Program-made: the position numbers and the translations under genes
Shown: positions 1 to 64,000 of the stretch, piece after piece
Position numbering within the stretch: the first letter of the stretch is position 1
How the letters are laid out: each line of letters starts with the position of its first letter
Assembly (NCBI GenBank): GCA_022843805.1
Contig: JALHMY010000026.1
Coordinates: forward strand, 1-64,000
DNA from: Fuerstiella sp.
GTDB taxonomy: Bacteria > Planctomycetota > Planctomycetia > Planctomycetales > Planctomycetaceae
Direction of reading: 5' to 3'
DNA: 64,000 nt
Notes under the pieces: model-generated
Seen by the model: the letters and a program-made list of their open reading frames with translations, nothing else
What the model was told of the DNA's origin: nothing
Databases searched by the model: none

Positions 1-101
1 ACTGGCTCGCAGCGATTTCACGAGCTCAGAAAACCAGCGCCAGACCACTTACTGAACATTCACACCTCTGCTGGTTTTGAAGCGCCCACGAGTGGCTGGT
101 T
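1..101. other. junction upstream of the truncated glucan synthase, with a short direct repeat
   Basis: This stretch does not encode the glycosyltransferase sequence expected before the next gene. An 18-base motif (CTGGTTTTGAAGCGCCCA) occurs at 71-88 and again at 96-113, 25 bases apart. The second copy provides the TTG that opens the downstream reading frame. A frame from base 2 stops at 53-55 and could be the tail of an upstream gene, but it is too short to identify. Confidence 0.5.
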
Positions 102-3100
102 TTGAAGCGCCCAATGACAGTAGGAAAGGGAATCTACGACGTTGATGCCTTTCGGCGGCAATGTTCGGACTTTCCGGAGAACCTTATTCTTAGTCATGAT
201 TTGCTGGAAAGCTGTTACAGTCGATCGGCACTCCTGAGCGATGTGATTCTGTATGAGGATTATCCTTCGAGTTATGCGGTGGAAGCCGGTCGGCAGCATC
301 GCTGGATTCGGGGTGACTGGCAGATCGCTGAATGGCTGTTTCCAAGGGTGCGAGGATTTGCGGCGATTAACCTCGCAAACCCCATTTCGGCTCTTTCGCG
401 ATGGAAAATACTTGACAATCTCAGAAGAAGTCTTCTGCCTTCACTGATGATTGTTTTCCTGCTGCTGTCCTGGTTTTCCGGCTCGATTATCTCGGCAGCA
501 ACAGCCACCGTATTTGTGCTCACCGTCATTTTTCTGCCACGGCTGCTGAATGCCATTGTGAGCTTTACCGCATGGCCTACTGACCTGCCTTTTTCGACTC
601 ATCTGGCAACAACCACCATAGCAATGGGCAGGCCGCTGGCGGAATGCCTGCTGACCCTGACTCTGCTGCCTTTTGAAGCATACAACAATCTGGATGCGGC
701 TATACGTTCGCTCGTCCGAATGTACTGGACCGGTGAAAAGTTACTCGAATGGAAGACGTCTGGTGACTCCAGCCGGAGTTCTCGAGATGATCTGGCAACG
801 TTCTTTCGATCAATGCTGCTTTCACCGTCGCTGGCGGTGCTGACGATAACCATGCTCGCGATATGGCGGCCGGAGGTTTTGCGGATGGTCTGGCCGCTGC
901 TCCTGCTTTGGATATTCTCACCATTGACTGCATGGTGGCTTAGTCGGCAATTCCCGCCTCGGACGATTCGCCTGTCGGAACGACAGCATCAGTATCTGAG
1001 AAAGCTGTCTCGCCGAACATGGCGATACTTTGAAACTTTTGTGACCGAGGACCACAACTGGCTGCCTCCGGACAATGTACATCTGACATCCGGAGAAGTT
1101 GTGGCGTCAAGGACCAGCCCGACGAATATTGGGATGGCCCTGCTGGCGGATCTTGCCGCCTGCGATTTTGGTTATTGTTCTGTCGAACGATTGCTGGATC
1201 GGACCCAAAATACCTTCTCGACTCTGCACCGCATGGAACAGTACCGGGGGCATTTCTACAACTGGTACGATACCCAGACCCTGATGCCGCTGGTTCCGCG
1301 ATATGTTTCGTCAGTCGACAGTGGAAATCTGGCGGGTAACCTGCTGGTGCTCGGAAGCGGACTGCTTCAGCTGGCGGACGCTCCGATCGTTCCTGAACAG
1401 CTGCGACATGGTCTGAGAGACACGCTCAGCATCCTGCTTGATGAAGCCCGGGGACGGGTTCGCGGAGCGGAAGATGAATCTCTGCCGAGAATTGACGGAC
1501 AGGCTATTCGTCTGATCGCAATGTCCGTGGAAGCACTTGATCGGCAATTCGGCTCAGTGACTTCGGTTATCAGCACGCTCACGGAACTGATGAAGGCAAT
1601 CCGCAGCCAGCAGTTTAAAGCTGTGGGTCAGAATGAGGTCAAATGGTGGGTAAACGCGTTCGACGGAATGTGCGAGGATCATATTGCAGACCTGCATCAG
1701 CTGGCGGCATGGACGACGCTGACCCCACCACCAGCACGGCTTCGGGTCTGTCCGGCGGAGATAGCTCGCCGCGCCGATCATCCGGCCGGCGGTGAATCGG
1801 GGCAGATCATTGCACCTCTGCGAAAGCTGATGGCTCAGCTGGACTCTGTCATGAGTCTGCGTGACGTTACAGCGCTGCCGGAATCTTCGGGGTCGCTTCT
1901 CGAAAATATTGAGGAGGAACTGAGTTGCAAAGAATGTGGTTCAGCGGCAGACCTTGCAGCTGCCGGAGAATGGTTACAGGATCTTCGAAGTGCGATTGCT
2001 GAGTCATCGCATTTCGCAGCAGATCGAATCCGGAGGCTTGAGCAGCTGGCAGCGGAATGCGAAAACTTCGCCGACATGGACTTTGAGTTTCTTCATAACA
2101 GGCCACGACAGCTTCTGTCGATCGGGTATAACGCCGTTGAAAATCGTCTGGACAGCAGCTGTTATGACCTTCTGGCGTCAGAAGCTCGCCTTTGCAGCTA
2201 TGTTGTTGTGGCTCAGGGGAAAATGGGGCAGGATCACTGGTTTGCCCTTGGTCGGCTGCTGACAAGCGCCTGTGGCGCTCCGGCTCTGCTGAGCTGGAGT
2301 GGCTCGATGTTTGAGTATCTGATGCCACTTCTGGTGATGCCAACCTACGACAATACGCTGCTCGATCAGACATGCCGTGCAATTGTTAAGCGCCAGATTC
2401 AGTATGGGCGTCAGCGAGGTGTACCGTGGGGCATTTCTGAATCGGGTTATAATACGACTGATCTGCATGCCAATTATCAGTATCGCGCGTTTGGAGTGCC
2501 TGGGCTTGGATTGAAACGTGGCCTTGTTGATGACCTTGTGATCGCGCCCTACGCAAGTGCTCTTGCCCTGATGGTCCTTCCTGATGCGGCTTGTCGAAAT
2601 CTGGAGCGTCTTTCCAGCGAGGGACGAGAGGGTCGCTACGGTCTGTTTGAAGCCGTCGATTACACCCCGTCACGATTACCTCCCGGATCCGGCAGCGTAA
2701 CGGTTAAACAGGTCATGGCTCATCATGCCGGAATGAGTCTGCTGGCGATGGCCTATATCCTGCTTGACAGGCCGATGCAGCGTCGTTTTCAGGCGAATCC
2801 GGCCCTTAGAGCCTCAGAGTTACTGCTTCATGAACGGATTCCACGAACCACGGTTCCGGTGTACCCTCACGCCACCGAGGCGGGAGTCACCCGAAGCGTT
2901 TCGGCGGAAGAAGCAGGTACAATGCGTGTCTTCACGGATCCGGGAAGCTCGGTTCCTGAAGTCCATTTACTGTCGAACGGACAGTACCACGTGATGGTGA
3001 CCAGCGCAGGCGGCGGATACAGTCGATGGAAAGATCTCGCGGTCACTCGCTGGAGGGAAGATCCCACTCGCGACTGCTGGGGAACCTTCTGTTATCTGCG

Positions 3101-6100
3101 GGATGTTGAGAGTGGAGTGCTCTGGTCGAACGCATGGCATCCAACTGCCTCTGTTCCAAAGTTTTATGAAGCCATTTTTACACAGTCCCGAGCAGAATTC
3201 AGGCGACGGGATGAGCACATTGATTCGCACACACAAATCAGCGTTGCTGCTGAGGATGACCTTGAACTGCGTCAGATCATCCTTACAAATCGATCTGAAC
3301 GACCCCGCACGATCGAACTGACAAGCTATGCGGAAGTGGTGCTGGCACCTCAGACCCATGATGAAGCTCACCAGGCATTCAGCAATCTGTTTGTGCAGAC
3401 AGAGATCATTCCCGCTCGACAGGCCATCTTTTGTACTCGTCGACCGCGTTCGGCGGAGGAACGACCGCCATGGATGATTCACATGATGACGGCAATGGGC
3501 ACCGCCGCCAGCCCGCCGTCGTTTGAAACGGATCGTATGAAGTTCACGGGCCGGGGCCGTACGACTGCACTGCCGGCCGCCTTCGACTATCGAACGCCAC
3601 TTTCCAATACGGCAGGATCGACGCTCGATCCAATTGTCAGTATTCGCCACACTCTGCTGATTCAGCCCAATGAAACCGTCCGTATCGACATTGTGACGGG
3701 TGTCGCGGAATCGAGGTCTGGAGTTGAGGCGATGGCTGAAAAGTACAGTGACCCCAGCCTGGCAGATCGTGTTTTTGAACTCGCATGGACTCGCGGCCCC
3801 ATTCTGCTGCAGCAGCTGAATGCCTCAATCGTGGACGCGCAGGCCTACGGTCGACTGGCTGGTTCCGTCATTTATGCATCCTCACTCAGGCGAGCTCGCC
3901 CGTCTGTTCTGATTCGCAATCGTCGCGGACAGTCCGGACTGTGGGGATACGGAATTTCCGGTGACCTTCCCATCGTCCTTGTGCGTATCCGCAATATAGA
4001 GAACATTGAACTCGTGCGGCAGGCCGTGCAGGCCCATGCCTACTGGCGAATGAAAGGCTTGAGCGTTGATCTGGTGATCTGGAATGAAGATGACTCCGGA
4101 TATCGACAAACGCTTCAGGACACCATTCTGGATCTGGTTGCAGCAAGTCCGGAATCAGCAATGGTGGATCGACCCGCGGGGATCTTTATTCGACGGGGCG
4201 AGCAGATGTCAGAAGATGATCGTTCGCTGCTGCAGACGGTAGCGCGAGTCATTCTGCCCGATGATGGGGGCACCCTGATTGATCAGGTGAATCGACGCGA
4301 TCGGCTGGAGGTTTCGATACCACTGCTGCGACCGGTGAAACGACGGTTTGAAACCACCGTCGGCTCGGAACGTCATGCGTACGATCTGGCATTCTTCAAT
4401 GGGCTGGGCGGATTTAGTCAGGATGGTCGCGAATACATCATCGTTCTGAAATCCGGTATGGCCACACCAGCGCCGTGGGTGAATGTGATTGCAAATTCAC
4501 AGCTCGGTACCGTTGTTTCCGAAAGTGGTAGCGCTTACACGTGGGCCGAAAACAGCCATGAATTTCGGCTGACTCCCTGGAATAACGATCCAGTTTCAGA
4601 CACCTGCGGAGAAGCATTTTACCTTCGCGATGAAATGTCGGGCCGCTTTTGGTCTCCCTCTCCGGCCCCTGCGCGCGGCACCGGTACGTATATCACTCGC
4701 CACGGTTTCGGCTATTCCGTGTTTGAACATACCGAAGATGGAATTACCACCGAACTCTGCGTTTATGTGGCGGTGGATGCGCCAGTGAAGTTTGCCAGAG
4801 TCCGTATTACCAACAGGTCCGGAAGATCCCGTCCACTGTCACTAACCGGCTACTGGGAATGGGTGCTGGGCGAGGTACGAGGTCGCTCGCTGATGCATGT
4901 GATCACGGAAGTGGATAACGTGACGGGTGCGATCTTCGTTCGCAATCATTATAGCCCGGAATTCTCCGATCGAGTTGTGTTTGCAGACTGCAGTGAGATG
5001 TCTCGCACAATTACGGGCGATCGCACGGAGTTTCTTGGAAGAAACGGAGCAGCAGGTAACCCGGCAGCGCTTCGCAGGACGCGGCTGTCGAATCGTACTG
5101 GTGCCGGATTTGATCCATGCGCAGCGATTCAGACACAATTCACTCTGGATGATCGCCAGGAAAAGGTGATCATTTTCACTGTCGGTGCCGGTCGGAATGA
5201 TGACGAATCTCGCCAGCTGGTTCAGCGATTTCGAGGTGAAGGAAACGCTCAGGGAACACTTGAAGGAGTCTGGCATTACTGGAGCCAGGCTCTCGGAGCT
5301 GTGTACGTCGAAACGCCCGATGCTGCTGTCAACTTTATGGCGAATGGCTGGCTCGTTTATCAGACACTGGTCTGCCGAATGTGGGCTCGTACAGGATTCT
5401 ACCAGTCCGGAGGTGCGTTCGGATTCCGCGATCAGCTGCAGGACGCGATGGCGCTGATCCACGCGGAACCCGGATTGCTGAGAGAACACCTGCTGAGGGC
5501 AGCATCAAGACAGTTTCGTGAAGGAGACGTCCAGCACTGGTGGCATCCACCGGCAGGGCGCGGTGTACGAACACATTTTTCCGATGACCTGCTGTGGTTG
5601 CCGCTCGCAATCTGTCGTTATGTTCGTATCACCGGAGATACCGGTCTGCTGAACGAAATCGTACCATTTTTGAGTGCCCGGCTGCTGCATGCGGACGAGG
5701 AATCCAATTACGATCTCCCGCACATTTCCGATGACTCCGGCTCCCTGTATGAACATGGTATCCGTGCCATCGATCGCGCGCTGCGATTCGGAGTTCATGG
5801 GCTGCCCCTGATGGGATGCGGAGACTGGAATGATGGCATGAACCTTGTCGGTCAGCACGGCAAAGGTGAAAGCGTGTGGCTGGCATTCTTTCTGTACGAT
5901 ATTCTGAATCAGTTCGCGAAACTCGCTCTGTCTCAGGGTGATGCAGCGACAGCCGATCGCTATCTGGTGGAAGCAGGCAGGCTTCGCGGAAACATTGAAC
6001 AGCATGGATGGGATGGGGAGTGGTACCGTCGGGCATGGTTTGATGATGGTACTCCTCTGGGGACCCAGGATAACTCGGAATGCCAGATCGATTCTATTTC

Positions 6101-6782
6101 CCAAAGCTGGGCAATCCTGTCGGGAGCCGGTACTGCCGAGCGAACACAGACTGCCATGGAGAGCGTTAATCGCCGACTTGTACGTCGCGACGCACGTTTG
6201 ATTCAGTTACTGGATCCGCCGTTTGATAAGTCGAATCTGAATCCCGGATACATTCGAGGATATGTGCCGGGAGTTCGCGAGAATGGCGGACAATATACGC
6301 ACGCTGCCATCTGGACGGTCATGGCGTTCGCTGCAATTGGCGACCGGGATCGCGCATGGGAACTCTTCTCCATGATTAACCCGGTCACACACGGCTCAAC
6401 GCCGGAAAGCCTGTCCACTTATCGAGTGGAACCCTACGTTGTCGCCGCTGATGTTTATGCAGTGCCACCGCATACGGGCCGAGGCGGCTGGACCTGGTAC
6501 ACCGGATCAGCCGGATGGATGTACCGACTGATTACGGAATCACTGCTGGGACTTCAGCTGGATGTCGATAAACTGCGATTCAATCCTCGTCCCCCTCGCC
6601 ACTGGCCGTCGTTCAAAATTCACTATCGGCACTACCAGACTTTTTATCACATCCATATTCTGAATCAGGGTGACGGAACAGGGATTCGACGTTTCACAGT
6701 CGACGGACATGATCAAAGGGACCATTTGATTGTTCTGATCAACGATCATGTGGAACACTTTGTCGAAATTGAGCTGCAGTAA
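102..6782 (+). CDS. cyclic beta-1,2-glucan synthase (NdvB-like), N-terminally truncated
   Basis: The frame encodes 2226 residues matching the C-terminal three quarters of NdvB-type cyclic beta-1,2-glucan synthases, which are usually near 2800 residues. It opens with the last part of the GT84 glycosyltransferase (GKGIYDVDAF, then LSHDLLE and the RWIRGDWQ motif). Membrane segments follow at about 111-155, 168-196 and 243-282, then a glycoamylase-like domain at about 300-895. Two GH94-type beta-sandwich regions lie at about 930-1220 and 1423-1720, and a C-terminal alpha-barrel at about 1722-2220 carries GDWNDGMN with the likely catalytic Asp. In the family the GT84 part polymerises UDP-glucose and the GH94 part trims chains by phosphorolysis. 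Here the UDP-glucose-binding half is missing, and only TTG or an internal ATG at 114 could start translation. It is either a decayed gene or a gene split by rearrangement at about base 113. Confidence 0.85.
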   Translation: MKRPMTVGKGIYDVDAFRRQCSDFPENLILSHDLLESCYSRSALLSDVILYEDYPSSYAVEAGRQHRWIRGDWQIAEWLFPRVRGFAAINLANPISALSRWKILDNLRRSLLPSLMIVFLLLSWFSGSIISAATATVFVLTVIFLPRLLNAIVSFTAWPTDLPFSTHLATTTIAMGRPLAECLLTLTLLPFEAYNNLDAAIRSLVRMYWTGEKLLEWKTSGDSSRSSRDDLATFFRSMLLSPSLAVLTITMLAIWRPEVLRMVWPLLLLWIFSPLTAWWLSRQFPPRTIRLSERQHQYLRKLSRRTWRYFETFVTEDHNWLPPDNVHLTSGEVVASRTSPTNIGMALLADLAACDFGYCSVERLLDRTQNTFSTLHRMEQYRGHFYNWYDTQTLMPLVPRYVSSVDSGNLAGNLLVLGSGLLQLADAPIVPEQLRHGLRDTLSILLDEARGRVRGAEDESLPRIDGQAIRLIAMSVEALDRQFGSVTSVISTLTELMKAIRSQQFKAVGQNEVKWWVNAFDGMCEDHIADLHQLAAWTTLTPPPARLRVCPAEIARRADHPAGGESGQIIAPLRKLMAQLDSVMSLRDVTALPESSGSLLENIEEELSCKECGSAADLAAAGEWLQDLRSAIAESSHFAADRIRRLEQLAAECENFADMDFEFLHNRPRQLLSIGYNAVENRLDSSCYDLLASEARLCSYVVVAQGKMGQDHWFALGRLLTSACGAPALLSWSGSMFEYLMPLLVMPTYDNTLLDQTCRAIVKRQIQYGRQRGVPWGISESGYNTTDLHANYQYRAFGVPGLGLKRGLVDDLVIAPYASALALMVLPDAACRNLERLSSEGREGRYGLFEAVDYTPSRLPPGSGSVTVKQVMAHHAGMSLLAMAYILLDRPMQRRFQANPALRASELLLHERIPRTTVPVYPHATEAGVTRSVSAEEAGTMRVFTDPGSSVPEVHLLSNGQYHVMVTSAGGGYSRWKDLAVTRWREDPTRDCWGTFCYLRDVESGVLWSNAWHPTASVPKFYEAIFTQSRAEFRRRDEHIDSHTQISVAAEDDLELRQIILTNRSERPRTIELTSYAEVVLAPQTHDEAHQAFSNLFVQTEIIPARQAIFCTRRPRSAEERPPWMIHMMTAMGTAASPPSFETDRMKFTGRGRTTALPAAFDYRTPLSNTAGSTLDPIVSIRHTLLIQPNETVRIDIVTGVAESRSGVEAMAEKYSDPSLADRVFELAWTRGPILLQQLNASIVDAQAYGRLAGSVIYASSLRRARPSVLIRNRRGQSGLWGYGISGDLPIVLVRIRNIENIELVRQAVQAHAYWRMKGLSVDLVIWNEDDSGYRQTLQDTILDLVAASPESAMVDRPAGIFIRRGEQMSEDDRSLLQTVARVILPDDGGTLIDQVNRRDRLEVSIPLLRPVKRRFETTVGSERHAYDLAFFNGLGGFSQDGREYIIVLKSGMATPAPWVNVIANSQLGTVVSESGSAYTWAENSHEFRLTPWNNDPVSDTCGEAFYLRDEMSGRFWSPSPAPARGTGTYITRHGFGYSVFEHTEDGITTELCVYVAVDAPVKFARVRITNRSGRSRPLSLTGYWEWVLGEVRGRSLMHVITEVDNVTGAIFVRNHYSPEFSDRVVFADCSEMSRTITGDRTEFLGRNGAAGNPAALRRTRLSNRTGAGFDPCAAIQTQFTLDDRQEKVIIFTVGAGRNDDESRQLVQRFRGEGNAQGTLEGVWHYWSQALGAVYVETPDAAVNFMANGWLVYQTLVCRMWARTGFYQSGGAFGFRDQLQDAMALIHAEPGLLREHLLRAASRQFREGDVQHWWHPPAGRGVRTHFSDDLLWLPLAICRYVRITGDTGLLNEIVPFLSARLLHADEESNYDLPHISDDSGSLYEHGIRAIDRALRFGVHGLPLMGCGDWNDGMNLVGQHGKGESVWLAFFLYDILNQFAKLALSQGDAATADRYLVEAGRLRGNIEQHGWDGEWYRRAWFDDGTPLGTQDNSECQIDSISQSWAILSGAGTAERTQTAMESVNRRLVRRDARLIQLLDPPFDKSNLNPGYIRGYVPGVRENGGQYTHAAIWTVMAFAAIGDRDRAWELFSMINPVTHGSTPESLSTYRVEPYVVAADVYAVPPHTGRGGWTWYTGSAGWMYRLITESLLGLQLDVDKLRFNPRPPRHWPSFKIHYRHYQTFYHIHILNQGDGTGIRRFTVDGHDQRDHLIVLINDHVEHFVEIELQ

Positions 6783-7073
6783 TGCAGTATCGACGCCCTG
6801 GATAATCTTTTCCCGGTTCTGGAATTCCCGGACCTGCCGGACCTCAAAGTTGGGCCGTTTGTCTGACGCGAGGTCGTTAAATGGCGGTGAACACCCGGTT
6901 TTCTGCAGCGAAACTGAGGGTGCCAGGCAGGGATTCGTGGAAAGAGCCCGTTTTTATAGCTGCCGGTCCGCGTTAAAGGTCTTGCGGTGGATCGCCGCTT
7001 CTCTATGATTCCGCCTCTCATGAGAAAGGGACTTTACCAGCGATTTTGCTGTTTTTGTCCTCTTATGAATCTC
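6783..7073. other. non-coding spacer
   Basis: This lies between the glucan synthase stop and the terminator before cysC. Short frames exist on both strands but none has a convincing start or recognisable composition. I see no other structure. Confidence 0.5.
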
Positions 7074-7107
7074 AGGCCGGGTTTGTTTGTCTCGGCCTTT
7101 CTTTTTT
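7074..7107 (+). terminator. Rho-independent terminator
   Basis: A 6-bp stem AGGCCG (7074-7079) pairs with CGGCCT (7093-7098) and runs into a T-rich tract, TTTCTTTTTT, ending at 7107. It lies about 290 bases after the glucan synthase and just before the APS kinase, so it separates the two transcripts. Confidence 0.65.
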
Positions 7108-7140
7108 CGCATTGTGTGAACCGCGGGAGTAGTTGCTGGA

Positions 7141-7752
7141 ATGACCGAGCAGAAATCGACGAATGTGACATGGCACGAACATCATGTAAGCCGGGAAGAA
7201 CGCCAAAAACTGAATGGTCACAAAGGTGCCGTGCTGTGGTTTACCGGGCTCAGCGGCTGTGGCAAGAGCACAATTGCAAACGCCGTGGATCAGATGCTGC
7301 ACGCGAAGGGCATTCATACCTTTGTGCTGGACGGTGACAATATTCGAATGGGACTGAACAAGAATCTTGGATTCTCGCCGGAAGATCGTACCGAAAATAT
7401 TCGCCGTATCGGCGAAGTCTCCAAATTGTTTGCGGATGCTGCAACGATCGTATCCACTGCCTTTATCTCTCCTTACAAAGCAGACCGCGATCTGGTGCGA
7501 GCTCTCATGCCCGCTGGAGAATTCATCGAGATTTACGTGAATGCCAGTCTGGCCACCTGCGAGGCACGTGACCCAAAAGGCCTTTACAAAAAGGCCCGGG
7601 CAGGACAGATCAAAGGCTTCACCGGAATTGATGCGCCATACGAAGCGCCCGAAAAGCCCGAACTTGTCCTGGATTCTGACGGCAAGGGTATCGAACAGCT
7701 GGCCAAAGAAGTCATTGCTTATCTGGAAAACAAGGGCTTTATGTCCGTCTGA
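7141..7752 (+). CDS. cysC: adenylylsulfate (APS) kinase
   Basis: This 203-residue cytoplasmic enzyme is expected to phosphorylate adenosine 5'-phosphosulfate with ATP to make PAPS, the sulfuryl donor for sulfotransferases and for sulfate assimilation. The Walker A motif GLSGCGKST is at residues 36-44. It is followed by the family motifs LDGDNIRMGLN, ENIRRIGEVSKLFADA, FISPY and DPKGLYKKA. Length fits stand-alone CysC. The start ATG has a GGGAG sequence about 11 bases upstream. No ATP sulfurylase or reductase lies nearby, so the partner enzymes must be elsewhere. A terminator follows at 7789-7816, so it is probably monocistronic. Confidence 0.96.
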   Translation: MTEQKSTNVTWHEHHVSREERQKLNGHKGAVLWFTGLSGCGKSTIANAVDQMLHAKGIHTFVLDGDNIRMGLNKNLGFSPEDRTENIRRIGEVSKLFADAATIVSTAFISPYKADRDLVRALMPAGEFIEIYVNASLATCEARDPKGLYKKARAGQIKGFTGIDAPYEAPEKPELVLDSDGKGIEQLAKEVIAYLENKGFMSV

Positions 7753-7788
7753 TGACGACAATTTTGTTGTTTGAAGCAGATTTCGCGA

Positions 7789-7816
7789 GGCTGGGAGACA
7801 AATCCCAGCCGCTTTT
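7789..7816 (+). terminator. Rho-independent terminator after cysC
   Basis: The 8-bp stem GGCTGGGA (7789-7796) pairs exactly with TCCCAGCC (7803-7810), with a 6-base loop, followed by GCTTTTT. Position and T-tract fit the end of the cysC transcript. Confidence 0.75.
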
Positions 7817-7930
7817 TCATGAAACGCAGTTGCTCTCGCTTTATGGTGCCGCCATCATCGAATGCAGCATAATTTCATATCAGCACGGCCTGGCAGAAGT
7901 ACGCCTACTCCCATGCAGGAAAAATCGCAG

Positions 7931-9565
7931 ATGGGACACTTTGAACTGGACTGTCCTGGATGCAACAAGCGGCTGCGAATGGGGGCCGAACACCTCGGTA
8001 AAACCGTTCGCTGTCCGGCGTGCAAAACAATTTTTCCGGCGGCCGCTGTTGCCGCCCCGACCGTCGCTGATCCCGTTATTGTGATTGAATCACCGCCACC
8101 GAAGCGAGCGTCTGGCAGTCGCGAACAGCCGGACGACGGTACGGATAATGGTGTAAAAGAGCCGCGTGTTCGCACGGCGAGGATTATCTCTCCCGCACCA
8201 GCCACTCAGGCTGAGCCAGTGCGGGAAACAAGGCCGTCACCCAACTCGCCGCCAAAACAAACATCCAGTGGTTCACGTGTCAGTTCAGGGCCTTCGACAA
8301 AACGGCCAGGGACCTCTGCATCATCTGACGAACCTTATCAGGAGCCTCGTCCATCGCCTCGTCGCCGGGCTCCCCGGAAAAGTCGCAGGGAAGCGGATTC
8401 ATGGGAGACTGCGTTTAGTGACCCATGGTCCAGCGATGGTGAAGCCATTGATCCCTATGACCAGCCCGATGCGGATGATCCGTACTCGGCAGCACCTCGA
8501 TCCACTCGACCTTCGTCTCGACGCAGAAAGTCCGACACTGGTGGAAAGGTGGTGAAGATTCTCCTTTTCCTGCTGCTTGCTGCGGCTGGTCTGGGAACGG
8601 TCGGAGGACTTGGCTACCTGCTGTTCACAAATCTTCCGGGTATTCCGGGATTCAGCAATGTTGTCGATCTGACCTATATGCCCGAAAACCTGGAAGCAAT
8701 TGTCTGCGTCCATCCGGCACAAATGCTGGCGTCTCCCGTGATGCAGCAGCTGAGCAGCAAGTTTCCTCAGATGAAGGAGTCCATGAACCAGGGCACAAAT
8801 GAATTGAAAATACAGCCAGAAAATGTTGAAAGCGTGACTGTCGGAATGTGGCCGGATCCTTCCATGACGAGTCAGTTGCCGGGAATGGCCACCATGATGC
8901 CCTGGAACACTCGACGCGGCGGCATGGGAATGCTGATGGTGATGAGGCTCCGCAGCCCGCTGGACACAGCAACAACTCTGTTCGGTCAGACAAGCGACTA
9001 CAACGGCACGAAACTGTATTCCAATGGCACTCAGTCGATCTGGACACCATCACCCACAATTGTGGTAATGGGCAATGATGCGGCGGTAAAGGCTGCCGTG
9101 GATCGGGGTGAAAAGCAGTTCCGCTTTTCCCGGTTTGATTTCGTGGGACGTGGCGGTTCGATGACGCTGGCGGCTGTCGGAAAGCCATCCTCCGGACCAC
9201 CTCCAGGCGCATTTCCTTCAGGCATTAATCCAGCTGTTCGGCTGGCTAATTCAATCGGCGGCAAAGCAACGGCGGTGGGCTTTGGTATCACATTTTCAAG
9301 TAGCATTAATGTTACTGCCGCCATTCAGTGTCAGGACAGCAATCAGTCTGAAACGCTGCAGAAAGAAATGCAGGATGCTGTGACGGAGGGAAAGAATCAG
9401 CTCTCCACGATCCAGAATAATCCAATGGTTGGAACATTCATCACAGCTCTGAAACCGGTGCTGGATGCAATTTCGATCACTCGAAGCGGATCAACTGTCA
9501 ATATCAGCTCAACGATCGATCAGTCTGTCATCAGTGCCATTCCGTCTGCTCCGCCGGGCTTCTGA
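7931..9565 (+). CDS. membrane-anchored protein with an N-terminal MJ0042-type zinc finger
   Basis: The protein starts with a zinc-ribbon module with two CxxC pairs (CPGCNKRLRM and CPACKTIF), the arrangement of MJ0042-type domains that open many planctomycete membrane proteins. A Pro/Ser/Arg-rich linker of about 170 residues follows. One transmembrane helix comes next (VVKILLFLLLAAAGLGTVGG), then an exported domain of about 320 residues that I do not recognise. The frame is open from 7862, but I chose the ATG at 7931 because the zinc finger starts right after it and AGGA sits just upstream; 7913 is an alternative. The topology puts the finger in the cytoplasm and the C-terminus outside. The function is unknown. 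Confidence 0.8.
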   Translation: MGHFELDCPGCNKRLRMGAEHLGKTVRCPACKTIFPAAAVAAPTVADPVIVIESPPPKRASGSREQPDDGTDNGVKEPRVRTARIISPAPATQAEPVRETRPSPNSPPKQTSSGSRVSSGPSTKRPGTSASSDEPYQEPRPSPRRRAPRKSRREADSWETAFSDPWSSDGEAIDPYDQPDADDPYSAAPRSTRPSSRRRKSDTGGKVVKILLFLLLAAAGLGTVGGLGYLLFTNLPGIPGFSNVVDLTYMPENLEAIVCVHPAQMLASPVMQQLSSKFPQMKESMNQGTNELKIQPENVESVTVGMWPDPSMTSQLPGMATMMPWNTRRGGMGMLMVMRLRSPLDTATTLFGQTSDYNGTKLYSNGTQSIWTPSPTIVVMGNDAAVKAAVDRGEKQFRFSRFDFVGRGGSMTLAAVGKPSSGPPPGAFPSGINPAVRLANSIGGKATAVGFGITFSSSINVTAAIQCQDSNQSETLQKEMQDAVTEGKNQLSTIQNNPMVGTFITALKPVLDAISITRSGSTVNISSTIDQSVISAIPSAPPGF

Positions 9566-9594
9566 TGAATCCCGCTGGCTGTAACAGGCCGGAA

Positions 9595-10010
9595 GGTTTT
9601 AAACACCTCCTCCCCCAGCAAAGCTGGGGGAGGTCGAGCGAGCGGCAGCGAGATCGGGAGGGGGCCGGGTGAACTGCGGGGCGAGGGTGTTATTGGGACG
9701 TCGTTGAGTGCAACACGCGGCGGGCCCTCCCCCGGCCTTCGGCCGACCCCTCCCACTTCGCTGCGCTGCGCGGGAGGGGAGGTTTTAAAAACCTCCTCCC
9801 CCAGCGAAGCTGGGGGAGGTCGAGCGAGCGAAGCAAGCTCGGGAGGGGGCCGGGTGAACTGCGGGGCGAGGGTGATATTGGGGCGGCGTTGAGTGCAACA
9901 CGCGGCGGGCCCTCCCCCGGCCTTCGGCCGACCCCTCCCACTTCGCTGCGCTGCGCGGGAGGGGAGGGTTTTAAATACCGCCTCTCCCAGCAGAACTGGG
10001 GGGAGGAAGA
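9595..10010. repeat. GC-rich tandem repeat, 186-bp period, two full copies and a partial third
   Basis: GGTTTTAAA-type unit starts occur at 9595, 9781 and 9967, exactly 186 bases apart. Each full unit contains a hairpin built on CTCCCCCAGC-GCTGGGGGAG, a purine-rich stretch, and a second palindromic block (GGCCTTCGGCC, then TTCGCTGCGCTGCGCGGGAG). Copies 1 and 2 are nearly identical. Copy 3 stops after the first hairpin. Open frames on both strands here follow the repeat period and look like artefacts of base composition. Confidence 0.9.
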
Positions 10011-10426
10011 GTTGGGGATCCTTTACCGTCCGAGTATATACGCAGCACGCGACCTTCGCTGAGTCCGATCAATTCAATCAATCGTCGATTTTCCGCCTGA
10101 ATTAATGGCATACCGAGTTTCCTCAGTGTGAATGTTCCTTCTCGCCAGGACGGCAGTTTGAGTAAATGCACACCCCTCCTGCAGGAAGCGAGAGCCATGC
10201 TCCGGATGCATCAGAAAACCTGGCAGTTTTATGAATTTCGCAGCGACATCTCCCGGACCACGGCTTCGGCGTCGAATTTTCTGAATTGCTTGCATGAGTC
10301 ACGATGAAATGTCACTCTCTGCAGGTCGCTTCGGATCCTGTTGACTGAGACCCGAGAATTTTCAGCTTTGAGGGAGCGCAGGCAGCGGATTCGGCGCTGC
10401 GACTTGTCAGCCGGAATTGCCCGTTG
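10011..10426. other. spacer without a convincing gene
   Basis: This is the region between the tandem repeat and the AbgT transporter. A minus-strand frame of 75 residues (9971-10198) contains a protein-like piece (LIELIGLSEGRVLRIYSDGK) but runs into the repeat and has no clear start signal. It could be a gene relic. I see no terminator or RNA gene. Confidence 0.4.
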
Positions 10427-10447
10427 ATGTGGAAAGACCAACACCGC

Positions 10448-12004
10448 ATGAGCCAGCCAGCATCGACTTCAGAATCGTCCGAGTCCCGAATATCGCAAAA
10501 GTTTCTGGATATCATTGAGTGGCTTGGAAACAAATTGCCGGATCCGGCGTTTCTGTTTCTGTTTTCCCTGTTTCTGACATGGGGTGTTTCCGCATGGCTG
10601 GCCCCCGTCGAATTCGTTGAGATTGACCCGAAAACCAATCAGCCGGTAAGAATCGTCAATCAGCTGACAGCACCCGCTCAGATCGGCTTCCTCGCCGGTA
10701 TGGTCAAAACATTCATTGAATTTCCTCCACTGGGTCTTGTACTGGTCTCACTGCTTGGTGTGGGGGTTGCAGAACATACCGGTTTTATTCAGGCTGGGCT
10801 TAAGTGCATGCTGCGAGTGACTCCGGCCCGGTTTCTGACTCCGATGCTTTTGCTGGTGGGACTGTTGAGTCATTCAGTGGGAGATCCTGGATTCGTCCTT
10901 GTGATTCCGCTGGGAGCCGTGATTTTCGCTGCTGCCGGCCGCCATCCTCTGCTGGGTATCACGACCGCCTTTGCCGGAGTGGGAGGTGGTTTCAGTGCCA
11001 ATTTTCTGCCGTCGGGACTCGATCCGCTGCTGCAGGGATTCACTCAGAAGGCAGCGCAAATTATCGACGACGATATCGTTGTCAATCCGCTGTGTAACTG
11101 GGGATTCATGAGCGCATCGTGCATAGTGATTGTGGGCGTCGGCTGGTTTGTCAGTGATCGAATTGTGGAACCTCGGCTGAAGCGACTGAAAGTCGACGAC
11201 GGATCATGCGATGATGTGAAAATTACGGATATAGAGCCACGCGAATTGCGAGGACTGTTTACCGGACTGGCGGTCCTCGCCGCCTGTCTGATCGGCCTGA
11301 CGCTCTCCGCCTGGCCGGCAGATTCCGCATGGCGGACTGAGGACGGGGGCCTTGTCGGACGTGATGCACCTCTGATGAAAGCCATTATTCCACTCATCTT
11401 TTTGCTGTTCCTGCTGCCTGGTGTCGCTCATGGATATGTCGCAGGGACAATTAAGAGTCACAGAGACATTGTGCATGGCATGACAAAGTCGATGGGCACG
11501 ATGAGCTACTACCTCGTGATGGCATTCTTTGCAGCTCAGTTCACGTCGGCATTTGCACAATCTAATCTGGGAGCACTGCTGGCGGTCAAGGGAGCAAACG
11601 GGCTTCAGGCATTACAGTTACCACCGCAAATTACGATTCTTGGGTTTATCCTTCTGACGACGACAGTCAATCTGCTGATTGGTTCAGCATCTGCCAAATG
11701 GGCATTGCTGAGTCCGATTTTTGTACCAATGCTGATGAAAGTTGGAATTTCTCCGGACGTGACTCAGGCTGCATACCGTATCGGTGATTCCAGCACAAAT
11801 ATTGTTACTCCCCTGCTTCCCTACTTTCCTTTAGTTGTCGTGTACTCCCAGAAGTATGTAAAAAACACGGGTATTGGAACTCTGACATCACTCATGCTGC
11901 CCTATTCGATGACGTTTTTGCTGAGCTGGAGCGTGCTTCTGATGATCTTCTGGATACTGGGCATTCCGCTGGGTCTGGAATCGTCGTACACATGGGCTGG
12001 CTGA
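10448..12004 (+). CDS. AbgT-family transporter
   Basis: This is an inner-membrane transporter of the AbgT family, whose studied members import p-aminobenzoyl-glutamate or export antifolates. About 11-12 hydrophobic segments span the protein. The N-terminus carries the family-like WLGNKLPDPAFLFLF segment. Glycine-rich motifs SHSVGDPGFVLVIPLGA and FAGVGGGFSANFLPSGLDP follow, and the C-terminal half has GSASAKWALLSPIFVPM and YRIGDSSTNIVTPLLPYF, typical of the paired re-entrant hairpins. At about 518 residues the length is normal. TTG at 10424 and ATG at 10427 are also open, but ATG 10448 has GGAAAG about 10 bases upstream. The substrate cannot be assigned from sequence. Confidence 0.93.
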   Translation: MSQPASTSESSESRISQKFLDIIEWLGNKLPDPAFLFLFSLFLTWGVSAWLAPVEFVEIDPKTNQPVRIVNQLTAPAQIGFLAGMVKTFIEFPPLGLVLVSLLGVGVAEHTGFIQAGLKCMLRVTPARFLTPMLLLVGLLSHSVGDPGFVLVIPLGAVIFAAAGRHPLLGITTAFAGVGGGFSANFLPSGLDPLLQGFTQKAAQIIDDDIVVNPLCNWGFMSASCIVIVGVGWFVSDRIVEPRLKRLKVDDGSCDDVKITDIEPRELRGLFTGLAVLAACLIGLTLSAWPADSAWRTEDGGLVGRDAPLMKAIIPLIFLLFLLPGVAHGYVAGTIKSHRDIVHGMTKSMGTMSYYLVMAFFAAQFTSAFAQSNLGALLAVKGANGLQALQLPPQITILGFILLTTTVNLLIGSASAKWALLSPIFVPMLMKVGISPDVTQAAYRIGDSSTNIVTPLLPYFPLVVVYSQKYVKNTGIGTLTSLMLPYSMTFLLSWSVLLMIFWILGIPLGLESSYTWAG

Positions 12005-12119
12005 CCAGCGGTTGCGGTACTCACGACTCATGCCGGAGCAGCCGTTACCTGTGAATCGCATACCTTCAGACAGTTCTCGATTTTCAAACTATTCTTACCA
12101 GTCATTGTGAAATTCGCCC

Positions 12120-13124
12120 ATGACAATTCGCATCGTCACAATGGATGATGTTTTGCTTGCCAGAGATGTCATTCGACAACACCTGTCTCCTGCGCCACTG
12201 ATACGTTCCTATGCGCTTGAACGTCAGTTGAACCTGGCGCCGGAGCGGCGAGTCTGGATTAAGGATTTCGGGTGGACGCCATCCGGATCATTTAAGCTGC
12301 TGGGGGGTCTGAACTGGATGGCCAACAATCTGGAACGAACTGGTGATCGCCCGGTGGCTGCTCATTCGTCCGGCAATTTTGCATCGGGCATTGCGTTTGC
12401 CGGAATGCGATACAAGAAACGAGTGATCATAGTTATGCCGGAAACAGCTCCCAAAGTGAAGTTTGAGCTCACTCGCTCCTTTGGGGCAGAAATCCGCACA
12501 TATGACATCAGCCGCGATCATGAAACGGGTGAACGTGATCGGCTGACCCGGGAAATCGCAGAAGTGGAAAATGCTGTTCAGGCGTCGCCATACGATGATC
12601 CGTATGTGATTGCCGGCAATGGCGTTGGAGCACTTGAAGTTGTCGACGACCTTCAGAGACAGGGTCGTCAGGTATCGCATTTTCTGTGCCCTGTCAGTGG
12701 GGGCGGCCTGATGGCCGGACAGGCTCTGGCGATTGCCCATGGATTTCCGGCAGCGACGATCATTGGAATTGAACCTGCTGGCGCCAATGATTTTGCGTTG
12801 TCACTTGCGGCGGGAAATCGAGTGCGACTGGAACGCCCAAAGAGTATCTGTGACGGGCTGCTGTCGTACGATGTGGGGCTCCATAACTGGCCGATCCTGC
12901 AGCGGCTGGTGAAAAAGGTAATGACGATTCCTGATGAACAGACTCGGCAGGCCATGCGATGGATGTACGAACGACATGGGCTCCGTACTGAACCTTCCGG
13001 AGCAATCTCGGTGGCCGCACTTCTGGACCACGGCATGGATCTGTCAGGCGACGGCGACATTGTGGTTGTTGTCAGCGGTCGAAATGTGGATGAAGATGCG
13101 TTTCAGAAATGGATTGCTGTTTAG
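12120..13124 (+). CDS. threonine/serine dehydratase-like PLP enzyme
   Basis: This is a 334-residue fold-type II PLP enzyme. The PLP-binding lysine is K59 in SGSFKLLGG. HSSGNFASGIAFA matches the substrate-binding loop, and PVSGGGLMAG is the glycine-rich phosphate-binding loop. Relatives deaminate threonine or serine to the 2-oxo acid, or act on hydroxyaspartate. There is no C-terminal ACT regulatory domain, so it resembles catabolic rather than biosynthetic IlvA. An upstream spacer of about 115 bases separates it from the AbgT gene. No strong Shine-Dalgarno sequence is visible. Exact substrate is uncertain. Confidence 0.88.
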   Translation: MTIRIVTMDDVLLARDVIRQHLSPAPLIRSYALERQLNLAPERRVWIKDFGWTPSGSFKLLGGLNWMANNLERTGDRPVAAHSSGNFASGIAFAGMRYKKRVIIVMPETAPKVKFELTRSFGAEIRTYDISRDHETGERDRLTREIAEVENAVQASPYDDPYVIAGNGVGALEVVDDLQRQGRQVSHFLCPVSGGGLMAGQALAIAHGFPAATIIGIEPAGANDFALSLAAGNRVRLERPKSICDGLLSYDVGLHNWPILQRLVKKVMTIPDEQTRQAMRWMYERHGLRTEPSGAISVAALLDHGMDLSGDGDIVVVVSGRNVDEDAFQKWIAV

Positions 13125-13146
13125 TTCGCCTGACGGGCAACGCTGT

Positions 13147-13408
13147 TAAGAACCCCTAACAAAACCTCCGTGGCCGCGTTGTATCGAGAGTGGTTGAGCT
13201 GCAAGGAAGAGCGACGAGGCGACAAATGTCGTCGAGGAGTGATGACGCCGCAGATCGACCGCTCTCGACACAACCCTCCGGGACGTTTGTGGTTGCGTCT
13301 CAGGCTTCGTCATTCGTCATCGACGGGGTGTCCCGTCTCTTCCTCACTCCTTGCCTGAAACGCAACCACAAACGTCGCGGCTCACGCAGGTTTTGTTAGG
13401 GGTTCTTA
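13147..13408. mobile_element. MITE-like element with perfect 21-bp terminal inverted repeats
   Basis: The 21 bases at 13147-13167 (starting TAAGAACCCC) are the exact reverse complement of 13388-13408 (ending GGGGTTCTTA). The 262-bp element has no transposase. A second inverted pair lies inside: 13282-13305 and 13353-13376 match at 23 of 24 positions. The outermost bases read TA at both ends, which would fit a TA target duplication. It sits between the dehydratase gene and the IS66 relic. Confidence 0.85.
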
Positions 13409-13517
13409 GTATTTTTGTAACCGTTCACGATATCAGCCGCTGAGGAGGACTCCCCACCGCGTTTGGGCTTCTGTCAAAATGCGGCCTGCTGTGCTCGACT
13501 CAACGCCGCTGGACTTC

Positions 13518-14482
13518 TTAAGGAACGCGGCGTCTGACCAGTGAACTCGTCACCGTTGATCGTGCCTTCGGATTCAAACAGGAGGGCACAGAGGAAACAG
13601 AGGAGTCACTGGGAATACGCTGAGTGATTGTTGATCTCCGTTTCCTCTGTTTCCTCCTGTTCAATTCCGAGTCACTGTTCATGGTGTCGCGGCTATGCCA
13701 TGCCTGAAACAGCCGCCGCGAACGATCCTCCAGCTGCTCGGCCCAGACTTTTGTTTTCTCGTCCGGGAGCTTCTTCAGGAACCGAATGTCGCGTATCAAA
13801 TGCGCCCAGCAGTACTGGGCTTTGATCCAGAAGTTCCACGCGAACGAGCAGTTAGCTGAGAAGTAATCAAAGTTCAGATAGCCTGCGAATTCCACACCGA
13901 CAAGTTCTTCGAGCACGTTGCGAGATCGCGTGGGAGCAATATGAAACACCGTGAAGATGGCCGACGCGATGCACCAGATCCAGTGCTTCCTGCCGTTGTT
14001 TTTGAAACTCGTTTCATCGCTGCCGAGCTGTTCCTGCTGAGGGATTGCATCTTTCAGCTCCTGGTAACACTCGTCGAGCGAATCCGCAATCAATCCCGTG
14101 CAGAGCTTGGCCAGATAGCCTCGCGAAACCGGCATCTGCAGCACGTCTTACATGTACGTTTCGATCGTGGAATAGCTGCAATGAGCTCCGGATTTCAACC
14201 ACCCGATCAGCGCCAATAGTCGCGGCCCGAAAATGGGTTTGTTGAGAATGTCGCCAACGTCAGGCACATATTTTTCACCGTCGTCCGTGAGATAGACTTG
14301 CAGCCGATGTTCGGTGACAAACACTGGTGACTCGGGGAGTTCGATGATGTCGATGAGTCTTTTTTTGCTTTGGCCAGCGCAAGTTCCAATTCCGCAACTC
14401 TTGCCGTCAGCTTTGCAATCTGCTCCGATTGCCTGGCCACCAGCTTCCGAAGATCCTCTATGATTTTGTCTCTCGCATCCAT
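13518..14482 (-). pseudogene. degenerate IS66-family transposase
   Basis: The N-terminal leucine-zipper part starts at 14482 (MDARDKIIEDLRKLVARQ) and runs to DSSTSS. The next recognisable part is in the -1 frame (ELPESPVFVTEHRL, then GPRLLALIGWLKSG), so the zinc-finger region appears lost. A TAA near 14148 interrupts the frame before DVLQMPVSRGYLAKL. The DDE core follows (QEQLGSDETSFKNNG, then CWAHLIRDIRFLKKLPDEKT). The C-terminus is replaced by repeat sequence. The frame change lies in a run of seven A (14350 region), which could be slippery, but the missing region and stop codon indicate decay. Confidence 0.9.
13573..13665. repeat. palindromic repeat inside the IS66 relic
   Basis: The left arm contains GGCACAGAGGAAACAGAGGA and the right arm contains TCCGTTTCCTCTGTTTCCTC. 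They form an imperfect inverted repeat of about 30 bases each around a short centre. It replaces the C-terminal coding part of the transposase and looks like a small inserted palindromic element. Confidence 0.65.
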
Positions 14483-14633
14483 GCTCGGAAGCTAACAAAT
14501 CTCCTTGATTTGACCCAGGACCAGTTTGATCCCGTGAACGGTTACGGATTTTTTTCGGAGTTGGCGATGGATCAAAACCCGCGGGCTGGAAAGAGTGCCT
14601 TTCCTGTGGGTTTTTACAGATGCTTCCCAGTGA

Positions 14634-14742
14634 GTGCTTTGACAAGCTTTGAATTTCGGGTAAAGGACCTTGCTAAAGGTCCTGCAGCCACGGGATCTTT
14701 AGCAAGATCCACTACCTCCAACCCGAACTCCTGATCCTGACG
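14634..14742. repeat. 109-bp dispersed repeat, copy A
   Basis: This matches 29647-29755 over 109 bases without gaps and with few mismatches. It contains two palindromes, GGACCTTGCTAAAGGTCC (14665-14682) and GGATCTTTAGCAAGATCC (14693-14710), which are also near-complementary to each other. It lies 28 bases past the stop of the minus-strand DUF1501 gene, so it could form the 3' end of that transcript. Confidence 0.88.
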
Positions 14743-14770
14743 GAGCACCAGGGGAAATGCAATGGCAGCG

Positions 14771-16333
14771 TCAGGCAAGAATTTCGCGAATTGTCTGGCC
14801 GTGCTCAATATCAAGGCGTTTACGACCGGGGACTTCGAGCTCGTGTGAGTTCAGTCCCAGCAGATGCATGACCGTGGCGTGGACGTCGGTTACATAGTGG
14901 CGATGCTCGACAGCGTGAAAGCCGAGTTCGTCGGTCGCACCATGCACTGTGCCCCCTCGAATTCCGCCGCCAGCCATCCAGACGGAAAAACCATAGTTGT
15001 GGTGGTCACGACCATCGGCACCCTGAGCACACGGAGTTCGGCCGAATTCCGTCGACCAGACAACGATTGTCTCATCAAGTAATCCTCGACGCCGAAGGTC
15101 CGTCAGCAGCCCTGCGATCGGTTTGTCGACCTGAGCACACAGACTTGTGTGGTTACTTTTCAAAGCAGAATGAGCATCCCATGCGCCGGCAGCACCTTCA
15201 CCATGAAAGATCTGAACAAATCTCACACCTCGTTCCACCATTCGTCGGGCTGCCAGAACCTGTTGACCAAAGGGACGGGTGACATCACTGTCAAGACCGT
15301 AAAGCTGCTGAGTTTCAGCGGTTTCGCTGCTGAACTGAAGCAGCTCCGGAATGGCTGTCTGCATACGAAAGGCCAGTTCGTATGACTTCATTCTGGCGAT
15401 CAGATTGCGGTCAGCAGGATACTCCGTGGCAGTAATCTGATTCAGCTGGCCCAGCAGATCGGCTCTTGCCCGAGCAAGCCGGGGCGACACACTTCGAGCG
15501 GACTTTGCAAATGGCAGTGGGTTTTCAGGATCAATCTGAAGGACAACACCTGCATGTTCCGGCCCCAGATAGTTTGAATCCGTGCCGCCAAAGCACTGTG
15601 AATCAAGCTGCGGACCCATTGAAACAAACTGTGGCAGATTATCGCTCAGCCGTCCCAGACCATAATTCACCCAGGCACCTATTGTGGGATGGCATCCGTC
15701 GAGCAAATGGCGACCTGTCAAAAATTCCAGCTGAGCGCCATGGTTATTATCTGAGGTCCACATTGAACGAATCACGGCCAGTTCGTCCGCACAGCCACGA
15801 ACATGAGGCCACCAGTCACTGATCTCAATGCCTGAATAGCCACCTCGCTGGAAACCGACTTGCAGCGGGTAGATCTTTGCCTGGGTCTTGTCGATGACGT
15901 TATTGGCAACCTGTTCACGCACATTGCGAAGAAAGGGGGAATCCAGAATGGAACGATGAGGCGACTCGGACAGGGTCTTTCCCGCATGCCGTGTCAGTTC
16001 GGGCTTTGGGTCAAAACTCTCCATATGGCTGACGCCCCCACGCATCATCAGCCAGATCACCTGGCTCGCACGTGGCCGTACAGACGGTCGACGAGCGGCA
16101 GACGACGAGCTGTTCCCTTCAGAGCTGGAAGTCGGTCCGGCTTCACTTCCACGGCCCTGTTCCTCCCGGAGCAGTGAATGCAGTGCAATGCCGGTCAGAC
16201 CAGAGGAAACTTTGGACAAGACCGCCCGCCGGGAATCACCCTGGGCAAGTCGAAGCTCCGCGGTCTCCTCGCACCGTCGTAAACTGCCAGCGTTATGAAC
16301 CTGTGATGAGTCAGGCGTCTCTGGATGATTCAT
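14771..16333 (-). CDS. DUF1501 protein, twin-arginine exported
   Basis: DUF1501 proteins are exported planctomycete proteins related to the alkaline phosphatase/sulfatase superfamily; their reaction is not established. The N-terminus has a twin-arginine motif (DSRRAVLSKV) before a hydrophobic stretch. Family signatures include RGGVSHMESFDPKPEL, LEFLTGRHL, VSMGPQLDSQC, STEFGRTP and GRDHHNYGFSVWMAGGG. I place the start at ATG 16333, directly after the stop of the PSD1 gene at 16341. An upstream ATG at 16363 would overlap that gene and add only ten atypical residues. The two genes therefore form one transcription unit. Length (520 residues) is slightly above normal because of a Ser/Arg-rich N-terminal linker. 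Confidence 0.93.
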   Translation of the reverse strand: MNHPETPDSSQVHNAGSLRRCEETAELRLAQGDSRRAVLSKVSSGLTGIALHSLLREEQGRGSEAGPTSSSEGNSSSSAARRPSVRPRASQVIWLMMRGGVSHMESFDPKPELTRHAGKTLSESPHRSILDSPFLRNVREQVANNVIDKTQAKIYPLQVGFQRGGYSGIEISDWWPHVRGCADELAVIRSMWTSDNNHGAQLEFLTGRHLLDGCHPTIGAWVNYGLGRLSDNLPQFVSMGPQLDSQCFGGTDSNYLGPEHAGVVLQIDPENPLPFAKSARSVSPRLARARADLLGQLNQITATEYPADRNLIARMKSYELAFRMQTAIPELLQFSSETAETQQLYGLDSDVTRPFGQQVLAARRMVERGVRFVQIFHGEGAAGAWDAHSALKSNHTSLCAQVDKPIAGLLTDLRRRGLLDETIVVWSTEFGRTPCAQGADGRDHHNYGFSVWMAGGGIRGGTVHGATDELGFHAVEHRHYVTDVHATVMHLLGLNSHELEVPGRKRLDIEHGQTIREILA

Positions 16334-16340
16334 AATGAAC

Positions 16341-19300
16341 CTACCGAATCGTGACAAAGTCATTGTGATTGATGAGAACGTGGATGAACGCTGATCTGGC
16401 GGTCATTTGGGCGGATGGAGGACGCCCGGATTCTTCCTGCGGCGTGGCCGTCGCTTTCGGCTGATCTTCAGCTTTAGCGACCTCCGGTGCCTTCGTTTGT
16501 CGTGCCAATTCGATCGTCTCATCGTGCTGCTCACTGGTTACACGCTGCAGCCACTGCACAACCTGATGCCGTTCTTCCTGTCCCGGTTCACGCCCCAGCA
16601 GTTGTTCAAATGCGGCTGTTACGAAAACTGCATCCGGAACATCACCAAGCTCAGTCGTTAGAGCAGCTGCAATATCATCCGCACGATCGATTGCCATCTG
16701 ACTGTTGACCAGGGCAAGGGCCTGCTGAGGAACGATCGTCTCCGGCCTGCGATAACATTCCTCCACGCTTGGAGCGTCGAACATCGTCAGAAACAGCATT
16801 CGGTCACCGCGAGCGTATCGATAATAGATGGTTCGTCGACTGCCATTTTCAGCGGTGGCCACCGGCAGATCAGGGCCGAACTGGGTTTTATCAAGTCGAC
16901 CGGCAGCATGCAGCAGGCTGTCTCGAATAATTTCCGCTTCCATCCGACGAGAATTCATACGCCAGTAATAGATATTGTCAGGATCGGCTGCGATTCGAGA
17001 ATCCAGTACGTTCGGGGGTGAAGACTGCATCCTGTACGCATCGGAGCTGACGATCAGCCGATGCAGATGTTTCATGCTCCAACCGGATTCAATCAACTCG
17101 ACCGCCAGCCAGTCGAGCAGATCCTGATGGACTGGTCGAGGGCTTCGCAGTCCAAAATCGAACACGTTGTTCACGAGGGGTTCGCCAAAATGTCTAGCCC
17201 AGATGTGATTTACGGCCACACGTGCTGTCAGTGGATTCCTGCGATCAGCCATCCAGCGAGCCAGCGCCAGTCGCCGACCGGTGCTCACTTTGGGAAATGG
17301 AGCGGTGCTGGGAGTATCACGATAGGTCATTTTCGCCCTGTGAAACTCGAGAGGGCGGGGCGTATATTTCGTGGAGGGTGGCTCAGTGGCGGCCGCCTCG
17401 GCCCTGCTCAGTTCAGTCCGTGCCAGCTGCAGTTTCGATCTGGATTCAGTCAGTTTTCCGGCTGCTTCGGTTAGTGCTGCCTGCAGAGATACAGTTCGAG
17501 TCTTCAGAGTTTCATCAGCTGGTTTCGCGACTTCAGCAGCTGCGGCTGCAGCATGAGCGGCCGTGAATCCGTCAAGCAGTGTTGTGGCATTCGCCACATC
17601 CTGAGCGGCCGTCAACTCTGCCAGCTTCGCTTCAGCAACGGCCTGCTGCCGCTGAGCATGACTGGCAGCAAAGGCAGCAGTCTGCAAGGTGGTGCTCGCG
17701 TCTGAGTCTTCACCAGCAGTGTCCGTCGATGCGTCACAATCATCTTGCAGCTTTTCCGCCTCAAGCACGGCCAGAATGGATGTCTGACGACTTTCTGCCG
17801 CTGTTCGGGCTGCTTCGGATCGCAGCAAGTCACGCAAGGCCGCTGCCGCTGCAATCGCAGCTTTTGCACTTCGTTCTGCTGCTGCCGCTGCCGACGACTT
17901 TGCATTCGTCAAAGCTTCCGCAGATGGGGCCGAGGTTGACTGCTGCAGGTCATTCAGGATTCGCTGCGCATTGTCCGCCGCCATCACCGCCGCCTTTTCG
18001 CTTTCCTGCGCCGCCAGCAATAACTGACGAGCTTTCAGCATAGCGTCGTGGGCAGTGGCGAGAGCGTTGCGGGCCTGATCGCGAACTTCCTGAATGATTT
18101 CAGGCCGCTTGTCCGGTACCTGAGCACCGAGAGGAAGGGCAACGGTATGGATCTGGAAATCTCCTCCCAGCACGGCAGGTACGCCGGGCGAGAGTGGTCG
18201 AGTCTGATCGGGCTGCGTTTCTTCACCGCGGACATACAGCCATGTGGGAGCTTCGGTCAAATCATCAAAGATTCTGACAACACCATCTTTATTGCGATCA
18301 AGCTGCCCGGCGAAACGGTCAATCCGAATTTGAAAAGGCTCAAACACAGCTCGCAGGCGATAGTAGTCCTCCTGGCTAACGGGATCAAACTTATGATCGT
18401 GACACCGCGCACACTGCATCGTCACACCCAGAAACGCTCTTGACGTGTGTTCGATTGTCATGTCCAGCCATTTGTTGCGACTGAAGATGTCCCAGTTGCG
18501 AGCGAGGAAACCGGTTGCTCGCAGTGTATCCGGATCATCCGGCGCAACTTCGTCACCCGCGAGCATTGCGATGACCATCTGATCATAACCCATGTCGTCG
18601 TTCAGACTTTCGATGATCCAGTCGCGCCATCGCCAGATGTGGTAATGGCTGAATCGCAGCTCTTCCCCCAGTCCGTACCAGTCGCTGTAACGCCAGATAT
18701 CCATCCAGTGTCTTGCCCAGCGTTCGCCATAATGAGGGCTGTTCAGCAGTCGGTCGATCACGGCCGAAGTGGCCTCACTCGAATGATCAGCTCGGAACGC
18801 CTTCAGCTCTGATCGAGCTGGTGGCAGACCTGTCAGATCCAGACTCAGCCGACGCAGCCAAAGGTCCGGAGAAATGGGCGGGCTGGCGGTCAGACCCTGT
18901 TCCTTTCGGAGAACTTCCAGAAACGCATCAATGGGATGTTGGGCCAGTGATGGCACTTCCTTTCGAACGGGTACCTGAAAAGCCCAGTGATGTCGCGGAT
19001 CCGAGGGTACATCTTCATGGGGCGCCACAGTCCCTTCTTTCATCCAACGTTTCAGTAAATCGATTTCTTCACCGGACAATGGAGTACCTTCGCCAGGCGG
19101 TGGCATTCGCAGCGAATCATCCACAGCGGTAATTCGAGAAATCAAAAGACTCTGATCGGGAGAATCGATGGACACGACGGAGCCGCTTTCTCCACCCTTC
19201 TTCAGCAGTTCGGCGGTATCGAGCCTCAGATTCGCCTGTTGTCGGACTGCACCATGACAGCTCGCACATCGTCGCATCAGAATCGGTTTGATTTCACGGA

Positions 19301-19382
19301 TGTAATCGATCGCCTCTTCGGCGTTCACATTTCCGCACAAAATGGGCAGCGTCAGGAACCCTATGTAAACACCGCGCAACAT
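16341..19382 (-). CDS. PSD1 protein: cytochrome c-like domain, DUF1549, DUF1553, with an inserted coiled coil
   Basis: This is an exported 1013-residue protein. A signal peptide (MLRGVYIGFLTLPILCGNVNA) is followed by a haem-binding CASCHG motif at about residue 39. DUF1549 occupies roughly 165-370 (LRRLSLDLTGLPP, YGERWARHWMDIWRYSDW), and a second CARCHDHKFDP motif follows. DUF1553 lies at about 715-960 (GRRLALARWMADRRNPLTARV, NHIWARHFGEPLVN). Between them, about 435-690 is an unusually long Ala/Glu/Lys-rich coiled coil, absent from the second PSD1 gene here. ATG 19382 has GGAG eight bases upstream. It precedes a DUF1501 gene by eight bases. The haem suggests redox or electron transfer outside the cytoplasm, but the substrate is unknown. 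Confidence 0.94.
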   Translation of the reverse strand: MLRGVYIGFLTLPILCGNVNAEEAIDYIREIKPILMRRCASCHGAVRQQANLRLDTAELLKKGGESGSVVSIDSPDQSLLISRITAVDDSLRMPPPGEGTPLSGEEIDLLKRWMKEGTVAPHEDVPSDPRHHWAFQVPVRKEVPSLAQHPIDAFLEVLRKEQGLTASPPISPDLWLRRLSLDLTGLPPARSELKAFRADHSSEATSAVIDRLLNSPHYGERWARHWMDIWRYSDWYGLGEELRFSHYHIWRWRDWIIESLNDDMGYDQMVIAMLAGDEVAPDDPDTLRATGFLARNWDIFSRNKWLDMTIEHTSRAFLGVTMQCARCHDHKFDPVSQEDYYRLRAVFEPFQIRIDRFAGQLDRNKDGVVRIFDDLTEAPTWLYVRGEETQPDQTRPLSPGVPAVLGGDFQIHTVALPLGAQVPDKRPEIIQEVRDQARNALATAHDAMLKARQLLLAAQESEKAAVMAADNAQRILNDLQQSTSAPSAEALTNAKSSAAAAAERSAKAAIAAAAALRDLLRSEAARTAAESRQTSILAVLEAEKLQDDCDASTDTAGEDSDASTTLQTAAFAASHAQRQQAVAEAKLAELTAAQDVANATTLLDGFTAAHAAAAAAEVAKPADETLKTRTVSLQAALTEAAGKLTESRSKLQLARTELSRAEAAATEPPSTKYTPRPLEFHRAKMTYRDTPSTAPFPKVSTGRRLALARWMADRRNPLTARVAVNHIWARHFGEPLVNNVFDFGLRSPRPVHQDLLDWLAVELIESGWSMKHLHRLIVSSDAYRMQSSPPNVLDSRIAADPDNIYYWRMNSRRMEAEIIRDSLLHAAGRLDKTQFGPDLPVATAENGSRRTIYYRYARGDRMLFLTMFDAPSVEECYRRPETIVPQQALALVNSQMAIDRADDIAAALTTELGDVPDAVFVTAAFEQLLGREPGQEERHQVVQWLQRVTSEQHDETIELARQTKAPEVAKAEDQPKATATPQEESGRPPSAQMTARSAFIHVLINHNDFVTIR

Positions 19383-19559
19383 TCGCCGGCTCCGCTCTAT
19401 GACTCTCCGTTTTCGACAACAGGACTGATGTCACTGTAAACGATACAAGTCACCTGCCGAAAGCCGTTCGCTGAAATAATTGGGCTCCCGGCCCGAGAAT
19501 TCGAGCCCGAGAATTCCTGCAACGGATTATCCACCCCGGAAACAACACACCGGTCCGGA

Positions 19560-20009
19560 TTACCTTGCAGATCGCAACTGGAGCAAAAGTGAACTCATCT
19601 CACTGTAACGCTGCATGGTCATCAGGATCGCCGGAGGCAGGTCTGCCATTTTGATGGGCTTGACAAGATAAGCAAACACGGGTTCTCGGGCCGCCCGGCA
19701 CAGCATTTCCTCTGTGGCATTGCCTGTCACGACGATCGCCGGCACCTGCACACGCAGACAGATTTCATGGAGGGCATCAATTCCGTCCAAATCCGGCATT
19801 TCAATATCTGTAATGACAAGGTCAGGTTGCTGCAGCTGACATTCGTCGATCAGCTGGCGGCCATTCTCAGCCGCAACAACAACTTTGTGACCTTCATGAG
19901 CCAGTACTTTGCAAAGGAACTGCCTCATCAGAGGTTCATCGTCAGCAACGGCAACGCGGAGTGTTGAATTCATGATGTTGGTCGCCATGAAAATGAGCGT
20001 TTCTGACAC
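19560..20009 (-). CDS. single-domain response regulator
   Basis: The product is a receiver domain with no output domain. Acidic pocket residues are D23, D24 and E25, the phosphoacceptor is D68 (VITDIEMPDLDG), and the switch residues are T95 and K117 (LVKPI). A helical tail of about 30 residues follows. Such stand-alone receivers usually pass phosphate to or bind another signalling protein. No histidine kinase is adjacent, so the partner is elsewhere. The frame opens with GTG at 20009; in-frame ATGs at 19988 and 19973 are also possible, and none has a strong ribosome-binding site. The N-terminal 12 residues are therefore uncertain. Confidence 0.92.
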   Translation of the reverse strand: MSETLIFMATNIMNSTLRVAVADDEPLMRQFLCKVLAHEGHKVVVAAENGRQLIDECQLQQPDLVITDIEMPDLDGIDALHEICLRVQVPAIVVTGNATEEMLCRAAREPVFAYLVKPIKMADLPPAILMTMQRYSEMSSLLLQLRSAR

Positions 20010-20307
20010 ACATTAAAAAGGACAGGGCAGGCACCCCAAAGGGTGCGAATTTCATGCCGAAAGAACGATTCAGCTCATTTTTTGCCCGAATTCTTCGCCA
20101 TACTCCCGTAAAGATACGCCGGGAAATCAACATTTTTACTTGCTTTGCGAAAACCGGATTCCCAGGCCTTTTTTGAGAGCTTCTGAACGAGACGGCATGG
20201 CACCGGGCAAGTCGTCATCGCAACGCCAATGTGCCGTGAACCTATCCGCACAGCCCGCTTAGTCCGGACGGGCGACTGAGCTCATTTGAAGCGGCGGCCT
20301 GAGTGCG
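20010..20307. other. spacer between the receiver gene and uvrA
   Basis: A small hairpin, GCACCCC-AAA-GGGTGC, lies at about 20031-20046, upstream of the response regulator. No coding sequence or clear promoter is visible. Confidence 0.4.
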
Positions 20308-23190
20308 TCAATGATTCCGCTCACTCTTCGCTAAATACGGTTCTAGAAACATCCCTGTGTACGACGTTTTGCATTCTGCAATCTGCTCCGGAGTGCCGGT
20401 GGCGACGAGTTCGCCGCCTCTGTGGCCGCCTTCGGGGCCGAGATCAATGACATAGTCGGCCGTTTTGATCACGTCGGCATTGTGTTCGATCACGATAACC
20501 GAATGGCCGGCATCAACAAGGCGATTCAGACTGACCAGCAGTCTGTCGATATCCGCAAAGTGAAGTCCGGTTGTTGGTTCGTCAAGAATGCAGAGGTTAT
20601 GTTTTCCGTGTTTCAGCTTTCCGAGCTCAGCGGCCAGCTTAATGCGCTGGGCTTCTCCGCCGGACAGGATCGTGGACGGATGTCCGAGTTTCAGATATCC
20701 CAGTCCCAGTTCATTCAGCACTCTGATCTTTCGGGAAATCGTTGTTTGATCTGCAAAGAAGCCGGCGCTATCTTCGATTGACATTTCGAGCACATCGGCG
20801 ATGGTCCTGCCGCGGAACGTCACTTCCAGCGTGTCTGAGTTGTACCGGGCGCCTTTGCAGGTGGGACAGCAGACTTCAACATCCGGCATAAAGGAAAGCT
20901 GTGTGGTGATCGCCCCTTCGCCGGAACACTCTTCACACCGTCCGCCTTTGACGTTGAAGCTGAATGTTGAGGCAGTAAAGCCTTTATTTCGAGCCGTTTC
21001 GGTGTTCGCAAACAATGTGCGGATGGCGTCATAGATACCAATGTAGGTCGCAGGATTGGATCTCGATGATCGGCCGATCGGTGACTGATCAATGTCAATG
21101 ACATCCGAAAGATGCTCATGACCGGTTAATGTGTCGTGATCGCCGGCAAGAACACGGCTATCCTGCAGCAGGGAAACGAGCTGTTTTTGAACAATCGAAT
21201 GAATCAGTGAGCTCTTTCCTGAACCTGACGCACCGGTCACGCATACAAACTGCTCCAGAGGAATATCAACGTCGATGTTCTTCAGGTTGTTGTGACGTGC
21301 TCCCCTTACTTTCAGGAAACGGCCGCTGGCGGCTCGCCGCTGCCGGGGTACGCAGATCTGTTGCCGTCCGCTCAAATATGCTCCGGTCAGCGACTGAGGA
21401 TCCTTCAGAATCTGTTTCATCGTTCCCTGCGCCACAACGGTACCACCATGCACTCCGGGTCCGGGACCAATTTCGATAATGTGGTCCGCGGCACTGATTG
21501 TCTCCGCATCGTGTTCAACAACAATTACAGTGTTTCCGAGATCCCGCAGGTGCTTGAGCGTTTCGATCATTTTGGCGTTGTCTTTCGGATGCAGGCCGAT
21601 GCTGGGCTCGTCCAGCACGTACAACATTCCCATTAACCCCGATCCAATCTGAGACGAAAGTCGAATGCGCTGCGACTCGCCGCCCGACAGCGTGGAAGAG
21701 CCGCGATTCAGGTTCAGATAGTCCAGTCCAATCGATATCAGCAGTTCCAGCCGAACCATAACCTCCCTGAGAATCGTCTCCGATACAGCCTTTTGCCCTG
21801 ATGAAGGCTTAATCTGCGAGAGAAATTCCAGCAGCTCCGACAGATGCATCTCGCCGACCTCGTAAATACTGCGATCACTCACAGTCACAAGGCGTCGGGC
21901 CTTTTTTAGCCTCGCGCCATTGCATTCGGGGCAGGGATATTCAACCATCACTTTCTTCAGATACTCATCCATGCCGGCATTCGATGTTCCCTGCTTTCGA
22001 TACCAGCGGTAGCTGTGTTCAAGGTGATTCACGACTCCGTTGTATTTCATTTTCTTGCCGACGTGCTGCTGACCCTGCTTCGCTCCTGGCGGCATAATCA
22101 CTTCAAACTGTTCACCTTTTGTTCCATACAACAAAAGTTGAACATGTTCGTTCGACAACGTTTCGTATGGCTCATCAAGGCTGAAGCCGTAATGCGAAGC
22201 CATGCTGTGAAGTATGCGCCCGCCCCAGCTGTCGCGATTGTTGCTCAGTGCCGCGTTGACAAAGGCCCCGTCGTTGAGCGAGCGTCTGGGATCAGGAACG
22301 AGCAGCGCCGGATGGACCCGCATGGTGGTTCCAATGCCGGAACATGTCGGGCAGGCACCGGCAGGATCATTAAACGTAAACTGAAATGCCTGGAGTTCGC
22401 TGGCGACGATGCGATGTTTTGTGCAGCCGAAGCCGTCATAAAAATCCTTCAGCTTTGGTGTCAGCTTCTTCGGGCTCATAATATGAAAGCTCAGCAATCC
22501 ATCACCGAGCTTCAGTCCGTGCTCAAGGGATGTTGTTACCTGCGTGTCGATGCCCGGACCGATGACAAACGTATCAATCACCGCCTCGATTGCGTGCGAT
22601 TCATCTTCGTCCAGTTCGATATTGTCACCCAGGTCGCACGGCTTTCCATCAATGCGAGCTCGACGGTATCCGTTCACTCGGATCAGTTCGAACAGATAGT
22701 TGTAGTCCTCACCGTAGATTCGATTAACAGGAGCGCGCACTTCCACTTCGGTACCCTTCGGCAGCGACAGCAGATGTTCGGTCATCTGATACGGCGAACG
22801 AATGGCGATGGCTTCCCCACACATCGGACAGTGCGGCGTTCCAAGGGTTGCAAACAGCATTCGCAGGTAATCCGAAATGTCGGTCATTGTGCCGACAGTC
22901 GAACGCGGATTGGAGCCGATTGTTTTCTGATCGATGGAGACGACCGGAGACAGACCGTTAACAAAATCCACGTCAGGCTTCTTCATCTGTCCGATGAATC
23001 GCTTTGCGAAAGTGGACATCGATGCCAGTAGTCGTCGCTGTCCCTCGGCGTAAACCGTGTCAAACGCCAGCGAGGATTTCCCTGAACCGCTGACTCCTGT
23101 GACAACGACAAGCTGATCGCGGGGAATTTCGAGGCTGATATTCCTGAGATTATTCTCGCGTGCTCCCTGGATTTCGATTGTCGTTCGCAT
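20308..23190 (-). CDS. uvrA: excinuclease ABC subunit A
   Basis: UvrA is the damage-recognising ATPase of nucleotide excision repair and works as a dimer with UvrB. Two ABC ATPase halves are visible. The first has [14 protein letters not shown] near the N-terminus, the signature [11 protein letters not shown], and [11 protein letters not shown]. The second has [25 protein letters not shown] and [11 protein letters not shown]. Zinc-binding cysteines are seen in [31 protein letters not shown] and [10 protein letters not shown] chose ATG 23190 (960 residues, MRTTIEIQG), because family homology begins there. The frame is open to 23316, but the extra 42 residues overlap the upstream gene. The nearest upstream gene ends 97 bases away, and co-transcription is possible. 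Confidence 0.95.
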
Positions 23191-23287
23191 TTTATGCCTT
23201 CGGGCACTTCGGCGCAGAGAAGGATGGCGTCGTGCAGCCAGTACAAAAGAGGCGACCCGTGAAGAAAGACAATTGTACCGGGCGAAT

Positions 23288-24265
23288 CTATCCCGCGGTC
23301 TCGGTCCAACGGACACCGTCCAGATAATACGCCGGCTCTTCCACCTGTTCCCGGCTGCGCGATGTTAACTTGAAGGGCGTTGAGAGTTTCTCCAGAAATC
23401 CTTTTTGCTCAAGCCATTCACACACGGATTCAAGATGCCATGGATAAATCTGAGTCCATGCAAAGTGATCACTGATCTCAGACAATGGCACGATGCGATT
23501 TTGCGTTATCAGATAGTTCAGCAGCGGGTTCAGGTGCTCTTCAAAATGCTGATCGAGATACGCATTAACAGCATCAATCGCTGCAGCAAGCACCTCTGAA
23601 TTTTTTCGCCTCCTCAGCACATTCAAATACAGGACCTGAAACAGATCCGGAGCCAGCTCGATCGCTCGATAGATCGCTTCCTGCTCCCAGACTTCGCCGG
23701 AGCGAATAATTTCCGTACAGGCGACACTATGGGCTGCGTTGAGCACTTCCAGACTGGCAAGCTCCACATCTTGCCTGTTCTCGAGCAACTTTCGAGCGTG
23801 ACGGACCGAATGAATCGTCCATGTCGAAAACATGAGCAGTTCACGTTCCCTGTCCTTCACAGCGACGGTGCTGGCCTGGGCGAACCAGTTATCAATTGAA
23901 GGATCGATACTGTAAACGAGTCTCCGGGTGGCGAAGAAGTTGCAGGAAAACGCAGTCCGCGAAGAACCTTCAACCATCTGCCGAAAGCGACTTCGCGGAA
24001 TAACTTCCGCATGAATATTGATGTTATTTTCAACAAGAATGCGATAGATGCGTTCGTCGCTGCCGTCACTTCGCAGTCGACGACTGACTCCATCTGCTTC
24101 AATGATCCACAGCTGCAATGATTCTCGCCGCCAGATCGTTTCTTCGGACAAACTTCCCACGAGCACCGTGGCAAGAATGTATCGATCTTCCCTGAGTCGC
24201 TCGATCAGCTGATTCAGAGCAAGCTCGAATCTCGCGACCTTCCCGGCATCTGATTCGTGAACCAT
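23288..24265 (-). CDS. uncharacterised protein, possibly nucleotidyltransferase-like
   Basis: The 325-residue protein has an N-terminal alpha/beta region with [19 protein letters not shown], which resembles the GS motif of minimal nucleotidyltransferases. The paired Asp residues expected later in that motif are not clear (LWIIEAD). The middle is mostly helical (residues about 135-260), and the C-terminus is helical, with a winged-helix-like stretch ([21 protein letters not shown]). There is no signal peptide, so it is probably cytoplasmic. It is followed by uvrA on the same strand with a 97-base gap. I do not recognise a named family, and the nucleotidyltransferase assignment is a weak inference. 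Confidence 0.75.
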
Positions 24266-24488
24266 CCACTCAATTCCTTACCACCTGGCGATGATTGGAT
24301 TGCGAACGCGGATGAGCATCGTCCGGAAGTCGTCTCCACAATACAAGTTGCCTGGCTCAGAATCGGTGCATGCGGCGCCGCTGCTGCAAGGACCTGGTAA
24401 ACAATAAGCTTCCTCCATAGTCGCCTTTCGCTCCGCGAAAGAGCATTCTTTTGCCGAGCAAAAGGCCACACTTATTGTCTGACAGCGC

Positions 24489-25319
24489 CTAAGCAACCGG
24501 ATGCCGTTTTCGCCGTCGCGCGGTCAAACCCATGCCAATCGCTCCCGCGCCAAACATTAACAGGCCTGATGGCTCCGGAACGGCTGCTGAAGGCGAATCC
24601 GCCCAGTAAATCGCGTTACTGATCAGTCGACTGTATGGATCGGAATAGTCAGGGCCCACTGGTTGCTGCAATGTCGTCGAAAAACTCAGGACTCGGCCCT
24701 GTCCAACGTCCCAGCCGACAAGTCCATCAGAGGGGTAGTTCCCGAATTCGTCGTCTCCGGAATAAAACACCGTTGCCCCCGGCCGTGCATGAATGATCTC
24801 ACTTCCCGCCGGTTCAATATCAAGTGAGAAGGACAACGGCATACCAGCATTCATGATGGGATCGGCAGTGACCTGACTGTAGATCACGTCTCCATCCGTC
24901 CAGCCCGCTCCACCGATATACGAACCATCCGTCCAGACAGGCAGGATGGGATCGATCACTGCAAATGAAGACCCAAAAAGACCGATTCTCCATGTCACCC
25001 ATTCGCCCGTGATGAGTCCGCCTCCATTATTGACAAAGTCCACGAGTGCCGTCTGGCCACTGGTGGGCATATCGGGACTGGCATAATAGACGGCGCTCAG
25101 CACAACGACATCAAACGGCGACAAGTCAAAATTGCCGTCAAACGCATCGTAATGCGGGCCGACCGTTACGTTATGCCCGTATTGAACGAGCCCTCCCTGT
25201 GAAAACAGGCCACTTGGTGAACTTCCGATGAGCAGCACATTGCTGGCATGAGCTGAATGCAAATTCAGCAGGCATGTGATGACCAGTGACAATAACGAAA
25301 ATCGAACTCGACAGCCCAT
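24489..25319 (-). CDS. PEP-CTERM-anchored exported protein
   Basis: The protein of about 276 residues has a signal peptide (CRVRFSLLSLVITCLLN) and ends with a PEP-CTERM sorting signal: PEPS, a hydrophobic segment (GLLMFGAGAIGMGLTA) and an RRRKR tail. Such proteins are processed by an exosortase and exported to the cell surface or matrix. The body contains NVLLIGSSPSG and a DVVVLSAVYYAS strand followed by a Gly-rich GGGLITGEW, which resembles the class I glutamine-amidotransferase-like or ThuA-like fold found in other planctomycete proteins. ATG 25319 was chosen because the signal peptide starts there; the frame extends to 25388. Confidence 0.88.
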   Translation of the reverse strand: MGCRVRFSLLSLVITCLLNLHSAHASNVLLIGSSPSGLFSQGGLVQYGHNVTVGPHYDAFDGNFDLSPFDVVVLSAVYYASPDMPTSGQTALVDFVNNGGGLITGEWVTWRIGLFGSSFAVIDPILPVWTDGSYIGGAGWTDGDVIYSQVTADPIMNAGMPLSFSLDIEPAGSEIIHARPGATVFYSGDDEFGNYPSDGLVGWDVGQGRVLSFSTTLQQPVGPDYSDPYSRLISNAIYWADSPSAAVPEPSGLLMFGAGAIGMGLTARRRKRHPVA

Positions 25320-25388
25320 TCCGCAGTTTCCCCAATCCAGATGCAACAGTGATGATCGGCAAAGACTATGATCGTACGGCCATAGCAT

Positions 25389-25808
25389 GTCAATGAGATT
25401 GACAGAGTTTCCCGATGCGGCTGATATGAACGCGAGAACACGAGATTCGGCTAATACCAGAGCTCATGCCTCCATCGAGTGCGGGATATGCGTTGACGAC
25501 AGCAATCAACTGCCCATAACACTGGAAAGAAAATTCTGATCTATGCGTCTGTTGGTGCGGTAAAAGTTCACACACATCAGCATAGCGAGGCATCCGCACC
25601 CAGCCATTAGAATGGGCTGATTCGCAAGTTCGGCCATCAGCCCCCTGGCACCGATGGGAGATTCGGTCGTGACGAAAATGCTGTCTGTCCAGTCGCCGCA
25701 GTCTTCCCCCTGGACTGCGGCAGCCTGCTGCCGCTTTCGAGTCCACAGCCTGCTGTGGACAACCACTCGCAACCTGAACGTCGCCGGCACAAGGCCAGCA
25801 GGACTTCC
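25389..25808. other. spacer with palindromes
   Basis: Between the PEP-CTERM gene and the 46-bp repeats there are several hairpins near 25694-25762, such as CCGCAGTC-GACTGCGG, GCAGCCTGCTGC and GTCCACAG-CTGTGGAC. A minus-strand frame in 25506-25790 ends with a membrane-like segment (LMAGCGCLAMLMCVN) but has no recognisable family. It may be a gene relic. Confidence 0.4.
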
Positions 25809-26021
25809 GGCCCCAACCGACCCCGTGTCGGTTGAGCCCAGGTTTGAAAACTACTGGCAACGTCAACACGCAGAGCCCACGGCCCCAACCGACCCCGCGT
25901 CGGTTGAGCCCAGGTTTGAAAACTACAAGCATGGTGGATCGGGTGTCTTACGTCATTGCACTGATCCGGGGTAGCGTAGTTTCCAAACCTGCGCTCAACC
26001 GGCGTGAAGCCGGTTGGGGCC
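25809..26021. repeat. 46-bp repeat, two direct copies and one inverted copy
   Basis: Nearly identical 46-base copies lie at 25809-25854 and 25881-25926 (start GGCCCCAACCGACCCC, end GAAAACTAC). A diverged copy in the opposite orientation lies at 25976-26021. Each has an internal hairpin of AACCGAC-GTCGGTT type. Spacing is short and irregular, and only three copies exist. Confidence 0.88.
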
Positions 26022-26229
26022 GGGCGGCAGAAACCTGCGACGCCTGTGACACTTCACATATGACAGCAGCCGATTCACTTCTGCACTGCTCAGAACCGCC
26101 GACAGCTTCTTCATTTGCCACTGGCCCCGGTCTGCCGGTCAATTTCGATCCGTCTTCTAATCGACTACAATCCGTCGTGCAGATCGTCGAATCAGTCCCG
26201 GCATGATTCTCTTTGCGGAGACCGTCTTT

Positions 26230-29200
26230 ATGTTTTCCAAAATTTTTCATTCGAAGTTGCGAAGGCGAACAGTTTGGCGTTCTCTGGCCCTGCTGAATGC
26301 GGTTGAATCGATGGAGGTTCGGACCCTGCTGACAGCAGCCGCGTTTCAGAATAAGGCATTGTATGCCACGACAGTGATGCCTGCTGCCGATGATGGAACC
26401 ACAATGCAGGCGGGAGACTGGGATGACAACGGGATTAGTGATGTGTTCCTTATACAGCGAAGCGGAACGGCATCCGGGCAGGTGGAAGTATCGGTGTACT
26501 CAGCGGCATTCGCATCGTTCGACGCTCGCAACGGTGGACAGAGCACGGTCGCCTCAGCACGATTTCCAGTGGCGATGTCAGTGACGAATGCCGACTGGGA
26601 TTTTCGGATCGACAATTTGCGTGGCGGATCCAAAATGGACCTGTTTGCCATTCACAAAGCCAATACAGCATCTGGTTTTGTCGAAGTGACTGTGTTTACC
26701 GGGGAAAGTCATTTCGTCACCAGCAGTGTCTTTCAAACGACTCTGCCAACCACCGGATTCGACTGGACGTTTGACCTCGGCCATTTCGACAACGATGGGT
26801 TGATCGACCTGTTTGCGGTGCGTCGCAATGGCAGCGTGTCGACTGAGCTGTTTGTGGCGTCCGGTGCTGGTCCGACACCCCTGACAGCGTTCTCGATTCA
26901 GCTTTTGCAAACGACTACGGCACTGCCTCCCACCGACAGCAGCTATGACTTTGTCGTCAGTGATCCTGATAACGATGGCGTTCCAGACCTGCTGGCCATC
27001 CGAAAATTTGGAACCGATTTCGGGCGTGTTGAAATCAGCACTTTACCAGGTACGACAGGACTCAGCGGTGAGGCTGCATTCCGCTGGTTTTCAACTCGCT
27101 CCGCATCCGGACTGGTTGACGCAGGATACGACTGGAGTTTTGACACCACGTTCTTCAGTTCTCCGTTTGCATCGCCCGAAGATGGGATCGCAGATCTTGT
27201 CGCATTTCAGAAGATCGCCGATGCCTCACCGGACCTGAATTTTCTTTCCGGTGTCCCGGGCATTCCAGCGGCTGTCTTTGGCAACGCTGGCGTACCATCG
27301 TCAGCACTCTCTACATCCGTCGCTCAGACGACAGCGGGGCTTACGGGAAGTTATGTCAATATGAGCCTTCGCTCTGTTACGGCACAGACTGACTGGCGAA
27401 CAACTCAGTCGATCGTCGGTTCACGTGTGGATTTGTCGGTCAATTTCGCGACGAACAGTCTTGGCGCTCGATCGACTGTCGGTGTCACAGGCGGCAGCGA
27501 TTCGAACTGGGATTTCTTCTCGGTGCAGTGGGACGGATACATCTCGATTCCCGCAGACGGGATACGTTTGAGAACCCGCAGCAGCGACGGAAGTCGGCTG
27601 TGGATTGACATTAACAACGACGGACAATTTGGCGTGAGCGGAGATGAGCTTGTCAATAATGGATGGGGAAAGGGTCAGAACATAACCGTCGGCCCGGCGT
27701 CAGTCCAACTGGCGAAGGGCGTCTACCGAATTCGGCTGCAATTTGAAGACGGCACTGGCCCCAATCCCATGCAGCTGCTGTGGGACTATTATCCGACCGC
27801 TGTTCCAGGCAGTGCGTACTTCGTCGATTCAAATAAGACGATTGCAGGTATCACAGGCTCCTACGTCAATACCAGTCTTCACGATCCGGCGGCACCGCAG
27901 GACTTTCGTCAGGCTGCCCGCACGCCCATATCCGGTACCCGCACTGACCCTGCGATCAATTTCGCTCGTCATTCATTTGGCACTCGCAGCACCGTGGGAC
28001 TCACATCCGGAACGGACAACAACTGGGACTACTTTATGGTGCAATGGGATGGCTATATTGTGATACCGGCAAACGGCGTCAGATTGTTCACCAAAAGCGA
28101 CGACGGGAGCCGACTGTGGATTGATGTGAATGGTGATGGAGTCTTCGCCAATTCGCCTGCGGAATTACTCGACAATGGATTTGGGACGGGACAAGTGCCG
28201 ACCCTGAGTGCCGCGAGCTCGCCACTTGCAGCAGGGACCTACCGTATTCGCACACAATTCGAAGAAGGCAGCGGTGGCAACTCGATGCGGCTGCTCTGGG
28301 ACTACAATCCAGTTCAAAAGTCCGCCCCACTGATTGCAGGCATATCAGCATCAGTGGAGCAACGACCGACGATTTTCTGGAGCTCGACAACTGGTGCTGC
28401 CGGCTACGAGATCTGGATTGATAACCTGACGACAAATACAAGTGCTGTTGTTCGATCCAGCACCCGAGAAAACTGGTTTACTCCCGCGGCTGATCTGGGC
28501 ATAGGACAGTTTGCTGTATGGGTCAGAAGCATTTCAGTCAGCGGCAGCAGGTCTGTGTGGTCACCACGATTTACGTTTCGACTGGATACGCCCGCCAGGA
28601 TTCAATCGCTGGCGCTGACTCAGTCGACGGCACGACCAGTGATCTCATGGGACCCGCTGCCTGGAGCCGTTCGTTATGACGTCTGGATCGACAATCTGAC
28701 AACTCAAAAGTCCCAGTACGTGCGACTGACGAACGTTGTCGGCACACAATGGACATCGGCGACGGATCTCCCGATGGGCCGTTATCGGATGTGGATTCGC
28801 GGCATCGACGCTGGAGCCACCCCGGCGAAATGGTCGATCGCAGCAAATTTTTTGATTGCAACAGCCCCGGTCCCTGTAACTCCGCTGCTGCCAACATTTG
28901 ATCGCACTCCCACCTTCACATGGAATAGTCTCGCCGGTGCCGCATCATACATACTAACCCTGAAGAATCTGAATACATCCGTCACTGCCTTCCTCGTGAA
29001 CGGCATTACCGAGACCTCATGGACGGTCCCGAATGGTTCTCTGCCGCTGGACACTGGCAGCTATCAGTGGTGGGTTTCCGGAATCAGTACTGATGGTTAT
29101 CAAAGTGCTGCGCCTCAGAAAGTCAACTTTTTCATCGGCGGGAGGCCGACAGTGCTGACTCCCACGGGGACAACATCGAACCAGCGTTCCGAATTCAGCT

Positions 29201-29421
29201 GGACCCCGGTCATTGACGGCGCAACATATGAACTGTGGGTCAATCGCGTAGATGTTCCTGTCTCCGGCCTGATCAATCTGACCGGATTGACAGATACTCG
29301 CTTCACCCCCACAACGGCAATGCCGAGAGGAACCTACCGCGTCTGGGTGCGTGCGGTGAGCACAACTGGCGAAGTCAGTGTTTGGAGTACACCAGTCAAC
29401 TTTTCGATTACCGATGCTTAA
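26230..29421 (+). CDS. large surface protein: LEPR-XLL-like N-terminus, FG-GAP repeats, two PA14-like and several FN3-like modules
   Basis: The 1063-residue product begins with a basic segment and a hydrophobic NAVESMEVRTLLTAA sequence that resembles the LEPR-XLL export motif of planctomycete giant surface proteins. FG-GAP/VCBS-type repeats follow to about residue 350, with calcium-loop motifs DWDDNGISDVF, HFDNDGLIDLF and DPDNDGVPDLL. Two PA14-like modules lie at about 370-530 and 540-695 (WDFFSVQWDGYI, SDGSRLWIDINNDGQF; YFMVQWDGYIVIP, DDGSRLWIDVNGDGVF). Repeated beta-sandwich modules with YEIWIDNLTT, YDVWIDNLTT and YELWVNRV complete the protein. It is likely a carbohydrate-binding or adhesive surface protein. 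ATG 26230 was preferred to 26203 because GGAG lies upstream. Part of its 5' end and its 3' flank recur near 30.5 kb. Confidence 0.9.
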   Translation: MFSKIFHSKLRRRTVWRSLALLNAVESMEVRTLLTAAAFQNKALYATTVMPAADDGTTMQAGDWDDNGISDVFLIQRSGTASGQVEVSVYSAAFASFDARNGGQSTVASARFPVAMSVTNADWDFRIDNLRGGSKMDLFAIHKANTASGFVEVTVFTGESHFVTSSVFQTTLPTTGFDWTFDLGHFDNDGLIDLFAVRRNGSVSTELFVASGAGPTPLTAFSIQLLQTTTALPPTDSSYDFVVSDPDNDGVPDLLAIRKFGTDFGRVEISTLPGTTGLSGEAAFRWFSTRSASGLVDAGYDWSFDTTFFSSPFASPEDGIADLVAFQKIADASPDLNFLSGVPGIPAAVFGNAGVPSSALSTSVAQTTAGLTGSYVNMSLRSVTAQTDWRTTQSIVGSRVDLSVNFATNSLGARSTVGVTGGSDSNWDFFSVQWDGYISIPADGIRLRTRSSDGSRLWIDINNDGQFGVSGDELVNNGWGKGQNITVGPASVQLAKGVYRIRLQFEDGTGPNPMQLLWDYYPTAVPGSAYFVDSNKTIAGITGSYVNTSLHDPAAPQDFRQAARTPISGTRTDPAINFARHSFGTRSTVGLTSGTDNNWDYFMVQWDGYIVIPANGVRLFTKSDDGSRLWIDVNGDGVFANSPAELLDNGFGTGQVPTLSAASSPLAAGTYRIRTQFEEGSGGNSMRLLWDYNPVQKSAPLIAGISASVEQRPTIFWSSTTGAAGYEIWIDNLTTNTSAVVRSSTRENWFTPAADLGIGQFAVWVRSISVSGSRSVWSPRFTFRLDTPARIQSLALTQSTARPVISWDPLPGAVRYDVWIDNLTTQKSQYVRLTNVVGTQWTSATDLPMGRYRMWIRGIDAGATPAKWSIAANFLIATAPVPVTPLLPTFDRTPTFTWNSLAGAASYILTLKNLNTSVTAFLVNGITETSWTVPNGSLPLDTGSYQWWVSGISTDGYQSAAPQKVNFFIGGRPTVLTPTGTTSNQRSEFSWTPVIDGATYELWVNRVDVPVSGLINLTGLTDTRFTPTTAMPRGTYRVWVRAVSTTGEVSVWSTPVNFSITDA

Positions 29422-29646
29422 CCGGGACAGAAGGAACAGAACCGTTCAGACCGGCAATCTCAGCTTTTTGAATCTGGTCACACCGACCTGATTATCCCTG
29501 CACCTGGTGCCTGGTCCGGAAATTCTGCATTTTTCTTTTGCGGGCATGATCACCATACACGGTCACAGGCAGTGTTCTGAACAATTCCATCAGTACTGCG
29601 TCTCACCTGCTGAAGAAAACACCAGCACGTGCGTTCTGGGCTGCTC
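29422..29646. repeat. 3' flank of the surface gene; first copy of a diverged ~156-bp duplication
   Basis: Bases 29485-29640 align with 30560-30715 end to end at roughly 80 percent identity by eye, sharing GACCTGAT, CCGGAAAT, ACTGCGTCTC and CCTGCTGAAGAAA. No gene is visible in it. Confidence 0.8.
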
Positions 29647-29755
29647 GTGCTTTGTCAAGCTTTGAATTTCGGGGCGTGGACCTTGCTAAAGGTCCTGCAG
29701 CCAGTGGATCTTTAGCAAGATCCACTACCTCCAACACGAACTCTTTATCCTGACG
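29647..29755. repeat. 109-bp dispersed repeat, copy B
   Basis: This is the second copy of the repeat at 14634-14742. Its two palindromes are at 29678-29695 and 29706-29723, with the same sequence and spacing as copy A. Just after it a 16-base unit (TATCCTGACGCCTTTA) is present twice in tandem around 29746-29777. Confidence 0.88.
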
Positions 29756-29777
29756 CCTTTATATCCTGACGCCTTTA

Positions 29778-30024
29778 TGTGCTGCTGCGGTTGATCACCT
29801 GCAGCCTGCAGTTTCCTCCAGGTGGCGAATTGACTCCTCACAGGGTGACCTGTAAATTCTGTGTAATCAATGGCATTTGTTGCGCTTCGTATAGCAGATC
29901 ACAGCCGTCCGATGTTTTGCTCGTATTGTGATGGCATCGGCTGGTCGCAACAGACTCATCAATCCTTCCCTCAGCTCATCCTTCCCTCAGCTCATCCAAC
30001 CCTCACCAATCCATGGAGCGTAGA
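29778..30024. other. leader region with short tandem repeats
   Basis: The region just before the small secreted gene has repeats of CTCATCC-TTCCCTCAG type (29957-29998). A GGAGCG sequence at 30014-30019 is placed to act as the ribosome-binding site for ATG 30025. Nothing else is visible. Confidence 0.4.
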
Positions 30025-30405
30025 ATGACTCGCCTGGTACTGATTTTAGTGGCTCTGTGCATCATGGTTTCAGCTCCTGTGACTCACGCCGAAGATAAGA
30101 TCGTTGGTGCAGCCTGGGAAATCAAGATTCTCAGAAAGGGCAAGTCGCCCGCGCTGGTGTATTTTCGGGCGACTCCAGATGGTAAGGTCTTTAACAGGAC
30201 CGCCGAGGTGATCGGATCATGGAAAGGAGACAACGAGAACGCGGAAATGGACATCAATGGAATAAAAGGGGCGCGAAGTGGCTTAAACGGTACCTACGTT
30301 CTCACGAATATAAGTAAGGGACCAACACCCCGCTGGCAAGGTAAGTGGACACCTCAGGGAACCACAAGAGCACTTCCAGTCTCCGTTCGCCTGCTCAAGG
30401 ACTGA
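30025..30405 (+). CDS. small secreted protein of unknown function
   Basis: The 126-residue product has a clear signal peptide (MTRLVLILVALCIMVSAPVTHA, cleavage likely before EDK). The mature part of about 100 residues is predicted mostly beta: AAWEIKILRKGKSPALVYFR, then GKVFNRTAEVIGSW and KWTPQGTTRALPVSVRLL. It resembles small planctomycete secreted proteins without assigned function. I prefer ATG 30025 to the earlier ATG at 30013 because GGAGCG lies 5-11 bases before it. It lies between the two copies of the duplicated flank, so it may have moved with or inserted into that duplication. Confidence 0.75.
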   Translation: MTRLVLILVALCIMVSAPVTHAEDKIVGAAWEIKILRKGKSPALVYFRATPDGKVFNRTAEVIGSWKGDNENAEMDINGIKGARSGLNGTYVLTNISKGPTPRWQGKWTPQGTTRALPVSVRLLKD

Positions 30406-30429
30406 AATCATCTCATCTGAATCGCAACC

Positions 30430-30545
30430 GAACCCGGAAAAATTCTGCACAATATGCCACTGCAAGTATGCCGACTGCCAATGACCGCACTGCTATTATG
30501 AAGGCGGAAAACTGGGCAGGCGGAAAATTGGGATGACAACGGGAT
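30430..30545 (+). pseudogene. relic of a second copy of the surface-protein gene (5' part)
   Basis: Translation of this stretch gives AQYATASMPTANDRTAIMKA, followed by ENW and a stop. It aligns with residues after the export motif of the 26230-29421 protein (ALYATTVMPAADDGTTMQAGDW). The DNA TGGGATGACAACGGGATT is shared exactly. Codons and frame are broken, and no start or export signal remains. Confidence 0.75.
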
Positions 30546-30559
30546 TGACGTCCGTTGCG

Positions 30560-30715
30560 GACCTGATCATCCTTGCACCTGGGCCTTGATCCGGAAATTT
30601 TGTATTTTTCTTCGTCCGCCATAATGCCCCTGCACGGTCGCTGGCAATGTGCGGTACAATTCCTTCATTACTGCGTCTCGCCTGCTGAAGAAATCACCGG
30701 CATATGCGTTCGGGG
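30560..30715. repeat. second copy of the surface-gene 3' flank
   Basis: Diverged duplicate of 29485-29640. Since it directly follows the relic of the surface gene's 5' part, the simplest reading is a tandem duplicate of the whole gene that later lost nearly all of its coding region. Confidence 0.78.
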
Positions 30716-30784
30716 TTCCTAACGCTGCAGTTCTGATTGATCTTCGGTTGTTGTCAATGATGAGTTGGTTGTCCGGGGGAATCC

Positions 30785-33553
30785 ATGATGGATTTGTTCT
30801 GCACGAAGAGAGTACTTCTGGCGGTCGTGGTAATTTTCACGATCCAGGATTTCCGGACAGCGGTTTCGCAGGAGGTCTCCGGACCCGTGTTCGAAACGGA
30901 CATTATGCCACTGCTGGAGGCTCGCTGTATTCGCTGTCACGGCGGTGAGAAGCAGGAAGCCGGGCTGGATCTTCGCCGCCGATTTTTGATGCAAAAGGGT
31001 GGAGACAGCGGAACGGCTCTTCTTGCCGGCAATCCGGATGAGAGTCTTCTGATACAAAAGGTGGAAGCAAATGAGATGCCTCCTGCGGAAGAAGGCCCGC
31101 TGGATGCCAGTCAGAAATCGCTGTTGCGCAAATGGGTGGCCGGTGGAGCAGCACTGCTGGCAAAGGAGGAAATGCCTTTGGATGAATCTGAACAGTCGAG
31201 TCGCATTACTGAAGCGGACCGGTCATTCTGGTCGTTTCAGTCGCCGCAGCGCCCGCCTGTTCCTGAAGTGACTTCCGCAGATTTCGCTGTGAAGAATCCC
31301 GTCGATGCGTTTCTGCTGGCTCGAATGCAGGAGAAAGGTCTTTCGTTTAATCCGGAAGCTCCCAAAGAAGTGCTGCTGAGAAGAATGACGTTCGACCTGA
31401 TCGGACTTCCACCGACAACAGAAGAACTCGACTCATTTCTTGCCGATGACTCTGCGGATGCTGTGGAAAAGCTGGCCGATCGACTGCTTGCGTCTCCTCG
31501 ATATGGCGAACGATGGGCTCGACACTGGCTCGACGTAGCGGGCTACGCAGATTCCGATGGTTATCTGGCGGCTGATCGTCTGAGACCTGAAGCCTGGCGG
31601 TACCGGGACTGGGTCATCCGATCCCTGAACAATGACCTTCCGTACGATCAGTTCGTAATTCAGCAGCTGGCGGGGGACGAATTGAGTCAGTGGAGAAAAA
31701 TGGATGAGATTACTCCGGAGGTGGCTGACCAGCTGACAGCCACCGGGTTTCTGCGGACGGCGTCTGATCCGACCTATCCAGGTTACACGGAGCCTAACGA
31801 GATTCATCAGGTGATGGCTGATACGCTGCAGATTGTCGGAAGCAGTTTTCTTGGACTGACCATTCAGTGTGCACGCTGCCATCAGCACAAACTGGACCCA
31901 ATTTCGCAGCGAGACTATTACTCGCTTCTGGCCTGTTTTCAGGGCGCTCTGGATCCCGATCGATGGCAGCCGTCGGAAGTTCGCGGCATTCGGCTTGCCA
32001 GTGAAGCAGAAGATGCCCGCATTACTCAGCACAATGCGTCCGTTGATGAGCGTGTCAAATCACTGAACGAATCACTTGTGAATCTGACTGGTCGATACAG
32101 GCAGAAACGCATCGCGGAGGCATGGGCAACGTTTGCGACAAATTCAGAAGCAGCTGGCTCCGGCGCGGCGAGACCAGCAGCTGTATCGGAGATTGTGGTA
32201 CCGGAAGGGGAAACATTGAGCGACTCCGTGGCTGCCGAACTGAAAGCAGCGCTTTCTGTGGAGTCCGCGAAACGGACGGAGGAGCAGAAGAAACTGGTGG
32301 CCAGCATGGCTCCTTCAGTCAACGTTGAGGAAGCCGGCTTAAGCGAGCGATATGCAGAGTATGCGGCGGAGTCTGCAAAGTTCAAAGCGGCGATTGCAGC
32401 CGAGTCCGCGCTCAGGGTCAGTGTGCCACTCATTCGTGGCATGGTCGACATTGATGAAAAGGCGGCTGTTTCAAAAATTCTGAGACGAGGCGATCACCAG
32501 AAGCCGGGTGCAGAAGTGTCGGCAAATATCCCGGAAGTTTTGGAGACGCCGGGAATCGAGTTTAAACCGCAGCCCGATTACAAGACCACCGGGCGCCGCC
32601 TGGCACTGGCTCGCTGGCTGACCGATCCAAAACACCCGCTGCTCGCTCGGGTCCACGTCAATCGTATCTGGGCCGCGCACTTTGGACGTGGCCTGGTCCC
32701 CACACTTTCCAACTTTGGTCACAGTGGCGCAAGGCCGTCGCACCCGGAACTGCTGGACTGGCTTGCGTGTGAATTTATGGAACCGACAACCGATTCGACC
32801 GCTCCGACCGATTCAGCCACTGGTGCCGCTTCCGGTGCCGGGGCTCAGGAAAAACATTCACGAAAATGGAGCCAGAAAGCTTTGCATCGGCTGCTGGTGA
32901 CTTCGATGGCATACCGACAGTCGTCTGATACGGATGCAGTCCGGCAGGCACAGGATCCCGACAACGTGCTTTTGAGTGCATGGCAGCCAAGACGACATCA
33001 GGGAGAAGTTGTGCGCGACAGTTTGCTGGCAGTTTCCGGGCGGCTCAACTCCACGGCATTTGGAACTCCTGCCGGCGTCAGGCCACAGGGTGACGGATCG
33101 GTGATTGAAACGGATGCGACGGACGGACAGCGTCGTTCCATCTATCAGATTGTTCGTCGCAGTCAGCATCTGACGCTCCTGGAGCTGTTTGATACGCCAG
33201 TGATGGAAATCAACTGCCCGGAACGTCCGGTATCGACGGTACCTCTGCAGGCGCTGGCAATGTTGCATGGGCCTGCGGCAGAGCAGGCGGCAGGTTCGCT
33301 TGCGTCACTGGTGATGACCGCATCTCAGGATAACGGGCAGCGAATTCGATTCGTCTGGCGCAGGCTTTATGCTCGTGAGCCTCAGCTGTCAGAAATTTCT
33401 GTGGTTGAACAAACTTTAGCAGAGCTGACAGCGGAGAAATCATCGAGCGATCCGGGCCAGACGAATGAGGCAGACAGCGCTGCAGTGAATGCTGCATGGC
33501 GGGAAGTCTGTCTCGTACTTTTGAACAGCAACGAATTCATTTACGTTCATTAA
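30785..33553 (+). CDS. PSD1 protein: cytochrome c-like domain, DUF1549, DUF1553
   Basis: This 922-residue exported protein is the second PSD1 in the window. A signal peptide is followed by CIRCHGGEKQEAGLDLR. DUF1549 comes next (LLRRMTFDLIGLPPT, YGERWARHWLDVAGYADSDG), then CARCHQHKLDPISQRDYY. A moderately charged linker (about 420-590) is followed by DUF1553 (GRRLALARWLTDPKHPLLARV, NRIWAAHFGRGLVPTLSNFG). A small Thr/Ala/Gly insert sits near residue 670. It lacks the long Ala-rich coiled coil of the first PSD1. A GGGGGA sequence precedes the tandem ATGs. The DUF1501 gene follows 36 bases downstream, so the two form one unit. The physiological substrate is not known. Confidence 0.94.
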   Translation: MMDLFCTKRVLLAVVVIFTIQDFRTAVSQEVSGPVFETDIMPLLEARCIRCHGGEKQEAGLDLRRRFLMQKGGDSGTALLAGNPDESLLIQKVEANEMPPAEEGPLDASQKSLLRKWVAGGAALLAKEEMPLDESEQSSRITEADRSFWSFQSPQRPPVPEVTSADFAVKNPVDAFLLARMQEKGLSFNPEAPKEVLLRRMTFDLIGLPPTTEELDSFLADDSADAVEKLADRLLASPRYGERWARHWLDVAGYADSDGYLAADRLRPEAWRYRDWVIRSLNNDLPYDQFVIQQLAGDELSQWRKMDEITPEVADQLTATGFLRTASDPTYPGYTEPNEIHQVMADTLQIVGSSFLGLTIQCARCHQHKLDPISQRDYYSLLACFQGALDPDRWQPSEVRGIRLASEAEDARITQHNASVDERVKSLNESLVNLTGRYRQKRIAEAWATFATNSEAAGSGAARPAAVSEIVVPEGETLSDSVAAELKAALSVESAKRTEEQKKLVASMAPSVNVEEAGLSERYAEYAAESAKFKAAIAAESALRVSVPLIRGMVDIDEKAAVSKILRRGDHQKPGAEVSANIPEVLETPGIEFKPQPDYKTTGRRLALARWLTDPKHPLLARVHVNRIWAAHFGRGLVPTLSNFGHSGARPSHPELLDWLACEFMEPTTDSTAPTDSATGAASGAGAQEKHSRKWSQKALHRLLVTSMAYRQSSDTDAVRQAQDPDNVLLSAWQPRRHQGEVVRDSLLAVSGRLNSTAFGTPAGVRPQGDGSVIETDATDGQRRSIYQIVRRSQHLTLLELFDTPVMEINCPERPVSTVPLQALAMLHGPAAEQAAGSLASLVMTASQDNGQRIRFVWRRLYAREPQLSEISVVEQTLAELTAEKSSSDPGQTNEADSAAVNAAWREVCLVLLNSNEFIYVH

Positions 33554-33589
33554 CTGCCAGCAGCACTTTGAACGAGCAGGAGACGATTC

Positions 33590-35023
33590 ATGCAAGCGGG
33601 ACAGAATTACCCAACACTGGCCGAGTTGTTGTCGCGTCGCGACGTGTTTTCGAGATCTGCCTCTGGATTTGCCGGACTGGCTTTGGGCAGTCTGATGTGT
33701 AGTGCATCGGCATCTGCGTCGGAGCATTCTGCATCGGGGGTTCCCGTCGGCTGCCATTTTCCACCGAAAGCGAGGGCAGTAATCCAGTTATTTCAGCACG
33801 GCGGTCCCAGTCATATGGATTTGCTCGATCCAAAACCCGAACTGAATCGGCAGGATGGCAAGCCGATGCCGAAATACTTTACCGATCTGGTAAAGATCAG
33901 TTCGCATGGCAACCTGCTGGGCACTCCTTTTCGTTTTCATCGATCGGGAACCTGCGGAGTTGAATATTCAGAGCTGCTTCAGCATACAGCAAAAAACGCT
34001 GACGACATTGCGATCGTCCGCTCCATGTACACGGAACACAATAATCATGAACAGGCACTCTGGCATATGCATACCGGCCGAATCGTTTCCGGCCGTCCCA
34101 GTATTGGTGCCTGGGTGAACTATGCGCTCGGCAGCGAAAATGAGAATCTGCCTGCCTATGTTGTCCTGCGAACCGACAATAGTCTGCCTGTGGATGGGAC
34201 GCGTAACTGGTCAGCCGGATTCCTGCCGCCTCGATATCAGGGCGTTCATTTTCGACACACGGGAAGTCCGGTGCTTTATCTGCAGCCATCGACACCCGTT
34301 TCAGAAACGACACAAAATCTGCGCCGTCGGCTTCTGCAGCAGCTGAATGATGTTCACATGGCTGAGCATCCGCGGCTTGCTCCGGATCTGGAAGCTCGAA
34401 TTGCAAGTTATGAACTTGCCGGTCGCATGCAGTTATCCGCCGAAAGGGCATTGAACATCGGGGAAGAGACATCCGCCACACAGACAGCCTACGGAATCGG
34501 AACGGAACCGACTGACAGCTATGGCAGGCGATGTCTGATTGCCCGGCGTCTTGTTGAACGAGGCGTACGGTATGTGCAGATCTTTATCGAGAGTCAGATC
34601 TGGGATACACATGCAAAGAATGCCGAGTCAACTCGAAGCTGTTGTCTTCGAACAGACCAGCCCGTTGGGGCGTTACTGACTGATCTTCGACAGCGGGGGC
34701 TGCTGGATTCAACTCTTGTGGTCTGGGGCGGCGAATTTGGGCGCACGCCGGTCAGCCAGTCGGGAGACGGGCGGGATCACCACAAACAGGGTTTTTCCGT
34801 GTGGCTGGCGGGAGGCGGAATTCGAGGCGGCCAGGCTTACGGAACAACCGATGAACTCGGTTACAACGCGGTGGAAAACCGGGTGATGGTTGCAGATCTG
34901 CATGCCACGATACTCCACCAGCTTGGCCTGGATCACAAAAAGGTGACTTACCATATCCACGGCCGTGATGAGCGACTGACAGATGTGCATGAAGCACGGA
35001 TTCTGCGGCCACTGATCAGCTGA
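33590..35023 (+). CDS. DUF1501 protein, twin-arginine exported
   Basis: The 477-residue protein has a twin-arginine leader (LLSRRDVFSRSASGFAGLAL). DUF1501 signatures follow: QHGGPSHMDLLDPKPEL, GPSIGAWVNYALGSE-like sequence, GGEFGRTPVSQSGDGRDHH and GFSVWLAGGGIRGG. A GGAG sequence lies eight bases before ATG. It follows the PSD1 gene in the same order as in the minus-strand pair at 14.8-19.4 kb. The similarity of the two units argues for a fixed functional partnership between the haem protein and the DUF1501 protein. Reaction unknown. Confidence 0.94.
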   Translation: MQAGQNYPTLAELLSRRDVFSRSASGFAGLALGSLMCSASASASEHSASGVPVGCHFPPKARAVIQLFQHGGPSHMDLLDPKPELNRQDGKPMPKYFTDLVKISSHGNLLGTPFRFHRSGTCGVEYSELLQHTAKNADDIAIVRSMYTEHNNHEQALWHMHTGRIVSGRPSIGAWVNYALGSENENLPAYVVLRTDNSLPVDGTRNWSAGFLPPRYQGVHFRHTGSPVLYLQPSTPVSETTQNLRRRLLQQLNDVHMAEHPRLAPDLEARIASYELAGRMQLSAERALNIGEETSATQTAYGIGTEPTDSYGRRCLIARRLVERGVRYVQIFIESQIWDTHAKNAESTRSCCLRTDQPVGALLTDLRQRGLLDSTLVVWGGEFGRTPVSQSGDGRDHHKQGFSVWLAGGGIRGGQAYGTTDELGYNAVENRVMVADLHATILHQLGLDHKKVTYHIHGRDERLTDVHEARILRPLIS

Positions 35024-35052
35024 CGGCGTCTGTGTACTCCACTACGCATGCA

Positions 35053-37719
35053 TCAGGAATCCGCAGCTGATGGTCCAAATGTTTCCTTAAGAAATTCGAT
35101 CTGCTCATCCCTGTAGTGCACTAGCTTTGCGAATTTATTCAATGCGGCGTGGCTGGTGAATCTTGCGATCCGAGGAGTTGTCCAGCCGGCGAGAACCGCG
35201 CGAGTGACTCCGAGTGATTCAGCCAGCTCAGCCGGAGAAAGTGCGGCCTGGGACAGCACAAGTCCCATAAACTCGGCTCGGATGGCTCGCAGTTCCTGAG
35301 GCGACACGGAGTTGCGAACGCGATCCCGATATTCGAGAACGATGGCCGACAGTCGAGTTGGAACCTGTCGTCTTCCCTTCTTCCATGACGCGGTACTCAG
35401 AATGACGAAGCGTCGATAGTTTTCACTGCCTGGATAAAATCCCATGCCATGTTCTGCCAGCCTTCCTGCAACACGGTGATGGAGAAAATGTCCATCGTCC
35501 AGAGCAAATGCCCGCAGCGACTGTGGGCTGACCCCGACTTCGCGACTGAGCCGCACGATTCCGCCGCGTTGTTCGATGATTTTCCCGGTCATGGAATGGA
35601 TGGTGAAAGGTGAATTGCCGTCTTCAATCTGCCGCAGCAATTGTGCCGGGCTTACAGGCACCTGAACGGCATGCGGATCCACGCAAGCAACAAACTCGAT
35701 AAATCGTGATCGAGAATGCGGGCTGATTCCGGGAGTCGTTTGTTCCAGAAGGTCTGCAAGGAACTCGGCCTGCGCCAAAGTGGCTCGACGAGCAGACTTT
35801 CTGCCGTTTTCACGAATGCCTTCACGCAGATGCCGAAAGACCTGTGTATCACCAAGTCCGCAGAGCGCCAATTGCTTTCCTACCTGCGGCCCCGTAAGAC
35901 TGGAAAGCGAGTCCCGGCCAAATACTCTTCTGAGCAGCTGAGCGGCACGGTAAGTTTTGATGGCTTCGTCATCCAGACGGCAGCGTTCAGGCACCGAACA
36001 GGTCCCGGCTGCTTCAATCGCTTCTTCCAGCGATCCAATATGTGATGTGAGCAGGGTGATGGCTCTTTCATTCTGACGGCGGATTCGTTCTGGTGTCAGA
36101 GGAAAGCGAGCAAGATCGGGTGGGTTCAGCAGATCCACAATCCGTGCAGCACGCTGTCGATCTTCGATACAGCGTTCTGTTCCCTGACGCATCCACTGTT
36201 GAAAGAGGGACTCATGAACGTCCGTCAGTTCGGCGATCCGAGTCAGAGGAAAACCGGATGAATCAACAAGCGCCCGCACAAGTTTTCCCCGGTCGCTTTC
36301 CGCAAGAGCGAGTTCCACGGAGGTAAGCAGTGCATTATCAGCGGGCCGCACCATCGCAATATCAGCAATCACGCGGCGGTTTCGCGAATTGACGAGTGGG
36401 GTCAGGAGGAGGCCCGTTTCGTCAGCAAGAGCACAGTACGTGCCGAGTTCATCTCTCAAACTGACCTGAAGAACTCGGGCGTTCTGTGCAACGCTCAGAG
36501 GCAGCGAGTATTGACGACACATGTGCCGCTGCGTTCTGGCAGATTGCCAGTCACAGTCAAGAACGCCCGTCAGAGCTTCGACACCTGCAGGTCTTACAGA
36601 AAACGTATTGCCGGCCATTCTCCACAGCCGCTGTTCAACATCGAGCTGAACATCGCCCTCCGGGACGAAGGCTGACACCATTTTCTGAAGGCACTCGCGG
36701 TTGGGGCGTTCGCTGTGCCGAGTCAGATAATTTCGCAGAGCACTGCCCGTGACACCCGGCCCATTGTGCTGGCGGAACCATGCCTGCTGGCGTCGATCAG
36801 ACCGATAACGAGAAGTATTCTGAACGGCGATCCACTGGCCGAGCTGCTCGGGCGACATACGGGACTGAAATCGCCCCCGGACTGAAGGCTGTTCGGATCT
36901 CCATGCTGAAAGCAAAGCCTCAAGAAACTCCGGAAACTGACAGGCCGCGGAAAAGCATCGTTCCACGACATGCATAAACGATTCTTCGCAACCGGCATCA
37001 TCCCGCCGTGCCTGTTCGGGGATATAGGCGAGTGCTTCTGTCGCCGCTGCATTCCATCGGGAAGGTGACGTGGGCGAAAGTCGTTTGATGCTGATTGACT
37101 TCAGAGTGCGACTGCGCAGCTGGCTGTCCTGCCGGGCCGTATGATTATTTGTCCGCGGTGAAGCAGTCGCGGAAGCCGCACGGCCTGATCCCGGTGGTGT
37201 CACGCGAGCCGCTCGATTTGCCTGTTCCTCTTCCAGTTCAATGAGTCTTGTCAGCAGACGCTGCTGACGCTGTTCATGAACCATTCGCTGACGGGACTCA
37301 TGCAGTGAGGCAATTTGCGCAGCATTATTGCGGCGAGTACAGTCAATGACGCCATCAAGATACGGCGGCTGAGAGCGTCTGCCATAGCATTCGGCAACGT
37401 ATGCTGCACCAACCAGTTCATCCCAAAGCTGCTGTCCGGAAGTCGAAAGCTGATCCCGCGGGCCAATCACCAGATCGGCAATCAGCTGTCCAAGTGGTTT
37501 TGTGGGGGCAAGACGGCCGACCAGAATTGCATCCAGCTCTCGCCCCAGTTCCGGTTCCAGACCTGACAACATCTGTGACACAGGATCACAGGGTTGTCTG
37601 TCGACAGCAGCACGAAGCAGCCTGAGCAGATCATCGCTGGTCCGGAAACGACGCAGCAGTTGCTCGCGCAGCTGGACATGGAATGGAGCGAATTCTCCCA
37701 TAGGAAACAGGCAGCTCAT
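35053..37719 (-). CDS. unrecognised 888-residue protein with multiple HTH-like modules
   Basis: I do not recognise the family. There is no signal peptide or membrane segment, so it is likely cytoplasmic. At least four segments look like helix-turn-helix units. They lie at about 290-352 (VTGSALRNYLTRHSERPNRE), 476-532 (LTRIAELTDVHESLFQQWMR), 708-758 (IVRLSREVGVSPQSLRAFAL) and 815-870 (PAELAESLGVTRAVLAGWTT). Each resembles the XRE-type second and third helices. A charged, Gln/Arg-rich coil (about 137-170) and a disordered Ser/Thr/Pro-rich linker (about 170-225) separate an N-terminal helical region (1-136) from the rest. It is transcribed alone, converging on the second DUF1501 gene 30 bases away. 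It may bind DNA or RNA at several points, or act as a large regulatory scaffold. ATG at 37701 is an alternative start. Confidence 0.8.
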   Translation of the reverse strand: MSCLFPMGEFAPFHVQLREQLLRRFRTSDDLLRLLRAAVDRQPCDPVSQMLSGLEPELGRELDAILVGRLAPTKPLGQLIADLVIGPRDQLSTSGQQLWDELVGAAYVAECYGRRSQPPYLDGVIDCTRRNNAAQIASLHESRQRMVHEQRQQRLLTRLIELEEEQANRAARVTPPGSGRAASATASPRTNNHTARQDSQLRSRTLKSISIKRLSPTSPSRWNAAATEALAYIPEQARRDDAGCEESFMHVVERCFSAACQFPEFLEALLSAWRSEQPSVRGRFQSRMSPEQLGQWIAVQNTSRYRSDRRQQAWFRQHNGPGVTGSALRNYLTRHSERPNRECLQKMVSAFVPEGDVQLDVEQRLWRMAGNTFSVRPAGVEALTGVLDCDWQSARTQRHMCRQYSLPLSVAQNARVLQVSLRDELGTYCALADETGLLLTPLVNSRNRRVIADIAMVRPADNALLTSVELALAESDRGKLVRALVDSSGFPLTRIAELTDVHESLFQQWMRQGTERCIEDRQRAARIVDLLNPPDLARFPLTPERIRRQNERAITLLTSHIGSLEEAIEAAGTCSVPERCRLDDEAIKTYRAAQLLRRVFGRDSLSSLTGPQVGKQLALCGLGDTQVFRHLREGIRENGRKSARRATLAQAEFLADLLEQTTPGISPHSRSRFIEFVACVDPHAVQVPVSPAQLLRQIEDGNSPFTIHSMTGKIIEQRGGIVRLSREVGVSPQSLRAFALDDGHFLHHRVAGRLAEHGMGFYPGSENYRRFVILSTASWKKGRRQVPTRLSAIVLEYRDRVRNSVSPQELRAIRAEFMGLVLSQAALSPAELAESLGVTRAVLAGWTTPRIARFTSHAALNKFAKLVHYRDEQIEFLKETFGPSAADS

Positions 37720-37954
37720 TGATGTTGCCTGGAACGAATGAGATTTTCAGAAGGAGGGGTGCAGGCAGCACCTCGCCAGCGAAATCGTTCGAATCAGGCA
37801 GGGAGGGCAGGTGTTTAGGGGCAGGAATTCTTCAGGCAGGGGACAAACTGATGGTTCCGTTCAGAAATCACCGTTAACCTGAGTTTCACAAATCAGGATG
37901 TAAAGTTCAATCCACCGAGCGAGTGGACTGATCAGCCAAATGCAGAAATTACAA
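37720..37954. other. spacer before the multi-HTH gene
   Basis: This should hold the promoter of the 888-residue protein's gene. It is G-rich on the plus strand (AGGGAGGGCAGG near 37800). I could not identify a promoter with confidence. Confidence 0.35.
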
Positions 37955-37987
37955 AAGCCCGGCATTTTGCTGTAAAATGCCGGGCTT
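37955..37987 (-). terminator. Rho-independent terminator of the DUF1501 gene
   Basis: A perfect 14-bp stem AAGCCCGGCATTTT (37955-37968) pairs with AAAATGCCGGGCTT (37974-37987) around a 5-base loop. Read on the minus strand it is followed by TTGTAATTT, giving a T-rich tail. It lies about 60 bases past the stop of the DUF1501 gene ending at 38046. Confidence 0.8.
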
Positions 37988-38045
37988 CATGGAGATCAGG
38001 TGAGCAGGTTGCCGAGGGGCAAACCGCCGGTCAGACGGCGTAGGA

Positions 38046-39518
38046 TCAGGAAAACAGTGCCATCGCAGCGTCCGCTTTTACCATTTCGCGTGGCTGATTC
38101 AGGTGATTCAATACCGTCTTGCGGGGATAGATTCCCACAGCATGGTAAATGGATGCGAGCAGCTGACCCGGGTGTACCGGATTTTCTGCCGGTGCCGAAG
38201 CAGTTTCATCCGACTTGCCATGCACATATCCGCGACGAATACCTGCACCTGCAATCAGGCCGGTGTAACAGTACGGCCAGTGATCGCGACCATCATCCGT
38301 GTTGCTGTTGCCGGATGTGCTGACACCACGTTTCGGGCTGCGGCCGAATTCACCAACGGCCACGACGAGCGTCTCTTTCAGCAATCCGCGTTCATCCATA
38401 TCTTCCAGCAGAGCAGAGAGGCCAGCGTCCAGCATCGGAGCAGACTGATCCTTCATACGTTTGCTGAGACCCGCGTGAACGTCCCACGAATGATTGTCCG
38501 AATTTGCAACTTTCGGCCAGTTGACTTCGACAACGCGAGTGCCCGCTTCAACCAGTCGTCGAGCCAGCAGGCAGCTTTGACCAAACGTGTTGTTGCCGTA
38601 TTTTTCACGAGTTGCCGGAGCTTCAGCACTCAGGTTGAATGCCTCTCTTGCCCGGCCGGACAGAACCAGGCCCAGCGCCTTCTTGTAGTATTCATCCAGA
38701 GCATACTGTTCTACCGCACGATCCAGATCCTTCATCCCAGCATTAACCGTGTCACGCAATGATGCTCGACGGTTCAGTCGATCCAGAGAAACTTCGCTGC
38801 GAAGTGTCAGGTCATCAATGCGAATGCGTTCCATCTTCGCCAGATCCATGTCATCGCCCGACGGATACAGATAATATGGATCGTATGCACGACCAAGGAA
38901 TCCGGCGGTACCAGCTTTCCCAATAACGTTACTCTCCTGCAGCGGCCGCGGCATCATCACATAAGGAAGCATTGGCACCACCGGTGGCTTCAGCTTCACA
39001 ATGTTACAGCCAAAATTTGGGAAGTCCTTCGGGCTGGGTGGTTCAAGCTGTCCGGACGGACTGACATTGTCGGCCGTATAGCCAGTCAGCATCTGATAAA
39101 TGGCGGCCGTGTGATTGAACAAACCAATGGGCGTGTAGCTGAGTGAACGGATCAGAGTCGCCCGATCAATCTGCTGTGCCAGTTTCGGCAGCAGTTCCGT
39201 GAACTGCACGCCAGGAAGTTTTGTATCGATGTTCCCAAAGATACTGCGAACGTTATCCGGCACATTGGTTTTCGGGTCCCACAGATCCAGATGACTTGGA
39301 CCGCCCTGCAGGTAAATCATAATCACGCTTTTGGCAGACCCAAAACCTTTGCCGCCGTATCGTGCTTCTTCTTCAGACGCATCGGCACCTCTGGCAGAAT
39401 TCTGCAGCAGTGAGGCCACACTCAGCCCGGCTAGGGCTGAACTGCCCACTCGAATCAGGTCGCGACGGGAATAGCCGTCACATGTGTCTTTGCCAAAACG
39501 ACCAGGGATCACAAGCAT
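38046..39518 (-). CDS. DUF1501 protein, twin-arginine exported
   Basis: The 490-residue protein has a twin-arginine leader ([19 protein letters not shown]). Family motifs include [46 protein letters not shown] and [19 protein letters not shown]. This subtype has a longer middle region and is more divergent than the two DUF1501 genes paired with PSD1. I chose ATG 39518 because GGAG lies seven bases upstream; the upstream TTG at 39530 is the Shine-Dalgarno region itself. No PSD1 gene is adjacent, so it is a singleton. A strong terminator follows its stop. Confidence 0.93.
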
Positions 39519-39840
39519 GGCAAACTCCAAAAACTATGCAACGAGGCAGGATGGAACAAAGCAACATGAAACACGGGAAGCAAAGTGATTCGTCAGCAAA
39601 TCGATTCGTCAGAACAGTGGGGTGCACTAAAAATGCAGTGCACGAAAAGAGGATCATGAACTGATATAACAGCTGAGGCATTTCAGAACAACAGACCACG
39701 AACGGCAGGCGGCAAAACTCTGCCAATTCCGAGGTGCCTGAATAGTGTACAAAGAAATCGTGTGCCGTGGCAACGCTGCTCTTGGGATTTCGTGAGCGAT
39801 TGGATATCGTTCGCGTCGCCATGGTGGCAGGGAGCAGAAC
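39519..39840. other. divergent spacer between DUF1501 and SDR genes
   Basis: The two genes diverge, so promoters for both should lie here. A 7-bp stem GTGCACT-AGTGCAC (39622-39643) is present, and a 10-base direct repeat GATTCGTCAG lies near 39587-39612. Neither is a known operator. No other gene is seen. Confidence 0.4.
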
Positions 39841-40653
39841 ATGGAAGTCAGAGATCGGGTGATTGTTGTGACAGGTGCAGGACGCGGAATTGGCGCAGCA
39901 CTTTGCCGAAACTTTGTTGCCGAGGGTGCGCGAGCAGTCGTGGTTTCGGACTGTGATGCGAACGCTGCTGCCAGTGTTGCCAAAGAGACTGGCGGTCTGG
40001 CAATCTGTTGTGATGTGGGGCGGGAAGATGACATCCGGAATCTTGTCAGTCGAACGGTTCAGGAATTCGGAAGGATCGACATCTTCTGTTCCAATGCCGG
40101 CATTACGGCTCCAGGGGGTCTTGACTGCTCAAACGATTCCTGGCAGAAACTTTGGGACGTCAACGTCATGTCCCGACTTTTCGCGGCCAGAGCGGTCATT
40201 CCCATGATGATTGAACAGGGAGGTGGAAGTCTGGTCCATACAGCCTCCGCGGCTGGTTTGCTGACGGAAATTGGCTCGGCCGGGTATTCCGTGACAAAGC
40301 ATGCCGACGTGGCGATGGCGGAGTGGCTTTCGGTTTGCTACGGTCGGCAGGGTATACGAGTTTCATGTGTTTGTCCGCTTGGTGTGGAAACAGACATGCT
40401 GGACGAATCGGATCCGATCCATCGATATCTTCATCTGCATTCCATTTCGGCAGCAGCCGCAGCGACGGCAATTGTCAGAGGAATCAGAACTGAAGAGTTT
40501 TTAATACTGCCGCACCCGGAGGTTGCGGAGTTCTTTCGAATGAAGGCTGAGGATCACGATCGCTGGTTGCGAGGCATGCAGAGACTGCGGCAAAAGCTGA
40601 CACGCGGGAAGGAAGCGAACGCCCGGCACGAAAACGCGAAAAGAGCGGCATAG
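39841..40653 (+). CDS. short-chain dehydrogenase/reductase (SDR)
   Basis: This is a 270-residue cytoplasmic NAD(P)-dependent oxidoreductase. The nucleotide-binding TGAGRGIG motif is at residues 11-18. NAG is within FCSNAGITAP (about 84-91), the catalytic serine is near S136, and the active-site Y149-x3-K153 lies in YSVTKHADV. It matches classical SDRs in length, with a Lys/Arg-rich C-terminal tail. GGGAG precedes the ATG by six bases. Its substrate cannot be deduced. Confidence 0.94.
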   Translation: MEVRDRVIVVTGAGRGIGAALCRNFVAEGARAVVVSDCDANAAASVAKETGGLAICCDVGREDDIRNLVSRTVQEFGRIDIFCSNAGITAPGGLDCSNDSWQKLWDVNVMSRLFAARAVIPMMIEQGGGSLVHTASAAGLLTEIGSAGYSVTKHADVAMAEWLSVCYGRQGIRVSCVCPLGVETDMLDESDPIHRYLHLHSISAAAAATAIVRGIRTEEFLILPHPEVAEFFRMKAEDHDRWLRGMQRLRQKLTRGKEANARHENAKRAA

Positions 40654-40884
40654 GGAGACCGGCATAAGAAACAGGAGCCGGTCCTGCACGGGCCACATGG
40701 CGTACTCACACATCTTCCTGACACTTCTCCGAATTGTCGGTTCCTTCGTTCGGCAATCCGCCTACAATGTCCGACTGGGAGCCACGAGACAGTCCATGTG
40801 TCGCAGGCGTGCAGATGCCTTTCCCACGGGATAAAGTGCCACGGGATAAAACTGTCGTGAACCTTATGGAATGAAAAGAGCGTG
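40654..40884. other. spacer before the site-2 protease gene
   Basis: Short repeats of a CCACGGGATAAA motif (40826-40853) lie just before the gene. No promoter was identified. Confidence 0.35.
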
Positions 40885-42144
40885 ATGTCCAGTCCACTTT
40901 CGCCATCAGATGATCAGCAGTTTCCGGACGACACTGACCAGGACCCGCTCGGTGCCGGGCACTATACCCATGAGGAGATAAAGAAGTATCGGCGGCGACA
41001 GTTTCGGACGTCGGTAATCCTGTTCCTGGCGACTTTTTTGTCGACGTTTCTGGTTGGATCGCAGTTTCTTCCGCTGGAATTTGGGCCTGCACTTCTGTCA
41101 CCTCGATATCGCGCCATTCTGGAGGCGGCGATTCAGAAACGTGCGGCGGCTCGAGGCGTTGTACCACCTTCGATTGATGAGATGTTATACGAGGCCTGTC
41201 TGAATGGTCTTCGTTACGCAGTACCTCTGATGGCCATTCTGCTGTGTCACGAGATGGGGCATTTTCTGCAATCAGTGCGGTACCGGGTACCCGCATCATT
41301 TCCCTATTTCATTCCCCTGCCACTTCCTCCATTAGGGACTATGGGGGCTGTCATTCTTCAGGGGCGTGGAGTCGCCAACCGTCGACAGATGTTTGACATT
41401 GCGGTCAGCGGACCACTGGCGGGACTTGCGATTACCATACCAATTCTGATCTACGGAATTCAGACATCGGGCTTTGGCTTTATTAATCCGCAGGCCGCGC
41501 CGATGGAATTTGGCGAGCCGCTGCTGTTAACATGGATGATAAAACTGATTCACGGACCGACACCTGAAGGAGCCATTTTCTTTCTGAATGGATATGGATT
41601 CGCCGGCTGGGTTGGAGTTTTCATCACAGCCATGAACCTGCTGCCGATTGGACAACTGGACGGAGGCCATATCCTTTATACTCTGATTGGCCGAGCTGCA
41701 CACTTTGTTGCGCTGCTGGTCATCGCCGCAGGAGCCACCGCCATGGTTCTGACTGGCACATATTCTTATCTCCTGCTTCTGATACTTCTGATGCTGACGG
41801 GCGCCCGGCATCCGCCAACCTCTGATGACCGGATGCCACTGGGAGCGATGAGGCATGTGATCGGCTGGCTGACACTGTCGTTTCTGATCATCGGATTCAC
41901 TCCGCAACCCATCATCATTCAGGAGCGACAGCCGCAACCGCCAGTTCAGCCGCAGCCCGCACCGAATCGTCGAGCTGATCCGAAGGTGGTCGATCCGGAT
42001 CTCCTCGCGGCAGCAGTACAAATGCCGTCAGGACCCATCTTATCAGGAATGAGCTTCCCGGATGAGATGTCGGTCGACCTTGCGAACAACTTCAGATTGT
42101 CAAGTCCTGAACCCATGATTTGCGTGTCTTCATACCGTCTTTGA
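40885..42144 (+). CDS. site-2 protease family (M50) membrane metalloprotease
   Basis: This is an intramembrane zinc metalloprotease of about 419 residues. The HEMGH motif (residues about 122-126) provides two zinc ligands, and the Asp in LLPIGQLDGGH (about 259) the third. Several hydrophobic segments frame the site, with the loop region at about 190-240. The N-terminal 40 residues are hydrophilic and likely cytoplasmic; a Pro/Gln-rich stretch follows the last membrane helix. Relatives process membrane-anchored anti-sigma factors or other transmembrane proteins, but no such partner is adjacent. GTG at 40882 is also open; I favour ATG 40885. Confidence 0.9.
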   Translation: MSSPLSPSDDQQFPDDTDQDPLGAGHYTHEEIKKYRRRQFRTSVILFLATFLSTFLVGSQFLPLEFGPALLSPRYRAILEAAIQKRAAARGVVPPSIDEMLYEACLNGLRYAVPLMAILLCHEMGHFLQSVRYRVPASFPYFIPLPLPPLGTMGAVILQGRGVANRRQMFDIAVSGPLAGLAITIPILIYGIQTSGFGFINPQAAPMEFGEPLLLTWMIKLIHGPTPEGAIFFLNGYGFAGWVGVFITAMNLLPIGQLDGGHILYTLIGRAAHFVALLVIAAGATAMVLTGTYSYLLLLILLMLTGARHPPTSDDRMPLGAMRHVIGWLTLSFLIIGFTPQPIIIQERQPQPPVQPQPAPNRRADPKVVDPDLLAAAVQMPSGPILSGMSFPDEMSVDLANNFRLSSPEPMICVSSYRL

Positions 42145-42352
42145 CACGTTGAAAAAACAGAGTCTGAACCTGGTTTACAACTCCCCTGATTTCAGCAACA
42201 TTACGGTTCAGATTGAATGACGGGTAGCGAGCGTAAACCATGAATGTTGCTGCGTCTGCCGGAGGTAGAGACTCCAGCAGATTCACGGCTCCTCGATGAC
42301 CCGTCCAGATTTTTCGATCAACCAACTCTTTTGTGGATTCTTCCCAAAACGC
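42145..42352. other. spacer before the TIM-barrel-like gene
   Basis: No regulatory signal is seen. The next frame is open from 42296, with no convincing ribosome-binding site before either possible start. Confidence 0.35.
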
Positions 42353-43105
42353 ATGGACGTATTTCTGGAAGACCCGACGAATAACGTCAGCTCATCGTTG
42401 CTTTCAAGACTTGCAGTTGCACAGCCTCTGCAGGCGTCAACGGTTGAGGATCTCATTGCAGAATGCCGAGAGCTGTGCCGCCACCAGACTCGATATGTGG
42501 CCGTTCGACGCCAGCAGGTACGAAGAATTGGCGAACATGCGATTCGCGACGTGCTGGATGACCATGGGCTCTCTGTAAATTGTCTGGGATTTGCCGGAGG
42601 ATTTACCGGAGCACTGGGACTGTCTTATGAGATGGCGTTGTCGGATGTTCGTCGTGCTCTGGACATGGCAATGGACCTTGCGGCAGATTCTGTCGTGATT
42701 GTACCTGGCGATCGCGGCCTGCATACCTATCGACATGCCGAAAGAATTATTCGGGATGGTCTGGTGCGGTGCGAAGAACTCGCCACCAGTTGCGGCACAA
42801 AGCTGCTACTCCCGAACGATACCGTACTTGCCGGCACAAGAGACTGCTTCCGCCCAAAGTTAAGTCTGCTGGACTGGCTGAAGCAGATGAAGGTATCTTC
42901 AATCCGTCCCATGATCGTCGTGCGCGGGCAGGCGGGCGCCTGGAGGCTGCCACGAGGCTGGAGATTAAGTCTGGCGGATGGCGGTTGCATTCGAATTTGC
43001 CACCGCTGCTCCAGCTATTCTCAGAATTCGCAGCTGCTGAAGGGCATTATCAATTTCCTGAATCGCGGTGAAACAGGAAGCCCCTGCGAAGACCTCCGAG
43101 TTTAG
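42353..43105 (+). CDS. TIM-barrel protein of the sugar-isomerase/AP-endonuclease 2 type, possibly degraded
   Basis: The 250-residue product has a TIM-barrel-like pattern. CLGFAGGFTGALGLSYEMAL and ALDMAMDLAADSVVIVPGDR resemble xylose-isomerase-like/AP_endonuc_2 proteins. The family's metal-binding Glu and His motifs near the barrel end (such as LALEPMH) are not visible. The last 60 residues look atypical, as if a frame had shifted. The start is uncertain: ATG 42353 or 42296, neither with a good Shine-Dalgarno. It could be a divergent isomerase-like protein or a decaying gene. Confidence 0.5.
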   Translation: MDVFLEDPTNNVSSSLLSRLAVAQPLQASTVEDLIAECRELCRHQTRYVAVRRQQVRRIGEHAIRDVLDDHGLSVNCLGFAGGFTGALGLSYEMALSDVRRALDMAMDLAADSVVIVPGDRGLHTYRHAERIIRDGLVRCEELATSCGTKLLLPNDTVLAGTRDCFRPKLSLLDWLKQMKVSSIRPMIVVRGQAGAWRLPRGWRLSLADGGCIRICHRCSSYSQNSQLLKGIINFLNRGETGSPCEDLRV

Positions 43106-43292
43106 CCTGATGAATCCGTCCGTTGCGAAAGTAGCGGTACGATGCAAGCCGTCCTGTGAATACTCGCTGCCTGGCACGCACTCACCGGGCCGACTGGCAC
43201 TGTTGCGCTCATTGTCCGCAAAAATGCGGCTTCTTCGGAGAGCTCATATTGAGACCTCAGTTCATCCCGCGCGTTTCACTTCCTGCGCAGAA

Positions 43293-44078
43293 TTACTTCA
43301 CTGGCAGGTTGAACAGGCGGCGAGCATTTGCTGAAGTGATTGCAGCAAACTCATCAGCAGACAGCCCATGAACCTCCGCAAGGCATGCGGCCGTATGCTT
43401 CACCCATGCAGGTTCATTCCTTTTCCCCCGATTCGGATGGGGTGCCAGATAGGGTGCATCCGTTTCCACAAGGATACGTTCCAGAGGAACGGTCCGAGCA
43501 ACATCGCGCAGAGGCTGATTTTTTTTGTACGTCACCATGCCGGCAAACGAAATGAATAGGCCAAGTTCAATACATTCACGAGCCACTTCCTGCGATCCGC
43601 AAAACGAGTGCATTAGTCCATTAAGTGGTCCGTGCTGCGATTCTGAGCGAAGTACTTCCAGCACTTCGGATTCGGCTTCCCGGCAATGCACCACAAACGG
43701 TTTTCGACACTGCCGTGCAAGCTCAATATGGCGAATGAAGTATTCCTGCTGCAGATCGATCGGTGCAAAGTCCCAGTATTTGTCCAGCCCCGTTTCTCCA
43801 ATTCCGACCACTCGAGGATGCCTGGCCAGATCGACAATTCTTTCCCAGTCTCCGGGACGACACTCGTGAACATAGTTTGGCTGAATCCCAACAACTGCGG
43901 ATACGTGAGGATATCGGTTCGCCAGAACCACTGCCGCCTGACTCGTCTCTACAGTGATGCCAATGGTCAGGATGTGTTCAACCTGAGCCTCATGCGCATG
44001 CCGCAAAACCTCATCAATGTCCTGATGAAAGGCTTCCGCATCCAGGTGACAATGAGTGTCAATGAGAGCGTTCGGCAT
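43293..44078 (-). CDS. tatD: TatD-family metal-dependent hydrolase
   Basis: The 261-residue product has all family metal ligands: H9 and H11 (DTHCHLD), E95 (GETGLD), H131 (FVVHCREAE), H157 (MHSFCG) and D207 (VETDAPYL). TatD proteins are two-metal 3'-5' exonucleases, here likely cytoplasmic. The frame is open upstream to 44666, but homology begins at ATG 44078 and everything before it belongs to unrelated relics. GGTGACC precedes the ATG by about 10 bases. It is probably transcribed alone. Confidence 0.93.
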   Translation of the reverse strand: MPNALIDTHCHLDAEAFHQDIDEVLRHAHEAQVEHILTIGITVETSQAAVVLANRYPHVSAVVGIQPNYVHECRPGDWERIVDLARHPRVVGIGETGLDKYWDFAPIDLQQEYFIRHIELARQCRKPFVVHCREAESEVLEVLRSESQHGPLNGLMHSFCGSQEVARECIELGLFISFAGMVTYKKNQPLRDVARTVPLERILVETDAPYLAPHPNRGKRNEPAWVKHTAACLAEVHGLSADEFAAITSANARRLFNLPVK

Positions 44079-44187
44079 GCGGTTGTGGTCACCGTTTGAC
44101 GGAAAAAAACTGATCAGAACCACGGTCGGCCGGGAAAGTGTAGCATTCCTCGCTGCGGATGCCATTGATTCACACAGGGCGGCCACC

Positions 44188-44340
44188 GCCTGTCCGTACC
44201 GCAGCTGATTGGCCGAGTCATAACCGTACGTCGTGCGGGTCCCGTCCACGTTCTTCAGTGTCCGGTCTCCGGCCGGGTCGAACGCGCAGGTCTGGCGGTA
44301 GGCGTTGGTTCCCGTGCGGTGTTCTCCGTTCACCATGGTT
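44188..44340 (-). pseudogene. Rhs/YD-repeat gene fragment
   Basis: Minus-strand translation gives FDPAGDRTLKNVDGTRTTYG and then YDSANQLRY, a typical YD (Rhs) repeat. It is about 50 residues long, in frame with TatD, and lacks the rest of an Rhs protein. It is a relic from a larger Rhs gene or a toxin-delivery module. Confidence 0.78.
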
Positions 44341-44478
44341 CTGTGCCAAAAGGCCCTATGCCGCGAATGTTTGCTGATTTCCGTTTGTCGTTCCTTCGCA
44401 GGGATTGTACCGACTCCTGCGATTCCGCTGCACGGCGATTCCTTATCAAACGTGGAGGTCGAGGCCGGGGGTGACAGT

Positions 44479-44514
44479 GAATCGCAGAGCATCACTCGGA
44501 GAGTGATGACTACT
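44479..44514. repeat. 36-bp repeat with internal palindrome, copy 1
   Basis: Identical to 44823-44858. The core CATCACTCGGAGAGTGATG forms a hairpin. It lies in the relic region upstream of TatD. Confidence 0.85.
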
Positions 44515-44579
44515 TTGGTCAGCACGACATGTGCGAGGCTTCGAGCATGCAAGTCTGATGACAATTCCCGGCGTGAGTG

Positions 44580-44690
44580 TTGTGGTGCGGCAGGCTCTGG
44601 TGGCTGCCTTTGGCGACAGGTCCGGTAAGACATTTCTTCCAGAGAATCAAGCGTCGCAAAAACCATAACGTGGCCGTCGTCGCGGCAGCA
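44580..44690 (+). pseudogene. IS110-like transposase fragment
   Basis: One plus-strand frame gives GPVRHFFQRIKRRKNHNVAV followed by VAAA. This resembles the C-terminal part of IS110/IS116-type transposases. No complete gene surrounds it. Confidence 0.55.
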
Positions 44691-44822
44691 CCAAAGGCGT
44701 CAAGTCGGAAGCCATTCTTCCGGGATGCGGTCGTTCCGGAAGACCGGATCAAGCGAGTGATCGGCTCGGCGGGAGCCTCGCCCTCCCGGTGCTTCAGCTA
44801 CCAGTGAACTCCAGCGTTCCTG

Positions 44823-44858
44823 GAATCGCAGAGCATCACTCGGAGAGTGATGACTACT
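44823..44858. repeat. 36-bp repeat with internal palindrome, copy 2
   Basis: Exact second copy of 44479-44514, 344 bases away. Confidence 0.85.
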
Positions 44859-44881
44859 ATCTTTCAGGCGACGTATCTCAG

Positions 44882-44945
44882 CCACGTAGCGGCGTCTCTC
44901 CGAGACGTCGGGATTCGCGAGTCTCGGAGAGACTCGCCTACGTGG
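44882..44945. repeat. 64-bp palindrome
   Basis: Arms of 25 bases (44882-44906 and 44921-44945) pair with about three mismatches around a 14-base centre. The shared core is GTCTCTCCGAGAC and its complement. Such sequence would extrude a cruciform or fold as a strong hairpin. Confidence 0.85.
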
Positions 44946-45035
44946 GGCGATCGTTGAAAACAAAAAGGGTCAGGTCCAGAAGTATTCTGTTGCGCTCAAA
45001 CCAATCAGGCAGATTGCTGCGGAGCTCGGCGACCA

Positions 45036-45170
45036 ATGGACCGGGGTTATGTAAAGTTCCTGCTCTGGAACATTATCCACGCCGCGGACAGCAGTTACGT
45101 CCGCCGCGTGCGAGACAACTCGGTTTACGAGGTCATGGAAGACAAACTGTCAGGGGTTCTAAGAAAATAG
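45036..45170 (+). pseudogene. IS4-type transposase C-terminal fragment
   Basis: The frame from ATG 45036 to TAG 45170 gives MDRGYVKFLLWNIIHAADSS, then YVRRVRDNSVYEV. This matches the conserved DRGY and RDN regions of IS4-like DDE transposases. The rest of the element is missing. Confidence 0.75.
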
Positions 45171-45485
45171 TTGCTGGCGGCCCCCTGGAATCACTTGCGT
45201 TGGACACTCTGTGATGCAACGATTCCCTGTCAGACTCCTTGCGGGGATGGGCTGCGCTCATGTGTCGGCAAATTGTGACTTGGCCCGCTGGAAGATCAGT
45301 GCGCAAGTCTCAGTTACTGGTGCTGTATCAGGACGGAATTCAACTGCTGACCGGGTGAAGTTTGACCGGGCGGCATGCAGACGTCCTTTGGACGTGAAAT
45401 CTGGCTCCTTGTTTCAGATGCCGTATTTCGTTCAATTCAGACCGTTTTAGTTCATTTTAAACAGACAACTGGAAGGAAAGCTGGA
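45171..45485. other. spacer before the small hypothetical gene
   Basis: Only short shadow frames occur here. AAGGAAAG near 45474 is the likely ribosome-binding site for the next gene. The words AGGGGTTCT at 45152-45160 resemble the MITE end at 13.4 kb but are too short to claim. Confidence 0.4.
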
Positions 45486-45815
45486 ATGGTGATCGGTGTT
45501 AATGTTCCTCGCGTGCGAAAAGGTGATTTTCTGTATCGCGTTGAATGGGTTCGCAATGAGCCGGTTCTGGAAAAATTTGAAGTGATTACAGGAACTGTCC
45601 TGTCAATCGTCGTCAGAAGCGACAGCGGCCGTGAACAGATTCTCGTCGGGAAAGCTGTGCTGGGCCAGTATTCGGTCTCGCCGGAAAAGGCGGTGGTTGC
45701 GGAGTTCCAGAATATTGCTCGCTCTGCTTTGAAACATGATCGCGACAGCCTCAAGGCGCTGAAACAAATTCTTCAGCTGGGTGTTCTGATCCCGGAACCT
45801 TCCAAAAAAAAGTGA
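45486..45815 (+). CDS. small conserved-looking protein of unknown function
   Basis: The 109-residue product has a beta-rich N-terminal part (MVIGVNVPRVRKGDFLYRVE, VLSIVVRSDSGREQILVGKA) and a helical tail with basic C-terminus (PSKKK). There is no signal peptide. I do not recognise the family. ATG 45486 is preceded by AAGGAAAG; the frame is open from 45375 but the upstream residues look non-coding. It lies alone in an otherwise repeat-rich area. Confidence 0.7.
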   Translation: MVIGVNVPRVRKGDFLYRVEWVRNEPVLEKFEVITGTVLSIVVRSDSGREQILVGKAVLGQYSVSPEKAVVAEFQNIARSALKHDRDSLKALKQILQLGVLIPEPSKKK

Positions 45816-45859
45816 ACGTTGATCAGCACTCAACGGACAAATTCTTCGGACAGTCAGAA

Positions 45860-45920
45860 GCACCGAAGCAAGCTTGCCTGGTGCAGTTTATTGCTGCCCT
45901 GTCAGATTCTGACGGGCAGC
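45860..45920 (+). terminator. tandem hairpins after the small gene
   Basis: A hairpin with GCACC-GGTGC ends and a GCAAGCTTGC core lies at 45860-45884. A second strong stem, GCTGCCC-GTCAGA against TCTGAC-GGGCAGC, lies at 45893-45920. No T-tract follows, so termination is a guess; they may be a 3'-end stabiliser. Confidence 0.4.
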
Positions 45921-46207
45921 GGCTAATCCCCGCCGGAAGCAATTGCTGACGCCGCAACTGCTCTTCACGAGCCGACAGAGGATCCAGGCTGATAGTGGAT
46001 CGATTTGTCCTGAATAAACTGCATTCGTCAGAGGCCACTGGAAATCTCATCGTCTGTACACTGTCAGGTGGATTTCTTTGTCGGTTGTTGCATGAGACGA
46101 GAATTTCGCATTCCCCGGTTGCGGTTTCTGGTGCACCAAACGGGAACAGTCGTTATACATGATCTCTCACTCGATCTTTTGCCTGTTACTGCGAAGACAG
46201 ATCATAC
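45921..46207. other. spacer before the transglutaminase gene
   Basis: No gene is visible. No promoter could be identified with confidence. Confidence 0.35.
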
Positions 46208-49200
46208 ATGCCGATAAAAGTCGCACTGCGTCACCGGACCGAATATCGCTACGACTCTTTGATTTCTGTGGGACCGCAGGTCATCCGGCTTCGTCCGGCT
46301 CCCCATTGCCGAACTCCGATTCCCGCATATTCATTGAAAGTGGATCCGGCAAATCATTTCATTAACTGGCAGCAGGATCCACACGGGAACTATCTTGCTC
46401 GGCTGGTTTTCAACGAGAAGACCGACATTCTGCGGGTAACGGTTGATCTGGTTGCTGACATGACGGTCATCAACCCGTTCAATTTTTTTCTTGAAGACGA
46501 CGCGACGGAATTTCCGTTTCACTATGCGGATGACCTGGCGGCAGAGCTGAAGCCGTTTCTGACTCCATGTGATCGTTCGCCGGAACTGGAGAAGTACCGT
46601 AAGGGTATCAACGTTACGCGGCGCCGTACGATTCTGTTTCTGGTGGATCTTAATCAGAAGCTGCAGGAGGACATCAGTTATCTGATCCGCCTTGAACCGG
46701 GCGTTCAGACTCCGCAGGAGACGCTTTCAAAGCGTTCCGGTTCGTGTCGGGATTCTGCATGGCTGCTGGTGCATCTGTTGCGCAGTTTTGGACTGGCGGC
46801 ACGCTTTGTTTCGGGCTATCTGATTCAGCTGCAGCCCGACATCAAACCACTTGAAGGTGCTGAAGGGCCCGGTTCGGACTTTACAGATCTGCACGCATGG
46901 ACCGAGGTATATCTGCCAGGTGCTGGCTGGGTTGGACTGGATCCGACGTCCGGGCTGCTGACCGGAGAGGGTCATATTCCGCTGGCCGCCACGCCGGCTC
47001 CGCAGTCTGCGGCGCCGATTTCCGGTGCGATCGACAAGTGTGAGGTTGAATTCGACTTTGAAATGTCGATCACTCGAATTCATGAAGATCCTCGAGTAAC
47101 GAAACCTTACAGTGAAGAGACATGGCAGCGAATTGACGCAACGGGCCGAGCGGTGGATAAGCGGCTGCTGGATGGTGACGTTCGGCTTACGATGGGAGGG
47201 GAACCTACTTTCGTTTCTATTGATGACATGGAAGGTGCGGAATGGAATACTGCCGCTGTTGGACCCGAGAAGCAGAGATTGTCGGACCGTCTGATTAGGC
47301 GACTTCGAAATCGCTTTGCCTCAGGGGCACTTCTGCATTATGGCCAGGGCAAATGGTATCCAGGAGAGTCACTTCCCAGGTGGGCCTACAGTTGTCTTTG
47401 GAGAAAAGACGGGCAGCCAATCTGGCACAACCCGGATCTTTTGGCGGACATTGGAACCAATTTTCGGCAGTTGCCTCAGGATCTTCCGCCAGCGACAGCT
47501 CAGACGGCTGGTGAATTTCTGAGTGAACTGGCTGATCGGCTTGAAGTCGACGGAGAGTTTATCCGACCTGCTTACGAAGACATTTTTCATATTCTGGATA
47601 CCGAACAAAAGCTGCCGCCGGATGTTGATCCCAGGGAATACGATCTGGACGATTCCGAAGATCGCCGTCGAATGTCACAGGCTCTGGAAAGAGGTCTTAG
47701 CCGTCCGGTTGGATTTGTTTTGCCTCTGACGAAGGCATGGTGGCAGACAAATCCTCGCTGGACCAGTGGAATGTGGCCGTTTCGATCTCAGCGGCTGTTT
47801 CTGGTACCGGGAGACTCTCCAATTGGCTTGCGGTTACCGCTGGAGGCATTGCCGGTTCGAGGTGCAAACCGGGCTCCGCTGTATACCATCGATCCGTTTG
47901 CCGAACGACATCCGCTGCCGGGGTATGTGGAAATCCGACAGACTGCCCGGCAGCGAGTATCCTCCGATTCCCCGGATGTCCTGATTTCGAGGCAGGATCG
48001 AATTCGCCGACAGGTAAACGATCTGACTGCGGAAGTTGAAGCAAAGCCGGAATCACAAATCGCGGCCGCAGCAAGTCAGCCATTTCCCGGAGTAATCCGA
48101 ACGGCTCTGTGTGTTGAACCACGCAACGGACGGCTGCACGTGTTTATGCCGCCCACGGGTACTTTGGAAGATTATCTGGAACTGGTTGCATTTATTGAAG
48201 ATACGGCTGAGGCCATGCAGCAGCCCGTTGTTATGGAAGGATATCTGCCTCCATTTGATACTCGAATCGAAGTACTAAAGGTCACTCCGGATCCCGGAGT
48301 CATTGAGGTCAACGTCCAGCCGGCGATTAACTGGGAACATCTGAAGGACATTACAACCGGGGTTTACGAAGAAGCCCGGCAGACTCGACTTGGTACTGAA
48401 AAGTTTCAGCTGGACGGACGTCATACCGGTACCGGCGGAGGAAACCATCTGGTCTTTGGAGGATTGACGCCTGCTGACAGTCCGTTTTTGAGACGCCCCG
48501 ACCTTTTGCGCAGCCTGGTTGGGTTCTGGAATAACCATCCGTCGCTGTCCTATCTTTTCAGCAGCCTGTTTATTGGTCCGACCAGCCAGTCGCCCCGCTT
48601 TGATGAAGGTCGTACCGATTCAATTTATGAGATGGAGATTGCATTCCGTCAGATTCCGGAGCCGGGATGTGGATATGTTCCTTCATGGCAGGTCGATCGA
48701 ATCTTTCGCCATCTGCTGGTCGACATCACCGGCAATACTCATCGCGCAGAGATCTGTATTGACAAACTGTTTAGTCCGGATCATGCGACTGGCCGACTGG
48801 GGCTTGTGGAACTGCGGGCTTTCGAAATGCCGCCACATTCCAGGATGAGTCTCACTCAGCAACTGCTTGTCAGAGCCCTGATCGCTTACTTCTGGGAAAA
48901 ACCGTATCGCGAACCCCTGATCCACTGGCGAACAACTCTGCACGATCGGTTTATGCTGCCCGAGTTTCTGTGGGAAGACCTGAATCAGGTTGTGACGGCT
49001 CTTGCGGACGCAGGTATTGATTTCGACGTCAGCTGGTTCGCTCCGCATTTTGAATTCCGATGTCCGCAGATAGGCACCTTCAGCCAGGCGGGTGTTGACG
49101 TGGAAATCCGCCAGGCGCTCGAACCGTGGTATGTACTGGGAGAAGAGGCCGGAGCGGGAGGGACAACACGATATGTGGATTCTTCCGTGGAACGTCTGCA

Positions 49201-49633
49201 GGTAAAAGTCTGCGGCCTGTTTTCTCCGGCTCTGTGTGTCCTTGTCAATGGCGTGCGAATTCCACTGCACCCAACGAAAAAGACAGGGGAATACGTTGGT
49301 GGAGTGCGTTATCGGGCATGGCAGCCGCCAAGCTGTCTTCATCCTACGATTGCCGTTCATACTCCTCTGCTGTTCGATCTCGCAGATACGGTCAACAATC
49401 GGTCGCTTGGTGGTTGCCGTTATCACATCGATCACCCGGGTGGACTGAATCCTGAAACCTATCCGATCAATGCCCTGGAAGCTGAAAGCCGCCGAGCAGC
49501 CCGGTTCTTCAGACTGGGACATCATGGAGGCCACCTGGTTCCAGTGGAGCCTGAAATTGCCCCTGACTTCCCAATGACACTGGACCTTCGGCGAACTTTC
49601 CGAAAAATGCCGGGGCAGGGCGGTGCATGGTGA
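46208..49633 (+). CDS. transglutaminase-like protein with DUF2126
   Basis: The 1141-residue protein begins with a bacterial transglutaminase N-terminal region (HRTEYRYDSLISVGPQVIRL). The papain-like core follows, with catalytic C180 (RSGSCRDSAWLLVHLLRSFG), H229 (DLHAWTEVYLPGAGW) and D245 (GLDPTSGLL). From about residue 320 to the end lies DUF2126 (LTMGGEPTFVSIDD, GGGNHLVFGG, LRAFEMPPH). There is no signal peptide. In many bacteria this family sits beside circularly permuted ATP-grasp and alpha-E proteins; together they are thought to make or modify peptides. Here the ATP-grasp gene is 11 kb downstream on the other strand. The catalytic triad is intact, so a peptidase or amide-transfer role is likely. 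Confidence 0.93.
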   Translation: MPIKVALRHRTEYRYDSLISVGPQVIRLRPAPHCRTPIPAYSLKVDPANHFINWQQDPHGNYLARLVFNEKTDILRVTVDLVADMTVINPFNFFLEDDATEFPFHYADDLAAELKPFLTPCDRSPELEKYRKGINVTRRRTILFLVDLNQKLQEDISYLIRLEPGVQTPQETLSKRSGSCRDSAWLLVHLLRSFGLAARFVSGYLIQLQPDIKPLEGAEGPGSDFTDLHAWTEVYLPGAGWVGLDPTSGLLTGEGHIPLAATPAPQSAAPISGAIDKCEVEFDFEMSITRIHEDPRVTKPYSEETWQRIDATGRAVDKRLLDGDVRLTMGGEPTFVSIDDMEGAEWNTAAVGPEKQRLSDRLIRRLRNRFASGALLHYGQGKWYPGESLPRWAYSCLWRKDGQPIWHNPDLLADIGTNFRQLPQDLPPATAQTAGEFLSELADRLEVDGEFIRPAYEDIFHILDTEQKLPPDVDPREYDLDDSEDRRRMSQALERGLSRPVGFVLPLTKAWWQTNPRWTSGMWPFRSQRLFLVPGDSPIGLRLPLEALPVRGANRAPLYTIDPFAERHPLPGYVEIRQTARQRVSSDSPDVLISRQDRIRRQVNDLTAEVEAKPESQIAAAASQPFPGVIRTALCVEPRNGRLHVFMPPTGTLEDYLELVAFIEDTAEAMQQPVVMEGYLPPFDTRIEVLKVTPDPGVIEVNVQPAINWEHLKDITTGVYEEARQTRLGTEKFQLDGRHTGTGGGNHLVFGGLTPADSPFLRRPDLLRSLVGFWNNHPSLSYLFSSLFIGPTSQSPRFDEGRTDSIYEMEIAFRQIPEPGCGYVPSWQVDRIFRHLLVDITGNTHRAEICIDKLFSPDHATGRLGLVELRAFEMPPHSRMSLTQQLLVRALIAYFWEKPYREPLIHWRTTLHDRFMLPEFLWEDLNQVVTALADAGIDFDVSWFAPHFEFRCPQIGTFSQAGVDVEIRQALEPWYVLGEEAGAGGTTRYVDSSVERLQVKVCGLFSPALCVLVNGVRIPLHPTKKTGEYVGGVRYRAWQPPSCLHPTIAVHTPLLFDLADTVNNRSLGGCRYHIDHPGGLNPETYPINALEAESRRAARFFRLGHHGGHLVPVEPEIAPDFPMTLDLRRTFRKMPGQGGAW

Positions 49634-49754
49634 ACACAATGATTGACGACTGTCTCTGCGTCCGCTACTAATGAAGCTGAAACTTAGCGGATACCAAATA
49701 AATTCGTCCAGAACTCGATTGGTTCCACTCCCCTTGTAAGAAAGGGCACAGGCC

Positions 49755-50117
49755 GTGCAGATCGCCAGGAACCCCGATTCCGTACCCTTGGCCGAACGAT
49801 TTCAGATCGCGCAATATTTGCGTCGTGAGCTCAGCGAGCACCTGCGGCAGGCATTTCTGCCAAAATTTTCTGATTTGCGCCATGCCAGCAAAGTGGCTGA
49901 TGTCTCGGAAGTCACCGACCAGGAAATGTTTGACAAGATGACAGCAGCCATTCAGGCTGATGAATTTGCTGCTCAGTTGTTTGGAAAACTATTTCGCTAT
50001 CTGGACAGCATAGAACGAGAAACTCGCACTCTGCTTAAAGTTCGCGATGGTGATGACGAGGACGAGGAAACGGATGATGAACTGGTCGACGAGGAGGATG
50101 AGGACGACGATGACTAA
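49755..50117 (+). CDS. small protein with a highly acidic tail
   Basis: The 120-residue product starts at GTG 49755, about four bases after AGG. The first 95 residues are helical (ERFQIAQYLRRELSEHLRQ, AAQLFGKLFRYLDSIERET). The last 23 residues are almost all Asp and Glu (GDDEDEETDDELVDEEDEDD). No family is recognised. It has no signal peptide. The acidic tail could bind basic proteins or nucleic-acid-binding partners. The DUF1080 gene follows 82 bases later on the same strand. Confidence 0.78.
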   Translation: MQIARNPDSVPLAERFQIAQYLRRELSEHLRQAFLPKFSDLRHASKVADVSEVTDQEMFDKMTAAIQADEFAAQLFGKLFRYLDSIERETRTLLKVRDGDDEDEETDDELVDEEDEDDDD

Positions 50118-50199
50118 CGGTCGAGGTTTGCCGCAGTTCCTGTTTCAGGCGAGTTTTCACTGATTTTCAGATGATTTTCCGGTGAGGAGTAAAACAAGA

Positions 50200-50898
50200 A
50201 TGACCAGTATTTGTTTGAAGATGGCGTCAATCTCCTGTGTTTTGATGTTTTCGCTTCCTTTAAATGCAGAAGACGGGTGGGTCTCCCTGTTCGACGGGAA
50301 AACTCTCGACGGCTGGAAACAGGCGGCGCATGGCAAAGCGGAATACAGCGTTAAGGATGGGACAATTTATGGCAAAACGGTAGAGGGTAGTCCCAATTCA
50401 TTCCTTGCCAGCAACAAAGACTATGCCAATTTTGAACTTGAATTCGAAGTCAAAGTTCATGACAGTTTGAATTCCGGCGTGCAGATTCGGTCCAGGGAAA
50501 AGACGAAGGACGATATTCCGGCAGATCAGCAGGGCAAGGGGTCCGATGGCATCGGCCGTTTTCATGGACCGCAGGTGGAAGTCGAGTCGAGCCCTGGACA
50601 GGCTGGGTATATCTATGGCGAAGCAACTAAATTTGGCTGGCTTTCACCCGAACCCAAAAATGACGAAAAGCATGCTCATTCCTACATGAAGAATGGGGAA
50701 TGGAACAAGTTTCGCATCCTTGCGGAAGGTCCTCGAATTCAAACCTGGATCAATGGACATAAAGTCGCCGACCTGACCCACGACGAAATCTATAAGACGC
50801 ATCCAAAAGGCAAAATTGGACTTCAGGTTCATGGTATCGCTGCAGGCACTGGCCCCTTCGACGTCGCCTGGAGAAATATTCGCGTCCGGGAATTGTGA
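50200..50898 (+). CDS. DUF1080 family (3-keto-disaccharide hydrolase-like) secreted protein
   Basis: The 232-residue product has a signal peptide (ICLKMASISCVLMFSLPLNA) and a beta-jelly-roll DUF1080 domain. GWVSLFDGKTLDGWKQ opens it, followed by YSVKDGTIYGK, LNSGVQIRSRE, GPQVEVESSPGQAGYIYGEA and KIGLQVHG. Members hydrolyse 3-keto glycosides or bind glycans and are abundant in planctomycetes. ATG 50200 has AGGAG about 10 bases upstream. The frame from 50182 is less likely because its first residues overlap that site. Confidence 0.93.
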   Translation: MTSICLKMASISCVLMFSLPLNAEDGWVSLFDGKTLDGWKQAAHGKAEYSVKDGTIYGKTVEGSPNSFLASNKDYANFELEFEVKVHDSLNSGVQIRSREKTKDDIPADQQGKGSDGIGRFHGPQVEVESSPGQAGYIYGEATKFGWLSPEPKNDEKHAHSYMKNGEWNKFRILAEGPRIQTWINGHKVADLTHDEIYKTHPKGKIGLQVHGIAAGTGPFDVAWRNIRVREL

Positions 50899-51073
50899 AA
50901 GACCTGTGGATTCTGCTTGCTGCGTCAGCGGGATCAGTCTGACATCAGATTGTTTCCCGCCAGACGGTTCTCGATAAGAGAGCAGTGCCTTCGTATTCTT
51001 CAATAGTTGATTAATGCATCGTGTTGAAGCTTAACAACGCTTCGGAAAGCTCTCACACATATTTCATCTTTCT

Positions 51074-51613
51074 TCATTCGTCCTGCACAGAACCTCGTTC
51101 GCCGGTTTTCGGCAAAATCGACGTGCGACAGGCAACCGTGAACGGCGAACCTGTGCTCTGCAGAACAGGGACTGATATCCACACCGCCAGGCCAGCTGAG
51201 AATCCGGCAGTGCCTAGATGGCTCATCATTGCCCTCAGTTCGCCCGTGGAAGCGGATCCGCACGATAACTGATCCAGTCTCACCTCCTCGCCCCCGGAAC
51301 TCGACAGCGCAACATCCTCCACAAACCTTTTCCAGAATCCGCCGGGGGGCTTTTGCAGAAATTCCGCCCACAACTCGGAGGGAAGTGATTCTTCTTCCGA
51401 AAACAGACCAACACCGACGCGATACACTCCACCCGGCTCGGCCGCGTATGCGTGATAATACTCGCATACTCCGGTAAAACTCTGAACCTTCAAGCCGTCA
51501 ATAACGGCCAGCGCAGCAGCTGGCTGATACTTTCGCCCCGTTCGTTTGAACGCCAGTGTACAACCGCATGTCGAACTTTCAATTGGCTGAATTCCCGGCT
51601 CACGCTCAATCAC
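51074..51613 (-). CDS. hypothetical protein downstream of maf
   Basis: The 179-residue product is unrecognised. A globular part runs from about 30 to 165 (AALAVIDGLKVQSFTGVCEY, YHAYAAEPGGVYRVGVGLFS), with mostly beta character and no signal peptide. GTG 51613 is preceded by AGAGAGG at normal spacing. It lies 91 bases after the maf gene on the same strand and could be co-transcribed. Composition looks coding, but no homology is known to me. Confidence 0.6.
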   Translation of the reverse strand: MIEREPGIQPIESSTCGCTLAFKRTGRKYQPAAALAVIDGLKVQSFTGVCEYYHAYAAEPGGVYRVGVGLFSEEESLPSELWAEFLQKPPGGFWKRFVEDVALSSSGGEEVRLDQLSCGSASTGELRAMMSHLGTAGFSAGLAVWISVPVLQSTGSPFTVACRTSILPKTGERGSVQDE

Positions 51614-51704
51614 AGACGACCTCTCTCGCCGGACTCTGAATTGGTCTCAAAAGGCATCTCTAACGACCCCTCCGTCAGCTGGCCGCAGTGTATGTATAGA
51701 GGTC

Positions 51705-52289
51705 TCACGGAATCCGGAACCCACGAAATCGCAGTTCATCGGCGAGGGTGATCAGTGGCAGGCCGATAATTGCCGTGAAATCATCACACTCAATCTTTTC
51801 AAACAGTGCGATTCCGGCAGATTCGATCCGATAACTGCCCGCACAATCAAAAGGTGTATCGCTCGAAAGATATCGGGCGATTTCCTGCGTTGACAGCGAC
51901 CGCATTTTCAGCCGAGTTTCATTCAGCATCAGATGTTGTCGATTGCCGCCCGTCACACAAACTGCAGTGAGCAGCCTGTGCCATTTTCCGGACAGCGCTC
52001 CCAGCTGTTCTGCCGCAACTTCAATCGTCTCTGGTTTTCCAAGAACGCGCCCATCAAGATCGGCAACCTGATCCGAGCCGATAATAATCGCGTCCGGATG
52101 TGCGGAAGCGATCACAGACGCCTTTTCCGTCGCAAGAGTGCAGGCCAGTTGAGCTGTACTGGCAGCCGCGGCGTGAAACGCCCCTTCGTTGATCGAAGGC
52201 GAATGGCATTCAAACTCCGTAATAATGCGGCTCAGCAATTCACGCCTGTAAGGTGAAGAACTGGCCAGTATTAATCGAAGCTGTGACAC
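51705..52289 (-). CDS. maf: Maf-like nucleoside triphosphate pyrophosphatase
   Basis: The 194-residue cytoplasmic enzyme hydrolyses non-canonical or modified NTPs to the monophosphate and pyrophosphate, and some members act at division septa. Motifs are LRLILASSSPYRRELL at the N-terminus, IIIGSDQVADLDGRVLGKP, and CAGSYRIESAGIALFEKIECD, all characteristic of Maf. I place the start at GTG 52289, with GGGAG 10 bases upstream; TTG 52316 is also open. Sequence class (dTTP, UTP or m7GTP specificity) is not resolved. Confidence 0.92.
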   Translation of the reverse strand: MSQLRLILASSSPYRRELLSRIITEFECHSPSINEGAFHAAAASTAQLACTLATEKASVIASAHPDAIIIGSDQVADLDGRVLGKPETIEVAAEQLGALSGKWHRLLTAVCVTGGNRQHLMLNETRLKMRSLSTQEIARYLSSDTPFDCAGSYRIESAGIALFEKIECDDFTAIIGLPLITLADELRFRGFRIP

Positions 52290-52624
52290 TGAACAAAATC
52301 TCCCTGAAAATAGCAAATGTCATACCCCTGGTCACAGAAATCAGGAAAGATCCCCATAAGATCGCAGGTTCCCAAACCACCCATTCCTCCAGACAGGGCA
52401 CTCGTCCTGATCGTAACGGTGATTCCGGTTCTGACGAACATGATGACGTCAAGCAACACCGGACAGAAGACGAAAATGTAATTGGGCGGGCAATTGAACA
52501 ATCCGGTTTACAGGCAGGACAAGTTGAAAGGGGATGCGGCCTGGCGGTCGCATTGATCATGCATTTCGATAGTTCCTCGGAAACTGGACAAAATCCTTCG
52601 GACATGAGGTCTGGAGATCTTCAA

Positions 52625-52948
52625 ATGAGGTTTGGTGCCGTGATGCAAGGATGTCGGCGTTTTCTGCCGGTGCTGCTTTGTTTGGCAGGAGTTTCGAATC
52701 TGGCGGCGGAGGATGAGGTTCCCAATGAACTGAATTCTCCCGTGGCTGAGCCCCGGATCCTGCTTCCGGATTCTTCCGACAAGCCGTCGGTACGCTCAAT
52801 CTCCACCCGCTCTATCGAGACCAGCGACCCACTCGTGAAACTGGTTTTGAAACACGGGAAGCCCAGCGGCGACGTCTGCTTTCAACGTCAGTTCACACTC
52901 CCTGGCAAATCATGCACGGAATGCTTGCATTGCGGCAGGATTTTCTGA
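52625..52948 (+). pseudogene. 5' part of the exported alpha-helical gene, out of frame
   Basis: ATG 52625 has GGAG eight bases upstream and opens a signal peptide (FLPVLLCLAGVSNLAAEDE). The frame then reads DPLVKLVLKHGKPSGDV and goes on to CFQRQFTLPG, which looks non-native, and stops at 52948. The frame at 52912 continues with a sensible sequence (WQIMHGMLALRQDFL). One base has been lost or two gained between about 52872 and 52893. It may be a real mutation or a sequence error. Confidence 0.7.
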
Positions 52949-54945
52949 TTTCCCACGAAGACAAGACAATTTCAGGGCTCGACTGGATATCCACTGGGCC
53001 GGTCTTTCGGGGAGAACACTGGTTCGAACGAACTGCTTACGGCGGACAGGCACATCCTTACAGTGTGCCTTATGCGTTTGAAGGGCATATCAATCAGTTT
53101 CTGGCCATTCTTTCAATGAGCGGGTTGTCGCTGGACCACGAATTCGGGACAGCCAATGGACGCATCACGATGCGCGATATGCTGACGAATGCACAGAAAA
53201 CTGTGAACGAGAAAGAGGAGATCACCTGGACTCTCTGGGCGTTGAGTCGCTATCTGCCTCCTGAAGCGCAATGGAGAAATAATAAGGGTGAATCGTGGAG
53301 CATTGAGCGTCTTGTAAAGATGCAGACGGATAAGCCGTTACAGGGCGCTCCCTGTGGCGGTACCCATGGCCTGTTCGCGCTCGCACACGCACGAAACGTG
53401 TATCTGCGAAAGGGAATTCCTCTTCGGGGAGTCTGGCTGGAATCGGAACACAAGATTCGCAAATACATCTATACGGCGAGGACCCAGCAAAACTCCGACG
53501 GGTCACTGTCTTCGAATTTCTTTCGCGGCAGAGAGTATAAGCAGGACTTTGACAAACGCATGGCAAGCGCGGGCCATGTCCTGGAATTCCTGATGATCGC
53601 CATGCCTCAGGAAGAACTCTCTGAACCATGGATCCGTCGGGCTATCGAAGCAACCTGTAATGATCTGATGAAGAATCGGCACGAATACGTCAGCTGCTCG
53701 CCCTTGTACCATACAGTTAACGCACTCAGCATTTATCTTGAACGCGTGGCACCGGCTGTTGAAGCTGAAAAACTGGCGGTTGACCCTGAACTCACTCGCA
53801 CAATCTCCAGCCCGAAAGAGATAAAGACCAAAGAACCAAAAGCTGAAGAGGTCAAGCCGAGGCCTGCCGGGACTATGGAAGCATCAACCGGTAAGGACGA
53901 CAAAACCAAAAAAGAAACAACTCCGTCGCCAAAGGCCGAAACGGTCGTCATACCTGGTGCCGAAAACAAATCACCACCAGCCAATACGGAACCTGCTGAT
54001 CCGGCCACTGTGCCCCAGCCGACAGAGAAACCTGTACCCGTTCCAGCAGACAGCTCGGGCCAGGATCCAGCAACCGGAACCAAACCTGCGGAAAATGTTC
54101 CCACCAAACCTGAAAACAGCGGTGAAAACCCCATTCCGGTGCCACTCACGATTCCGGATATTGAGGATCCCTCGACACCGGATACCAAAAAAGATTCTGA
54201 TGGTCCGAAAGAACCGTCTGCAGAAAATGCGGACACGTCACTGCAGATACCTGGGACGAACAAACAACCTATACTTGCCGATTCGGGCGAACCGGAAATT
54301 AGTCCCGGCAACAGTGCTCTGACGGCAGGACGCCTGCCAGTCAGGTCGTCGGTTTCAGAGTCCGACCGCCCCATACCGGAAGACCCGTCTGTTTTACAGC
54401 CTGATCTGACCACGCAGGGGAAGACCGTGGTCCTCGACGTCAGCAATCTTCAGAATCCGAGCACTGCCGGCGTCACAGAGGAGTCCGAATTCCCTTCTCT
54501 GAAGCCGATTCCGTTGGATGAAAACCTTATCGCTGTCTCCTCTGTGGCACCGAATCCCAGTGCTGAGGAATCTTCTTATACAGTGACAGAAGTCAGAAGT
54601 GCACGGGCACCTGTAAGAATCGTCGGACCCAGAACGCAGAAGAGTTCCAGCGTGCCGAATCTCTTGATCTTTTCCAGTGGGCAGCCTGTGGCGACACCAT
54701 TGATGTCTCAGTCCAAAACGGTGTCGTCGTCCGAATCTCGACCACCGGAGCGTTCCGAATTGCAGGGATCGCCAACTGACGAAACTGGTACGAAAGAAAC
54801 TCCCGCAAAGTCCGCTGGTGCTTCAACGAAGAATCCGGATGGTGACAAGTCACCTGCAGACAAGAAGCGAGAGTCTGCGGCCGCTGAGTGGAAGGCAACC
54901 CGCCCCGAACGACGACGTGCACTCTCCGATCCCCGACGTCCATAA
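52912..54945 (+). CDS. exported alpha-helical protein with a long Pro/Lys/Ser-rich tail, frameshifted at its 5' end
   Basis: The frame encodes 677 residues, but the true N-terminus lies in the preceding fragment. Residues 1-280 are globular and mostly helical, with motifs LDWISTGPVFRGEHWFERTA, GGTHGLFALAHARNVYLRKG and CSPLYHTVNALSIYLERVAP. Helical repeat proteins of the alpha/alpha-toroid type are a possible fold. Residues 290-677 are low-complexity, rich in Pro, Lys, Glu, Ser and Thr, with a basic end (TRPERRRALSDPRRP). The reconstructed protein has a signal peptide, so it is exported. I recognise no family with certainty. Confidence 0.75.
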   Translation: MHGMLALRQDFLISHEDKTISGLDWISTGPVFRGEHWFERTAYGGQAHPYSVPYAFEGHINQFLAILSMSGLSLDHEFGTANGRITMRDMLTNAQKTVNEKEEITWTLWALSRYLPPEAQWRNNKGESWSIERLVKMQTDKPLQGAPCGGTHGLFALAHARNVYLRKGIPLRGVWLESEHKIRKYIYTARTQQNSDGSLSSNFFRGREYKQDFDKRMASAGHVLEFLMIAMPQEELSEPWIRRAIEATCNDLMKNRHEYVSCSPLYHTVNALSIYLERVAPAVEAEKLAVDPELTRTISSPKEIKTKEPKAEEVKPRPAGTMEASTGKDDKTKKETTPSPKAETVVIPGAENKSPPANTEPADPATVPQPTEKPVPVPADSSGQDPATGTKPAENVPTKPENSGENPIPVPLTIPDIEDPSTPDTKKDSDGPKEPSAENADTSLQIPGTNKQPILADSGEPEISPGNSALTAGRLPVRSSVSESDRPIPEDPSVLQPDLTTQGKTVVLDVSNLQNPSTAGVTEESEFPSLKPIPLDENLIAVSSVAPNPSAEESSYTVTEVRSARAPVRIVGPRTQKSSSVPNLLIFSSGQPVATPLMSQSKTVSSSESRPPERSELQGSPTDETGTKETPAKSAGASTKNPDGDKSPADKKRESAAAEWKATRPERRRALSDPRRP

Positions 54946-54988
54946 TGGCAGGGTGAGAACGTGAATGACGTCCGGCTGGAAGAGTCTG

Positions 54989-56527
54989 TCAGGTTTCTCG
55001 CATCCGTTTGAACAGATTACTCGTTATCTGTTGCACTCTCGCATCCGGACCTTTGGGTGCGAAACCGTGTGCAGACGGCGTCACATAACCTGGCGGATTA
55101 CTCAGTCCGTCAGCCCACCAGATTGTGGATGCATTAAAGATGACGTTATTCTTCGGTCCTGAGTAAATTGTGGATGTGTATTCTCGCTCAAGTGCCCCTT
55201 TACCAACCCGGCCTCTGGCAACGACTTCAAGGCCAGGGATGTTTGCCGGGGCGCCCATCCATTCGAATCCTACAAGGCCGGGAATTCCATCCCCATTGCG
55301 CATTCCCGTGTCGCGGAACAGCCAGTGCTTTTCGCTGGAGCAGATCCAGTCGGCACTTCCGCTGTAAGGATAAACATTCCTCGCACCGATGATATCCGCT
55401 TCTGTTGGTCCAAAAGTGGTGAACCTGGCCAGCTCGGGGTACGCTTTCACAGCATCCGGTTCCAGAGGTCCAAACTGTCCGATCCGGGTGATAATGCGAT
55501 CGGGCTGTCCGGTGGTTCCCGCAAGAAATGGGATCAGCCCCCAGCACGTATCACTGCTGAGAAACGCAACGCTGACACCCTGGGCAATGGCATGCCGGAC
55601 GTTCTCGTACATCTGCAGAGACCAGTATTCATCGTGTCCCACCGACAAAAAACTCTTTGATCGAAGTAATCCGACACCGTCGCGATGGGTATCCACCGTG
55701 CTGATGTATGAGACGTCATACCCCTGCTGCTCCATCCAGAAGACCAGTGGAAATTCCCAGAGCATGAAGCTGCCGGAGCCAACGAACAGAGGATTATCGA
55801 TTACCTGACAGTATTTCGCGTAGGGGCGGTCCCAGCTGACCTGGACGCCCGGACCAATGTACCATTCTTTTTTTCCATCATCGTAAAGAGCGAAAGAATC
55901 GGGCCATCGGTTGTAGGCCAGCCACGTGGAATCAGCACATTGAAACAGAAAATCACACTTCCTGTCGTCCCGTACAATAAAGATGACGTAGCTCTGAAAT
56001 CCATCTCGACTGGCGGTCAGCTTCCCAACGTAAACACCGCTGAGCCAGTTTTCAGGAATGCGGAACTCAACAGCCGGCTCCCACTGACATTCTCGCAGTC
56101 GGTCAGGACCAATTTCAGGATCTTTCTGTACCTGCCCTCGAAAGTTTCCCAACTCCTGAACCAGCCTTCCTCCTTTGCCTCCATAATATCCAAGTCGAAA
56201 GATATCGATCGAAAATTCGCTTGCCGGATTTGTGCTGACCATGATCTTCAGCAGCTCACCCGGACGAACACTGGTGTGCGAGCAATAGCCTTCGACTGCC
56301 GGTGAACGATATCGTGTGGCCGCTTCGATTCGAACATTTTTCAGCTGCCAGTCCAGCGTACCGTCGAGACGATTCTCCTCGATGACTGCGTCCGACCGAA
56401 CAGCTTCGAAAGAAGCGGATGCTCCGGCCGGCATTGCACCGCTGATCACGGCAATACCGGCACCTGCGGCGTTCCGTAGCAACGTTCGGCGATCAATGCC
56501 AGGTTGCATTTCTCTGGAGTCAGACAC
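54989..56527 (-). CDS. N,N-dimethylformamidase-like large-subunit protein, twin-arginine exported
   Basis: The 512-residue protein has a twin-arginine leader (GIDRRTLLRNAAGAGIAVIS). The body matches the C-terminal domain of the DMF-amidase large subunit: YRSPAVEGYCSHTSVRPGE, FSIDIFRLGYYGGKGGRL, SGVYVGKLTASRDG, YDVSYISTVDTHRD and LSVGHDEYWSLQMYENVRHA. The family includes amidohydrolases and many proteins with unknown substrate. Export and lack of a small-subunit gene suggest a different substrate from dimethylformamide. It converges on the frameshifted gene. Confidence 0.88.
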   Translation of the reverse strand: MSDSREMQPGIDRRTLLRNAAGAGIAVISGAMPAGASASFEAVRSDAVIEENRLDGTLDWQLKNVRIEAATRYRSPAVEGYCSHTSVRPGELLKIMVSTNPASEFSIDIFRLGYYGGKGGRLVQELGNFRGQVQKDPEIGPDRLRECQWEPAVEFRIPENWLSGVYVGKLTASRDGFQSYVIFIVRDDRKCDFLFQCADSTWLAYNRWPDSFALYDDGKKEWYIGPGVQVSWDRPYAKYCQVIDNPLFVGSGSFMLWEFPLVFWMEQQGYDVSYISTVDTHRDGVGLLRSKSFLSVGHDEYWSLQMYENVRHAIAQGVSVAFLSSDTCWGLIPFLAGTTGQPDRIITRIGQFGPLEPDAVKAYPELARFTTFGPTEADIIGARNVYPYSGSADWICSSEKHWLFRDTGMRNGDGIPGLVGFEWMGAPANIPGLEVVARGRVGKGALEREYTSTIYSGPKNNVIFNASTIWWADGLSNPPGYVTPSAHGFAPKGPDARVQQITSNLFKRMRET

Positions 56528-56569
56528 GGCTTGATCCTGATACGCACTTTAATTGTTGTTGAATCAGTG

Positions 56570-59500
56570 TCACGGCGTGACAGGCTGCGACTTTTGCTGA
56601 TTTCCTGAAATATCTCGCTGATACATTCTGAATCGTTCGCGATAACGACTCGGTGGGGTCGTCTGTCGAACTGTCGTATCCTGCTGTTCCCGGTCTCTCG
56701 CAGATGTTCCCTTTCGTGCTGAGCCCGTTTTGTTGATATCCAGACTTCTCAGCATTTCCTCAAAGCTTCGCTGGCTGAGGCTTTTCTCCTTCTGCTCCTG
56801 CTGCGACTCGGTCCGTTCTTCCAGTTGCTTTTGCATCCGCTGCACAAACGACTTGAGTTCGTCTTCAGTCCATCCCAGTTGCTTCAGAAGATCCTCATCC
56901 ACCTCACCGCGTTCCAGATCCTTCTGCAGACGTTTCAAAACAAGATCGGCTGCTTTGGCAGCATCGTCTGCATTTCCTGAATCTTTCGAATTCGGAGTGG
57001 CAGCACCGGCCGAATCTCTGGGCGTGCCCTGGCCGGACATCTCACCACTACCCTGAGCCTGGCCGTCGCCCGCAACCTTGTCTGCGTCATCATCCGACTG
57101 TGTGAATGCATTCTTGCCAATTGAGGAACTTCCACCTCCCTTGCCCGCACCTCCCGGCTGACCCTGGCCCTCTTGAGGACTCTGCTTTCCGTCTCCGCCT
57201 TTTCCGCTCTGTTGACCGCTTCCTTCACCGCCCTCACCTCCCTGTTGGCCGCCTTCCTGTCCTCCCTGTTGACCGCCTTCTTTACCGCCTTCTTTGCCGC
57301 CCTCTTTGCCGCCTTCTTTACCGCCCTCTTTGCCGCCCTCTTTGCCGCCTTCTTTGCCGCCTTCTTTACCGCCTTCTTTACCGCCCTCTTTACCGCCCTC
57401 TTTACCGCCCTCTTTACCGCCCGACTGCTTTTCACCCGACTGCTTTTCGCCAGACTGCTTTTCGCCAGACTGCTTTTCGCCCGACTGCTTTTCGCCCGAC
57501 TGCTTTTCGCCCGACTGCTTTTCGCCCGACTGCTTTTCGCCCGACTGCTTTTCGCCCGACTGCTTTTCGCCCGACTGCTTTTCGCCCGACTGCTTTTCGT
57601 CCGACTGCTTTTCGCCAGACTGCTTTTCGCCAGACTGCTTTTCGCCAGACTGCTTTTCGCCAGACTGCTTTTCGCCCGACTGCTTTTCGCCCGACTGCTT
57701 TTCGCCCGACTGCTTTTCGCCCGACTGCTTTTCGCCAGACTGCTTCTCGCCCGACTGCTTCTCGCCCGACTGCTTTTCGCCCGACTGCTTTTCGCCCGAC
57801 TGCTTTTCGCCCGACTGCTTTTCGCCCGACTGCTTTTCGCCCGACTGCTTCTCGCCCGACTGCTTCTCGCCCGACTGCTGCTCGCCAGACTGCTTCTCGC
57901 CAGACTGCTTCTCGCCAGACTGCTTCTCGCCCGACTGCTTCTCGCCAGACTGCTTCTCGCCCGACTGCTTCTCGCCCGACTGCTTCTCGCCCGACTGCTT
58001 CTCGTCCGACTGCTTCTCGTCCGACTGCTTCTCGCCCGACTGCTTTTCGCCCGACTGCTTCTCACCTGACTGCTTTTCGCCCGACTGCTTCTCGCCCGAC
58101 TGCTTCTCGCCCGACTGCTTCTCGCCCGACTGCTTCTCGCCCGACTGCTTCTCGCCCGACTGCTTCTCGTCCGACTGGTTCTCACCAGACTGGTTCTCAC
58201 CAGACTGCTTCTCGCCAGACTGGTTCTCGCCCGACTGCTTCTCGTCCGACTGGTTCTCGCCAGACTGGTTCTCGCCAGACTGGTTCTCGCCCGACTGCTT
58301 CTCGTCCGACTGCTTCTCGCCCGACTGCTTCTCGCCCGACTGCTTCTCGCCCGACTGCTTCTCGCCCGACTGCTTCTCGTCCGACTGCTTCTCGCCCGAC
58401 TGCTTCTCGCCAGACTGCTCATTCGCTTCGCTTTGCTGACTGCGATCCTCGGATGGCTCATTACCAGAATTGCGGTTTTGAGGTTCCTGATATCGCTGCA
58501 GAAGCGTTTCCAATGCTTCGTCCTCTTCCGCCGCGGGCCGTGGCTTTTCAGAACGATTCGGATTGTCAGAATTATTCTGAGAGGAAGTTTCGTTCTTGCC
58601 ACTGTCAGAATTCTGAGGGCCAGTTTTGGATGCGGGCTCGTTCCCGGACTTCGTCATATCACCTGCAGCGGGAGTTTCTGACGGACTTTGCCCCTTGTTG
58701 GATTCCTGAGAGTTCGCAGCCTGCGTTTGACTGTCTGTTGAACCCGCTTCACTCCCGGTGCTTTCATTTGACTGTTCGTCTTTTGTGGATGATGCTGCCT
58801 CGCCTGCGGGCTGCTCCTTTACCTGCTGAGGATTGCTGTCCGGATCAGTACCGTTGTCGTCGCCAGGCTCAGTCGGCTGCTGAGCACCCGCGTTGAGTTC
58901 CCGCAGCTGCTGTTTCTGAATCTCCCGATCCTGCGCAAGTTGCTCATCGATCACCTGCTTTGATGCAGGGTCCAGAATGATCAGCTGAAGCTCGCCGCTT
59001 CTCGACAGATTGCCCAGAGGAGGTTTATTGTCACGAGCCGTAAGATAGTATTTCACCACGTCGCCAGGTTTAACACCCAGCGACTCCAGCTGAAAGTCCC
59101 AGGTTCCAACCCACTTCTTCTGCAGACCGTTTTGAAATGCATCGAAGACAGATTCGGCTGGATCAACCGGAACCCCGTTCACTTCGTAATGCAGAGATAC
59201 AGACCGCAGAAGAAAATCCGGATCTTCTGCTTCAATCAACAGTGGGATCACGGCGTTTGCCGGAACCTCGAGGTCTCGTGCGGGATCCACAAGCCGAATC
59301 ACAGGCGGCTGATCCTTTCGACCATGAACTGAATATACCGTAGGATCGGGATCCTGATTTCCCTCGGCATCCTTAACCATTAAACGATAGAAAGCAGGGA
59401 AAGATCCATCTTCACGGGCTGTCAGAGTCAACTGCACTGAAAGATTCAGGTCTCTGACAGTCACCGGGAGTTCTTCGGCTTTTGTTGTAAATGTGGCATC

Positions 59501-60580
59501 ATCGGAGAACTGCAGCAGGGACGTTTCGACCGGCACGTTTGTAGTGGCCTGAATCGTAAGCTCCGTATTCTCCCACGCATCAATGTTACCTGAGTTCTCG
59601 GTGCGGTCGGCGAGCGCCATGTAATCCGGATACTTATAGCTGACGTCCGTCACTTCTGCCGCGGGAGGTTCTTTTACCGTGATATGAAATTCTTCCGACC
59701 GGGCATCTCCAGCCACAACCGTATATGTCATCGACTGTCGAATTCCACGATCCTGTTCGCCAACAAGCAGTACACGAAAACGGCCGGCGTCTTCGGTCGA
59801 TCGCATCGTCAGTTGTTCGTTGACGAAGCGCTGGTCTGCGGTGGAATAAAGGACGGTGACAGATTCCGGAATTACGCCCGTCAGATCGGCAATAATTTCA
59901 AGTTGTGATCCTGAAGGAACAGTCGTATCCCCGGGGCGAATTGAACGGATCACCGTACGAGTTGCCACCTGAGTGCCGGAGAGCGTCAAAGGTCTCAGCA
60001 GGCTTATCGCCTTCGGGCTGACAACTGCATAAATGCATGTGGCAATGACAAGAGTAAACAGTGCCAATCCCATTCGAACAAGAAGAGTCCGGTCGATCAC
60101 CTCGTCAACATGAACTTCAGACAAACGGACGGCAGCTCTCTTTTCCAGAGTTCGTATCATCGCGCTGTCGGATACCCGGCCGGACGATTTCATATCGACC
60201 AGTGTGAGCAGCGTGCCATTTCGGTCCGTGTCGGACCGATCCAGCATTCGGGCTGCAAACAGCGGATTCACCCGTTTAAACCATGGACGGATCACATACT
60301 GAATCACAATCGCGGCACAGGCAGTCAGCACGACCCCCAGCATCAGAGCACGTGTCCACGGTTGAAAACCACCGTCAACCACCCAGTGATCAAAGATCGT
60401 GAATAACAGCACGTAACCGACAAGCAACAATCCTGCCAGCACAGATGCCGTCAGCAAATCCGTCCACTTGATTCGCTCACGAGCTACCTGAATCTGATAA
60501 TCGACGAACTCATCACATTCCGCATACGGATGGCCGGTTGATTCAGTGACAGTTGCCACAGCGTTGACCTCAGTATTCAA
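56570..60580 (-). CDS. DUF4175-like membrane protein with giant pentapeptide repeat
   Basis: The 1336-residue protein has membrane helices at about 37-60, 75-97 and 168-195, then beta-rich exported domains to about 560 (EFHITVKEPPAAEVTDVSYK; VKYYLTARDNKPPLG). A Glu/Ser/Gln-rich region follows. Residues about 722-1053 are 66 tandem SGEKQ-type pentads (57421-58410 on the genome), then 12 tetrads of KEGG type (57278-57421) and a Gly/Gln stretch. A globular helical tail (LVLKRLQKDLERGEVDEDLL, FVQRMQKQLEERTES) ends the protein. Similar planctomycete proteins have low-complexity stretches but rarely this length. It is probably an envelope protein with a flexible hydrophilic spacer. Confidence 0.85.
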   Translation of the reverse strand: MNTEVNAVATVTESTGHPYAECDEFVDYQIQVARERIKWTDLLTASVLAGLLLVGYVLLFTIFDHWVVDGGFQPWTRALMLGVVLTACAAIVIQYVIRPWFKRVNPLFAARMLDRSDTDRNGTLLTLVDMKSSGRVSDSAMIRTLEKRAAVRLSEVHVDEVIDRTLLVRMGLALFTLVIATCIYAVVSPKAISLLRPLTLSGTQVATRTVIRSIRPGDTTVPSGSQLEIIADLTGVIPESVTVLYSTADQRFVNEQLTMRSTEDAGRFRVLLVGEQDRGIRQSMTYTVVAGDARSEEFHITVKEPPAAEVTDVSYKYPDYMALADRTENSGNIDAWENTELTIQATTNVPVETSLLQFSDDATFTTKAEELPVTVRDLNLSVQLTLTAREDGSFPAFYRLMVKDAEGNQDPDPTVYSVHGRKDQPPVIRLVDPARDLEVPANAVIPLLIEAEDPDFLLRSVSLHYEVNGVPVDPAESVFDAFQNGLQKKWVGTWDFQLESLGVKPGDVVKYYLTARDNKPPLGNLSRSGELQLIILDPASKQVIDEQLAQDREIQKQQLRELNAGAQQPTEPGDDNGTDPDSNPQQVKEQPAGEAASSTKDEQSNESTGSEAGSTDSQTQAANSQESNKGQSPSETPAAGDMTKSGNEPASKTGPQNSDSGKNETSSQNNSDNPNRSEKPRPAAEEDEALETLLQRYQEPQNRNSGNEPSEDRSQQSEANEQSGEKQSGEKQSDEKQSGEKQSGEKQSGEKQSGEKQSDEKQSGENQSGENQSGENQSDEKQSGENQSGEKQSGENQSGENQSDEKQSGEKQSGEKQSGEKQSGEKQSGEKQSGEKQSGEKQSGEKQSGEKQSDEKQSDEKQSGEKQSGEKQSGEKQSGEKQSGEKQSGEKQSGEKQSGEQQSGEKQSGEKQSGEKQSGEKQSGEKQSGEKQSGEKQSGEKQSGEKQSGEKQSGEKQSGEKQSGEKQSGEKQSGEKQSGEKQSGEKQSGEKQSDEKQSGEKQSGEKQSGEKQSGEKQSGEKQSGEKQSGEKQSGEKQSGEKQSGEKQSGEKQSGGKEGGKEGGKEGGKEGGKEGGKEGGKEGGKEGGKEGGKEGGKEGGKEGGQQGGQEGGQQGGEGGEGSGQQSGKGGDGKQSPQEGQGQPGGAGKGGGSSSIGKNAFTQSDDDADKVAGDGQAQGSGEMSGQGTPRDSAGAATPNSKDSGNADDAAKAADLVLKRLQKDLERGEVDEDLLKQLGWTEDELKSFVQRMQKQLEERTESQQEQKEKSLSQRSFEEMLRSLDINKTGSARKGTSARDREQQDTTVRQTTPPSRYRERFRMYQRDISGNQQKSQPVTP
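57278..58410. repeat. coding tandem repeat: 66 x 15 bp and 12 x 12 bp
   Basis: The 15-base unit reads CCGACTGCTTTTCGC or CCGACTGCTTCTCGC on the plus strand, and every 60 bases hold exactly four units from 57421 to 58410, with no indel. TTTTCGC-type units dominate 57421-57740 and TTCTCGC-type units dominate 57840-58410. Substitutions mostly give SDEKQ or SGENQ variants. The 12-base unit occupies 57278-57421. Confidence 0.95.
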
Positions 60581-60795
60581 CCCGGAAAATCTGAACCAGA
60601 AGATTCAGTGAGATTAGCAGGACAGACTATGCAGTCTGCCCTGCTTCGGGGATTATCGGAAGCACCGATAGATTCGTCCACTTCCGACCAGGTCGTTCGC
60701 CCAATACTCGAAGGATTTTCCGTTTTTTTCCGCCGGTATCGATCATTCAGCCAAAAATGACGGTCGTCGCCACACTGACTCTAAAGACGCCAGCC
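60581..60795. other. spacer with a 12-bp hairpin
   Basis: GCAGGACAGACT (60617-60628) pairs with AGTCTGCCCTGC (60633-60644), one mismatch, 4-base loop. It lies between two minus-strand genes, 3' of the ATP-grasp gene. No T-tract follows. Confidence 0.4.
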
Positions 60796-62202
60796 TCAGG
60801 AATGCACAAGAAACGTTGTTGGGTCGCTGATGATCGCAACGGTGGCTCCGCCATCCGGCTGGGCCTTCCTGCCGATACCCATAGGGAGCATACGGAATGT
60901 GTCCGAAAGACCGCCGAACGTTCGAACGTTGAAACCGCTTCGCGGACCGGCCGACTGGGAAAAATCATCCATCGATTCCGGAAGTACCGTTTGCGTGGAC
61001 TTTGATGAGGCACCGGATGCGCTCAACAATGGCCGCGCTACAAAGGCTGATGGATCTTTTAACAGCCTGGCAACCATCGCCGTCATTTCGGCCGACGACG
61101 CTGCCGGACCAAAGAATGGCCGCGAAGGATGGAGCGGATCGATCGTTCTGACAGCGAATTCACGAAGATTCGCCAGAACTTCATCTCGTTCTTCCGGAAT
61201 TCCGCAAACTAAAGTCTTTACGGAATTCAACAGAGGCTGCTCCCCGAGATAATGCTGAATCATCGTCGGAATCAGACGACTGATCGCCCGGTGATTCATT
61301 ATCCCAGTGCCGGGGGCATTAAGTACCGCAGCACGCTCGTTGCGACAAGCTCGCACCAGACCCGGAACACCCACGAGCGAATCGGGGCGGAAACAGTTTG
61401 GATCCAGAAGATCGTCGTCCAGACGACGCACCAGCAAATCGATTCTCTCAAGCTGCCCATGATTGATCACAGCAAGCCCGTCGGAATCAATCACAATATC
61501 TCGGTTACGAACGAGCATGCCGCTCGTTCGAGTCGCAAGATACTCGTTTTCCCGAAATGCCGGGCTGAATGAGCCGGAATCAAGGACCGCAATTCGAGCG
61601 CGATCCGTCTTGCTTCGAGCGCCAGGCAAAATTGGCTGAAGCTGGCGGCTCACCCAGCGATCCACCAGCTCGGTCGCCCCACCCTGTGCTGCAAGTTCGG
61701 ACATCCTGTGCAAACCAACCGGGCACGCCAGATTATGATCCAGAACCATGGCCCCGCCAGATTCGTCAATATACAGATCCGTCGATACAAGCCAGCACCA
61801 TGACCCTCCCAGGGGCTTCAAACCGTGCAGCGTGCGAGAAATTCTGGTCAAAGTTTGCGCAGCGACAGGAGAGGAATGCACAAACTCCGGCATAGTAGCT
61901 TGAGTCAGAACTTCATCAAGGAATGCGTTGATGGCCCTGAATCGCTGATGCACTCCTTCACTCAGGCTGGCCCAGACTCGGGGATGCAACAAACGAGTGC
62001 TCGGCTCAGGCGAACTTTCCTTCGTCTCGCTCGTCAATCCTGCAGCAATCATTGCCGTACCTGCCTGCAGACTGCCATTTTTTCCAGCTTGCACTGCGTC
62101 ACACTTCAGCATCTGTGCCAAATTTCTCTCGCCGGGTTCGAAAAGGCGTCTGTCTGCTTCAACGACACCAGAGAAGCTGGCTGGCTGGTTTTCACTTAAC
62201 AT
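60796..62202 (-). CDS. circularly permuted type 2 ATP-grasp protein
   Basis: The 468-residue protein matches circularly permuted ATP-grasp proteins. Motifs include STDLYIDESGGAMVLDHNLA, IAVLDSGSFSPAFRENEYLA, RNRDIVIDSDGLAVINHG and RRLDDDLLDPNCFRPDSLVG, then VLNAPGTGIMNHRAI. Such enzymes ligate peptide or amide bonds with ATP and usually sit with alpha-E domain proteins and transglutaminases. Both a transglutaminase/DUF2126 protein and this one are in the window, but 11 kb apart on opposite strands, and no alpha-E gene is seen. The start at 62202 is supported by the absence of other upstream ATG and the position of the family domain. Confidence 0.88.
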   Translation of the reverse strand: MLSENQPASFSGVVEADRRLFEPGERNLAQMLKCDAVQAGKNGSLQAGTAMIAAGLTSETKESSPEPSTRLLHPRVWASLSEGVHQRFRAINAFLDEVLTQATMPEFVHSSPVAAQTLTRISRTLHGLKPLGGSWCWLVSTDLYIDESGGAMVLDHNLACPVGLHRMSELAAQGGATELVDRWVSRQLQPILPGARSKTDRARIAVLDSGSFSPAFRENEYLATRTSGMLVRNRDIVIDSDGLAVINHGQLERIDLLVRRLDDDLLDPNCFRPDSLVGVPGLVRACRNERAAVLNAPGTGIMNHRAISRLIPTMIQHYLGEQPLLNSVKTLVCGIPEERDEVLANLREFAVRTIDPLHPSRPFFGPAASSAEMTAMVARLLKDPSAFVARPLLSASGASSKSTQTVLPESMDDFSQSAGPRSGFNVRTFGGLSDTFRMLPMGIGRKAQPDGGATVAIISDPTTFLVHS

Positions 62203-62638
62203 TTCTTTACCTCACTGGAATGGCAAACCGAGGTCTCATCCAGTGGTCGCAAAACGTATGCCACAATTGAGGACCGAGTTGAATAAATGACACGGGAACT
62301 CCCGAAGTGTCTCAAAAAATTCTCATGAGCCTCACCAGACCTGAGAACCAGTGCAGCAAAGTGGGTGAACTCGCCCATCACATTCGACAGGTCGGATGCC
62401 CACTCTCGACTGTGGCATCCATTCGGCAGATCTCCTTCCTGTCACTCGCACCAATGCTACTATCAGCCGCTATGGCAGTCCACGAAACCACAACACGCCA
62501 AAATGACCATAGCTGCCACTATGACTGCCTGGCACGCAGACAGAAGGCTGCCATATTGGCCACAGCGATTGAGTTGAAAGCCCTGCTGAAATTTCTTAAA
62601 TGGTTACTGATAAACAAGTTAATCGTTTCTTATAGCAT
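62203..62638. other. AT-richer spacer upstream of the hsp20 promoter
   Basis: No gene is convincing; a 116-residue plus-strand frame (62307-62657) has no homology or ribosome-binding site. An inverted pair GGCAGTC (62473-62479) and GACTGCC (62523-62529) lies 110-170 bases before the sigma-54 site and could be an enhancer site, though it is short. Confidence 0.4.
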
Positions 62639-62639
62639 T

Positions 62640-62655
62640 TGGCATGAAGCTTGCT
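62640..62655 (+). promoter_or_regulatory. sigma-54-type promoter of hsp20
   Basis: The sequence TGGCATG-AAGC-TTGCT matches the -24/-12 consensus TGGCACG-N4-TTGCW. The GG (62641-62642) and GC (62653-62654) are 12 bases apart, as required. The transcription start would fall near 62666, about 80 bases before the ATG. A small stem ACGTCA-GTG-TGACGT (62688-62702) lies in the leader. Confidence 0.7.
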
Positions 62656-62746
62656 AAACAGGGGAGCAGCCCTGCAAGAAGCTGCAAACGTCAGTGTGAC
62701 GTCCCTTGCACGCGGTGATTGGTGATAAGGAAAGAAGGACACTGCA

Positions 62747-63196
62747 ATGCACTGGAACACATCACTTTTGTCTGCGAGTAACCCGTTTTTGGCACTGCGG
62801 CGAGATTTCGAGCGCAAAGTGGGACTTGAAGGGGATTCAGGCCTCGCCGGGCTCACGGTCGTCGAAGCTCCCGAATACTTCTCGGTTCAGCTCGATGTCC
62901 CCGGAATGCGTGAATCCGATATCAACGTTAGCCTGCATGATGATCATCTGATCATTGAGGGCGAACGTAAGGCTCAGAAGCTGTCGGAAGGCAAGGAAAT
63001 CTACAACGACCGAGTGTTTCGAAGCTTCCGAAGAGTTCTGCGTCTGCAGGAACCTGTCGATCGAAATGCCATTGAAGCGGAACTTTCCAACGGGGTTCTG
63101 ACGCTGAAACTGCGTCGAGTACCGGAAGTTCAGCCGCAAAAGATCGCGATTCGAACAGTTCAGCCGGAAGTCGCTCAGTCCCAGCCCGGTGCTTAG
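62747..63196 (+). CDS. small heat-shock protein, Hsp20/alpha-crystallin family
   Basis: The 149-residue chaperone has the alpha-crystallin domain: VVEAPEYFSVQLDVPGM, DINVSLHDDHLIIEGERK, FRSFRRVLRL and AELSNGVLTLKLRRVPEV. An oligomer binds unfolding proteins and prevents aggregation in the cytoplasm. The short N-terminus begins MHWNTSLLSASNPFLALRRD. AAGGAC lies about seven bases before ATG. A sigma-54-type promoter lies upstream and a strong terminator follows, so it is a single-gene transcript. Confidence 0.95.
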   Translation: MHWNTSLLSASNPFLALRRDFERKVGLEGDSGLAGLTVVEAPEYFSVQLDVPGMRESDINVSLHDDHLIIEGERKAQKLSEGKEIYNDRVFRSFRRVLRLQEPVDRNAIEAELSNGVLTLKLRRVPEVQPQKIAIRTVQPEVAQSQPGA

Positions 63197-63228
63197 AACT
63201 TTGTGGGATCAGTAAAACGTAACCGATT

Positions 63229-63260
63229 GAGGCTCGGCATTTTCCCAAATGCCGAGCCTC
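63229..63260 (+). terminator. Rho-independent terminator after hsp20
   Basis: A perfect 14-bp stem GAGGCTCGGCATTT (63229-63242) pairs with AAATGCCGAGCCTC (63247-63260), followed by TCTT. It lies 33 bases past the stop. Confidence 0.8.
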
Positions 63261-63394
63261 TCTTGCATATCTGTCTGCAATTGCGCACTATGGAGTCATC
63301 GAAACCCTTGAATTGGACAGGTTTTAAGTACAAACAGTATTGCAGACTGCCGTGTACGGTCTGGAATGTTACGAGTGCGATGGGGAGAATCGTG

Positions 63395-64000
63395 ATGAAT
63401 CCGATGAATTCATTTCTGCAGAATCAGACACGCCGCCATTTTCTGAGCGACTCCGGAATTGGACTCGGCGCAATCGCGCTCTCGACAATGGCTGGAAGTT
63501 CTGACATTGCTGCAGCGGGCGATATCCCCATCAATTCGATGAATCCCATGGAGCAGCGCCAGCCGCACATGGATGCTCGAGCAAAGCGAGTCATCTATCT
63601 TCACCTGACAGGATCGCCTCCGAATCTCGACATCTATGATTACAAGCCGGAACTGGTCAGGCGAACCGGGCAGGAATGTCCGGAGGAATTTCTGAAGGGA
63701 CGTACCTTTGCGTTCACTTCGGGAGTGCCAAAGCTGCTCGGGACTCCGAGAAAGTTCGTGCAGTGCGGTGAGTCAGGTTCATGGCTTTCCGATGCGGTGC
63801 CCAACTTCCATGGTATCGCGGACGAAATGTGTTTTGTTCATTCCATGTATACTGAGCAGTTTAATCATGCTCCTGCAGAACTGCTGATCTATACAGGATC
63901 TCCTCGTTCCGGTCGGCCATCTCTGGGTTCATGGGTGACCTATGGACTCGGAACGGAGAATCAGGATCTCCCGGGCTTTGTGGTGCTGATCAGCAGTGGC
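63395..64000 (+). CDS. DUF1501 protein, N-terminal part
   Basis: The frame is open from ATG 63395 to the end of the window (202 codons); GGGGAG lies seven bases upstream. A twin-arginine leader (NQTRRHFLSDSGIGLGAIAL) is followed by DUF1501 motifs: VIYLHLTGSPPNLDIYDYKP, CFVHSMYTEQFNHAPAELLI and GRPSLGSWVTYGLGTENQDL. The residues at the usual GGPSHMD position are SPPNLD here, so it belongs to a separate branch from the paired DUF1501 genes. A PSD1 gene would be expected next to it, but none lies upstream. Confidence 0.92.
   Translation, partial: MNPMNSFLQNQTRRHFLSDSGIGLGAIALSTMAGSSDIAAAGDIPINSMNPMEQRQPHMDARAKRVIYLHLTGSPPNLDIYDYKPELVRRTGQECPEEFLKGRTFAFTSGVPKLLGTPRKFVQCGESGSWLSDAVPNFHGIADEMCFVHSMYTEQFNHAPAELLIYTGSPRSGRPSLGSWVTYGLGTENQDLPGFVVLISSG

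Follow-up and report, generated by a model that had tools for sequence, protein, structure and literature searches.

A lineage-restricted Fuerstiella protein predicted to carry several XRE-type helix-turn-helix modules in a single chain

We analyzed a 64,000-nucleotide stretch of DNA from the planctomycete Fuerstiella sp. (contig JALHMY010000026.1, positions 1 to 64,000; hereafter, the window). An earlier note, made from the letters alone, had singled out an 888-residue frame at 35053-37719. This open frame is present on the minus strand, and its coding nature is supported by a relative in a congener (G002), an 809-aa frame at L004:1530-3959 that is the sole convincing relative found. The two proteins are 50% identical within the alignment; identity is 53% across the C-terminal half and 43-45% over the N-terminal portion. 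Over 797 aligned codons, the two genes differ at fractions of 0.38, 0.32, and 0.66 at codon positions 1, 2, and 3, a pattern that marks a coding gene under constraint; the focal frame is, therefore, a real gene that encodes a constrained protein. The relative begins with MAEHSPFHVQL, which aligns with MGEFAPFHVQL from the Met at residue 7 of the focal frame. We therefore moved the start from 37719 to 37701, which is probably the true start. Residue numbers below refer to the 888-residue frame (Table 1).

Table 1. Features of the focal gene and its upstream DNA (window coordinates; hhalign scores are those of two-row alignments against the XRE profile, each followed by how many of 100 column shuffles scored as high)
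Feature	Residues	Position	Strand	Details
Focal gene, corrected start		35053..37701	-	882 aa; the relative in G002 begins at the equivalent Met
M1, possible N-terminal XRE-like module	7-116	37372..37701	-	hhalign 14.3, 5/100; H3-H4 part at 37465-37539
Long charged helix, coil-like	120-172	37204..37362	-	AlphaFold, 53 residues; pLDDT 58-79 in about 30
Basic linker, poorly conserved	173-243	36991..37203	-	pLDDT about 25-36
M2, XRE-like module (probable)	244-372	36604..36990	-	hhalign 16.8, 0/100
Insertion segment without HTH signal	373-457	36349..36603	-	hhalign 10.7, 31/100
M3, XRE-like HTH module	458-556	36052..36348	-	hhalign 23.4 over 63 columns, 0/100
M4 candidate, conserved block	560-668	35716..36042	-	hhalign 11.0, 39/100
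M5, XRE-like HTH module	700-780	35380..35622	-	hhalign 21.9, 0/100 (tested residues 688-790)
M6, XRE-like HTH module	800-888	35056..35322	-	hhalign 24.2, 0/100 (tested residues 784-888)
CAGGCA/TGCCTG, five copies		37708..37838		Ahead of the start codon; weak candidate operator
Terminator-like hairpin		37954..37988	-	Separates the focal gene from the DUF1501 gene upstream of it; 15-pair stem and T-rich tail

The focal gene is flanked by two DUF1501 genes on opposite strands. It converges with the one at 33590-35023, the stop codons lying about 30 bases apart, and shares its strand with the one at 38046-39530, which lies upstream beyond the hairpin. Terminator-like sites in the region number four against 3.3 expected, and the hairpin ahead of the focal gene is by far the longest. 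In G002, the neighbors of the focal homologue are an esterase/peptidase-like gene and a gene that reads by translation as Gfo/Idh-like. The G002 counterpart of the DUF1501 gene at 33590-35023 is followed by about 780 bases up to the contig end, which contain no focal homologue, and the counterparts of the DUF1501 gene at 38046-39530 in G001 and G002 have other frames close behind. The focal gene, thus, has no neighbor conserved between the two genomes that would hint at a target, and no insertion site is definable because the neighbors are nonsyntenic between congeners. Given the convergent gene and the hairpin here and the differing neighbors in the congeners, the gene is probably transcribed alone, as its own unit. 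Its third-position G+C of 0.523 is close to that of eight neighbors (0.523-0.569) and, therefore, gives no sign of recent import.

The encoded protein is basic, with a pI of 9.4 and 10.6 and an arginine content of 11.8 and 12.7% in the two relatives. No transmembrane or signal stretch was found in 19-residue Kyte-Doolittle windows (maximum mean of 1.07 overall and 0.13 within the first 40 residues), and the chain is apparently cytoplasmic, as had been proposed. The earlier statement that it belongs to no known family was borne out: NCBIfam returned 0 families, Pfam returned only HTH-type matches to the focal protein, all under cut-off, and no family in Pfam, NCBIfam, PHROGs, or PADLOC spans the chain. 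Pfam HTH_23 (PF13384) matched residues 474-511 (E 6.8e-5, 23.0 bits vs. a cut-off of 24.6); in the relative, its whole-protein score of 25.9 bits exceeds the cut-off, with the best stretch (728-763) in M6. YdaS_toxin matched residues 713-737 (E 0.0099), and HTH_31 matched residues 824-854 at what is by itself chance level (E 1.7). The 23-bit cut-off of HTH_3 was missed by both the M6 segment (12.4 bits) and the relative (17.0 bits). The PADLOC models of antiphage defense gave 0 families for the focal protein and, for the relative, only a 25-residue match to mad1 (E 0.0013). Pfam matches to FAD_binding_3 (E 0.076) and DUF438 in the relative were set aside as chance level, as were the matches from PDB sequence searches, the best of which was a glycosyltransferase (E 0.65, and 0.17 in a second search).

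An XRE profile was made from the sequences of 17 HTH_3 domains encoded in the same genome. Eight segments of the focal protein, each as a two-row alignment with the relative, were then scored against this profile with hhalign. Significance was taken as the count of 100 column shuffles that reached the segment’s score; such shuffles also destroy helix periodicity. By these profile matches, M3, M5, and M6 are firmly predicted to be XRE-type HTH modules (matches at residues ∼478-543, ∼706-756, and ∼818-844, respectively), in line with the proposal that several XRE-like modules share one chain, which the predicted fold described below supports weakly. The match of M5 covers profile positions 1-51 in the two-row alignment and only positions 37-60 with the focal sequence alone. 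M2 is a probable fourth module, split by an insertion: its match (residues ∼288-351) consists of H2 (36817-36858) and H3-H4 (36667-36753) with 21 residues between them, and H3-H4 is identical at 24 of 29 positions between the relatives. The match of M1 is suggestive of a fifth, N-terminal module. M4 is unsupported as an HTH, its score being within reach of column shuffles (Table 1), and the helix-plus-linker segment scored 11.5 (16/100 shuffles). The 85 residues of the insertion segment are mostly absent from the relative and match no family. The earlier count of at least four HTH modules is, thus, likely: three are firm, and M2 is a probable fourth.

A sliding scan of 82 two-row windows peaked at the same places, with three strong peaks (20.0-24.4), followed by M2 (17.3) and M1 (about 14.5). 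The maximum among 119 control windows from three neighbor pairs was 12.7; these pairs are 63-81% identical, compared with 44% for the focal pair, and hence carry less profile information, and the PSD1 control is a fragment. With single sequences, 533 control windows from 23 neighboring proteins reached at most 18.3. Two of them, from one helix of a TatD-like protein, scored 18.1-18.3, and the next scored 15.1. M3, M5, and M6 scored 22.7, 19.0, and 20.7 in the focal protein and 17.9, 21.7, and 25.2 in the relative; M5 and M6, therefore, lie above all controls in both relatives and M3 in the focal protein only. The two TatD-like windows outscore the relative’s M3 as well as M1 and M2. As the single-sequence scores of M2 (16.2 in the focal protein and 14.9 in the relative) fall under these top controls, its assignment draws on the two-row tests.

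In 15 comparisons among the six candidates, M3-M6 and M5-M6 scored above 30/30 shuffles, M4-M5 did so marginally over 13 columns, and the other 12 failed to beat 30 shuffles. Self-BLAST of the protein found no internal repeat. These comparisons, therefore, do not establish that the array arose through tandem duplication. We delimited the HTH cores of M2, M3, M5, and M6 by eye, guided by the profile matches. Identity of the two relatives within these cores is 68%, whereas the same mask shifted circularly along the alignment gives 50% on average, and 2 of 796 shifts are as high as the cores. Conservation does not single out the HTHs, however, because the unsupported M4 block (33 of 50 positions identical at its center) is equally conserved. 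The focal protein as a whole is fast evolving compared with three neighbor pairs of the same two genomes: 44% of its alignment columns are identical vs. 81% in each of the two DUF1501 pairs and 63% in the partial PSD1 pair.

A full-length AlphaFold model made with the two relatives was unusable (mean pLDDT of 40.3, pTM of 0.21). A crop of M5-M6 reached a pLDDT of 65.3, and Foldseek returned 252 matches to this model among solved structures at E ≤10, none of them at E ≤0.001. The best match was a C-protein (E 0.31), and the best 50 of the 252 were mostly XRE type by title (Cro, cI, SinR, HipB, HigA, C-protein). VIA-align gave Z values of 5.1-6.2 over M5 to YmfM, HigA, 434 Cro (5.2), DdrO, and SinR and of 4.5-5.0 over M6 (model residues 117-199) to MOR, 3f6w, and 3eus. 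By the tool’s own warning, Z values of this range are common for helical models, so that an XRE fold of M5-M6 is weakly supported but unproven. The outcome that the earlier note had named as contrary to its reading, a non-HTH fold, did not appear for M5-M6, the sole stretch folded with moderate confidence. The “coil” of that note corresponds to a single long helix in the AlphaFold model. A coiled coil is unproven, as the pLDDT of the helix is limited (Table 1) and other parts of the chain show stronger heptad patterns. The region that follows (residues 171-243) has a pI of 11.6 and is identical between the relatives in 18 of 73 columns.

Across the family (170 genomes, its own included), the protein has strong matches in two genomes, and both belong to the genus (2 of 4 genus genomes). 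The congeners G001 (99% complete) and G003 (94% complete) gave no match, nor did the other 166 family genomes outside the genus, save for one chance-like match of 46 residues. An order-level search of 170 genomes had the same outcome. In a class sample of 397 genomes, only the gene’s own genome gave a full match, and five others gave weak local ones (E 0.002-0.007); in a phylum sample, the own genome was again the 1 match among 392, at E 1e-4. Two of the weak class-sample matches were judged to be chance, as they read by translation as an ABC-transporter-like protein (G133, E 0.002) and a repeat/cytochrome-like protein (G018, E 0.005, also counted in the family search). The remaining ones (G122, G195, and G297) each have an E value of 0.007. 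Since these scans begin with a lenient filter and then score just a handful of sequences in each genome, very distant relatives could be missed. The gene is single copy in its own genome.

The focal gene is, thus, real, unusual, and lineage restricted, and it is built from known parts. The reading that we favor, to which we give about an even chance, is that it encodes an accessory, taxon-restricted multivalent DNA-binding protein in which such parts form an unusual array. A role as a multivalent nucleic acid-binding regulator, as the earlier note had suggested, is plausible. Three to five XRE-fold HTH modules in the chain would each grip a short half-site, the long charged helix near the N terminus may pair chains, and avidity across several adjacent or distant sites would then be the source of binding. 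The protein might in this way repress, loop, or bridge DNA at limited loci. We infer DNA binding for the protein as a whole; some modules may not touch DNA, because M1 and M3 lack a basic pI (5.3 and 6.8, with 17 reference XRE domains spanning 5.5-11.1). A bolder version, which seems unlikely to us, is a lineage-invented “HTH string”, one chain with five or six XRE-type readers that would pair via the helix and read a long composite DNA address or clamp distant sites together. Among the open-license papers listed in a literature search, we saw no account of a comparable string of XRE modules, and none dealt with such a planctomycete protein.

XRE/Cro/cI-type regulators are usually short proteins with a single HTH that acquire another by dimerization, and bacteria normally multiply HTH contacts by oligomerizing small proteins. 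Regulators of this type (434 Cro, SinR, HipB, HigA, and C-proteins) are like M3, M5, and M6 by profile and show a weak likeness in fold to M5 and M6, but the focal protein has at least three HTHs within one 882-aa chain. HTH arrays in single chains are already known for other proteins. The extension of the type-3 BREX methyltransferase BrxXI carries three HTH-like domains, which are fused to a DNA methyltransferase (PMC12839542), whereas Pfam finds no enzyme domain in the focal protein. Giant actinobacterial toxins are described with an HTH-domain array in a single protein that also bears toxin, glycosyltransferase, and export domains (PMC8195603), none of which was found in the focal protein. 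Two other systems may serve as analogues for how several HTHs yield specificity. In the 4:2 Xre-RES complex of Pseudomonas putida, several XRE DNA-binding units act jointly on one promoter, and the multivalency arises through the complex with the toxin (PMC12204516), whereas the focal protein is one chain with no toxin partner seen. In the small terminase ring of phage SF6, weak HTHs become specific through joint action in an array (PMC4737164); this is a ring of separate subunits for viral packaging, unlike the single focal chain. A native single chain with at least three XRE modules would exemplify natural covalent multivalency and would be useful for asking how several weak readers yield specificity and how a single genus comes to have new regulators.

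The several HTH modules, the strongly basic linker, and the high arginine content would also suit a structural chromatin protein that bridges the nucleoid, binding widely and compacting DNA, which the earlier note had offered as its other candidate role. Proteins of the nucleoid core tend to be small and well conserved. The broad lineage conservation expected of a nucleoid-associated protein is absent here (2/170 in the family, 2/4 in the genus, none in the two nearly complete congeners), and the focal pair is less conserved than the three neighbor pairs. A core chromatin protein, which we now regard as improbable, would be expected neither to be so patchy in its presence nor to change so fast, and the patchy distribution favors an accessory regulator or bridging factor instead. 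XRE-fold domains also dimerize, and the modules could be degenerate ones that have become a platform for protein-protein contacts or scaffolding instead of binding DNA. The acidic M1, the near-neutral M3, and the insertion within M2 point in this direction; the conservation of the HTH cores, which exceeds that of most other parts of the protein, speaks against it, but a protein-binding surface would fit this as well. We hold a scaffold role to be unlikely, if still worth considering.

Patchy presence and differing neighbors, together with weak Pfam matches to HTH_23 and HTH_Tnp_1 at M3, would fit a remnant or component of a mobile element, such as a transposase-type HTH array or a phage regulator. 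Yet only HTH parts such as HTH_Tnp_1 were seen, with no DDE or recombinase catalytic domain in Pfam up to E 10, and the gene is present in one copy with a third-codon G+C like that of its neighbors. No match at E 0.001 was found among 50,697 phage or 72,556 plasmid records, and none was confirmed in viral contigs. A mobile origin, therefore, appears quite improbable. More improbable still is an RNA- or ribosome-associated protein that uses XRE-fold modules in the manner of MBF1/EDF1. MBF1/EDF1 chains do occur among the structural matches of M5, but they are not singled out, because they have XRE folds like most of the other matches, and Pfam finds no RNA-binding domain in the focal protein.

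A possible target of the favored DNA-binding protein is the CAGGCA motif ahead of its own gene. Its five copies compare with 0.26 expected, an excess spotted after the fact, and the relative’s upstream stretch has two against 0.29 expected. One copy lies 6-7 bases ahead of the start codon in both relatives. A pattern of three copies occurs nine times in the own genome vs. two for a reversed control and is present in 4/4 genus genomes; because three-copy sites are, thus, not confined to this gene, the operator stays a weak lead. As a separate observation, the pattern search also gave matches on contig C111 of G001 near 18.7, 184.7, and 191.4 kb, where short repeats whose cores are palindromic, of the type CAGGCAC...GTGCCGTCCGC, form arrays.

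Elsewhere in the window, a 15-bp unit is tandemly repeated about 67 times at 57418-58419 and reads as EKQSG-type repeats. It lies inside a minus-strand frame of 1336 aa (56570-60580) that has hydrophobic stretches close to the N terminus. A 185-bp unit that contains a palindromic stretch is present in 2.2 copies at 9594-10002. The minus-strand frame at 20308-23316 is UvrA-like, with 1002 aa and UvrA interaction and DNA-binding domains.
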